DNA of 39,446 nt from positions 1 to 39,446 of the forward strand of contig PEAG01000030.1 of assembly GCA_002753505.1 (NCBI GenBank), written 5' to 3'. The position numbers and the translations under genes were made by a program. This document shows, one piece after another, positions 1 to 39,446 of the stretch; within the stretch, counting starts at the first letter, position 1, and every line of letters begins with the position of its first letter. The notes below the pieces were generated by a model, which did no database searches, was not told where the DNA came from, and saw only the letters and a list, made by a program, of their open reading frames with translations. This DNA comes from Magnetococcales bacterium HCHbin5. Its GTDB lineage: Bacteria > Pseudomonadota > Magnetococcia > Magnetococcales > Magnetaquicoccaceae.

Positions 1-185
1 ACATTTTCCATGACATAACCGTGCGCGTCGGGCTGCCGCCCTCCCAAGGTCGCCCCTGCGGGGCGGTTTTGGGCGCGTTGCGCCCATTTTCTGCGAAAAT
101 GGGCTTTGGGAAAACGCGCCGTTCATGCAGGGGCTTTGCCCCTGCACCCCACTGGGGACCGTGACGGTCCCCAGACCCCTGCAAT
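1..185 (-). repeat. Right half of the hairpin-chain intergenic element, cut by the window edge
   Basis: This is the core-to-end part of the roughly 445-bp element found complete at four other places in the window. It carries the core end (from the ACATTTTCC stretch), the GCCCC/GGGGC hairpin, the GCCCATTTTC/GAAAATGGGC hairpin, the GCAGGGGC/GCCCCTGC hairpin and the terminal GGGGACCGT/ACGGTCCCC palindrome, and ends in CCCCTGCAAT. Its left half lies outside the window. Confidence 0.85.
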
Positions 186-194
186 TGTTTTAAA

Positions 195-296
195 GGTCGC
201 CCCTGCGGGGCGGTTTTGGGCGCAACGCGCCGTTCATGCAGGGGCTTTGCCCCTGCACCCCACTGGGGACCGTGACGGTCCCCAGACCCCTGCAAT
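195..296 (-). repeat. Tandem partial copy of the element arm lacking one hairpin
   Basis: Ten bases after the preceding arm ends, the arm sequence starts again with GGTCGCCCCTGCGGGG and runs to the same CCCCTGCAAT end. The GCCCATTTTC/GAAAATGGGC hairpin is missing, so the flanking outer-stem sequence reads GGGCGCAACGCGCC. This looks like a tandem duplication followed by loss of one complete hairpin. Confidence 0.8.
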
Positions 297-348
297 TGTT
301 TTAAAAAAAATGGGAATGTGTGTACAGGGGCAGATCGGCCGCAGGCTA

Positions 349-828
349 CTAACGACAACGGCGCAAAGCTTTTACCGCTTTGGCACTTCCCTTGAGCGAT
401 ACGACATATTTGAACGGGGTCTTGCCGTTTGAAAAGCTGACGGTCATGGTGCGTTTTTGGGCCACTTTTTTCAACAATCCTTGCGTGTTGTCCAGGTACT
501 GCCAACGAAAACGGTCGTCCTTTTCGGCAGAGTTGGCCAGAAAGACCATTTTTCTGGGTTGTTCACGGTCAAACTGAATGGACATGTTTTTTCTGGCCAG
601 CCCGATGCGTGCCCTTTCGGTCACCATCTCCCCGTAATATTCGTTGGAAGGGAAGAGGGCCAGAATGGCCACCGGTTCTTTTTGTTTGTGCAATGAAATT
701 TCCAACTTGCAAATTTTTTCTTCCGTTTTGCGTACCGTGTAGGGTCCATTTTTGTAAATTTCCCGTGCCTGCAGCTCGCCCCACGGCAGCAGGATCAACA
801 ATCCGATCAAAACAAGTGTATAACGCAT
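349..828 (-). CDS. Exported hypothetical protein, 159 aa
   Basis: I do not recognise the family. The N-terminus (MRYTLVLIGLLILLPWGELQA) is a clear Sec signal peptide with likely cleavage after residue 21 or 22, which predicts a periplasmic or outer-envelope protein of about 137 residues. The mature part is basic with alternating hydrophobic stretches and looks beta-rich; it has two cysteines, near residue 40 and two residues from the end, that could form a disulfide. An AAGGAGA ribosome-binding site lies about 8 nt before the ATG. The first 31 nt covering this ribosome-binding site and the first five codons are repeated exactly at 2008-2038, beyond the toxin-antitoxin pair, so the original upstream region of this gene has been separated from it. 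No partner gene is adjacent. Confidence is high that it is a real gene; its function is unknown. Confidence 0.75.
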   Translation of the reverse strand: MRYTLVLIGLLILLPWGELQAREIYKNGPYTVRKTEEKICKLEISLHKQKEPVAILALFPSNEYYGEMVTERARIGLARKNMSIQFDREQPRKMVFLANSAEKDDRFRWQYLDNTQGLLKKVAQKRTMTVSFSNGKTPFKYVVSLKGSAKAVKALRRCR

Positions 829-844
829 GTCAAAATTCTCCTTT
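814..844. repeat. 31-bp direct repeat, copy 1
   Basis: This segment covers the ribosome-binding site and first five codons of the exported-protein gene. It is identical to 2008-2038. The two copies bracket 1163 bp that hold the toxin-antitoxin pair. Confidence 0.9.
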
Positions 845-1130
845 GAGTCAATTTTTTTACAAATGCAGCCTGGATGAAGCCCCAGGGTACCACATCCAAC
901 CCGAATCCGTCAAATTGTCAACATCCCTCCCCCCTGTCAGCGGTGCCATGGTTGTTGCAACGGGCCAGCTTCATGCCCCCAAACGGTATCACAATGACCG
1001 GTTGAACCTGCGCATTGGACAACGTATCCCAAAACCGACCTTTCTTACGCGCAGACCACACTTTCCACAAATCAAACGATCTTGGACAGGATGGCTGCCA
1101 CTCTAAAGTCCAGGCGAGTTTATCAAAAAA
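845..1130. other. Gene-free stretch inside the 31-bp direct repeats
   Basis: I see no convincing gene here. Open frames that cross it have no family resemblance and no good ribosome-binding site. On the minus strand it is the leader of the exported-protein gene. It contains TTGACA- and TTGACG-like hexamers near 917-925 read on the minus strand, but no clear -10 partner. Confidence 0.5.
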
Positions 1131-1664
1131 TTACATTTTCAAGATTTTTCTTGTTTGAAGGGCTGCCTTGATGGTGGCAAGCGGCAGAAGCAACGAGAGC
1201 GGAGCATCCAGCAACGGAAAAGCTCCATAGCCTGTATACCAGTTGGCCGCCTGCTCATGTTTGGCGTCAATCAGCAGGGCGACACCGCCAACTTCCTCCG
1301 CTGCCAGAAGACACCGCCGACCGGCGGACAGCAGAAGTTGCCCCCCGACGCCGTTGTTTTGAACCGTGTGATGCACAGCAAGACGACCGAGGCGAAAAAC
1401 AGGCACGTCGTATCGTGCCAAGCCGCGCTTCACCATGTCAGGAACGCGGGCATATTCAACCGACGCGGGACTGAGGCTGTAAAATCCGAGGACCGTCTTG
1501 TTGTCCTCATCCGAGATTGCAAGGAATGTTTTTGCGCCTCCGCGTTCATGGCTTTTGCGGGCATGGTGACGGAGATAATCATTCAGGGCATCATCGCCAC
1601 AGTCAAAAGATTCCCTGTTGTGCCCGCTGGTAACTGCTTCCTCGTGCCAATCCGGAAGAGTCAT
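1131..1664 (-). CDS. GNAT acetyltransferase toxin (TacT-like), 177 aa
   Basis: This is a Gcn5-related N-acetyltransferase of the type paired with DUF1778 antitoxins. Known members (TacT, AtaT, KacT) acetylate the amino group of aminoacyl-tRNA and stop translation. Visible family features are the GRLAVHHTVQNNGVGGQLL stretch, where QNNGVG is the acetyl-CoA pyrophosphate-binding loop, the preceding strand with VLGFYSLSPASV, and the late WYTGYGAFPL segment with the usual catalytic or positioning tyrosine. The length is typical for the family. The start codon overlaps the stop of the upstream antitoxin gene (ATGA, 1661-1664), so the two are translationally coupled. The reading frame is intact. The assignment to this toxin class is strong; the precise tRNA target is not visible. 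Confidence 0.9.
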   Translation of the reverse strand: MTLPDWHEEAVTSGHNRESFDCGDDALNDYLRHHARKSHERGGAKTFLAISDEDNKTVLGFYSLSPASVEYARVPDMVKRGLARYDVPVFRLGRLAVHHTVQNNGVGGQLLLSAGRRCLLAAEEVGGVALLIDAKHEQAANWYTGYGAFPLLDAPLSLLLPLATIKAALQTRKILKM

Positions 1665-1939
1665 GGCAGCGTCTGCATGGCTTGAGCCGCTGCCAGCAAT
1701 TTTGAGTTCGGGGCGGGTGGATTTTCCAGCAATTCAAGTACGCGCAGGCTGTCGCGTTCGGACAGTTTGACGCGCTCGGACTGGTCAATGACAGCCTTTG
1801 CGGCTTTCAGTGCGTTCTTGACAACAAAGTCCGTCAAATCGGTATTCTCCAATGCGACAGCGCGCATCAGGGTTGCCTTGTCGTCCGGACGGATTCGCAG
1901 GGCCATTCGGTTGTTGTCTCTGATCATTGTTCTTGGCAT
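1661..1939 (-). CDS. DUF1778 (TacA-type) antitoxin, 92 aa
   Basis: This small protein is the first gene of the toxin-antitoxin operon. Its N-terminal half (residues about 10-50: MALRIRPDDKATLMRAVALE, then a helix with DFVVKNALKAA) is the ribbon-helix-helix DNA-binding fold of DUF1778 proteins. The C-terminal tail (LELLENPPAPNSKLLAA) resembles the segment that wraps and neutralises the GNAT toxin. It should repress its own operon by binding the promoter as a dimer. An AAGGAGA ribosome-binding site precedes the ATG, and a sigma-70-like promoter is visible about 30-60 nt upstream. It overlaps the toxin start by 4 nt. The whole pair lies between exact 31-bp direct repeats, suggesting recent arrival or rearrangement. 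Confidence 0.9.
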   Translation of the reverse strand: MPRTMIRDNNRMALRIRPDDKATLMRAVALENTDLTDFVVKNALKAAKAVIDQSERVKLSERDSLRVLELLENPPAPNSKLLAAAQAMQTLP

Positions 1940-1969
1940 GGCGTTCTCCTTGGTGGTGTGCTAATTCAA

Positions 1970-1998
1970 AGCGTACAGAAAGGATGGTAGAAAGTCAA
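1970..1998 (-). promoter_or_regulatory. Candidate sigma-70 promoter of the toxin-antitoxin operon
   Basis: Read on the minus strand, TTGACT (1998-1993) is followed after 17 nt by TACGCT (1975-1970). The spacing is ideal, but the -10 box matches consensus only at the T, A and final T. The antitoxin ATG lies about 30 nt downstream. A repressor site for the antitoxin would be expected to overlap this region. Confidence 0.45.
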
Positions 1999-2007
1999 AC
2001 GGGATTA

Positions 2008-2038
2008 AAGTGTATAACGCATGTCAAAATTCTCCTTT
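2008..2038. repeat. 31-bp direct repeat, copy 2
   Basis: This is identical to 814-844. Read on the minus strand it contains an AAGGAGA ribosome-binding site, an ATG and codons for MRYTL followed at once by TAA, so it is a stranded start of the exported-protein gene and not a functional gene. Confidence 0.9.
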
Positions 2039-2090
2039 TCCCTTCCTCCGGTTGTGTTGTTCACGTTTGGTCATGATCTTTTGTCAAACG

Positions 2091-2313
2091 ATTGCAGGGG
2101 TCTGGGGAGCGTCACGCTCCCCAGTGGGGTGCAGGGGCAAAGCCCCTGCTGAACTGCGCGTTTTCCCAAAGCAAATTTTCGCAGAAAATTTGCGCAACGC
2201 GCACAAAACCGCCCCGAAGGGGCGACCTTGGGAGGGCGGCAGCCCGACTCGCACGGTTATATTGTGGAAAATGTTTGGATAAAGGATCGTGACGGTCCCC
2301 GGACCCCTGCAAT
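2091..2313 (+). repeat. Hairpin-chain element with shortened second arm
   Basis: The first arm is complete: CTGGGGAGCGT/ACGCTCCCCAG palindrome, GCAGGGGC/GCCCCTGC hairpin, GCAAATTTTC/GAAAATTTGC hairpin, and CGCCCC/GGGGCG with a GAA-type loop. The core ends abruptly after TGTTTGGATAAAGGA, and only the last 30 nt of the second arm remain (GTGACGGTCCCCGG to CCCCTGCAAT). It is an internally deleted copy lying between the toxin-antitoxin locus and the 3' end of yejB. Confidence 0.85.
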
Positions 2314-2352
2314 CGTTTCAAGGTTGAAAGGACGCGGGCATCTTGATTACCA

Positions 2353-3432
2353 TCATGCGGCTCGTTCAAAGGTGATACGCGGGTCTACCAGTACATAGGT
2401 CAGATCAGTCAATAATTTGGTCAACAATCCCAACAGGGTGAAAAAATAGAGGGTTGCCATGACCACCGGATAATCCCGATTGATCACCGACTCATACCCC
2501 AACAGACCGAGACCGTCCAGACTGAAAATGGTCTCGATCAACAGAGAACCGCTAAAAAAGGCAGCAACAAACGAGCCGGGAAAACCGGTAACCAACGGAA
2601 TCATGGCGTTCCGAAAAACATGCCGATAGAGTACAGCCCCCTCGGACAACCCCTTGGCACGGGCGGTCAATACATACTGCTTGGCAATCTCCTCCAGAAA
2701 ACTGTTTTTGGTCAACAGGGTCATCACCGCAAAAGAGCCCACCACCGAAGCGGTGATGGGCAAGGTGATATGCCAGAGATAATCGACAATACGCATGGGC
2801 CAGGAGAGATCGGCCCAATGGTCGGAGACCAGACCCCGCAGGGGAAAAATATCCCAAAAACTGCCACCTCCAAACAGAACGATCAACACAATGCCCAGCA
2901 CAAAACCGGGGATGGAGTAGCCCACCAGAATGATGGTGGAGGTGACGGCATCAAAACGACTGCCGTGCTGCACCGCCTTGCGAATTCCCAGTGGGATGCT
3001 CACCAGATAGGTCAGCAGAAAAGTCCAGAGCCCCAGGGAGATGGAGACAGGGAGCTTTTCGATGACCAGATCCACCACCCGTTTATGGTGATAGTAGGAG
3101 TCGCCAAAATCAAAACGCAAATAGTTCCAGACCATCTGCACAAAGCGTTCCCAGGCAGGTTTGTCAAAGCCATAGAGCTGACGCAACGCCTCCACCTGTT
3201 CGGCAGCCACCCCCCGGTTGCCCCGATAGAGGCCACCACTGCTGCCCCCCGCCGCCACCTCCGGGCCGCCACCTCCCCCCCCCAGACCGCCGTGGGAACG
3301 GTGTTCCAACAGGGCGATCATCCGCTCCACCGGTCCGCCGGGGACAAACTGGATCACCAGAAAGGTGACACCCAGAATGCCCAACAGGGTGGGAATCATC
3401 AGCAGCAGACGTCGCACGATATAGGCACTCAT
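2353..3432 (-). CDS. yejB: Peptide ABC transporter permease, YejB-like, 359 aa
   Basis: This is an inner-membrane permease of the oligopeptide/microcin C (Yej) importer. The N-terminus MSAYIVRRLLLMIPTLLG is the typical first membrane helix of DppB/OppB-type permeases, and further helices follow around residues 135-160, 170-195, 240-265, 285-310 and 325-350. The coupling (EAA) loop that contacts the ATPase is seen as ARAKGLSEGAVLYRHVFRNA. A YejB-type insertion after the first helix is unusually rich in glycine (GGLGGGGGG). Upstream in-frame codons exist, but the ATG at 3432 overlaps the yejA stop (ATGA), so I take it as the start. Length fits E. coli YejB (about 364 aa). The second permease and the ATPase (yejE, yejF) do not follow; a repeat element does. 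Confidence 0.88.
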   Translation of the reverse strand: MSAYIVRRLLLMIPTLLGILGVTFLVIQFVPGGPVERMIALLEHRSHGGLGGGGGGPEVAAGGSSGGLYRGNRGVAAEQVEALRQLYGFDKPAWERFVQMVWNYLRFDFGDSYYHHKRVVDLVIEKLPVSISLGLWTFLLTYLVSIPLGIRKAVQHGSRFDAVTSTIILVGYSIPGFVLGIVLIVLFGGGSFWDIFPLRGLVSDHWADLSWPMRIVDYLWHITLPITASVVGSFAVMTLLTKNSFLEEIAKQYVLTARAKGLSEGAVLYRHVFRNAMIPLVTGFPGSFVAAFFSGSLLIETIFSLDGLGLLGYESVINRDYPVVMATLYFFTLLGLLTKLLTDLTYVLVDPRITFERAA

Positions 3433-5279
3433 GGCTTTGCTGCCTGGGTGGCGGCGGGCTCCTGAATCCACCAGGCCATCAGCCAACTGTCGGGCAGGTA
3501 GTACAGTGGCAACTGCTCAGGATGTTTCAACTGGCTCCAGTAGGCGACCCGGTGATAGTCCAGATACCAGTTGGGAACCAGATAGTGACCGGCCAGCAAC
3601 ACCCGGTCCAGGGCACGACAGGCGGTGATCAATTGGCGGCGATTTTCGGCATAGATGATTTTATCCACCAGGGCATCCACCACCGGGTTTTGCAGACCGA
3701 TGGCGTTGCGACTGCCATGAACGTTGGCACTGCTGGAGTGCCACATGTCCCGTTGCTCATTGCCGGGGGATTGGGATTGGGGAAAGGTGTTGACGATCAT
3801 GTCGTAGTCAAAGTTGTCCATCCGCCGTTGGAACAGGGAGAGATCCACCGTGCGGTAGCTCAACTCCACCCCCAGTTTTTTCAGGTTGGCGGTGTAGGGG
3901 GCCATGACCCGTTCAAAGGCGGAGGAGGCCAGCAGCATCTCAATTTTGAATGGCTGTCCGCTGGCGTTGACCAGCAGCCCGTCCGCGCCCACCTGCCAGC
4001 CAGCCTCTTTCAGCAGGGCGGCGGCCTGGCGGAGATTTGTGCGCAGAGAACCGGGGGGGGCGGTGCTGGGCGGCGGCTCCACGGTCTGGAAGACAGCCGG
4101 GTCAAGTTGGGCGCGAAAGGGTTCCAGCAGGGCCAACTCCTCGGGTGTCGGGCTGCCCCGGGCGGCCAGTTCCGAGTTGGAAAAATAGCTGTCGGAGCGG
4201 CGGTACTGGTTGTGGAACAGATTTTCATTGCTCCATTCAAAGTCCAGTGCCAGCGTCAAAGCCTGACGGACCCGTTTGTCTTGAAAGATGGGGCGGCGCA
4301 GGTTAAAAATCCACCCCTGCATGCCGGCTCCCTGTTTGTGGGGCAGGGGCTCTTTGCGGATACGGCCCTGGTCAAATTTTTCCCCCACATAGTCGCGGGC
4401 CCACTGTTTGGAGTTGTTTTCAAAGATAAAGTCAAACTCTCCCGCCTTGAACCCCTCCAGGGCGACCACGGGATCCTTGAAATATTTAATGACGATGCGA
4501 TCAAAATTAAACATGCCGCGTCGAACGGGGAGGTTCCAGCCCCAATAGTTCGGGTTGCGCCGGTAGGTGATGGTTTTGCCGGGATCGAAGGATTCCACCA
4601 CGTAGGGGCCGGAGCCGATGGGAACGGTCAGATCCGCCTTATCGAAGGGCTGTTTGGCAAAAAAGGCCCGGCTCAGCACGGGCAGTTCGCCGGTAATCAG
4701 GGGCAGTTCCCGATTTTTTTGGGCAAACTCGAAGCGGATGCGGTGCGGGTCCAAGACAACGGCGGTGCGCACATCCTGCCAGTAGCTTTGGTAGAGGGGG
4801 TGGGCCTGGTCGGATTTTAACATATTGAATGAAAAGGCCAAGTCGTCGGCGGTAACCGGGCTGCCGTCGGAAAAGCGGGCCTGGGGATGGAGTTGGTAGG
4901 TGACGGAGAGTCCATCGGCTGCCACCTGGATATCCTGGGCAACCAGGCCATAGTGGGCAAAGGGTTCATCCATGGAGGGGAGGGTGATGGTTTCAAACAG
5001 CAGGTTAAGCATGTCCGGCGCGGTCCCCTTCAGGGTATAGGGGTTCATCTTGTCAAAGCCGCCCAGGGCATGGAGGGTCAGGGTACCGCCCACGACGGCA
5101 TCGGCAGAGGTATAGTCGAAGCGGGTAAAGTGGGCGGGATATTTGAGTTGGCCATCCAGGCTGATGCCGTGGGCGGCCTGGCCGGGGGTGGGCAGCAGCA
5201 GCATGGAGACAAGCAGCAAAGCTCCTCCAGACAGGACTGGAATCTGTTTCCACAGCTTCAGCAACAGGCGATACGGCAT
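3429..5279 (-). CDS. yejA: Periplasmic peptide-binding protein, YejA-like, 616 aa
   Basis: This is a family 5 extracellular solute-binding protein that would capture peptides in the periplasm for the adjacent permease. A signal peptide is visible (basic MPYRLLLKLWKQ, hydrophobic core GGALLLVSMLLL, cleavage near PGQAAHG). The body carries recognisable family features: GGTLTLHALGGFDKMNPYTL near the mature N-terminus, YQLHPQARFSDGSPVTADD for the helix-strand element typical of SBP_bac_5, IGSGPYVVESFDPGKTITY, and QALTLALDFEWSN. Length is close to E. coli YejA (about 604 aa). An upstream in-frame start exists at 5312, but an AGGAGA ribosome-binding site lies about 7 nt before the ATG at 5279, which also places the signal peptide at the terminus. 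A good sigma-70 promoter lies just upstream. Confidence 0.9.
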   Translation of the reverse strand: MPYRLLLKLWKQIPVLSGGALLLVSMLLLPTPGQAAHGISLDGQLKYPAHFTRFDYTSADAVVGGTLTLHALGGFDKMNPYTLKGTAPDMLNLLFETITLPSMDEPFAHYGLVAQDIQVAADGLSVTYQLHPQARFSDGSPVTADDLAFSFNMLKSDQAHPLYQSYWQDVRTAVVLDPHRIRFEFAQKNRELPLITGELPVLSRAFFAKQPFDKADLTVPIGSGPYVVESFDPGKTITYRRNPNYWGWNLPVRRGMFNFDRIVIKYFKDPVVALEGFKAGEFDFIFENNSKQWARDYVGEKFDQGRIRKEPLPHKQGAGMQGWIFNLRRPIFQDKRVRQALTLALDFEWSNENLFHNQYRRSDSYFSNSELAARGSPTPEELALLEPFRAQLDPAVFQTVEPPPSTAPPGSLRTNLRQAAALLKEAGWQVGADGLLVNASGQPFKIEMLLASSAFERVMAPYTANLKKLGVELSYRTVDLSLFQRRMDNFDYDMIVNTFPQSQSPGNEQRDMWHSSSANVHGSRNAIGLQNPVVDALVDKIIYAENRRQLITACRALDRVLLAGHYLVPNWYLDYHRVAYWSQLKHPEQLPLYYLPDSWLMAWWIQEPAATQAAKP

Positions 5280-5321
5280 GGCAATCTTCTCCTGGTTGGG
5301 ACCGGTTGACACTGGGTGGAC

Positions 5322-5350
5322 ACTATACAGCTCTGTGGCAGGGGGTTCAA
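5322..5350 (-). promoter_or_regulatory. Sigma-70 promoter for yejAB
   Basis: On the minus strand TTGAAC (5350-5345) is separated by exactly 17 nt from TATAGT (5327-5322). Both boxes match consensus at five of six positions. The predicted start of transcription is near 5315, giving a leader of about 35 nt to the yejA ATG. Confidence 0.7.
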
Positions 5351-5410
5351 CGGCAAGGCGGGGGGCCGTTGTTGATGATGGGTTTTTTTTGTGGCTGTTT
5401 TTTCTAAACT

Positions 5411-5622
5411 ATTGCAGGGGTCCGGGGAGCGTCACGCTCCCCGGTGGGGTGCAGGGGCAAAGCCTATATGCGCTAACAGGATGACCACGCCCATGCTTTT
5501 TTAATCTTTTAAAACTATTGCAGGGGTCCGGGGAGCGTCACGCTCCCCGGTGGGGTGCAGGGGCAAAGCCTATATGCGCTAACAGGATGACCACGCCCAT
5601 GCTTTTTTAATCTTTTAAAACT
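5411..5622 (+). repeat. Two tandem 106-bp satellite units on the left of a hairpin-chain element
   Basis: Units start at 5411 and 5517 and lead into the full element at 5623, giving an exact 106-bp period. Each contains the CCGGGGAGCGT/ACGCTCCCCGG palindrome and a truncated GCAGGGGC hairpin, followed by a spacer with TATATGCGCTAACAGGATGA and a TTTTAATCTTTTAAAA run. The two units are essentially identical, so the duplication is recent. Confidence 0.9.
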
Positions 5623-6065
5623 ATTGCAGGGGTCCGGGGAGCGTCACGCTCCCCGGTGGGGTGCAGGGGCAAAGCCCCTGCATGCAAGGGCGCGCTTTCC
5701 CGAAAGCCCATTTGCGCAGCAAATGGGCGCAGCGCGCCCAAAACGCCCCGCAGGGGCACTCCTGGAGGGCGGCAGCCCGACTGAGAGCGGGCAGAATCGG
5801 GGATGGCTTGGAGAAAAAACCGATCCTGGCCTTGTATCGAACAAAAAGCGGAAGGCCCGAAAGTTCTGCTTTCTTATCCAAACATTTTCCGTAACATAAC
5901 CGTGCGAGTCGGGCTGCCGCCCTCCCAAGGTCGCCCCTGCGGGGCGGTTTTGGGCGCGTTGCGCACATTTTCTGCGAAAATGTGCTTTGGGAAAACGCGC
6001 CGTTCAGCAGGGGCTCCGCCCCTGCACCCCGCCGGGGAGCGTGACGCTCCCCGGACCCCTGCAAT
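5623..6065 (+). repeat. Complete hairpin-chain intergenic element, copy A
   Basis: The element has 10-bp inverted ends (ATTGCAGGGG / CCCCTGCAAT). The left arm holds, in order, the CCGGGGAGCGT/ACGCTCCCCGG palindrome, GCAGGGGC/GCCCCTGC with loop AAA, GCCCATTTGC/GCAAATGGGC with loop GCA nested in an outer GGGCGCGC-like/GCGCGCCC stem, and GCCCC/GGGGC with loop GCA. A core with GGCCTTGTATCGAACAAAAA and CTTATCCAAACATTTTCC follows. The right arm repeats the hairpins inverted, with different but still paired stems (GCACATTTTC/GAAAATGTGC). It is entirely intergenic. Confidence 0.9.
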
Positions 6066-6249
6066 CGTTTAAAAGAAGATCGCAATCACGTGAGCGCATA
6101 TGGGGCTCCGCCCCTGCACCCCGCCGGGGAGCGTGACGCTCCCCGGACCCCTGCAATCGTTTAAAAGAAGACCGCAATCATGTTGACGCTTATGGGGCTT
6201 TGCCCCTGCATCTCACTGGGGACCGTGACGGTCCCCAGTGAGATGCAAT
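6066..6249 (-). repeat. Two tandem 92-bp satellite units on the right of copy A
   Basis: Units end at 6157 and 6249 with a 92-bp period measured from the element end at 6065. Each carries a GTTTAAAAGAAG-type spacer (altered in the last unit), a GGGGC hairpin remnant and the terminal palindrome. The first has the GGGGAGCGT form and the second the GGGGACCGT form with its partner changed to match. The last unit abuts the 3' end of the amrS-like gene. Confidence 0.85.
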
Positions 6250-6258
6250 TGTTTACCA

Positions 6259-7320
6259 TTAGCCTTCAATCCGCACCGGCAGCCGCCGACTGCCCCAAAC
6301 CCCATGCGCCGCCTCGAATCGCCCCGCACAAACCACCCCACAGACCAAACATCGCCCTCCCTCCCCCAACCGCCAACCCGTCACTGCATACCCAACCCGC
6401 TCGATCAACCGCGCCCCGCAACCGTGGCAACAGGTGATACCTCCCTCCAAATCGACCACATTGCCGGTGTAGACATGACGCACCCCATTGCCCTGGGCAA
6501 TGCGCCGCGCCCGCTGCACCGTCGCCAACGGCGTCGGCGACTTGTCCAACATTTTAAAATCCGGCCTGAAAGCCGAAAAATGGATCGGTACATCCGGTCC
6601 CAACCGATCCACCACCCAGCGGCTCAAAGCGTCCAACTCCGCATCGGAATCATTCTCGCCGGGAATCAACAAGGTGGTCAACTCCACCCAAACCGTCGTT
6701 TCCCGCACCAAATATTCCAACAACTCCAAAACCGGCTGCAAATGCCCCCCCGTCAGATGGTAATAAAAGGACTCCGAAAAAGATTTCAGATCCACATTGG
6801 CCGCATCCATCGCCCCAAAAAAGACCGCCGCCGGCTCCAGATGAATATACCCCGCCGTCACCGCCACCGATTGAACCCCCCGGGCCCGACACGCCTTGGC
6901 AACATCCACCGCATATTCCAAAAAAATGATCGGCTCGTTATAGGTGTAGGCCACACTCCGACACCCACTCCGCGCCGCCGCCACCGCTACCGCCTCCGGC
7001 CGCGCGTAGGAGCCCAAACGATCCATCTCCCGCGCCTTGCTGATGTCCCAATTTTGACAAAAGGTGCAACCCAGGTTACACCCCGCCGTCCCGAAAGATA
7101 AAATCGGCGTTCCCGGCAAAAAATGATTTAGCGGCTTTTTTTCCACCGGATCGACACAAAATCCACTGGAACGACCATAGGTGGTCAACACCATCCGCCC
7201 CCCCTCATGCTTGCGGACAAAACAAAATCCCCGCTGCCCCTCCCCCAATTGACAGCAACGAGGACATAAGTCACATTGAATCCGCCCCGCCGGCAACGGA
7301 TGCCAAAAAGCCGCTTCCAT
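6259..7320 (-). CDS. amrS: AmrS-like radical SAM enzyme (AmmeMemoRadiSam system), 353 aa
   Basis: This is a radical S-adenosylmethionine protein of the PflA-related AmmeMemoRadiSam group, whose biochemical reaction is not firmly established. The cluster-binding motif is CNLGCTFC (CxxxCxxC) at about residue 81. Before it come the family's N-terminal zinc-like cysteines CDLCPRCC and FCVDPVEKKPLNHFLPG, and after it the AYTYNEPIIFLEYA block that is diagnostic of this group. The glycine-containing SAM-contacting segments VDLKSFSE and LTTLLIPGEND follow. The C-terminus holds CCHGCGARLIER and a CLVC pair, suggesting a second metal site. Length and order of blocks fit the family. The usual partners (Memo, AMMECR1) are not next to it. 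The stop lies 10 bp from a satellite repeat unit. Confidence 0.88.
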   Translation of the reverse strand: MEAAFWHPLPAGRIQCDLCPRCCQLGEGQRGFCFVRKHEGGRMVLTTYGRSSGFCVDPVEKKPLNHFLPGTPILSFGTAGCNLGCTFCQNWDISKAREMDRLGSYARPEAVAVAAARSGCRSVAYTYNEPIIFLEYAVDVAKACRARGVQSVAVTAGYIHLEPAAVFFGAMDAANVDLKSFSESFYYHLTGGHLQPVLELLEYLVRETTVWVELTTLLIPGENDSDAELDALSRWVVDRLGPDVPIHFSAFRPDFKMLDKSPTPLATVQRARRIAQGNGVRHVYTGNVVDLEGGITCCHGCGARLIERVGYAVTGWRLGEGGRCLVCGVVCAGRFEAAHGVWGSRRLPVRIEG

Positions 7321-7488
7321 GGTTCCATGCCCCTGTTATAATTGATATAGTTTGATAAAAAAAAATCGGAGTTCACCGGATATTGAAATGGCAGAAAAAA
7401 TATGCCTTAATAGCCCGTAGTCCGATTGTGACCAAAACTCTCTTTGGTACACAATTTCTTGTTCATGACATCGTGTCGGGAGAAGTTC

Positions 7489-7971
7489 ATGCAAGCTGCC
7501 ATTCAATTTTTCAAGGATGCATTGCGCCAGGAGGTGAAAGCATCCGCTTTCTACAACAAGGCCGCCGAAATTACCCGGGATGACGAATCCCGCATGCTCT
7601 ATCTCAAGTTGGCCGGCATGGAAGATGGCCACACGGCCCAACTGTTGGAAAAAGTCAGAAATGCACCCTGTGGTAAATCCTTTGACGTGGATGCATTCGT
7701 GCGGGAGTTGGAAGCGGGCGCAGACTCCGCCATCTCGCCAGAGGAGATGGCGTTGATCGAGACCGGCAGTATACGGCAAGTATTGGAGTTGGCGATACAA
7801 TTTGAAAACAAGTCCTGCAGCAACTATGAAAATCTGGCCCGCGAAAGCACCGATCTTGATGTCAAGGCGCACTGCCTGGATGCCGTCAAGGAGGAGCGTA
7901 GCCATGTGCAGGAGTTGACCAACCTGTTGTACTCCATCGATATGTCCGAAGACGACCGGCCTGGCCTGTAA
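7489..7971 (+). CDS. Rubrerythrin/ferritin-like diiron protein, 160 aa
   Basis: The protein is a four-helix bundle of the rubrerythrin ferritin-like family, which typically reduces peroxide or stores iron. The carboxylate ligands are spaced as expected: EVKASAFY in helix 1, GMEDGHTAQLL (ExxH) in helix 2, QFENKSCSNYE in helix 3 and KEERSHVQEL (ExxH) in helix 4. There is no C-terminal rubredoxin domain, so it needs a separate electron donor. I chose the ATG at 7489, preceded by GGGAGAAG, over an in-frame ATG 45 nt upstream because helix 1 starts right after it. It is divergent from the amrS-like gene and convergent with the exonuclease gene. The oxygen-sensitive radical SAM neighbour and this protein could both relate to oxygen or peroxide stress, but that is inference. 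Confidence 0.85.
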   Translation: MQAAIQFFKDALRQEVKASAFYNKAAEITRDDESRMLYLKLAGMEDGHTAQLLEKVRNAPCGKSFDVDAFVRELEAGADSAISPEEMALIETGSIRQVLELAIQFENKSCSNYENLARESTDLDVKAHCLDAVKEERSHVQELTNLLYSIDMSEDDRPGL

Positions 7972-7994
7972 AAAAGACGACTGACAGAACTCCT

Positions 7995-8024
7995 CCCCCT
8001 CTCCGATGGACTCGGGAGAGGGGG
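7995..8024. terminator. GC-rich hairpin between convergent genes
   Basis: Perfect 10-bp stem CCCCCTCTCC / GGAGAGGGGG with a 10-nt loop, midway between the rubrerythrin stop (7971) and the exonuclease stop (8040). Neither side has a T run, so it is not a textbook intrinsic terminator. It may still stabilise 3' ends of one or both messages. Confidence 0.4.
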
Positions 8025-8039
8025 AAGGGGGGGCCGACC

Positions 8040-8687
8040 TCAAGGCGCGAGGGGCTCCACGACCTCTCGGTTCTGGTCAACCAGCAATCCTTGCGACTGC
8101 ATTGCCAGATAAATTTCCCGACTCACCCAGGCATCTGTTGCTGCATAAGAGATTTGAAAGGGTCGCAGCTCCTTGTTGTCCCAGTTGGAACATTGCGCCC
8201 GCTTGGAGATCCGGAAGCCCAGAAAATGGGCCGACAGGCTGCGCAATCCATAGCTCTCGATCCCCACCCGTCGAGTCACTTCACTCAGGTCCAGCAGCTT
8301 TCTGGGCTCAAACTCAAAAACAGACTGCAAATGCTGCGCATCGTGCGCCAAACCGACCCCCACCTTTAAAATGTTCGGATCACTCATCAGATCGCTCAAT
8401 GCCGAATATTCGGAGATTCGGGTCAACTGAAAAATATGCACATACCCTGAACCCGCCATCTGTACGAGGGAGGGGCGGTAACTGACCCCTTTTTTAAAGG
8501 CGGGTCTGGTTTCCACGTCAAAACCGATGACCCGTTCATTTTTCAAACGCAACACCGCCTCGACCACCTGCTCGTCGGAATCAATCAGCGTAATCGGCCC
8601 CTCCCACTTGCGGATGGGTAACTCGTTGATTTCAGACTTGGACAGCTTGATGGTGGGCGCAGGATGTGGTTTGGAGGATGATCCCAT
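8040..8687 (-). CDS. RNase D-like 3'-5' exonuclease domain protein, 215 aa
   Basis: This is a stand-alone DEDDy-type 3'-5' exonuclease domain like the catalytic part of RNase D, without HRDC domains. The acidic residues that bind two metal ions are seen in GFDVETRP (Exo I, D and E), VGVGLAHDAQHL (Exo II, D) and SYAATDAWVSREIY (Exo III, Tyr and final Asp). Between them SLVQMAGSGYVHIFQL and LLDLSEVTRRVG fit the fold. An in-frame ATG exists at 8726; I prefer 8687 because the additional residues do not resemble the family, although neither start has a strong ribosome-binding site. Substrate could be tRNA or other structured RNA, or DNA; sequence alone does not decide. It stands alone between the rubrerythrin and prepilin genes. 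Confidence 0.82.
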   Translation of the reverse strand: MGSSSKPHPAPTIKLSKSEINELPIRKWEGPITLIDSDEQVVEAVLRLKNERVIGFDVETRPAFKKGVSYRPSLVQMAGSGYVHIFQLTRISEYSALSDLMSDPNILKVGVGLAHDAQHLQSVFEFEPRKLLDLSEVTRRVGIESYGLRSLSAHFLGFRISKRAQCSNWDNKELRPFQISYAATDAWVSREIYLAMQSQGLLVDQNREVVEPLAP

Positions 8688-8787
8688 CACGAACTCTCTG
8701 GACAATGACGTAACTCTTGGGAACATTCAATATCATAAGATGTTCATGGCGGCAATCAAACACAAACGGATCCAGCGATTTTATCCG

Positions 8788-9501
8788 TCATGGTCTGAAC
8801 CGGCCAGCCAGCAGCAGCCGGTTTTTGAGCAGATAGGGAGAGAGCCAGATCAGTTGATCGTCGAAGCCGGATTCGGGATCATTTTGGTAGTTTTCATGGG
8901 AAAACTGTGCGTTTTCGTCGCTGTTTTCCCTTTCCGCCGGGCTGTTGGGGGCGGGTTGCGGCACCCCCGGCAGACTGATGCCGCCCAACAGGTTGGCCCC
9001 GTGAGAGAGGACAATGGCGGGTGCATGGTCGATGCCGTTGCTGACCGTGATGTTGCCATCGGTCGTCAAATCAAAGGCAGGCAGTGGGGAGCGGCTGGCA
9101 TCGGTAAAGGGGGCGGCCACCGCGTAGCGAAAACGGTTATGCCAGGCATCCTCCTCTCCCACACCCAGGGTGATCCAGGGGAGCGTGCCGTGCCAGACCG
9201 AATCGCGCTCCACCCCCGCACAACCGCCAGCCAGCCGATTTTCCCGGCCGCTGTTCTGGGTGTCGGGACAGGGCAGATAACCATGTACCAGGGCAAAACC
9301 CAACAGAGCCTCGTGTATCCGTTCCAGCTGCTCTTTGGTCTCCCGCCGATGGCTGTTTTCCAGTTGGGTGGCGAGGGGAAGCATCAAGCCACCCAACAGC
9401 AAACTGAGAATCACCATCACCATGGTGATTTCAATCAGGGTGAAACCGCCTGCAGAGCCCGGATTCCGTTGCCCTGAGTGGATGTACTCTCTTGTTTCCA
9501 T
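8788..9501 (-). CDS. Type IV prepilin-like (pseudopilin) protein, 237 aa
   Basis: The N-terminus carries the prepilin peptidase site GGFTLIEITMVMVILSLLL, with cleavage expected after the second glycine and glutamate at mature position 5. The following 20-residue hydrophobic helix and the amphipathic ELENSHRRETKEQLERI-type extension are typical of pilins and type II secretion pseudopilins. The 19-residue leader is longer than usual. The C-terminal globular part contains four or more cysteine or tryptophan landmarks (LPCPDTQNS, GGCAGVERD, WHGTLPW), which resemble single prepilin-like proteins often seen outside pilus operons. No secretion or pilus genes are nearby, so its machine must be encoded elsewhere. 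The small leader-to-start distance and lack of a strong ribosome-binding site leave the exact start a little uncertain. Confidence 0.82.
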   Translation of the reverse strand: METREYIHSGQRNPGSAGGFTLIEITMVMVILSLLLGGLMLPLATQLENSHRRETKEQLERIHEALLGFALVHGYLPCPDTQNSGRENRLAGGCAGVERDSVWHGTLPWITLGVGEEDAWHNRFRYAVAAPFTDASRSPLPAFDLTTDGNITVSNGIDHAPAIVLSHGANLLGGISLPGVPQPAPNSPAERENSDENAQFSHENYQNDPESGFDDQLIWLSPYLLKNRLLLAGRFRP

Positions 9502-9694
9502 GCAACCAGACCTCTCGTCAAACAGACCACGACCTGGTCTCCACGATAGGGAGAAGTGGCGGCGGATTCAAGGCATGACCTCAAGAAGATTGATCTCATC
9601 TGCACGATCATGATATGCTCACCTCTGGTAAAAACCGTGAGACAGCCCATTTTTGCGTTTGTCAACAGCAGGTGTTTTACCGACGAGGCGACCC

Positions 9695-10609
9695 ATGGAA
9701 CCGATGCAGCAAGAGAACCCTACCGAACCACAACCTGGCACCGACTTGACCGTACAGAGTCTGCTGCAACGCTACCTGGCGGAGGTCTCCAGCAAAAAAT
9801 CCCCCGTGACCTCTGAGCGGGAAAATCGCATTGCCCACTATCTTGCGGTGCGGATAGGCAATATTCCCCTCTCCGAGTTGACCCCTTTGGCGTTGACGCA
9901 ATTTCGTGACAGTCGGGTGCAGGAGGCCTCTGCCGCTGCTGTGGCCCGTGATCTGGCACTGCTCTCTCAGGTGATCGATACCGCCATGGCTGACTGGGGA
10001 GTGGAACTGCCAAGCAATCCCCTCAATGCGGTGGCGGCTCCCGTCGATGTGCAAGGCCGGGGGCGGCAACTGGGGGCCGGGGAGCGGTTGCGATTGATCG
10101 CGGCCTGTGGTCGGCACAGCAACCCCATGATGGGGTGGGTGGTGCGTATTATTCTTGCCACCGGCATGCGCAAGGCGGAGGTGCTGAAGCTGCACCGTTC
10201 CCATGTGGACCTCAAGGCCCGGGTTGTTCATCTGCCCAAGGTGGGTACCTGGCCCGCGCGGGATGTACCGCTCACGCAGGAGGCGACCAAAATTTTCAAG
10301 GAGGCGTTGCAGCATGTCAAAGATGTCAGCGACACAACGCTCATTTTTTTTGGTGAGCCCGGCAAGTTTGGTCAACGCCGTCCTTATGCGATCGATCGGG
10401 TGTTGCGGCAGGCCATGAGCCGGGCCCGGTTAAAACCCTTCAGTTGCGAAGAGTTGCGGGATAATGCCCTCTTCCGCATGCAGGAGGCGGGATTGACGGA
10501 GGAGGAGGTGGTTGCCATTACCGGTGCCCGTACCCTGCGGATTGATCGCCGCGCGCCCCATCTGCAGGCGGATGTGTTGTTGCAGCGGTTGGATGCGCTG
10601 GGTTTGTAG
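9695..10609 (+). CDS. Tyrosine-recombinase-fold protein lacking catalytic residues, 304 aa
   Basis: The architecture is that of a phage-type integrase or XerC/D protein: an N-terminal SAM-like core-binding domain (residues about 17-105) and a catalytic domain. Arginine I is present in ATGMRKAEVLKL (R159) and the beta-hairpin lysine in LPKVGTWPARDVPL (K182). Box II is altered: where HxxRH is expected the sequence is EELRD (E252, R255). The later histidine is replaced (ITGART), and the nucleophilic tyrosine position reads IDRRAPHL, with no tyrosine anywhere after residue 231. It therefore probably cannot cut DNA and may only bind it. The ATG at 9695 follows a GAGG ribosome-binding site. It ends 13 nt before miaA and is likely cotranscribed. 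No phage or island genes accompany it. Confidence 0.8.
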   Translation: MEPMQQENPTEPQPGTDLTVQSLLQRYLAEVSSKKSPVTSERENRIAHYLAVRIGNIPLSELTPLALTQFRDSRVQEASAAAVARDLALLSQVIDTAMADWGVELPSNPLNAVAAPVDVQGRGRQLGAGERLRLIAACGRHSNPMMGWVVRIILATGMRKAEVLKLHRSHVDLKARVVHLPKVGTWPARDVPLTQEATKIFKEALQHVKDVSDTTLIFFGEPGKFGQRRPYAIDRVLRQAMSRARLKPFSCEELRDNALFRMQEAGLTEEEVVAITGARTLRIDRRAPHLQADVLLQRLDALGL

Positions 10610-10622
10610 AGGTGGTCAATTT

Positions 10623-11546
10623 TTGAACAATGCCCTCCTGGTCATCCTTGGTCCCACCGCGTCCGGCAAGACCCGCCTGGGGGTCGCTCTGGCCCGGTAC
10701 ATGACTGCCCGGGATGGTCGTGGTTGGGAGATCCTTTCTGCCGATTCGCGCCAGGTGTTCCGGGGGATGGATATCGGAACCGGCAAGGATTTGGCCGAAT
10801 ACGGCAGCCTCCCCTATCACCTGATCGATATTTGTGATCCCGGTTATTCATTCAGTGTTTATGAGTTTCAACACCGTTTTTATCAGGCGGTGGCCGACAT
10901 TCAGGGCCGGGGCCGTCTGCCGATGCTGGTGGGGGGGAGCGGTTTGTATCTGGATGCGGCGGTGCGGGGGTATCTGCTGCAGCCGGTGGCGGAAAATCCG
11001 GCGTTGCGGGCTGAGTTGGCTGGTTGGGCGTGGGCGGATCTGGAGGCCCGTCTTCGGCGTCTGCGGCCTGCCCTCCACAACCGTACGGATCTGGATTGTC
11101 GGGAGCGTTTGGTGCGGGCGATTGAGATTGCGGAGGGTTCCGCCAATCAGGCACCCCGGCCTGCGCCTCCGTTGACTCCCTTCATCATGGGGATACGTTG
11201 GGAGCGCAGCCTGTTGCGGCAGCGGATTACGGCGCGGTTGGAGGCGCGGTTGCAGGCTGGTCTGTTGGCCGAGGTGGAGGGGTTGTTGGGGGGCGGGTTG
11301 GCGATGGAGCGGCTGGCTGCTTATGGGTTGGAGTATCGTTTTGCGTGTCGTTATCTGGCAGGGGAGCTGTCGTGGGAGGCCTTTTTTGCGGGGTTGAACC
11401 GGGCCATTCATCAATTTGCCAAGCGACAGGAGACCTGGTTTCGCCACATGGAGCGGCAGGGGGTGGTGATCCATTGGCTGGATGGGGCTGCGGATCCGCT
11501 GGAGGCGGCGGTAGCCTGTTTGCAGCGGGAAAAATTTTTGCCCTGA
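10623..11546 (+). CDS. miaA: tRNA dimethylallyltransferase MiaA, 307 aa
   Basis: MiaA transfers a dimethylallyl group to N6 of A37 in tRNAs that read codons starting with U. Signature elements are the P-loop LGPTASGKT close to the N-terminus, SADSRQVFRGMDIGTGKD (tRNA- and substrate-binding loop), HLIDICDPGYSFSVYEF, LVGGSGLYLDA, and the late AKRQETWFRH block. An open frame extends upstream into the recombinase-like gene, but those residues are unlike MiaA. I choose TTG at 10623: AGAGGTGG lies 7 nt before it, just after the preceding stop, and this places the P-loop where it belongs. The C-terminal third is slightly short compared with E. coli MiaA (316 aa). A hairpin-chain repeat begins 14 bp after the stop. 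Confidence 0.92.
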   Translation: MNNALLVILGPTASGKTRLGVALARYMTARDGRGWEILSADSRQVFRGMDIGTGKDLAEYGSLPYHLIDICDPGYSFSVYEFQHRFYQAVADIQGRGRLPMLVGGSGLYLDAAVRGYLLQPVAENPALRAELAGWAWADLEARLRRLRPALHNRTDLDCRERLVRAIEIAEGSANQAPRPAPPLTPFIMGIRWERSLLRQRITARLEARLQAGLLAEVEGLLGGGLAMERLAAYGLEYRFACRYLAGELSWEAFFAGLNRAIHQFAKRQETWFRHMERQGVVIHWLDGAADPLEAAVACLQREKFLP

Positions 11547-11560
11547 ATGCTTTTAAAACT

Positions 11561-12006
11561 ATTGCAGGGGTCCGGGGACCGTCACGGTCCCCGGTGGGGT
11601 GCAGGGGCAAAGCCCCTGCATGAGCTGCGCGTTTTCCCAAAGCAAATTTTCACAGAAAATTTGCGCAACGCGCACAAAACCTGCCCCGCAGGGGCAGACT
11701 CTTGGAGGGCGGCAGCCCGACTCGCACGGTTATGTTACGGAAAATGTTTGGATAAGAAACCAGAACTTTCGGGCCTTCCGCTTTTTGTTCGATACAAGGC
11801 CAGGATCGGTTTTTTCTCCAAGCCAAATAACCTTTTGCCCGCTCTCAGTCGGGCTGCCGCCCTCCAGCAGTGCCCCTGCGGGGCGTTTTGGGCGCGCTGC
11901 GCCCATTTGCTGCGCAAATGGGCTTCGGTGAAAGCGCGCCCGTTCATGCAGGGGCTCCGCCCCTGCACCCCGCCGGGGACCGTGACGGTCCCCGGACCCC
12001 TGCAAT
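11561..12006 (-). repeat. Complete hairpin-chain intergenic element, copy B (inverted relative to A)
   Basis: Same terminal ATTGCAGGGG / CCCCTGCAAT ends and core, but in the opposite orientation to copy A: the arm with GCAAATTTTC/GAAAATTTGC comes first and the arm with GCCCATTTGC/GCAAATGGGC second. Both terminal palindromes here have the ACCGT/ACGGT form. The GCCCC/GGGGC stem is lengthened by a T/A pair (TGCCCC/GGGGCA). It fills the gap between miaA and the ferredoxin gene. Confidence 0.9.
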
Positions 12007-12036
12007 AGTTTCAGGTCGGTTGGAACGGTAGCGTTT

Positions 12037-12420
12037 GTGAATGATCGACATTATACGGGGAGCAAGGGGGTTCAGGTGGCGGAAAACCCGGCAGGTGAGA
12101 TTCAGCTGTTTTGTTGCGTCAACACGCGGGATCCCAGCCATCCCCGAGGCAGTTGTGGCTATCATGCCCCTTTTGATGCGCCGGAGTATCTCGCCAGCCG
12201 ACTCAGTCAGTTGCCCCAGCTCTCTCATCTCCAGATCAACAGCTCCGGTTGCATGGATCGGTGCGAGCAGGGGCCCGTGCTGGTGATTTATCCCCAGGGG
12301 GTGTGGTACTGTTACCGTTCGCGGCGTGATGTGGATGAAATTATCACCCACCACCTGATGGGCGGGGAGGTGGTGCAGCGGCTTCTGCTCAAACCTGCCC
12401 GGCAAAAGCCGACTCCTTGA
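12037..12420 (+). CDS. Thioredoxin-like [2Fe-2S] ferredoxin, 127 aa
   Basis: This is a small (2Fe-2S) ferredoxin of the Shethna-protein/thioredoxin-like type. Four cluster cysteines are visible: the first in LFCCVNTRDP, the second in RGSCGYHAP, and the last pair in SSGCMDRCEQGP (CxxxC), followed by PVLVIYPQGVWYC, which matches the family's strand after the cluster. It probably carries electrons in the cytoplasm; its partner is not evident. The ATG at 12037 is the longest start. A GTG at 12076 with AAGGGGG six nt before it would give a 114-residue protein beginning just before the domain and may be the real start. It ends 24 nt before mutM and could be cotranscribed with it. Confidence 0.85.
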   Translation: MNDRHYTGSKGVQVAENPAGEIQLFCCVNTRDPSHPRGSCGYHAPFDAPEYLASRLSQLPQLSHLQINSSGCMDRCEQGPVLVIYPQGVWYCYRSRRDVDEIITHHLMGGEVVQRLLLKPARQKPTP

Positions 12421-12444
12421 TCCCTTGTTGAAGGTTGATGCCGG

Positions 12445-13263
12445 ATGCCAGAACTGCCAGAGGTGGAAACCCTGTGCCGGGAGTTGCGACCACTGATCAT
12501 CGGGCAACAGGTGGTTGAAGTGGTGGTGCGTTGCGAATCGTTGCGCTGGCCAGTACCGGTGGCAGATTTGCAACAGGGTCTGGTGGGTGGCACCATTCAG
12601 CAGGTGAGCCGGCGGGGTAAATATTTGTTGATCCAGGTGGAGCAGGGGGTGTTGATTGTCCACTTGGGCATGTCGGGCCGACTCTCCTTTTATACGACCG
12701 CGCCTGTTTTGGCAAAACATGACCATGTGGTGATACGGTTTGCCAGCGGAGCTGTATTGTACTATTCAGACCCCAGGCGTTTTGGCTCGTTGTCCTGGAC
12801 CCGGGATTTGCCCGCCCGCCATCCCCTGTTGGCCGATCTGGGTCCGGAACCGCTGGAGGCGGATTTCAGCGGCCATTATTTATGGCAACAGGCTGAAAAC
12901 AGACGGACGTCCATTAAAAGCCTGTTGATGGACAGCCATGTGGTGGTCGGTATTGGCAATATCTACGCGGCGGAAGCCCTTCATCAGGCGGCGGTGCATC
13001 CGGCGCGTCCCGCTGGTTCGTTGTCCGAGGCGCGATGCGAGGCGTTGGTGGCGGCCATTCGAGTGATTTTGCAGCGTGCCATCGAACAGGGTGGGACAAC
13101 CATCAAGGATTATCGTCGTGCGGAGGGGTCCGGGGGCTATTTCCAGCAGGTGTTGCAGGTCTATGGACACAAGGGAAAACCGTGTCCCCGCTGTGGCACC
13201 ATCCTGGTCGATCTTCGATTGGGGGGGCGGGCATCCTGTTGTTGTCCCGCCTGTCAGCGGTAA
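12445..13263 (+). CDS. mutM: Formamidopyrimidine-DNA glycosylase (Fpg/MutM), 272 aa
   Basis: This bifunctional base-excision repair enzyme removes 8-oxoguanine and formamidopyrimidines and nicks the DNA at the site. The catalytic N-terminal proline and glutamate follow the start methionine (MPELPEVETLCRELRP), and the conserved lysine lies in SRRGKYLLI. The helix-two-turn-helix region is seen as GIGNIYAAEALHQAAVHP, and the C-terminal zinc finger as CPRCG and CCPACQ, in the expected spacing. The protein ends right after the finger, as usual. The length (272) fits the family (about 270). The ferredoxin gene precedes it by 24 nt; repeat satellites begin 29 bp after its stop. Confidence 0.96.
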   Translation: MPELPEVETLCRELRPLIIGQQVVEVVVRCESLRWPVPVADLQQGLVGGTIQQVSRRGKYLLIQVEQGVLIVHLGMSGRLSFYTTAPVLAKHDHVVIRFASGAVLYYSDPRRFGSLSWTRDLPARHPLLADLGPEPLEADFSGHYLWQQAENRRTSIKSLLMDSHVVVGIGNIYAAEALHQAAVHPARPAGSLSEARCEALVAAIRVILQRAIEQGGTTIKDYRRAEGSGGYFQQVLQVYGHKGKPCPRCGTILVDLRLGGRASCCCPACQR

Positions 13264-13292
13264 GGGGGATCATCTGTTAATCTTTCCAAACC

Positions 13293-13402
13293 ATTGCAGG
13301 GGTCCGGGGACTGTCACGCTCCCCGGTGGGGTGCAGAGGCAAAGCCCCATATGCGCGCTAACAGGATGGCCCCACCCATGCTTTTCTTGATCTTTTAAAA
13401 CC
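13293..13402 (+). repeat. 110-bp satellite unit left of element copy C
   Basis: This unit resembles the satellites at 5411-5622, with the spacer ATATGCGCGCTAACAGGATG and a TTTTCTTGATCTTTTAAAA end. Its terminal palindrome is damaged: the left arm reads GGGGACTGT while the right still reads ACGCTCCCC. Among the copies here it is the one with a clearly unpaired change. Confidence 0.8.
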
Positions 13403-13845
13403 ATTGCAGGGGTCCGGGGAGCGTCACGCTCCCCGGTGGGGTGCAGGGGCAAAGCCCCTGCATGTAACGGGCGCGCTTTCACAAAAGCCCATTTGCGCAG
13501 CAAATGGGCGCAGCGCGCCCAAAACGCCCCGCAGGGGCACTGCTGGAGGGCGGCAGCCCGACCGAGAGCGGGCCAAATGGGGCATGGCTTGGAAAAAAAA
13601 TGTTCCTGGCCTTGTATCAAACGAGAAACTGAATATCCGAAGGTTTTGGTTTTTTATCCAAATATTTTCCACGACATAACCGTGCGAGTCGGGCTGCCGC
13701 CCTCCCAAGGTCGCCCCTGCGGGGCGGTTTTGGGCGCGTTGCGCAAATTTTCTGCGAAAATTTGCTTTGGGAAAACGCGCCGTTCAGCAGGGGCTCCGCC
13801 CCTGCACCCCGCTGGGGACCGTGACGGTCCCCAGGCCCCTGCAAT
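13403..13845 (+). repeat. Complete hairpin-chain intergenic element, copy C
   Basis: Orientation is as in copy A. The left arm has the AGCGT/ACGCT palindrome and the GCCCATTTGC/GCAAATGGGC hairpin; the right arm has GCAAATTTTC/GAAAATTTGC and an ACCGT/ACGGT palindrome flanked by CTGGGG/CCCCAG. The two ends of one copy thus carry different but internally paired stems. It lies between mutM and the sigma-54 activator gene, whose 3' ends both face it. Confidence 0.9.
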
Positions 13846-13892
13846 CGTTCAGAGGGGAAAAATACGGGTATGATTTTGACATACATCCTGCT

Positions 13893-13926
13893 GATTGCGG
13901 GTCGTCACAACAAACGACCCGCAATC
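13893..13926 (-). terminator. Strong hairpin at the stop of the sigma-54 activator gene
   Basis: Perfect 13-bp stem GATTGCGGGTCGT / ACGACCCGCAATC with an 8-nt loop, starting within the stop codon of the regulator gene. No immediate T run follows on the minus strand; a TTTTTCCCC stretch comes only about 30 nt later. It may act as a terminator or as 3'-end protection. Confidence 0.5.
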
Positions 13927-15691
13927 AACGAATGCCATGCTTTTCCATCTTGCGATAAAAGGTGCTGCGACTGATACCAGAGAGGAGGGCGGCCTTTTTT
14001 TTGTTCCAATGGGCAGCCTCCAGGGCGCGAAGAATGATCTCTTTGTCAGCATCCGCCGATGCACTGCGCCGGGGAGCGGACTCAACCTCCTTTTTCTCCT
14101 CCAGAACAGCCTCCAACAGGGGTGGGTCGGCACAAGGACGACCAACCAACAGGGTGTTGGGCAGATGCTTGATGCGAATCGTTCCCTGCCGACACACCAC
14201 AAACGCATGCTCGATCGCATTCTCCAACTCGCGAATATTGCCAGGCCAACGATACTGCAAAAACAGATCCATGGCAGCCTCTTGCACACCCACAATGGCC
14301 TTGCTGTATTTATGGTTAAATTTTTGGATAAAATGGCTGACCAGAAGCGGGATGTCCTCCAACCGCTTGCGCAACGGGGGCAGGGCGACCTCCACAACGT
14401 TGAGCCGGAAATAGAGATCCTCCCGGAATTTGCCCAACGTGATCAACTCAGCCAGGTTTTTGTTGGTGGCCGCCACCACCCGAACATCCACCTTGATGGT
14501 GCGGGAGTCTCCCACCCGCTCCAACTCCCGCTCCTGCAAAACACGCAACAGACGACTCTGCATGGAAAGGCTGACATCGCCGATCTCATCCAGGAAAAGG
14601 GTACCACCCGTGGCCACCTCAAAACGCCCGGGACGATCCCGCACCGCGCCGGTGAAGGCCCCTTTGACATGCCCGAACAGCTCACTTTCCAACAGATGCT
14701 CCGACAGGGCCGAACAGTTGACCTTGACCAGCGGCCCATGACTGCGTGACCCCTTCATGTGGATGGCCTCGGCCACCATCTCCTTGCCCGTGCCAGACTC
14801 GCCGGTAATCAGGGTGGTGGTATCCATGCCGGCCAGCGACTCCACCAGCGTGTAGACCTCCTGCATGACCGGACTGGCACCAATAATCCGATAAAAATTT
14901 TGGCGTTTGATCCCGCTCTCCTCCGCGCCAGGCCGCTGGGTACGGTCCAATACCACCACCGCCGCCCCGTGACAGTGTCCCAGGGGGTCGATCAGAGGCG
15001 TCACGGAAACCCGAATCTCAATTTCGGTCTCGCTGTGCTGCGTACACTGCAAGGAGACATTCAACTCTGCCTTTCGGCTGGTGATGACGCGCTGCAACAG
15101 GTCGGACAGTTGCGGAATGCACCCCCCTTTTGTCGCTTCCAAAGCCGACTCCAGTGTGGCCACCGTGGAAAAATGACAATGGGTTCGGGCTACCGGGTTG
15201 ACGCTCCGCACTCTCAAACTGCGGTCAACAATCAACACCGCCTCCTGAATGCCAACCGTGACGGCCTCAAACGCTTCACGCAACAAAAAACTTTCCAGCC
15301 GAAAATCTGCCAGCTGCAACAGCCGCGTCGCCAAATCGCGCAAAGTGTTCCAACCATAGCGGGTCACTTCCTCCGCAACGGGAGCAAGACCGGGTTGCAG
15401 GATGGTCAGGGTGGCCGCGTTGGTATCGATGGCCAGAATGGAGAGGGAGTGGCAGTTGTCAAAGTAGGAGAGGGTGTTCTCTTTCACCCGTTTTGCCTCG
15501 CTCGCCGCAACCAAAACCAGACCGATGGTCTCCTCCTTCAACAGTTCCGTAATCATCTCCTTGCTGGTTACGGTCCTGATGGGAGCGACCGCATCCAACA
15601 CCTGCCGAACCCGTTGCTCCAGATCCAACTCCATCTCCACTAACACGATGCAACTTTTCAGCAGCGTGTTTGTTCTTTTATCGGCGGACAT
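13925..15691 (-). CDS. Sigma-54-dependent transcriptional activator, 588 aa
   Basis: This is an NtrC-family enhancer-binding protein that uses ATP to open sigma-54 promoters. The order is: an N-terminal region (about 1-125) resembling a receiver fold but without an obvious phosphorylated aspartate; a PAS-like sensor region (about 140-255); the AAA+ domain with GESGTGKE (Walker A), ELFGHVKGAFTGA carrying the GAFTGA sigma-54 contact loop, LFLDEIGD (Walker B) and RLNVVEVALPPLRKR; then a Fis-type helix-turn-helix at the end (AALLSGISRSTFYRKMEKHG). An AAGGAAG ribosome-binding site precedes the ATG. It is divergent from ccoG, which has a -24/-12-like site, so ccoG is a possible target. The signal is unknown; no sensor kinase is adjacent, and the PAS region may sense directly. 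Confidence 0.9.
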   Translation of the reverse strand: MSADKRTNTLLKSCIVLVEMELDLEQRVRQVLDAVAPIRTVTSKEMITELLKEETIGLVLVAASEAKRVKENTLSYFDNCHSLSILAIDTNAATLTILQPGLAPVAEEVTRYGWNTLRDLATRLLQLADFRLESFLLREAFEAVTVGIQEAVLIVDRSLRVRSVNPVARTHCHFSTVATLESALEATKGGCIPQLSDLLQRVITSRKAELNVSLQCTQHSETEIEIRVSVTPLIDPLGHCHGAAVVVLDRTQRPGAEESGIKRQNFYRIIGASPVMQEVYTLVESLAGMDTTTLITGESGTGKEMVAEAIHMKGSRSHGPLVKVNCSALSEHLLESELFGHVKGAFTGAVRDRPGRFEVATGGTLFLDEIGDVSLSMQSRLLRVLQERELERVGDSRTIKVDVRVVAATNKNLAELITLGKFREDLYFRLNVVEVALPPLRKRLEDIPLLVSHFIQKFNHKYSKAIVGVQEAAMDLFLQYRWPGNIRELENAIEHAFVVCRQGTIRIKHLPNTLLVGRPCADPPLLEAVLEEKKEVESAPRRSASADADKEIILRALEAAHWNKKKAALLSGISRSTFYRKMEKHGIR

Positions 15692-15941
15692 AGCTTCCTT
15701 ACAGGCTCCATAATGATCTGTTCATCCACGGCCCCGGGAGGGCTGAATCACAGTGAAATGGGACAGCGATCCATCCGCACACAGCCGGACGGGCAAAAAA
15801 TTTTTAATCAATGTGTTACATACTTTACACCTTCTGGAAACAGTTTGCCAGCACAACAGGGGATCTGAAATATGGCATTGCATCATCAGCCCCATCTGCG
15901 CCCTGGCAGGACTGGAACACGATGTCTTGAGCTGAAACATA

Positions 15942-15973
15942 GTGTCCCAAATCGCTTTGGTTTGATGAGACAC
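15942..15973. promoter_or_regulatory. Candidate activator-binding dyad
   Basis: Nested inverted repeats: GTGTC (15942-15946) with GACAC (15969-15973), and CCAAA (15947-15951) with TTTGG (15956-15960). It lies about 130 bp upstream of the candidate -24/-12 promoter, a normal enhancer distance. Assignment as a binding site is inference. Confidence 0.3.
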
Positions 15974-16092
15974 TTTCGCGGCATTGAACAAAACAGACCC
16001 TTTTATGGCATCGGCATAAAATTAAGTTTATGGTAATAAAATCAATATATTTACCGGGATAAACCCTGTGTGGCGGCGATGTTGTCCAGGCA

Positions 16093-16107
16093 TGGCACGT
16101 CCTGTGC
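16093..16107 (+). promoter_or_regulatory. Candidate sigma-54 (-24/-12) promoter of ccoG
   Basis: TGGCACG is followed after four nt by GTGC, against the consensus TGGCACG-N4-TTGC. The invariant GG and GC dinucleotides are exactly 10 nt apart as required; only one base of the -12 box differs. It lies 84 bp upstream of the ccoG ATG and next to the gene for a sigma-54 activator. Confidence 0.5.
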
Positions 16108-16191
16108 GGTGCGATAGCCATTCGGGTATATGCCTGATACGAGGGGAGTGATACCCGGCAGACCGGGAATAACGGGTTTTGGAAGGCGACC

Positions 16192-17604
16192 ATGACGACT
16201 GACACCGATTCTCTTTATGCAGCCTGGAAAAAAATCTATCCTCGTCATCAGGAGGGTTTTTTCCGCAATTTGCGTTGGGCACTGTATGGCATTGAATTGG
16301 GCCTCTTTTTTTTGTTGCCCTACCTGCGTTGGCAACGGTCGCCCGGGTTGCCCTCCCAGGCGGTTCTGTTTGATCTGCCCGGACGCAAGTTTTATATTTT
16401 TGATCTGGTGATTTGGCCCCAGGATATATTTTTGCTGGCTTTTTTGTTGATTGCTGCCGCCATCGGGCTTTTTTTCATGACCGCCCTGGCGGGGCGGGTG
16501 TTGTGTGGTTATATGTGCCTGCAGACGGTCTGGACCGACATTTTTTTGCAACTGGAAAGATTGTTTGAAGGGAATCGCAAGCAGCGCATCAAGTTGGACA
16601 GCAGCCCCTGGGGGATCAGGAAGGGTCTGATCAAGGTGGGGAAGCATCTCTCCTGGATAGCGGTCAGTGGCCTGACAGCTTTCAGCTTTGTTGCCTATTT
16701 TATCGATGTCCATGTGTTGCCGCAGCAGATTGTGACGGGGGATTTGCCTTTTGCGGCCAGGGTGACGCTCTTTTTGTTGACCATTGGCACCTATGCCATG
16801 GCCGGCTTTGCCCGGGAGCAGGTTTGTATCTACATGTGCCCTTACGCCCGCTTTCAGGGGGCCATGTTTGACGAAGACACCTTGATTGTCGCCTACAACC
16901 CCCAGTTGGGGGAGCCCCGTGAGTCCAACCGTCGTACCCGGTCCGTCATGGGGGCAAAGGCGGGCATGTGCATTGACTGCAACGCCTGCGTGACCACCTG
17001 TCCCACCGGTATCGATATTCGCAATGGACAGCAGTATGAATGTATCATGTGTGGGGCATGTATAGACGCTTGTGACAGTGTCCGCCAGCGGTTGGGGGGT
17101 GGGGGTGAACGGTTGTTGAGCTACACCTCTCTGCAAGAGCTCAAGGGCGGCAAGACCCACTGGTTGCGGGGTCGGGTGGTCGCCTATGCGGTTTTGTTGA
17201 CGCTGGTTTTGGGTGGGCTTGTGCTGTACCTGGCCCGCCATGCCGCGGTGGAGTTGACGGTGATCGGCCATCGCCAACCGCTGTATATTGTGCAATCGGA
17301 TGGCAGTATCCAGAACAATTACACCATACGCATCCTGAACATGACCTCCAGCGAGCAGACCTACGCTTTGGAGGTGGAAGGGTTGCCTGGTGCGGTCCTG
17401 ACGGTAGCGGCCGTTGCTGCCGAGGATGCCCAGGGGCACCCTCTGTTGACCGTAGGTTCCGGTTCCGTCACGCCCTTTACCGTCTATTTGCGGCAGGCCC
17501 GCGATCAGGTGACTCCCGGCAGACAGGCGTTGCAATTCACCCTGACGGCCCAGTCTCCCCAAGGGGGTTCTGCCGCCTATACGGGTGTCTTTAACAGGCC
17601 GTGA
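16192..17604 (+). CDS. ccoG: CcoG/RdxA/FixG family membrane iron-sulfur protein, 470 aa
   Basis: CcoG is an inner-membrane protein with iron-sulfur clusters, implicated in copper handling during assembly of cbb3-type cytochrome oxidase. Membrane helices are seen near residues 27-45, 80-105, 160-180, 190-210 and 335-360, with the family blocks CGYMCLQTVWTDIF and CIYMCPYARFQGAM in the second half of the membrane part. Two [4Fe-4S] motifs follow: CIDCNACVTTCPTG and CIMCGACIDACD. The C-terminal domain (about 365-470) is the Ig-like FixG_C fold facing the periplasm. Length is typical. The ccoNOPQ oxidase genes and ccoI/ccoS are not adjacent, so this copy is an orphan. The candidate sigma-54 promoter and divergent activator gene suggest regulated expression. 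Confidence 0.93.
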   Translation: MTTDTDSLYAAWKKIYPRHQEGFFRNLRWALYGIELGLFFLLPYLRWQRSPGLPSQAVLFDLPGRKFYIFDLVIWPQDIFLLAFLLIAAAIGLFFMTALAGRVLCGYMCLQTVWTDIFLQLERLFEGNRKQRIKLDSSPWGIRKGLIKVGKHLSWIAVSGLTAFSFVAYFIDVHVLPQQIVTGDLPFAARVTLFLLTIGTYAMAGFAREQVCIYMCPYARFQGAMFDEDTLIVAYNPQLGEPRESNRRTRSVMGAKAGMCIDCNACVTTCPTGIDIRNGQQYECIMCGACIDACDSVRQRLGGGGERLLSYTSLQELKGGKTHWLRGRVVAYAVLLTLVLGGLVLYLARHAAVELTVIGHRQPLYIVQSDGSIQNNYTIRILNMTSSEQTYALEVEGLPGAVLTVAAVAAEDAQGHPLLTVGSGSVTPFTVYLRQARDQVTPGRQALQFTLTAQSPQGGSAAYTGVFNRP

Positions 17605-17634
17605 CGGACTGTTATATGCGCGGATGGTGGCAGA

Positions 17635-18129
17635 TCAGTGCGGTTTGCGGGCCATTTTGCGTAAAAATTGTCTGAGACCGCCCTCTCTGCGCGGTTGTTC
17701 TGCAGAGGGTGGCGCGCCGTTGTCTGCCGTGTCGCTCCCTTGGGCGATCATCTCCTGAATGGCAAGTTCGATGTCAGCGGGGAGTGAGGACTTGGCACAG
17801 ACATTATATTTTACGGCATCCGTTTTGGCATCCTGCAGGCGATACTCGCAGGCTTTGTCCACAATGGCTTTTACCAGGGAGGCATCCAGATTCAGTGCAA
17901 TCAGGTGATCGCATACGCTTTTGCGGAGAGATGCGGTAAAATCCTTCTGGATATGGGACATCACAAAGTCAAAAATTTTTTTTATCTGCAGCACCAACTC
18001 TCCGCCCACTCCGCGAGGAGCCAGGGCTTTTTGAATCTCTTCCGTTGGGATCCCCAGGCGCAACTGTGCCATGATATATTCGGCCACCGCGACCATGTTT
18101 TTTTGCGCGGCCGTGTCGTCGAGTGACAT
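17635..18129 (-). CDS. Hypothetical protein, 164 aa, helical with basic tail
   Basis: I do not recognise this protein. It is predicted soluble and mostly helical, with a leucine-rich segment AVAEYIMAQLRLGIPTEEIQ, a proline-rich linker around residue 140, and a strongly basic, possibly amphipathic C-terminus (GLRQFLRKMARKPH). Two cysteines lie in the middle (DKACEYRL and YNVCAKSS). An in-frame ATG lies 33 nt upstream, but GGAGGAG sits 7 nt before the ATG at 18129, so I take that start. It converges with ccoG, whose stop is 30 bp away, with no clear terminator between them. On its other side begins the strip of gene remnants leading to the tRNA. Confidence 0.7.
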   Translation of the reverse strand: MSLDDTAAQKNMVAVAEYIMAQLRLGIPTEEIQKALAPRGVGGELVLQIKKIFDFVMSHIQKDFTASLRKSVCDHLIALNLDASLVKAIVDKACEYRLQDAKTDAVKYNVCAKSSLPADIELAIQEMIAQGSDTADNGAPPSAEQPRREGGLRQFLRKMARKPH

Positions 18130-18327
18130 GGATGGGCTCCTCCGTCGGTTGTGGTCTGCCAACCAGCCTATACACCAACCCGCTCACTCGAAGCAAGTGG
18201 ATTCTTGCGCAACCACGCCGGGGACAACCATCAAAAAGCAACCGTTTTTGCCTGTGTTGACGGGCCGTGGCACCGCATGCCGTACTCCCGGTTGCGATGG
18301 TTTGAGTGGTTGTGATAACCTGCATGT

Positions 18328-18619
18328 GATGTCTGCGGTTCTGATCTGGCCAGCTCCATCAACAGCCTGAGCAATAGGTTGGCTGCTCTTGGTTGTCACC
18401 CGGATTCTCTTTTGGCTGCTGAGGAGGTGGTCACGATTCGACGGCCATTGGCAGCACGTCACCCGGATGCCTACGGTCTTGGTCTGTTCCCTTAACAAGC
18501 TGGGCGCAAAGTTGTCCGCTCTTGGCCGTCATCAAGACTCCCTTTTGGTCAGCGAGGAGGCGGTGAAACTTTGCCGGTCATTGGCGGCACGCCACCCGGA
18601 TGGGTGGCATGTCGATTGA
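18328..18619 (+). pseudogene. Remnant of a tetratricopeptide-repeat protein, frameshifted
   Basis: Two consecutive 42-residue-type TPR units are readable. The first lies in one frame (SLSNRLAALGCHPDSLL, then ARHPDAY) and ends in a stop at 18493-18495. The second lies in the next frame (SLNKLGAKLSALGRHQDSLL, then LAARHPDG) and ends at 18619. A one-base shift near 18478-18488 joins them. These repeats match the kinesin-light-chain-like TPR arrays common in large bacterial regulatory or effector proteins. No start, no N-terminal domain and only two repeats remain, so this is a decayed fragment. Confidence 0.75.
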
Positions 18620-18710
18620 CCATGCTTTGCGTCGAGCACTGCCCATCATTGGGGTTGATAACTGCACCCCCCACGATCTTCGACGTACTATCCAGAAATG
18701 GGTGATTTGA
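18609..18710 (+). pseudogene. Fragment of a tyrosine integrase (box II region)
   Basis: The reading HALRRALPIIGVDNC followed by TPHDLRRT is the unmistakable box II (HxxR) segment of P4-type integrases, which usually reads TPHDLRRT. About 25 residues match. The frame then runs into sequence belonging to the HigB remnant and stops at 18710. Neither the rest of the catalytic domain nor the tyrosine is present. It overlaps the end of the TPR remnant and shows that an integrating element once recombined here. Confidence 0.65.
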
Positions 18711-18893
18711 TTCCAGGTGGTGGTGGCGTTCGCAAGCTGAGATGGAAAGCGGATGGCAAAGGCAAGCGGGGTGGTGTTCGCGTGATTTACTACTGGCGGA
18801 ACCGGGCGGGTGAAATTTGGTTGCTGACCATCTACGCCAAGAACGAAACGGGAAACATGGCCGCCGGGGTATTGCGGCGACTGAGCTATCAAG
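18692..18893 (+). pseudogene. N-terminally truncated HigB/RelE-type toxin remnant
   Basis: The sequence from PEMGDLIPGGGGVRKLRW through GVRVIYYW and IWLLTIYAKNE matches the middle and C-terminal strands of HigB-like mRNA-cleaving toxins. About the first 30 residues are missing and replaced by an integrase fragment. Past VLRRLSY the frame does not stop but continues through the antitoxin sequence in the wrong frame. An ATG at 18698 lies inside the match, but no ribosome-binding site precedes it. It is most likely inactive. Confidence 0.7.
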
Positions 18894-18911
18894 GCCGGAC
18901 AGGGACGGCGT

Positions 18912-19106
18912 GTCACCGTTCAGATTCCGGGAGACGTGAAAGCGATTCGAGACAGGATGGACCTGTCCCAATCGGCTTTTGCTGGCATTTTGGGTGTCAG
19001 TGTGCGCACGGTCCAGGAGTGGGAGCAGGGGCGGCGAAAGCCTTCCGGTCCGGCGGCCTCCCTGCTGCGTATTGCCCAAAGGCATCCAGAAGCATTGCTG
19101 GCTTAA
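18912..19106 (+). pseudogene. HigA-type antitoxin remnant (HTH/XRE domain)
   Basis: In a different frame from the toxin remnant, the sequence reads GDVKAIRDRMDLSQSAFAG, then ILGVSVRTVQEWEQGRRKP and SLLRIAQRHPEALLA, ending with TAA at 19106. This is the intact helix-turn-helix core and tail of HigA antitoxins. The N-terminal 30-40 residues and the intergenic junction with the toxin have been deleted, leaving the two parts fused out of frame. A DNA-binding fragment could still be made from an internal start. Confidence 0.7.
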
Positions 19107-19222
19107 CGGGCCAGTTAAAACGCATTGCCTGGATAGGGAATCGCGACCCGACAAGGCCGGACACCTTCACCGGCTTTCCAGGCAATACCTCTGAAGGTAC
19201 AAGCCACTGAAGGAGGCGCATC

Positions 19223-20005
19223 ATGACGACGACTGTTGGAACGATCACCCATGCTAAGGTCGTAACGGGTGAACCCGTTGCTGTGGACGGAACCCAAAAA
19301 ATATTGAGACGACTCGTTTTAACCGATGTAGACGGCAGGCAATGGGAAAAAAATCTCTGGTTTGCTGTTTGTGACGGGCCAGAGCAATGCAGTACTTCAC
19401 GGGAGAAAGCCAGTGTCTTGGAGCCGCTGTTCACGGCAACACCTACCCAACTGGAAGAGTTTGAACAAGACGACGCAGAAATCCGATGGCCGGCACTCGG
19501 TGTGGTGTGTTCCAAGACCGAACGTTTTTGGTTTTTCCACTTTGATTTGATCGAGACCGAACAGGAGGTGGAGGAACGGGAGAATTTTTTCAATCTTCAC
19601 GTAAGAAGATTTGGTCTGCTAGAGAAACGTGACCAGATTGAAGCGGTTTTGAATAACCCAGGAGACCCTAACCATATTAACAATCTGGCTATTTACCGGC
19701 GAGACCAGCAAGAGACGTTGGAAAAAATCAGGCTGTTGAATATCGCAATTGCCGCAGATTGGCCAGTGACCGACCAGACCGGCGGCACCGATACGGCCTC
19801 CACTGGCAGCACGCAGGAGGGGGAGGCATCACTAAAACCAGATGAATCAACAGGCATGATTGCAACTCTGCCTTGTGCATCTCCAATTACGGACCCATTC
19901 GAACCCCACAAGGATGACGAACAACCAACAGGCCACCAAACGAAACGGCCAGAGAAAGAGAAAAACGCCTACCGGAATGGGCAAAAGAGTAATTTTGTTC
20001 GCTAG
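19223..20005 (+). CDS. Hypothetical protein, 260 aa
   Basis: I do not recognise this protein. A GAAGGAGG ribosome-binding site lies 7 nt before the ATG, so it is probably translated. The N-terminal part (about 1-70) looks beta-rich, with VTGEPVAVDGTQKILRRLVL and QWEKNLWFAVCDG. A middle part (about 75-165) is acidic and helical with aromatic patches (ERFWFFHFDLIETEQEVEER). The last 80 residues are low-complexity and polar (TDTASTGSTQEGEAS, then KRPEKEKNAYRNGQKS) and probably disordered. No signal peptide or membrane helix is visible. It sits between toxin-antitoxin remnants and the tRNA gene, in the accessory strip, and has no evident partner; cargo of a former integrating element is plausible. 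Confidence 0.65.
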   Translation: MTTTVGTITHAKVVTGEPVAVDGTQKILRRLVLTDVDGRQWEKNLWFAVCDGPEQCSTSREKASVLEPLFTATPTQLEEFEQDDAEIRWPALGVVCSKTERFWFFHFDLIETEQEVEERENFFNLHVRRFGLLEKRDQIEAVLNNPGDPNHINNLAIYRRDQQETLEKIRLLNIAIAADWPVTDQTGGTDTASTGSTQEGEASLKPDESTGMIATLPCASPITDPFEPHKDDEQPTGHQTKRPEKEKNAYRNGQKSNFVR

Positions 20006-20635
20006 GCAAAAAAGGCACTATTCAGAGGGTTGCAAGCAGGGAAGATGTTTCCCGCCAAAGGATAACAAGGCTCTTGGAAAATTTCGCTGAAGGTAGGGAT
20101 TTTTTAAACGCTCTCAAACATGCCTAAAAATGCAACCCCGATGCACCCCCCCGACCCAAAAAATGCAACCCCCTTTTTTGTTGCTTTTTTAAAATAAACT
20201 GGACTTTAGAGTTTCAGCAGGGAGGCGCAGAACGATGAGCCACGTCCCGCACGGAGCACAGTCTGCGTCTACATTTCAATAATCAAGCGTTGGGCGTGTG
20301 GAGGCGGTACTCTGGAAACAGGATCCACCCTGATTCCAGGAGTACCGCCATGGACAGCAAAGGATGTAGCCCCATCCTCCAGGGCAAACATCATCATGCA
20401 GGGAGGGAAAAACGCCAAGTGTTGCGTTTATGCAACAGTGCTGCGGGTGATCATCTCATGTCGGGGGAGGGGGCTTTTCTCTGGAGGGATGGTTGCCGGG
20501 TGGAGTGGTGGGCCATGTTGGAAAGGAACCCACGGTGAACCCGCAACATCCAAGGCACCCGATGAGGGGGGAGAAATCACCCTCATTCAAGGGTAGTCAA
20601 AAGCAAAAGGAACCCATAGAGGAACCCAAAAACAC
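20006..20635. other. Gene-poor stretch between accessory gene and tRNA
   Basis: I find no supportable protein gene. It holds two direct copies of AAAAATGCAACCCC about 33 bp apart (near 20126 and 20159), a GCAAC/GTTGC mini-hairpin followed by TTTTTT near 20163-20190 that could terminate the upstream gene, and the long hairpin at 20303-20349. Frames that cross it have poor ribosome-binding sites and no family likeness. Confidence 0.5.
20303..20349. other. 47-nt structured hairpin
   Basis: GGCGGTACTC (20303-20312) pairs with GAGTACCGCC (20340-20349), TGGAA with TTCCA after a one-base bulge, and CAGG with CCTG around the loop ATCCAC. That makes 19 pairs with one bulge and one A-A mismatch. It is unlike the genomic repeat family in this window. 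It may be part of a small RNA, a protein-binding site or the end of a lost mobile element. Confidence 0.5.
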
Positions 20636-20669
20636 TGAAAACAAAAACGGCCACCTTGAGAGTGACCGT
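20636..20669 (-). terminator. Intrinsic terminator of the tRNA-Met gene
   Basis: Read on the minus strand, ACGGTCAC pairs with GTGGCCGT (one G-U pair) around a 7-nt loop and is followed by TTTTTGTTTTC. It starts 17 nt after the encoded CCA end of the tRNA. Confidence 0.8.
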
Positions 20670-20685
20670 AACTGTTTGATTCTAT

Positions 20686-20762
20686 TGGTAGCGAGGGGGG
20701 GACTTGAACCCCCGACCTACGGATTATGAATCCGTCGCTCTAACCGACTGAGCTACCTCGCC
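20686..20762 (-). tRNA. tRNA-Met (anticodon CAT)
   Basis: The 77-nt gene folds completely: acceptor GGCGAGG with CCTCGCT (a terminal G-U pair), D-stem GCTC/GAGC, anticodon stem ACGGA/TCCGT with loop TTCATAA, T-stem GGGGG/CCCCC with loop TTCAAGT, discriminator A and an encoded CCA. The CAT anticodon and G1 start fit elongator tRNA-Met. A lysidine-modified tRNA-Ile also has a CAT gene anticodon and cannot be excluded entirely; initiator tRNA is unlikely because the three G-C pairs of its anticodon stem are absent. Its 3' end faces the strip of gene remnants, a common integration site. Confidence 0.93.
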
Positions 20763-20780
20763 ATGAGGACGACGACAGGC

Positions 20781-20808
20781 ATTCTAGCGTCACAAAATGC
20801 GTTGTCAA
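20781..20808 (-). promoter_or_regulatory. Sigma-70 promoter of the tRNA-Met gene
   Basis: On the minus strand a perfect TTGACA (20808-20803) is followed after 16 nt by TAGAAT (20786-20781). The tRNA starts about 18 nt after the -10 box, with a GC-containing discriminator as is usual for stable RNA genes. Confidence 0.8.
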
Positions 20809-20839
20809 GAGTTGGAACCATTTTTTAACCCAAAACCTG

Positions 20840-21586
20840 CTATCGGCCATGGTCGGACGCGACCCACTCCTTGATGACGGGAACCGCTAGGCCAAGCTTG
20901 GCCACCCGGGCACTGATCTCCTTCGCCCTGTACTTGGTGGAAAAGGGGCCTACATAAATCTTGCGCACCGTGCGCTCTGCCTCGATCTTGACCAGACGTA
21001 CCGTACTGATCCCCAGCGACTTGGCCCGCTCCAACTCCTGCAGGGCCTCCCCCAGCGAAAAGCTCTGACTCAGGGAGATGATAAACCCCTCCCAGGTCTC
21101 CTCCGCTTTGGCCGTAATCCCCGCTGCTTTCAATTGAGCCTCGGCCTGCTTGGCCGCAGCCCGGCTGTCAAACGGTCCGGCCTGAACATCGTTGAGAGGA
21201 ACCAACTCCTGGATCGACTCCTCCCAGGGCTCCAGACCACTCTTCCGCAACCGGTCCATCGCAACATTGATCCCCAGATCAAGAAACGTGCCCGCATGGA
21301 CAATATACCCCGCCTTGTTGGCAGGCTTTTCCGGTTTAGCCTCCTTCTTGGCGGGCTCCACAGCCGGCGTTGCGACCTTTTCCTCCGGCGGCGGTGGCGT
21401 CACGACCGCAACGGCCGTGGAGGGATCCGGCAAGGCAAGCCGCTTCCCCGGCATCGGCGAACCCCGCCAAATATCCTCCAGACTGGTCGAAGGCATAAAG
21501 ACGAATATCACCAAGCCGATCCCCGCCAATAGCACACAAAGGATATGGGGCACAAACCTGGAAATCATGGCAACGATCGGAGGCAA
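20840..21586 (-). CDS. Membrane-anchored SPOR-domain protein, 248 aa
   Basis: One membrane helix (residues about 10-30, FVPHILCVLLAGIGLVIFVF) is followed by a proline/alanine/lysine-rich periplasmic linker and then sequences of SPOR type: GYIVHAGTFLDLG with VQAGPFDSRAAAKQAEAQL, and further on RTVRKIYVGPFSTKYRAKEIS. SPOR domains bind glycan strands stripped of stem peptides, usually at the division septum, so a role in cell division or wall turnover is likely. The start is probably the TTG at 21586, six nt after AGGAG; an in-frame ATG at 21568 is less well placed. The gene lies 9 nt after coaX and closes the mltB-to-SPOR cluster. Confidence 0.82.
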   Translation of the reverse strand: MPPIVAMISRFVPHILCVLLAGIGLVIFVFMPSTSLEDIWRGSPMPGKRLALPDPSTAVAVVTPPPPEEKVATPAVEPAKKEAKPEKPANKAGYIVHAGTFLDLGINVAMDRLRKSGLEPWEESIQELVPLNDVQAGPFDSRAAAKQAEAQLKAAGITAKAEETWEGFIISLSQSFSLGEALQELERAKSLGISTVRLVKIEAERTVRKIYVGPFSTKYRAKEISARVAKLGLAVPVIKEWVASDHGR

Positions 21587-21595
21587 GGGACACTC

Positions 21596-22399
21596 CTAAC
21601 AATTACGTTCGTACAACAGTTGCAAACCGGTCAACGTCAAATACTCATCCACCAACTCGATACATGCACTCTCCCCGGAAATCAATCGCGCCAATCCCCC
21701 CGTGGCAATCACCCGTACCTCGCCAAAGCCGGACTCCGCACTGATCCGCTTGACCAATCCATCCACCAACCCGACATAACCCCAGTACAACCCGGACTGC
21801 ATGGAACCCACCGTATTGCGCCCAATGACACTCTGAGGGCGAACCAGATCAATGCTGGGCAACTGGGCCGTCTTCTCGGAGAGTACCTTGGTCGCCAACC
21901 CCAATCCAGGGGCAATGGCTCCACCCATATACTCCCCCCGGGGACTGACCAGATCAAACGTGGTCGCCGTCCCGAAATCCACCACAATGACCGACTGCTT
22001 GACCCGATCAAACGCCGCCACCGCATTGACAATCCGATCCGCACCCACCTCCCGGGGATTGTCACAACAGATCGGCATCCCGGTCTTGATGCCCGGACCC
22101 ACCAGCAGCGGCGCAATGCGAAAATTGCGTTTTAACATCCGCACCAGAGCCGATTGAATGGGCGGCACAACACTCGCGATGATGGCACCCTTCACCTGAT
22201 CCACTGCAATATGAGCCAATTGGAACAAATTTGCAATCAAGATACCATACTCATCTCCGGTTTGTTCAATACGGGTGGCAATGCGCCAGTGGTGCAGCAA
22301 CTCCGAACCCGCGTCGCCGCCAGACTGCCCGGCACCGGCTCTGTGCTTGTAAACACCCAACACAATGTTGGTATTGCCAATATCAATGACCAGCAGCAT
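21596..22399 (-). CDS. coaX: Type III pantothenate kinase CoaX, 267 aa
   Basis: CoaX phosphorylates pantothenate, the first step of coenzyme A synthesis, and is not inhibited by CoA. The ASKHA-fold motifs are visible: [17 protein letters not shown] (phosphate 1), [41 protein letters not shown] split over the phosphate 2 region, and [11 protein letters not shown] (adenosine motif). I take the ATG at 22399 because the family starts directly with the DIGNTN strand; upstream in-frame residues overlap birA and are unlike CoaX. The gap from birA is 8 nt. The birA-coaX pairing is common in bacteria. Confidence 0.95.
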
Positions 22400-22407
22400 G
22401 GTGGCTC

Positions 22408-23256
22408 TCACTCGTCTTCCGTAAAAAGGATATCGCCTGCAACAACGCGGGTCAGCGTGCCATCTGCCCGTTGTACCAGCAAACATCCCTCGTTGTCCAA
22501 GGCCAATGCTTGACCGGCAAAGCTTTCAGCGGCCATCCGCACCTGAACCGGGCGGCCCAACAAACGGGAAAAGGCCAGCCACTCCTCCCGCAACGGACCA
22601 AAGCCCTGCTGGCAAAAACGGCCATACCCACGCTCAAACTGTGCCAGCAGGTCGGCAAGAAAACGGGGCCGATCCACCATGCCCCGCAAAACATCCGCCA
22701 GATGAATCGCCTTGCCCCGCAGCTCGGGCGGCAACAGGGCATCGGTACCGTTCAGATTAATGCCAATGCCTACAACCACATACTGAACGCCCGAGGAGTC
22801 CATGCGGGCCTCCGTCAAGATACCAGCCAACTTGCGACCGTTCAAGAGCAGGTCGTTGGGCCATTTGATCTCCACCCCCGCCACCCCCATCCCGGTGACA
22901 GTGCGCGCCAGCACCAGACCGGTCAGCAGGGTCAACTGCGCCACCTCCCGGGGGGACAGGGCCGGACGCAGCACGATGGAACAGTAGAGGTTGACTCCCG
23001 CCGGAGAGGACCAGTGTCGTCCCAGCCGTCCCCGCCCCGCGGTCTGCTGATCCGCCACCACCACCGTTCCCTCCGGGGCCCCCGCCCGGGCCCACTGGGC
23101 CGCCTGCCGGTTGGTGGAGTCCAATACCGAAAAAAAATGGTACCGCTCCGGTCGAAAACGGTCCCCCGTCAACAGAGGGGCCATGACGGCAGCGGTGGGC
23201 TGCTGCCGCTCCGCTGCCGTCGCTTCCGCCGCCGTCACAAGGGAAGAGGCGGACAA
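22408..23256 (-). CDS. birA: Biotin--[acetyl-CoA-carboxylase] ligase BirA, 282 aa
   Basis: This enzyme activates biotin with ATP and attaches it to the biotin carboxyl carrier protein. The catalytic domain shows [15 protein letters not shown] (biotinyl-AMP loop), [12 protein letters not shown], and [19 protein letters not shown] with the conserved KWPND. A short SH3-like C-terminal domain follows. There is no N-terminal winged helix, so it is a ligase without repressor function. The longest start is a TTG at 23256, three nt after the nadC stop, suggesting translational coupling; an ATG at 23184 is an alternative. The first 30 residues are low-complexity. Confidence 0.94.
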
Positions 23257-23259
23257 CGG

Positions 23260-24102
23260 TCAACTCTTGACCAAAAGCGACACATCCTTGCTGCCCGCGC
23301 TGTGGGTGATGGCACCCACCGAGATCAAATCCACCCCCGTCTCCGCCACCGCCCGCACATTGTCCAGGTTGACGGTGCCGCTGGCCTCCAGCAGGGCCTT
23401 GCCACCGGCAATGTCCACCGCCCGGCGCATGGTATCCAGATCCATGTTGTCCAGCAAAATGGCCTGGGCTCCGGCATTCAAAGCCTCGCGCACCTGATCC
23501 AGGGTTTCGCACTCGATCTGAATCCGATGCAGATGGCTCACACTCTCTTCCACCCGCTTGATGGCCTCGGTGACACTGCCTGCCAGGGCAATATGGTTTT
23601 CCTTGATCAAAACCCCATCGTCCAACCCCATGCGATGGTTGCGGCCACCGCCGATGCGGACCGCATATTTTTGCAACTGACGCAAACCGGGGGTGGTTTT
23701 GCGGGTGTCCACAATCTGGGCATTGGTGCCGGCAATCTGCTCCACATAACGCCGGGTCAGGGTGGCCACCGCCGAGAGGTTCTGAAAAAAGTTTAACGCC
23801 ACCCGCTCCCCCGTCAATATGCCACGGGCTGGACCGGAAATGGTGCAGATGACATTGCCCGCCCGCACACCTCCCCCGTCCGGCGTCTCCGGCAACATGC
23901 GAATGCGACTGTCCAACAGGGAAAAAACCTCCGCCACCACAGGCAGCCCGCACACCACCAAATCTTCCCGGGCCACCAGCACCGCTTCGGCTTTCTGGCC
24001 AGCCTGCACAATGGAGTTGGTCGTAATATCGCCACGACCAATATCCTGGTATAAGGCACTCTTGATCGTCTCCGACCAGGGGCCAGACCATACAAAGTTC
24101 AT
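23260..24102 (-). CDS. nadC: Nicotinate-nucleotide pyrophosphorylase NadC, 280 aa
   Basis: NadC (quinolinate phosphoribosyltransferase) converts quinolinate and PRPP to nicotinate mononucleotide in NAD synthesis. Family blocks are in order: [12 protein letters not shown], the N-terminal domain with [53 protein letters not shown], the strand [13 protein letters not shown], and ILLDNMD with [11 protein letters not shown] at the C-terminus. The open frame continues far upstream inside valS, but the ATG at 24102 overlaps the valS stop (ATGA) and begins exactly where the family does. The length is standard. nadA and nadB are not nearby. Confidence 0.96.
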
Positions 24103-26912
24103 GATGCCCTCCCGATGGTTTGGATGCGTTGCAAGGCGGCCTGGACGCCTTGGCGTTTTTCCTGCAACTCCAACTCTTTCTGCCGCTCTTTGGCGACTAC
24201 CTCCGCCTTGGCATGGGCCAAAAAGTTGGGGTTGCTCAACTTGCCGCGTACCCGCTCCAGATCGCTCTCCAATCGGCCGATCTCTTTCTGTAAACGGGCC
24301 GCCTCCCCCTCCAGATCGATCACCCCCTGCAACGGAATAAACAGTTGAATCTGTGACAAAACCGCCGTGGCACATCCGGTCGGGGCACTCCCCTCCCAGG
24401 GCTGCCAGGCCTCCAGTCGTGCCAGCGGCAAAATGAGAGCCTGATGCTGTCGAAAATGCTGATCCAGAAAGGCGGCATCCCCGGCGACCAGCAGGGTCAA
24501 CTTTTGCCCGGGGGGGATGCCGGTCTCGCTGCGCATGGTCCGCACCGCACCCACCACCTCCTGCACAAAGGCCAGCTGGGCCTCCACCGACCCATCCAGC
24601 CGATCCTCCTGCAGCTGGGGCCAGCGGGCCAACATCAGGGAGCCCGGAGGATCGCCGCAACCTGCCAGCGGGGCCACCTTTTGCCACAGCTCCTCGGTGA
24701 TAAAGGGCATCAGGGGATGCAACAGACGCAACGCAGTCTCCAGCACCTGCAACATGGTCTGGCGGGCAGCAAGCTGCCCCCCCTCATCCCCCTCCTGACC
24801 ATAGAGGAGCGGCTTGATCCACTCCAGATACCAGTCGCAAAAATCGCCCCACAAAAAATGGTAGAGGGTGGTGGCCGCTTCATCAAATCGATACTTGGCA
24901 AAGGCCCCATCGACACCGGCAATCGTTCGCTGCAACCGGGAGAGAATCCAGCGATCCGCGATACCATAGGGCAGTGCCGTCATCCCCTGACCGCAGTTTC
25001 GCCCCTCCGTGTTCATCAACACAAACCGTGCCGCATTCCACAACTTGTTGCAAAAATTGCGGTATCCCTCCATGCGACCCAGATCAAACTTGATGTCCCG
25101 CCCCTGGGTGGCCAGACTGGCCATGGTAAAGCGCAACGCATCGGTACCAAAGGCGGGGATGCCGTTGGGAAACTCTTTGCGGGTCGCGGCCTCAATGCGC
25201 TGGGCCAACTGGGGCTGCATCAAATCCCGGGTCCGCTTCTGAACCAGCTCTTCCAACTCGATACCATCGATCAAATCCAGCGGATCCAGCACATTGCCCT
25301 TGGACTTGCTCATCTTGTTGCCCTCACCATCCCGCACCAGGCCGGTGATGTAGACGGTTCGGAAGGGCACCTGACCGGTAAATTTTATACCCATCATGAT
25401 CATCCGGGCAACCCAGAAAAAAATGATGTCAAAACCGGTTACCAGCACATCGGTCGGATAAAAGGCCGCCAACTCATCGGTCTGTTGTGGCCAACCCAGG
25501 GTGGAAAAGGGCCACAGGGCCGAGGAAAACCAGGTATCCAGCACGTCGGAATCCTGATGGAGGGGGGTCGCCTGACCATAGTGCAGTCGGGCCTGCTGAT
25601 GGGCCTGCGCCTCGTCGTGGGCGACAAAAATATGGCCGTCGGGTCCATACCAGGCCGGAATGCGGTGACCCCACCAGATCTGCCGGGAGATGCACCAGTC
25701 CTGAATATGGTACATCCATTCAAAGTAGGTCTTTTTCCAGGCATCGGGCACAAAGGTGATCTGACCCTCCTCCACCGCCTGGATGGCCGCCGCCGCCAGC
25801 GGGGCCGTATGCACAAACCATTGATCGGTCAAATAGGGCTCCACCACCGCCTTGGAACGGTCCCCGCGGGGAATCATCAGCCGGTGCGGCACCACCTTGG
25901 CCACCAAACCCTGGGACTCCAGGTCGGCCAACACCTGTTTGCGGGCCACAAAACGGTCCAGGCCCCGATATGGAGGGGGCACGTTGTCGTTCAGGGTGGC
26001 ATGGGGGGTGAAAATATTGATTTGCGGCAGCTGATGACGCCTGCCCATCTCATGGTCGTTAAAATCGTGGGCTGGGGTGATCTTGACACAGCCCGAACCA
26101 AACTCCGGCTTGACCGTCTCATCGGCGATCACCGGAATGTGACGCCCCGCCAGCGGCAATATGACCGATCGACCAATCAGATGCTGATAGCGTTCATCCT
26201 CCGGATGCACCGCCACCGCCACATCCCCCAACAGGGTTTCCGGGCGGGTGGTGGCGACAACGAGGGGCTCTCCCCCATCGACCAGGGGATAACGCAAATA
26301 CCAGAGGGAACCCTCTTCCTCCTCCGCCACCACCTCCAGATCGGAAACCGCCGTATGCAACACCGGATCCCAGTTCACCAGGCGGCTGCCCCGATAGATC
26401 AACCCCTCCTGGTAGAGACGGACAAAGACCTCCGTCACCGCCCGGGAGAGTTGGGCATCCATGGTGAAGGCCTCCCGGTTCCAGTCGCAGGAGGCCCCCA
26501 GCCGGCGCAATTGATGGACAATCGTACCCCCGGAGTGGGCCTTCCAGCTCCAGACCCGCTCCAAAAAGGGGTCGCGGCCCAGATCCTGGCGTGTTTTGCC
26601 CTCGTTGGCCAACTGGCGTTCCACCACCATCTGGGTGGCAATACCCGCATGGTCGGTGCCCGTTTGCCACAGGGTATGCTCTCCGCGCATGCGCCGCTGC
26701 CGAATCAGGGCATCCATCAGGGTGTCTTGAAAGGCGTGTCCCATGTGCAGGGTGCCGGTCACATTGGGGGGAGGGATCATGATGCAGTACGAGGGGCGCG
26801 CCAACTTTTCCCCGGCGGCAAAATACCCTTCGCTCTCCCAATGGGCATACCAACGACGCTCCACACCCACCGGATCATAGCTTTTGGGCAGGGAAGGTTC
26901 GGCAAAATTCAT
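24099..26912 (-). CDS. valS: Valine--tRNA ligase ValS, 937 aa
   Basis: This is a class I aminoacyl-tRNA synthetase charging tRNA-Val. The HIGH motif appears as [16 protein letters not shown] near residue 50 and KMSKS as [14 protein letters not shown] near residue 540. The large editing domain (about 200-400) holds [17 protein letters not shown] and the threonine-rich pocket. The C-terminal anticodon-binding domain and the long coiled-coil arm typical of ValS ([19 protein letters not shown]) complete the protein. Length is typical (E. coli about 951). The start follows the PopZ-like gene by 43 nt. Overlap with nadC suggests coupling. Confidence 0.97.
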
Positions 26913-26955
26913 CGCAAATCACCCACTGGATACCGGTTGTTGTTCCTCTTTGCCA

Positions 26956-28437
26956 TCACTCCTCTGACTCCTCTGCGTCCTCTCCGGGTTGTCCCAGATT
27001 TTTAATACGTTCCAGCTCGGCACGAATGGCCTCTTCCAACAGTCCGGGTAAAATTTCCCGCAGGATCTGCTGGGCCATGTCGCCAATAATCCGGTCCACC
27101 CGTGCCCCATAGGCCTCTCGCAACAGGGCGGCCGTCACCGGCTGCGCCAAAGGTATCGGCTTGGCAACCGGTGGCACAGTGGACTCCTCTGGCATTTTTT
27201 CCGCCACAACTGGCTGCTCCGGCGCAGCCACGGCGGGTTCTTGCTCGCCTGCTGTGGTCACGACAATGGGCAGAGGCTCCCCCTCTGGAGCCGTGGCCGC
27301 CGGGGTTGTCGCCGGTGGTTCGGTTTCAACCATGATGGTTGTCGCCGGTGGTTCGGTCTCGACCGTGGCAGTTGTCGCCGGTGGTTCGGTTTCGACCGTG
27401 GCGGTTGTCACGGGTGGTTCAGTCTCGACCGTAGCGGTCGTGGCCGGTGGCTCGGTTTCGACCGTAGCGGTTGTCGCCGGTGGTTCGGTTTCGACCATGA
27501 TGGTTGTCGCCGGTGGTTCAGTCTCGACCGTGGTGGTTGTCACGGGTGGTTCGGTTTCGACCGTGGCAGTTGTGGCCGGTGGTTCAGTCTCGACCGTGGT
27601 GGTTGTCACGGGTGGTTCGGTTTCGACCGTGGCAGTTGTGGCCGGTGGTTCAGTCTCGACCGTAGCGGTCGTGGCCGGTGGTTCAGTCTCGACCGTGGCG
27701 GTTGTGGCCGGTGGTTCAGTCTCGACCGTGACGGTTGTGGCCGGTGGTTCAGTCTCAACTGTGACGGTTGTAGCGGGTGGTTCGGTTTCGATCGTAGCGG
27801 TTGTCGCTGGGGGCTCAGTCTCGACCGTAGCGGTTGTCGCTGGTGGTTCGGTTTCGACCGTAGCGGTTGTCGCCGGTGGTTCAGTCTCAACCGTGATGGT
27901 TGTGGCGGGTGGTTCGGTTTCAACCACGGCGGTTGTGGCGGGTGGTTCGCTTTCAAATGCGCTCCCCGCCGTCTCTACCCCCTCTGGTTCGGATATCTCT
28001 TCATCCTCCTGCGTGAAGCGTGCCGTTGGGACCGATTCATCGCTGGCTCTTTCAAAGCCGCGCAGGTCTATATAGGGCTCTTCCTCTGAAAAATCGGCAT
28101 CCCCGTAGGCGGGTTGTTCCAGCGATTGCAGCAGCTCATGCTCCAGGCTGGCATCATCCTCAAACCCTTTCAGATGGGTCAATTCAAACTTTCGGGCTGT
28201 CTGAGGCTGCACCACGGCTGCAGAGGAGGCGGGAGGGGCTCCGAGCAACGCTTCACTCCCCTCATCCAACAACCCCTCCAGAGAGGCCAGAATCTCCTCC
28301 ATGGAGGGGCCCTCTCCCATCAGATCACCAAATTCGCTGCTGCCTCCGTTATCTGCCCCGGCAAACTCATCTGCATGAGGATCGGAAAGATCGGATTCCT
28401 GTGACCATTTACGATCTTTTACTCTTTTATTGGCCAT
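26956..28437 (-). CDS. PopZ-like (DUF2497) polar organising protein with expanded repeat linker, 493 aa
   Basis: The ends match PopZ-family proteins of alphaproteobacteria, which self-assemble at cell poles and recruit partners such as ParB. The binding helix is seen at residues 43-59 (GPSMEEILASLEGLLDE), although it is preceded by about 40 extra residues, and the C-terminal oligomerisation helices at about 430-485 (AQQILREILPGLLEEAIRAE). Between them is an acidic region and then 20 tandem 11-residue units of the type VETEPPATTAT (about residues 163-382), far longer than the proline-rich acidic linker of Caulobacter PopZ. One glutamate pair per unit makes the linker strongly negative. Location directly before valS matches the alphaproteobacterial arrangement I know for popZ. 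Function at the pole is inferred; the repeats probably vary in number between strains. Confidence 0.8.
   Translation of the reverse strand: MANKRVKDRKWSQESDLSDPHADEFAGADNGGSSEFGDLMGEGPSMEEILASLEGLLDEGSEALLGAPPASSAAVVQPQTARKFELTHLKGFEDDASLEHELLQSLEQPAYGDADFSEEEPYIDLRGFERASDESVPTARFTQEDEEISEPEGVETAGSAFESEPPATTAVVETEPPATTITVETEPPATTATVETEPPATTATVETEPPATTATIETEPPATTVTVETEPPATTVTVETEPPATTATVETEPPATTATVETEPPATTATVETEPPVTTTTVETEPPATTATVETEPPVTTTTVETEPPATTIMVETEPPATTATVETEPPATTATVETEPPVTTATVETEPPATTATVETEPPATTIMVETEPPATTPAATAPEGEPLPIVVTTAGEQEPAVAAPEQPVVAEKMPEESTVPPVAKPIPLAQPVTAALLREAYGARVDRIIGDMAQQILREILPGLLEEAIRAELERIKNLGQPGEDAEESEE
27292..27951 (-). repeat. In-frame 33-bp tandem repeat array, 20 units
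   Basis: Twenty units encode the 11-residue linker motif of the PopZ-like protein. Positions 1-6 and 8-9 of each unit (V-E-T-E-P-P and T-T) are nearly invariant, while residue 7 (A or V) and residues 10-11 (AT, IT, VT, TT, IM) vary in a patchy order that repeats higher-order blocks. Third-position changes are also scattered, so the array grew by repeated slippage or unequal crossing-over over time. It is fully coding and not a CRISPR array. Confidence 0.92.
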
Positions 28438-28475
28438 TTATTTTCCCGTTGGAGTCTATCTCGTGGTGTGTGGGG

Positions 28476-29699
28476 CTACCATCCCAAATACATGCGGATG
28501 GTATCCAGCATGACACGGATAAATCCACCGGCGGCAACAGCGGCTCCCGCCACGACCGGGCGGGAGAGAATCTCCTTGCCCCCCAGCTTGACCACCACGC
28601 GACCAACCGTCGCCCCGGCCGCCAATGGTGCAACCAGCGGTTCGTCATAGACCAGACCAACCTCCAGGCCATTGCGCTCCTTGCGCGGCACCGTCACGAA
28701 CAGTGCCTCATTGACAATGCCGTCCACATGGTCTGTCTGCCCCTTCCAGATGCGCAGATTGCGCACCACCGCTTTGGCCTCGAACAGACGAACGGTCTCA
28801 AACATGCGGTTGCCATAGCGCAGCAGGCGCAACGCCTCCTCTTCCCGGACCCGGCTGCTTTTGGCACCCATGATCACCGCCGCCAACCGCTGCCCATCCT
28901 TGTCGCTGGTGGCGATCAGGCAGTAGCCGGCATCTTTGGTATGTCCCGTCTTCAAACCGGTGATGGAGGGGTCGCGCCACAGCAGACGATTGCGGTTGTA
29001 CTGGCGAATACCATTGAAAGAGTATTGTTTTTCCTGGGAAAAATGGGCATATTGCGGGAAATCCCGTTTGATCGCCTGTGCCAGCAAAAACATGTCTCTG
29101 GCAGAGGTCATATGATCTGGTGTCGGCATCCCGGAGGCGTTGTCAAAGTGGGTCTGGGTCATGCCCAACTTTTTGGCCTTGCGGTTCATCAGGTCGGCAA
29201 ATCCCTCCTCGGAGCCTGCCAGATGTTCTGCCACCACCACACAGGCGTCGTTGCCGCTCTGGACCGCAATGCCCAGGACCAGATCTTCCACCCGGACCTG
29301 GTCCCCCACCTGCACAAAGGTTTTGGAGCCACTCATGCGCCAGGCCTTTTCGCTGACCGGCAGCTTCTGCTCCAGTTTCAGATCCCCGGCTGCCAACGCC
29401 TCGTAGACCAGGTAGAGGGTCATCACCTTGGTGAGGGAGGCCGGGTGCATCGGCGTCTGATCCTCCTGGGCAAATAAAATTGCCCCGGAATCGATGTCTC
29501 CCAGGATGGCAGAGGGGGCGTTGATCTCAAAGGGGCCTTTGTCCGTATCCCCCTTGGCCGACGCATCGACACTCTTGGCCGCTGTTTCTGTTGCCTTGGC
29601 CGTTTTTTTTGCTTTTTCCTGATCCACCGCCTCTGCCAGACCCAGTGTGGCAAGCAGGCAAACCGGTATCATCCATCCAATAAGTATTTTTCTGAACAC
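28476..29699 (-). CDS. dacC: D-alanyl-D-alanine carboxypeptidase (PBP5/DacC type), 407 aa
   Basis: This penicillin-binding protein removes the terminal D-alanine from peptidoglycan stem peptides. The three active-site motifs are SLTK (S88, K91), SGN (148-150) and KTG (250-252), in the expected spacing, followed by the PBP5 C-terminal beta domain and a terminal amphipathic or membrane-associated helix (GGFIRVMLDTIRMYLGW). The signal peptide is FRKILIGWMIPVCLLATLG with cleavage near AEA. After it comes a lysine/alanine/threonine-rich linker not usual in PBP5. An ATG at 29747 is in frame, but the GTG at 29699 has AGGTTGGG upstream and places the signal peptide at the terminus. It ends 38 bp before the PopZ-like gene. 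Confidence 0.92.
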   Translation of the reverse strand: MFRKILIGWMIPVCLLATLGLAEAVDQEKAKKTAKATETAAKSVDASAKGDTDKGPFEINAPSAILGDIDSGAILFAQEDQTPMHPASLTKVMTLYLVYEALAAGDLKLEQKLPVSEKAWRMSGSKTFVQVGDQVRVEDLVLGIAVQSGNDACVVVAEHLAGSEEGFADLMNRKAKKLGMTQTHFDNASGMPTPDHMTSARDMFLLAQAIKRDFPQYAHFSQEKQYSFNGIRQYNRNRLLWRDPSITGLKTGHTKDAGYCLIATSDKDGQRLAAVIMGAKSSRVREEEALRLLRYGNRMFETVRLFEAKAVVRNLRIWKGQTDHVDGIVNEALFVTVPRKERNGLEVGLVYDEPLVAPLAAGATVGRVVVKLGGKEILSRPVVAGAAVAAGGFIRVMLDTIRMYLGW

Positions 29700-29833
29700 G
29701 ATATCCCAACCTGAATTCGGTTCCCCGTTTACTCGACGCCACGGCATCGAAGATTTGGTTTATAATCGCCGACAGGCGCACACACGCCTGGGGCACACAC
29801 GCAATGATCAAACCGTTGTCTCAAGGCCCTGGA

Positions 29834-30898
29834 TCACTCCCCTTTTCGAAAGGCCTCTGCCAGTTCCCGCACCACCATGGCAAAACGGCTGGAGCGGTTC
29901 CACTGGGTAATCACCTTGAAATTCCCGAATACCACATAATAGCGGGAACCCTGTTGCTCTTCCAGTCTGATTAATGCAGCGGGTTCATTTGGATCGGGTT
30001 TTTTATCTTGTGGAGAGAGGCTGACTCCCCGTTCCTGCCACGTCTGCCAGGGCTGCATCTCGTTGAGGGAGGGGGAAACCAGGCTGCTTAAATCCATATT
30101 TTTCTTTTTTTTCAGTTGAACCGCCAGTATACCATCCGGATCCCAGTGGTGGCCTGCCAGAAAGGAGGCGATAGAGGCGAGGACATCTGCGGGATTATTG
30201 AAAATGTCCCGTTTGCCATCGCCGCTGAAATCGACCGCATATTGTCGCAGGGTACTGGGCATCATCTGCATTTGGCCGATGGCACCGGCGAAGGAGCCTT
30301 TGATCTGGCGGGGATCCCAGCCCTCTTCCTGACACAGTTGGAGAAAGTGGCGCAGTTCGTCCCGGAAAAAGTTGGCGCGACGGGGATACTCCGTGGCCAG
30401 GGTATAGAGGGAGCGCAATATGGAAAATCCGCCTGCACTGCGGCCAAAATCGCTCTCCACCCCCCAGAGGGCGACCACCACCTCCGCCGGGACATGGTAT
30501 TGCTCTTGAATCTGTTGCAGCAGGGTCCGGTGGGTACGCATCAACTGGTGGCCCCGCTGGATGCGCCGTTGGTTGATAAAATTTTTCCGATACAGATAAT
30601 AGGGCTTGGCCTCTGCCTGATTGTCCATCAGGCGTACCACCCGCGGGTCCGGTGTCAGCGGTGCCAACAGGGTGTTGAGCCAACCCTCTTCAAAGGTGCC
30701 CTGGGCCACCCACTCCGCCAACCAGGGCTGGCTGACTGTTGGGTCGGTGCTGTTGGCGGCGAGTGCGTAAGGGCTGCAAAAAATGGCCAACAGGAGACCC
30801 ACCCCACTGCCCAGGAGCAGATGGCGAAGTGGGAGCGTTCTTTTTCTGACTTGCTTCACGCGACGACTGAGTCCATTTTGAAGCGTGTTGTCAATCAT
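29834..30898 (-). CDS. mltB: Lytic murein transglycosylase B (MltB-like), 354 aa
   Basis: The enzyme cleaves the glycan strand of peptidoglycan with formation of 1,6-anhydromuramic acid. The catalytic glutamate is in ALWGVESDFGRSAGGF (E148), followed by the family blocks LATEYPRRANFFRDEL, GSFAGAIGQMQMMPST, YAVDFSGDGKRDIFNNPADVLASIA and the late YYVVFGNFKVITQWNRS, where the NYPxxxxWNRS-like end is typical of MltB. The N-terminus has a basic region and a hydrophobic helix (about 27-48, HLLLGSGVGLLLAIFCSPYALA); a cysteine at 41 is followed by SPY, so a lipoprotein signal is not convincing. It lies 134 bp upstream of dacC and shares its direction. The ATP-binding exporter gene is divergent. Confidence 0.92.
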   Translation of the reverse strand: MIDNTLQNGLSRRVKQVRKRTLPLRHLLLGSGVGLLLAIFCSPYALAANSTDPTVSQPWLAEWVAQGTFEEGWLNTLLAPLTPDPRVVRLMDNQAEAKPYYLYRKNFINQRRIQRGHQLMRTHRTLLQQIQEQYHVPAEVVVALWGVESDFGRSAGGFSILRSLYTLATEYPRRANFFRDELRHFLQLCQEEGWDPRQIKGSFAGAIGQMQMMPSTLRQYAVDFSGDGKRDIFNNPADVLASIASFLAGHHWDPDGILAVQLKKKKNMDLSSLVSPSLNEMQPWQTWQERGVSLSPQDKKPDPNEPAALIRLEEQQGSRYYVVFGNFKVITQWNRSSRFAMVVRELAEAFRKGE

Positions 30899-31095
30899 GG
30901 CAACCCCAATTGTTCAGAGTCAGAATGGCAGAGGATGGGCTATCGGACAAGGTATCTCCCGCCCGCAGGGAGTTGAGCATCTCCCGGCTGTGGTACCTAT
31001 GATACAGGATATGCTCCAGAAACAAAGCGGATTTCTCACATTTCCGCCCCCTAAAGATACTCGATACACTTTTTTTCGGAAAGAGTTTTGTTGCA

Positions 31096-32913
31096 ATGCA
31101 TAGTCAATCCTCGGTTGCCCAGCCCCTGAAGCAGCGTTTGCGTCATATTTTGCCCTATTATCGACAGAACTGGTGGGCGTTTTTGTTGGGTTTTTTATTG
31201 CTGGTGGCCACCAGTGCCACGGCCGCCCTGATTCCCTACCTGATGAAGCTGGCGACCGAGGCCCTCTCTGATCCGGCTGGCAATGGTGATTTGTCCATTT
31301 TTGTTTTCGCCTTGATTCTGGTCGCCTTGTTGAACGCGCTGTTCCGTATTCGTTCCCGCACCCATATTTTTGCCATTGGTCGTCAGGTGGAGTATGCGTT
31401 GCGCAAGGCCTATCATGCCAAGCTGCTTGCTCTGGATGCCGACTTTTTCAACCAGGAAAAGACCGGGGATCTGGTTTCGCGGGGCAACAATGATGTGTTG
31501 GCGGTGCGCATGTTTATTGGTCCGGGTTTTTTGCAGGTTGCCAATACGGCGATGGTCTATGCGGTCACCTTGCCGGTCATGATTGCCTTGAACCCCACCT
31601 TGACCCTGCTGGCGTTGCTGCCTTTCCCGTTGATCTTGGGGATTACCCGTTTGTTGACCAACCGGTTGTATCGATTGAGCCGGGCGGTTGCCCACCGTTT
31701 TGGGCTGTTTTCCGCCTTTGTGCAGGAGTCGGTGGCGGGGGTGGCGGTGGTGCGGGCCCATGCCCGGGAGTTGGATTGGAACCAGCGGTTTGCCCATGAG
31801 TCGGAGGAGATCTATACCGCCCAGATGCGGCATACCCGTTTGCAGAGTCTGTTTGGTCCCATGGTGGTGCTGGCGGGGGGAGTAGGGGGGTGGATCATTT
31901 TGTGGGTGGGTGGGCAGGAGGTGATGGAGGGCCAGCTGACCGTTGGGGATTTTGTGGCATTTTTCGGCTATTTGGCCATTCTGGTCTGGCCGACGGTGGG
32001 GTTTGGCTGGATTTTGACCGTCTTGCAGCGGGGGTTGGCGGCCCTGGAGCGCATCAGCCAGGTGCTGGACACCGAACCGTTTATGTTGCTTCCCCCTGCG
32101 GAGGCGGGGCCTGTCTCTGCTTTCCATCCTCTCCCTGCCCGGCGGGGGGGGATTGTGATCCGGAATTTGCATTTTGCCTATTCAGAGCCGGTGTTGAAGG
32201 GGGTGAGTCTGACAATTCCGGCGGGCTCTTTTATCGGCCTGGCCGGTCGGATCGGTTCGGGCAAGAGTACGCTGCTCAACTGTCTGGCCCGTCTGTATCC
32301 GGTCGCGCCGGCGGCAATCCTGTTGGATGGGCGGGACATCATGTCCCTGCCCGAGTGGGAGTTGCGCCAGATGGTGGCGATGGCGCAGCAGGAAAGTTTT
32401 CTTTTTTCCGCCACCATTCGGGAAAATTTGCTGCTGGGGCGAACCGATTGCAGCGAGGAGAGGCTTTGGGAAGCGGCCCATCTGGCGGCCTTTGCCGATG
32501 AGATTCGCCAATTTCCCAAGCAGATGGACAGCCTGGTGGGAGAGCGGGGGATCACCCTTTCCGGTGGTCAGCGGCAGCGGCTGGCGTTGGCGCGGGCGTT
32601 GCTCATGGAGCCGGAGCTGCTGTTATTGGATGATATTTTTTCCAGCGTCGATGCCCGGACGGAGGCGACCATTCTGGACAATCTGCATCGGATCATGGGC
32701 CAGGCGCGTGAGGGTGGCGGTGGGGTGGGGCGCACCACCCTGATGGTGTGTCATCGCACGGCCGCCTTGCACCGGGCTGATCGGATTTATCTGCTGGAGA
32801 GAGGCGAGATCGTTGCCCACGGCACCCATGGAGAGTTGATGGAAAACAGTATTTTATACCATAGTTTGCACCAGCAGATGGCCCGCCACGAAGCGTTGGA
32901 GTCCCTGCAATGA
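31096..32913 (+). CDS. ABC exporter subunit with degenerate ATPase site (MdlA/YheI-like), 605 aa
   Basis: This is one half of a heterodimeric ABC exporter: an N-terminal membrane domain with six helices (about 20-300) fused to a nucleotide-binding domain. Walker A is GRIGSGKST, the signature is LSGGQRQRL, and Walker B is LLLLDDIFSSVD, where the catalytic glutamate is replaced by aspartate; the switch histidine lies in VCHRTAALHRAD. That pattern is typical of the MdlA/SmdA side of such pairs, in which only one of two ATP sites hydrolyses well. The stop overlaps the start of the partner gene. The substrate is unknown; relatives export drugs, lipids or peptides. The GGAAAGAG ribosome-binding site supports the start. 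Confidence 0.9.
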   Translation: MHSQSSVAQPLKQRLRHILPYYRQNWWAFLLGFLLLVATSATAALIPYLMKLATEALSDPAGNGDLSIFVFALILVALLNALFRIRSRTHIFAIGRQVEYALRKAYHAKLLALDADFFNQEKTGDLVSRGNNDVLAVRMFIGPGFLQVANTAMVYAVTLPVMIALNPTLTLLALLPFPLILGITRLLTNRLYRLSRAVAHRFGLFSAFVQESVAGVAVVRAHARELDWNQRFAHESEEIYTAQMRHTRLQSLFGPMVVLAGGVGGWIILWVGGQEVMEGQLTVGDFVAFFGYLAILVWPTVGFGWILTVLQRGLAALERISQVLDTEPFMLLPPAEAGPVSAFHPLPARRGGIVIRNLHFAYSEPVLKGVSLTIPAGSFIGLAGRIGSGKSTLLNCLARLYPVAPAAILLDGRDIMSLPEWELRQMVAMAQQESFLFSATIRENLLLGRTDCSEERLWEAAHLAAFADEIRQFPKQMDSLVGERGITLSGGQRQRLALARALLMEPELLLLDDIFSSVDARTEATILDNLHRIMGQAREGGGGVGRTTLMVCHRTAALHRADRIYLLERGEIVAHGTHGELMENSILYHSLHQQMARHEALESLQ

Positions 32914-34700
32914 TGCCCCCTGTCATGGCCGAAACCGAGGAGACGCGAGACGGCAATTTTTTTGATGCCGCTCCCTATCGTCTGTTGTGGCGTTTTTTTC
33001 GCTATGCGCGCCCCTATCGGGCCTGGGTTATCCTGGCCCTTTGTCTGTTGCCTCTCAGCACCCTGTTGCAGTTGTGGCAGCCTTTGTTGATTCAGCAGGC
33101 GGTGGATCAGCATTTGATTCCCGGCAAGCCGGAGGGGTTTGCCGGGTTGTTGTTTTTGTTTGTCTGTTTGATTATCGGGCAATTTGTGGTTGGTTATGTT
33201 CAGACTGCCATCAACACGTTGTTGGGGCAGCGGGTGGTGCGGGACATGCGGCGGGAGCTGTTTGCCCATCTGTTGAGTATGGATGCCGGCTTTTTTGCCC
33301 GCAACGCATCGGGACGGTTGACCAATCGGATCACCAATGACACCGAGGCGGTCAGTCAGATGGTCAGTGCGGGTATGATCAATCTGGTGGGGGATCTGTT
33401 GTTGTTGTTGGGGGTGGCGGGCAGCATGCTGTTTCTCTCCGCCAGGCTTTCGTTGGTGACGCTGGTTGCCATGCCTGTCATTGTGCTGGGAACAATGTTG
33501 ATCACGCAAAAAATGCGGACGACCCAACGGGAGGGGCGTTTGTTGCAGGCTCGCATGGCGGGTCATTTGACCGAGGAGGTGGAGGGGCGGGAGACGGTGC
33601 GGCTGTTTCACTGCCAGGAAAAAAATCGGGCCACCTTTGACCGGATGAATCGGGACTATCTGGGCACGGCGTTGAAGAGCAACTTTTACGAGGCGTTTCA
33701 GTTCAGTTTTATCGATACCACCTCGACCTTGGTGGTGGCGTTATTGTTTTTGTATGGGGGGGCGATTCGGGTGGAGTCCGGGATCACCATTGGGGTGATT
33801 GTGGCGTTTATTGATTATATTCGGCGTCTTTTTTTTCCGATTCGGGAAATTTCCGGCAAGTTTACCACCATGCAGTCGGCCATTACGGCGTTGGAGCGTA
33901 TTTTTGCATTGTTGGACACGCCGACGGCGATTGCGGATCTGCCGCAGCCGCGTCTGCTTGCCCAGCCGGTGCGGGGGGAGATTGGGTTTCAGGGGGTTCA
34001 TTTCGGGTATGGGGAGGTGCCGGTATTGCGGGGGATCGATCTGCATATCAAGCCGGGTGAGCGGGTGGCGGTGGTGGGGCCGACGGGGGCGGGCAAAAGC
34101 ACTCTGATCAAGCTGCTCAATCGCACGTATGAGCCGCAGCGGGGTCGGATTGCGATTGACGGGGTTGCCATTGATCAGTTGCCGTTGGCGGTTTTGCGGC
34201 GCATGGTGGGGATGGTGCAGCAGGAGACCTTTCTGTTTGCGGGTTCCATTGCCGACAATATCAGTCTGGGGGATCCGTCGATCGGTTTGGAGCGGGTGCG
34301 GCAGGCGGCGGTGGAGACGGGGGCGATGGCTTTTATTGAGCCCTTGCCGCAGGGGTTGCAGACCCAGTTGTCGGAGCGGGGCACCAATTTGTCGGCGGGG
34401 CAGCGGCAATTGTTGGGGATTACGCGGGTGTTGGCTTTCAGTCCGACCATTCTGGTGATGGATGAGGCGACCAGTTCGGTGGACACGTTGAGTGAGCGGT
34501 TGATTCAGGAGGCGGTGGAGCGGTTGTTGGACCGGCGGACGGCGGTAATCATTGCCCATCGACTCAGCACCATTTTGCATGCCGATCGGATTCTGGTGTT
34601 GTCGGCCGGGCGTATTGTTGAGGAGGGGCGGCATGAGGTATTGTTGCAGCGGGGTGGTCTCTATGCCCGGTTGTATGCTTTGCAGTTCCAGGAAAAATAG
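32910..34700 (+). CDS. ABC exporter subunit with canonical Walker B (MdlB/YheH-like), 596 aa
   Basis: This is the partner half-transporter. Six membrane helices (about 28-310) precede the ATPase domain with Walker A GPTGAGKST, the signature LSAGQRQLL and Walker B ILVMDEATSSVD carrying the catalytic glutamate, then IIAHRLSTI for the switch histidine. The signature of this subunit is the altered one (A for G), so the site it completes in the partner is the weak one, while the partner's intact signature faces this subunit's Walker A. That asymmetry is the hallmark of MdlAB/LmrCD-type exporters. The ATG at 32910 overlaps the upstream stop (ATGA). Repeats start about 35 bp after the stop. Confidence 0.9.
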   Translation: MMPPVMAETEETRDGNFFDAAPYRLLWRFFRYARPYRAWVILALCLLPLSTLLQLWQPLLIQQAVDQHLIPGKPEGFAGLLFLFVCLIIGQFVVGYVQTAINTLLGQRVVRDMRRELFAHLLSMDAGFFARNASGRLTNRITNDTEAVSQMVSAGMINLVGDLLLLLGVAGSMLFLSARLSLVTLVAMPVIVLGTMLITQKMRTTQREGRLLQARMAGHLTEEVEGRETVRLFHCQEKNRATFDRMNRDYLGTALKSNFYEAFQFSFIDTTSTLVVALLFLYGGAIRVESGITIGVIVAFIDYIRRLFFPIREISGKFTTMQSAITALERIFALLDTPTAIADLPQPRLLAQPVRGEIGFQGVHFGYGEVPVLRGIDLHIKPGERVAVVGPTGAGKSTLIKLLNRTYEPQRGRIAIDGVAIDQLPLAVLRRMVGMVQQETFLFAGSIADNISLGDPSIGLERVRQAAVETGAMAFIEPLPQGLQTQLSERGTNLSAGQRQLLGITRVLAFSPTILVMDEATSSVDTLSERLIQEAVERLLDRRTAVIIAHRLSTILHADRILVLSAGRIVEEGRHEVLLQRGGLYARLYALQFQEK

Positions 34701-34792
34701 GGCGGTTGTGCCACTGCGTTGTCATGGATTGCAGAGATCTGGGGACCGTCACGGTTCCCGGTTACCCATGCTTTTCTTAATCTTTTAAAACA

Positions 34793-35237
34793 ATTGCAGG
34801 GGTCCGGGGAGCGTCACGCTCCCCGGTGGGGTGCAGGGGCAAAGCCCCTGCATGTACGGGCGCGCTTTCCCAAAAGCCCATTTGCGCAGCAAATGGGCGC
34901 AGCGCGCCCAAAACGCCCCGCAGGGGCACTCCTGGAGGGCGGCAGCCCGACCGAGAGCGGGCCAAATTGGGCATGGCTTGGAAAAAAAAACCGTTCCTGG
35001 CCTTGTATCAGAAAAAAAACTGAATCTCCGAACCTTCTGCTCTCTTATCCAAACATTTTCCATAACATAACCGTGCGAGTCGGGCTGCCGCCCTCCCAAG
35101 GTCGCCCCTGCGGGGCGGCTTTGGGCGCGTTGCGCCCATTTTCTGCGAAAATGGGCTTTGGGAAAACGCGCCATTCATGCAGGGGCTTCGCCCCTGCACC
35201 CCACCGGGGAGCGTGACGCTCCCCGGACCCCTGCAAT
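34793..35237 (+). repeat. Complete hairpin-chain intergenic element, copy D
   Basis: Orientation as in copies A and C. Left arm: AGCGT/ACGCT palindrome and GCCCATTTGC/GCAAATGGGC; right arm: GCCCATTTTC/GAAAATGGGC, a GCAGGGGC hairpin with a TTC-type loop, and again AGCGT/ACGCT. A short decayed terminal palindrome (GGGGACCGT/ACGGTTCCC) lies upstream at 34741-34759. Confidence 0.9.
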
Positions 35238-35345
35238 TGTTTAAAAGAAGACCGCAATCATGTTAGCGCAAATGGGCGCAGCGCGCCCAAAACGCCCCGC
35301 AGGGGCACTCCTGGAGGGCGGCAGCCCGACCGAGAACTGGCCAGA
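35238..35345 (+). repeat. Partial element fragment downstream of copy D
   Basis: After a GTTTAAAAGAAG spacer the sequence resumes inside the left arm at the loop of GCAAATGGGC and continues through GCGCGCCC, GCCCC/GGGGC and the GGAGGGCGGCAGCCCGAC stretch, ending where the core would start. It lies just downstream of the DUF262 gene stop. Confidence 0.8.
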
Positions 35346-35372
35346 TACAAAAGGTTCGGGTGAAAACCCTGG

Positions 35373-37019
35373 CTAAATCCTGGACCGGTTTTTCTCCTTC
35401 TCATAAGACGTGGCATGATAATGAGCCATTTTATCGGTACGCTGCTCGATAAAAGTTTGCAAATCCCCTGACCGCAATGCTGCCAGCATTTTTGCATCGA
35501 TAAAGTGCATCTGCAACTCAATATCGGGCAAATTTTCTGTTCCCAGCAGACGATTCCGAAGTGCTGCTTTTGTATTGGGATCAATCAAAAAGCTGTTTCC
35601 CGCACTTTGCATCTGCTGCTTCAGGGCAGGTGCAGCTCCGGGAGGCGCAGAAAAAAGCCGTACCAATGCCGCTCGTCCATACATCTCAAGCACTTTCAGA
35701 GTGTTGGTCTGGTCGTCATTTGCATCAAACAATACTTTTCTTGTGGCCCACAGAAGAACAAAGAGGCAAGCCCTCGGCGAACGGAAGTCAAAACGTTTGG
35801 GGAGCCCCCGTCCAGGAGTCCACTCCCTGTCATCAAACGATTTCAGTGCTTCGTGTTCGGACCTGATCTGCCAGTAGGAGGCGGTTGAAAAAACTTCCGA
35901 CCAGCTGGTACGCCAAAACCATCGAATAAACTTGACCTTGTCGTCGGCAGAGACCTGTTCGCCACGTTGTGCCAACTCGACCGCCAGGAGTACCAACTGA
36001 AAGGGATAATAGGGCAACAGTTCCCGACGGACCACCCCCGCCTGTTCGGCAAGCAGGGCTATGGCCTGTTGAATGCCTGCACCAGCCCGATCCAACAGAG
36101 CCGGATGTTCCTTGAGTGCTGCCACCAGTTCTGTTTGTCCCGCTCTGGTTATGTCCAACTTGACGAGACCTTTGCAGACCTTCAAGAACAGGGACTCCTC
36201 AATATCGCGCCATCCAAGGGGTAACGCTTCCCTCAAGGTGTCTATTCGCTCCCGCAGGTCAAACTGTTCGTTCCAAGTCAAGGCGGCTACCAAATGGGCC
36301 TCACTCATGACGGTACCAAGAGTGTTGATGCGTTGGAAAGTTGCTGCGGCCAGTTCCAATCGATCAGTCACCATGACCACAATCGGAATTCGGAACTGCT
36401 GAAAGCTGTAGGCAAGTTGATCCGCCCTTTTTTCCCACTCTTCGATGTTCTCTTCCGTCCAGGGACCGATTTCCCCTGCCCAGAGTGTTCTGAGCTCACG
36501 CAGACGTTTGTTTACAAGCCGACCATCCAACAGAGTCCATAAAGGCAGCAAAGGTCGATTGGCACGCCTGGCTACGCCCCTGTCTGGAAAGATAAATTCC
36601 TCTTCTTCGAGGTCGTATTGAACATCCCAGTCAATGCTGTCGTCATCATCCGGTTGATCTTCCCGGGGCGGTTGCGAGGGGTTTAGAAGCAGGCCAAGCA
36701 GGGAGGAGATTCGTTGGTGGCCATCCAGAATATATTGCCAACCTGTGGTTGGGGGCGTCTCCGCAATGGGGGGAATGGTGTGTGGACCAACAGTGGGAAA
36801 GGAGGCCAGACTGAATTTGCTTGTTCGCCAGATCAAAAGGCTGCCAACCGGCATATTGTCACGGATGGAACGCAGCAATTCCAGTCGTTGCTCATCGGTC
36901 CAAACAAAAGGACGTTGAAAGCGTGGCACACGGATATGGCCACGCTGGACATCCTCCAGCAGACTTTTCAAACCTGGGTTCAAGTTTTCGGAAGCGAGGG
37001 CGGTCAGCGTTTCAGACAT
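35373..37019 (-). CDS. DUF262 (GmrS/ParB-like nuclease fold) protein, 548 aa
   Basis: This is a DUF262 protein; members such as the GmrSD type IV restriction enzyme use this ParB-like fold to hydrolyse nucleotides and control a nuclease. The family motifs are present: VPRFQRPFVW (31-40), ILDGHQRISSL with D99, Q102 and R103 (the usual DGQQR with His for the first Gln), and FQRINTLG (228-235; F-x-R-x-N-x-x-G). The last 300 residues are helical and I see no HNH (DUF1524) motif, so a separate effector nuclease would be needed. A GAGGTC ribosome-binding site precedes the ATG. It is the last gene of a three-gene operon, 13 nt after the TOPRIM-like gene. Role in anti-phage defence is inferred from family and company. 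Confidence 0.85.
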   Translation of the reverse strand: MSETLTALASENLNPGLKSLLEDVQRGHIRVPRFQRPFVWTDEQRLELLRSIRDNMPVGSLLIWRTSKFSLASFPTVGPHTIPPIAETPPTTGWQYILDGHQRISSLLGLLLNPSQPPREDQPDDDDSIDWDVQYDLEEEEFIFPDRGVARRANRPLLPLWTLLDGRLVNKRLRELRTLWAGEIGPWTEENIEEWEKRADQLAYSFQQFRIPIVVMVTDRLELAAATFQRINTLGTVMSEAHLVAALTWNEQFDLRERIDTLREALPLGWRDIEESLFLKVCKGLVKLDITRAGQTELVAALKEHPALLDRAGAGIQQAIALLAEQAGVVRRELLPYYPFQLVLLAVELAQRGEQVSADDKVKFIRWFWRTSWSEVFSTASYWQIRSEHEALKSFDDREWTPGRGLPKRFDFRSPRACLFVLLWATRKVLFDANDDQTNTLKVLEMYGRAALVRLFSAPPGAAPALKQQMQSAGNSFLIDPNTKAALRNRLLGTENLPDIELQMHFIDAKMLAALRSGDLQTFIEQRTDKMAHYHATSYEKEKNRSRI

Positions 37020-37032
37020 GATGACCTCAACA

Positions 37033-38028
37033 CTACAGCAGCCGCATCAATTGGGGCAAATTTTGCTCGGCCTCTTGGCGTGCCTCGCTGTCCCAATCAA
37101 ATTCATTTTGGGCTGTCGACTGATAATGATTTGCCAGAGAGTTGGAAAAGCCTTTGGATAGTGCCGCACGATCTGCCGGTTCAACCGCATCATACAGATC
37201 CCGGCACCGATGCCCGTTTTCGCCGGGGGCGTCGCCATTAAACCCTTTTTTCATGTTAAAATACCACCTGCCGGCCTGACTGAGACGAAAAAACGCCTCC
37301 ACTGCACCGGGTGGCACGTTGTTTGTCATCCGGGAAATATACTCTCTTGGCATGTAAGACTCGATAAACCGACGTTTCAGCATCCAATACCTTCCTGCCA
37401 TCATGTTCTGTGCCACGCGCTCTATCTCACGTCCCTCGCACGACTCTTTGCCGCTGGGGTCCCAATCGGGTTTCAGTTCATCGGGGTGGCGTCGGTCACT
37501 GTCAAACAGTGCGAAGGTTCGGAGTGCCTTGTGCGTTGCAGACAAACGGTTGGTTAATTGCTGTTTTAATGTACTGCCACCCCCGTGCAGGGGCGTGGCC
37601 CAACCCCTTTTGGCGGCATCTTGCAGCCGTTCACGTTCTGATGGACGCATGATGCCGAGCAGAAAATGCCAATCATTCTGGTTGTTCTCCAGAAATATGC
37701 CAAGCGGTTCCTCAAGAAGTTGCAACGCCTCCCCCAACGGCAACACGGCTATGGGATCCTGCCATACAGGCGTTGTGATGGCTGTGACCCGGACAGTTGC
37801 ACAGTTGGCGGGTAGTCTGGTTGCCGTTCGTGTGGCATTGGCAATGCAACGGCGATAAATGTCAGCCACCTTTTGGCTGAAGGTGGCTTGGAGGTAGTTC
37901 TCCAATGCCTCTGGTGGGTCAAAGACAAGCGTGTGGCGTTCGTGTCCGAACGAGAGTAGTCTGTTGATCTGGAGGATCTCATCCTCTGTTGGTCTGGAAA
38001 GCAGTATGCTATCGACAATCACCCGCAT
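37033..38028 (-). CDS. TOPRIM-like (OLD/DUF4435-type) putative nuclease, 331 aa
   Basis: I assign this by motif, not by overall recognition. The signature of a TOPRIM domain is readable: PLGIFLENNQNDWHFLLGI with the first acidic residue E114 and D119, a glycine-rich turn HGGGST (148-153), and TFALFDSDRR with D176 and D178 as the DxD metal site. Farther on, WMLKRRFIESYMP (residues about 215-227) matches the 'LKRREIENYL' element seen after TOPRIM domains that work with ATPases (OLD and PARIS AriB types). The start overlaps the ATPase stop by 10 nt, so both are likely made in a fixed ratio. The expected role is the nicking or RNA-cleaving effector switched on by the ATPase. The N-terminal 90 residues are unassigned. 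Confidence 0.6.
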   Translation of the reverse strand: MRVIVDSILLSRPTEDEILQINRLLSFGHERHTLVFDPPEALENYLQATFSQKVADIYRRCIANATRTATRLPANCATVRVTAITTPVWQDPIAVLPLGEALQLLEEPLGIFLENNQNDWHFLLGIMRPSERERLQDAAKRGWATPLHGGGSTLKQQLTNRLSATHKALRTFALFDSDRRHPDELKPDWDPSGKESCEGREIERVAQNMMAGRYWMLKRRFIESYMPREYISRMTNNVPPGAVEAFFRLSQAGRWYFNMKKGFNGDAPGENGHRCRDLYDAVEPADRAALSKGFSNSLANHYQSTAQNEFDWDSEARQEAEQNLPQLMRLL

Positions 38029-39215
38029 GATGGTTCTTCTTTGAGCTGTATGGCCATCAGTTTACGGCCAAGTTGCACCGCTTCATCAAAGGCCCCCATG
38101 AGAGCGGTTGCGGTTGGTTGCCCATGGGAATCAAAGTCAATGGGAGTCGCGTCACTGGTTCCATCCGGACGGGATTCCACCCAGTATACCCGTACCATCC
38201 CGGGTGCGATTTTTCCCTCTGCAATGGCGAGTTGCACACTCATCAGCAAAATTTCGGAGTGTGTTTCGAGCAGAATGGTGGGTTTTGATGCTGCCGTGGC
38301 GGATGCTACCAACAGGTCGGCCAGTACGGTTTGGGCACGGGTATGCAGATGCAGCTCCGGTTGTTCCAGACAGAGCAGGCGCGGACCACCGAGACGCGCA
38401 GCGGCCAGGGCGACCAGGACCGGCAAGACTTGTGCGTAGCCTTCCCCCGTGTCGCACAGGTTGACGGCAACTTGCAAGCTTTGCCGTGGGCTCAACAAAA
38501 CACGCCAGCCACCGGTGATGGGATTATCCAGGCTGAGATGTTCGCCCAGGGCTTGGAAAAAACGTCGAGTCTCCTCCAACAAAGGATTTTCCGTACTCCG
38601 AAGCTGTGCCTGGATGAGATGTTCCACCGCATCATGACCATCCGAAGAGAGTACGGGGCGTGCCGTGCCACTGGACAAAACAATGCGGGATGGGCGTGCA
38701 CGTACGCCACTGATCCATTGAACCTGGCTGGCGATTTGGTTCAGACCGTTTTTCAGTGTCTGGAACGGTTGCTGTGTGTTGCTGTCTGTCGCAATGGAGG
38801 GAATGAGGCCATGCCATTCTTCCTCTTCTTTCTCCGTGGAAATAAACGTCGTTGAGACTGTTCCGGCACGTATTTCCAGTGACTGTATGGCTTGCCAGCC
38901 TCCACCCAGTTCGCCCCGTATTTTCCACTCTGCCTTGAGAGGTGTCTGCTGCCAGTGCAGTGCGAAGCGCAGCAGGTCACGTTTGGTTGATTTACAGACC
39001 AACTCAGCCCAGGTGGCCTGCCGCCCCACCTCACCCGCCAGACAGATGGGTGGGGTGATGCCTCGGATGGATTCTGATAACAGGGGTAAAAAACGCACGA
39101 GGGCACTCTTGCCACCACTGTTCCAGCCAAAAAAAAGGGTGAGTGGGCGCAAATCAATATCCTGCCGCCGAGCAAAGGCCCGATAGTTTTCCACTGAAAA
39201 CGAGGTTAACTGCAT
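38019..39215 (-). CDS. AAA ATPase (AAA_15/AAA_21 type) with DUF3696-like C-terminus, 398 aa
   Basis: This is an ABC/SMC-like ATPase without a coiled coil. Walker A is GWNSGGKS (30-37); a degenerate signature region NLCDTGEGYAQVLPVLVAL (252-270) resembles the VGxGxSQxLP block of this group; Walker B is LLCLEQPELHLH with E284; the switch region is LLETHSEILL with H319. The tail VRVYWVESRPDGTSDATPI is like DUF3696. Such ATPases typically sense phage or damaged DNA and control a partner nuclease. I chose the ATG at 39215, in line with the family start MQLTSFSVENYRAF and with a GGGA upstream; an ATG at 39227 adds four residues. It is the first gene of the operon; a repeat element starts about 66 bp upstream of it, so its promoter must be in this short gap or in the repeat. 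Confidence 0.85.
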   Translation of the reverse strand: MQLTSFSVENYRAFARRQDIDLRPLTLFFGWNSGGKSALVRFLPLLSESIRGITPPICLAGEVGRQATWAELVCKSTKRDLLRFALHWQQTPLKAEWKIRGELGGGWQAIQSLEIRAGTVSTTFISTEKEEEEWHGLIPSIATDSNTQQPFQTLKNGLNQIASQVQWISGVRARPSRIVLSSGTARPVLSSDGHDAVEHLIQAQLRSTENPLLEETRRFFQALGEHLSLDNPITGGWRVLLSPRQSLQVAVNLCDTGEGYAQVLPVLVALAAARLGGPRLLCLEQPELHLHTRAQTVLADLLVASATAASKPTILLETHSEILLMSVQLAIAEGKIAPGMVRVYWVESRPDGTSDATPIDFDSHGQPTATALMGAFDEAVQLGRKLMAIQLKEEPSCG

Positions 39216-39292
39216 AGGATTTCCCATTCAACTGGACCGTTTGCGCTAGGTTTGGCCGTGATTTCCCACGTTTTTTCTAATCTTTTCAAACT

Positions 39293-39446
39293 ATTGCAGG
39301 GGCCTGGGGACCGTCACGGTCCCCAGTGGGGTGCAGGGGCAAAGCCCCTGCATGTACGGGCGCGCTTTCCCAAAAGCCCATTTGCGCAGCAAATGGGCGC
39401 AGCGCGCCCAAAACGCCCCGCAGGGGCACTGCTGGAGGGCGGCAGC
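39293..39446 (+). repeat. Left arm of a hairpin-chain element, cut by the window end
   Basis: It starts with ATTGCAGGGG and contains CTGGGGACCGT/ACGGTCCCCAG, GCAGGGGC/GCCCCTGC, GCCCATTTGC/GCAAATGGGC and GCCCC/GGGGC before the window ends. It lies just upstream of the ATPase gene, so the putative defence operon has a copy of this family at each end. Confidence 0.88.

Follow-up and report, generated by a model that had tools for sequence, protein, structure and literature searches.

The popZ-like gene and its neighbours

The window, meaning the whole 39,446-nt stretch of DNA analysed, carries on its minus strand an ORF of 493 aa which, judged from profile comparisons and its relatives, is an unannotated popZ ortholog missed by the family models (Table 1). 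Its C-terminus has homologs throughout the Magnetococcales, and the search of relatives found most of them to be syntenic: the order MltB gene-dacA-popZ-valS occurs in most Magnetococcales contigs long enough to show it, and dacA-popZ-valS is also kept in a Magnetococcales genome assembled as a single contig of 4,719,581 bp. One contig (G019, L043) has dacA and popZ without a valS match. The downstream valS is the one shared neighbour of popZ reported in Caulobacter and Agrobacterium (PMC5686542), and it lies within 1.5 kb at 22 of the 30 alphaproteobacterial PF10691 loci that were fetched.

Table 1. Features of the popZ-like gene and its neighbours; positions are those of the window, residues those of the 493-aa product.
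Feature	Position	Strand	Basis
popZ-like CDS, 493 aa	26956..28437	-	third-position bias, pN/pS 0.18 in frame; syntenic orthologs across the order
N-terminal extension, residues 1-43, with basic tip MANKRVKDRK at the start	28309..28437	-	first 15 residues net +3
H1 client-binding helix motif PSMEEILASLEGLLDEG, residues 44-60	28258..28308	-	H1 profile match and hhalign
Acidic segment without repeats, residues 61-160	27958..28257	-	net charge -0.18 per residue
Candidate degenerate middle motif EEPYIDLRGFE (LDL[ST]GME in orthologs)	28051..28086	-	weak: profile test not significant here
20 tandem units of 33 bp / 11 aa, consensus VETEPPATTAT, residues 161-380	27298..27957	-	TRF score 788-868; unit list; pN/pS 0.18
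Recent two-unit duplication	27509..27663	-	89-bp stretch repeated exactly 66 bp away
Proline-rich spacer 3' of the array, residues 381-435	27133..27297	-	translation
Putative DUF2497-like C-terminal oligomerisation region, residues 436-479	27001..27132	-	AlphaFold2 helix; hhalign; orthologs match PF10691
Short acidic C-terminal tail, residues 480-493	26959..27000	-	translation
valS, 43 bp downstream of the popZ-like ORF	24099..26912	-	Pfam; conserved popZ neighbour
dacA-type D-Ala-D-Ala carboxypeptidase, 38 bp upstream	28476..29747	-	Pfam Peptidase_S11; conserved upstream neighbour
MltB-type lytic transglycosylase, in the same conserved gene order	29834..30898	-	Pfam SLT_2

Two other elements were seen elsewhere in the window. 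A dispersed palindrome, GGGGAGCGTSACGCTCCCC, is present in 18 copies when up to 3 mismatches are allowed (chance expectation 0.02), at 154-172, 265-283, 2104-2122, 5406-5676, 6010-6236, 11574-11993, 13306-13832, 34741-35224 and 39306-39324, and some of these copies sit inside tandem arrays of 92-106 bp. On the minus strand at 35373-39227, a three-gene cassette encoding an AAA ATPase, a protein of unknown type and a GmrSD-type protein matches the PADLOC candidate defence system PDC-M55 A, B and C.

The two ends of the protein

A C-terminal resemblance to DUF2497 had been proposed in the preliminary description, with a PF10691 search as its check. The protein's own scans do not bear this out: hmmscan against Pfam, with hits admitted up to E 5, returned no DUF2497, the protein has no NCBIfam match, and a PF10691 scan of its own genome, read up to E 10, gave nothing at the locus. 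Direct matching of the window C-terminus to a model built from 22 alphaproteobacterial C-termini reached only E 0.15. The resemblance is nevertheless upheld, and the negative scan overruled, by the syntenic orthologs G042, G039 and G044, which exceed the curated PF10691 cut-off (E 1.7e-7, 7e-7 and 3e-6), and by profile-profile alignment, in which the Magnetococcales and alphaproteobacterial PopZ C-termini are matched by hhalign at 97.0% (E 1.3e-10). AlphaFold2, run with eight aligned sequences, predicts residues 436-479 to be one long helix (pLDDT above 95) rather than an H3-H4 hairpin. The PDB yielded no relative of the PopZ C-terminus, the best hit (E 0.037) being to unrelated molecules. This helix is not specific to PopZ, as it also occurs in short DUF2497 proteins and in a CheX protein of Magnetococcales; the C-terminus alone is therefore insufficient for PopZ identity.

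The short Magnetococcales DUF2497 proteins (L019, L021 and L029) share the C-terminal helix with the window protein, but they are only about 110-145 aa long and carry two copies of it, with neither H1 nor linker. L019 is above the PF10691 cut-off, and similar two-helix proteins are found at G042:C29, G033:C10, G037:C111 and G011:C138. Such proteins possibly co-assemble with PopZ or inhibit it. In the CheX chemotaxis phosphatase, the PopZ/DUF2497-like C-terminal helix is a weak match (L025, 907-1671 of the reverse-complemented locus, and L047:7203-7973), and it suggests that chemotaxis control is recruited to the polar body.

At the other end, the N-terminal H1 helix P[ST]MEEILASI is present in the window ORF, where the client helix reads PSMEEILASLEGLLD (residues 44-60). 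When the alphaproteobacterial PopZ H1 profile was run against the window's own genome, this ORF was the only significant match (28282-28308, E 0.0037), the next-best being at E 1.4, and hhalign matches the Magnetococcales and alphaproteobacterial PopZ N-termini at 96.8% (E 2.5e-10). The PopZ-like identity put forward in the preliminary description is supported by both ends in profile-profile comparison, by the PF10691 matches of syntenic orthologs, by the popZ-valS order and by the H1 match. The extension that it had placed before the binding helix is also there, as 43 aa followed by PSMEEILASLEGLLDEG. In 15 of the 16 Magnetococcales orthologs having such an extension, its tip is net basic (+2 to +8).

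The H1 region of the window protein, PSMEEILASLEGLLDE, differs from the RR form. After ILAS[I], at the position of Caulobacter R18-R19, the window protein has E-G and most Magnetococcales orthologs have E plus D, E, S or G, so that in the order the face of the client helix that was basic is now acidic or neutral. R19 of Caulobacter PopZ takes part in client binding, and the client-dead PopZ-KEP mutant carries R19E among its three changes (PMC5182065). Client binding may therefore differ in the window protein, and the clients or their binding face have presumably co-evolved with the altered helix. Candidate partners are encoded in the same genome: there is a strong match to chromosomal-type ParB, as well as a ZitP-type protein in which a DUF3426-like end comes after a transmembrane stretch. 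In Caulobacter, ZitP counts among the direct partners of PopZ (PMC5182065). The zinc-ribbon end is seen in a relative (L143) and is not within the L144 stretch of the window's genome. The L144 protein has a long acidic linker of its own, with EEEPWPAAAEEESA repeats.

A linker made of in-frame tandem repeats

Between the two ends, TRF detects a 33-bp period of 19.6 copies at 27304-27954, overlaid by a higher-order period of 165 bp. Listed in frame, the array comprises exactly 20 units of 11 residues (220 aa), as had been described from the translation, and 10 of them read VETEPPATTAT. When all units are compared, third codon positions account for 747 of the 1105 differences; the pN/pS of 0.18 is a descriptive value, because the pairs are not independent. 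Because of this bias and this ratio, the minus-strand frame is taken as coding and the unit as conserved at the protein level; the window units are under protein-level constraint. A coding role for the long plus-strand ORFs across the array was rejected, these being a mechanical outcome of the 33-bp period. Neighbouring units are on average ~83% identical, so the array has not recently been homogenised, while the 89-bp exact match at a 66-bp lag marks a recent duplication of two units. The whole linker (381 aa between the ends) has 16% proline and a net charge of about -0.17 to -0.18 per residue. It had been called acidic and proline-rich: the proline content agrees, but the acidity is only moderate, the lowest among the 18 Magnetococcales linkers measured. 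From its composition, the linker is probably disordered.

In the 18 Magnetococcales proteins, the linker from H1 to the C-terminal helix spans 243-972 aa (median 509), and its net charge, from -0.17 to -0.55 per residue, is negative in all 18. Linkers of 22 alphaproteobacterial PopZ proteins span 111-222 aa (median 182), an interval that includes any H2 helix and ends at a C-terminal landmark differing slightly from the one used for Magnetococcales. Magnetococcales are not alone in having long linkers, since one further alphaproteobacterial PopZ, L074, has one of ~505 aa as estimated from translation. Every ortholog tested with TRF contains tandem repeats, the top units of which are all multiples of 3 bp, and in-frame repeats make up 20-76% of the full-length genes, G019 (2%) being the one exception. 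The units themselves are unrelated: VETEPPATTAT, EP, VEPEPEVEAEP, EEVAEEEA, EEESELA, SLEEE and EEDSEEEEAIGEE. In five species of one genus, the C-termini are 58-87% identical and the linker after the middle motif varies from 163 to 689 aa; together with the recent two-unit duplication, these differences between congeners support the earlier suggestion of an expandable array. Among the linker values, no inverse relation between length and charge is evident. As the sequences read, the Magnetococcales spacer is rebuilt repeatedly from unrelated repeats, nearly all linkers being in-frame tandem repeats that keep only their net negative charge. Since the spacer is built in this way, gain or loss of whole units can alter both its length and its charge.

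The repeats also leave their mark on assemblies. In 15 of 35, a contig ends between 100 and 1500 bp upstream of valS, within popZ, where contig density predicts 3.0; on the downstream side there are 2. A repeat-built popZ explains why Magnetococcales assemblies often break at this gene. Long arrays are generally not an assembly artefact, because the single-contig genome encodes a PopZ linker of 631 aa.

A middle motif, LDL[ST]GME or a close variant, stands between H1 and the repeats in 12 of the 19 proteins compared, and middle-motif-like stretches are themselves repeated in G032 and G023. It resembles the DVL[DE]L[TA] of alphaproteobacterial PopZ linkers. A profile of the alphaproteobacterial D[VI]L[DE]L[TA], scored against shuffled linkers, gave p of 0.02 or less in 5 of the 19 proteins and 0.80 in the window protein, where its conservation is no more than a lead. 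A middle motif shared with alphaproteobacterial PopZ is thus suggestive for the order only, not for the window.

Proposed function of the protein and comparison with known PopZ systems

PopZ forms a droplet-like body at the poles of bacterial cells and is a leading model for condensates in bacteria. Condensation of the Caulobacter protein is driven by its C-terminal helices, and the linker keeps the condensate fluid. A longer linker makes it more fluid and less charge makes it less so, both extremes costing fitness (PMC9512792). The dependence of PopZ fluidity on the length and charge of the linker, a premise of the preliminary description, is thus published for Caulobacter. By homology, the window protein should build a polar body of this kind. 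The product would most likely self-assemble at the cell pole through its C-terminal helix, and its N-terminal helix would most likely recruit clients such as ParB. The long, extended, negatively charged and proline-rich disordered spacer may then keep the condensate fluid. In Magnetococcales, this spacer would be maintained by the birth, expansion and replacement of in-frame repeats, and not by conserved sequence. We regard this reading, a popZ ortholog with polar self-assembly, client recruitment and a fluid-keeping spacer maintained by repeat turnover, as very probable.

Doubling the PopZ linker lowered fitness in Caulobacter (PMC9512792), so the lengths found in Magnetococcales need another compensating feature. 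The linker might be an evolvable tandem-repeat dial that lineages exchange time and again for new in-frame repeats. Array length and charge, selected in bulk, would then determine the material state of the polar body at lengths well beyond the narrow range known from Caulobacterales, with the altered client helix and the basic N-terminal tip as counterweights; this we propose only tentatively. In the window species, length and charge could offset each other's effects; across the order no such trade-off is evident.

The strongest alternative shares the PopZ identity and differs only on the selection of the array. If disorder and negative charge are all that a linker needs, slippage and unequal crossing-over would enlarge it without functional gain, leaving unit and length to drift. 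The unrelated units and disparate lengths within one genus favour such neutrality, as do the absence of an evident length-charge relation and the ZitP-like protein of the same genome, whose long acidic linker has repeats of its own. Against it stand the constraint on the window units (pN/pS 0.18), the negative charge kept in 18 of 18 linkers and the sensitivity of Caulobacter fitness to linker length and charge (PMC9512792). Neutral repeats are a serious possibility to which we grant somewhat less than an even chance. It is also conceivable, though unlikely, that a PopZ-derived scaffold now serves some other polar or magnetosome function and binds other clients. This idea arises because the basic face of H1 was lost and new N-terminal parts were added: R18-R19 is replaced across most of the order, most families gained the basic-tipped extension, and LDL[ST]GME is conserved. 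The core PSMEEILASL and the gene order are unchanged, however, and ParB and ZitP-type proteins are still in the genome. Finally, a protein unrelated to PopZ, with acidic repeats and a generic amphipathic helix at its C-terminus, placed beside valS by chance, would account for the missing direct DUF2497 match and for a helix that other proteins have too, but it is largely refuted by the H1 match, the N-terminal hhalign result, the PF10691 matches of the orthologs and the popZ-valS order, and is highly improbable.

With the popZ ortholog and its fluid-keeping spacer as the preferred reading, a PopZ can be placed in Magnetococcales, in a magnetotactic bacterium; text searches of the open-licence literature found no description of PopZ in this order or of a tandem-repeat PopZ linker. 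Linker length and charge are said to sit in a narrow fitness zone. Linkers of 3 to ~12 times the 78 aa of Caulobacter, made of interchangeable repeats, offer a natural experiment on that claim, and they bear on how a disordered region keeps its physics but not its sequence.

Among known systems, the PopZ of Magnetospirillum gryphiswaldense (PMC6414705) belongs to another lineage, the alphaproteobacterial magnetospirilla, and Magnetococcus is not mentioned in the text of that paper. Agrobacterium tumefaciens PopZ (333 aa; PMC5686542) shares with the window protein a long proline/acid-rich linker (241 aa) and the downstream valS, but no tandem array has been described in it. Alphaproteobacterial H1 helices in general keep RRII where the window protein has EGLL. 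With Caulobacter crescentus PopZ (177 aa; PMC9512792), the window protein has in common the PxMEEILAS client helix, an acidic proline-rich and probably disordered linker, a helical C-terminal region that may oligomerise, and valS downstream. The Caulobacter protein has a 78-aa linker without repeats, no N-terminal extension, the basic RR in H1 and a DUF2497 match, whereas the window protein has a linker ~5 times as long, with 381 aa between its ends including the 20 tandem units, and a lower charge density.
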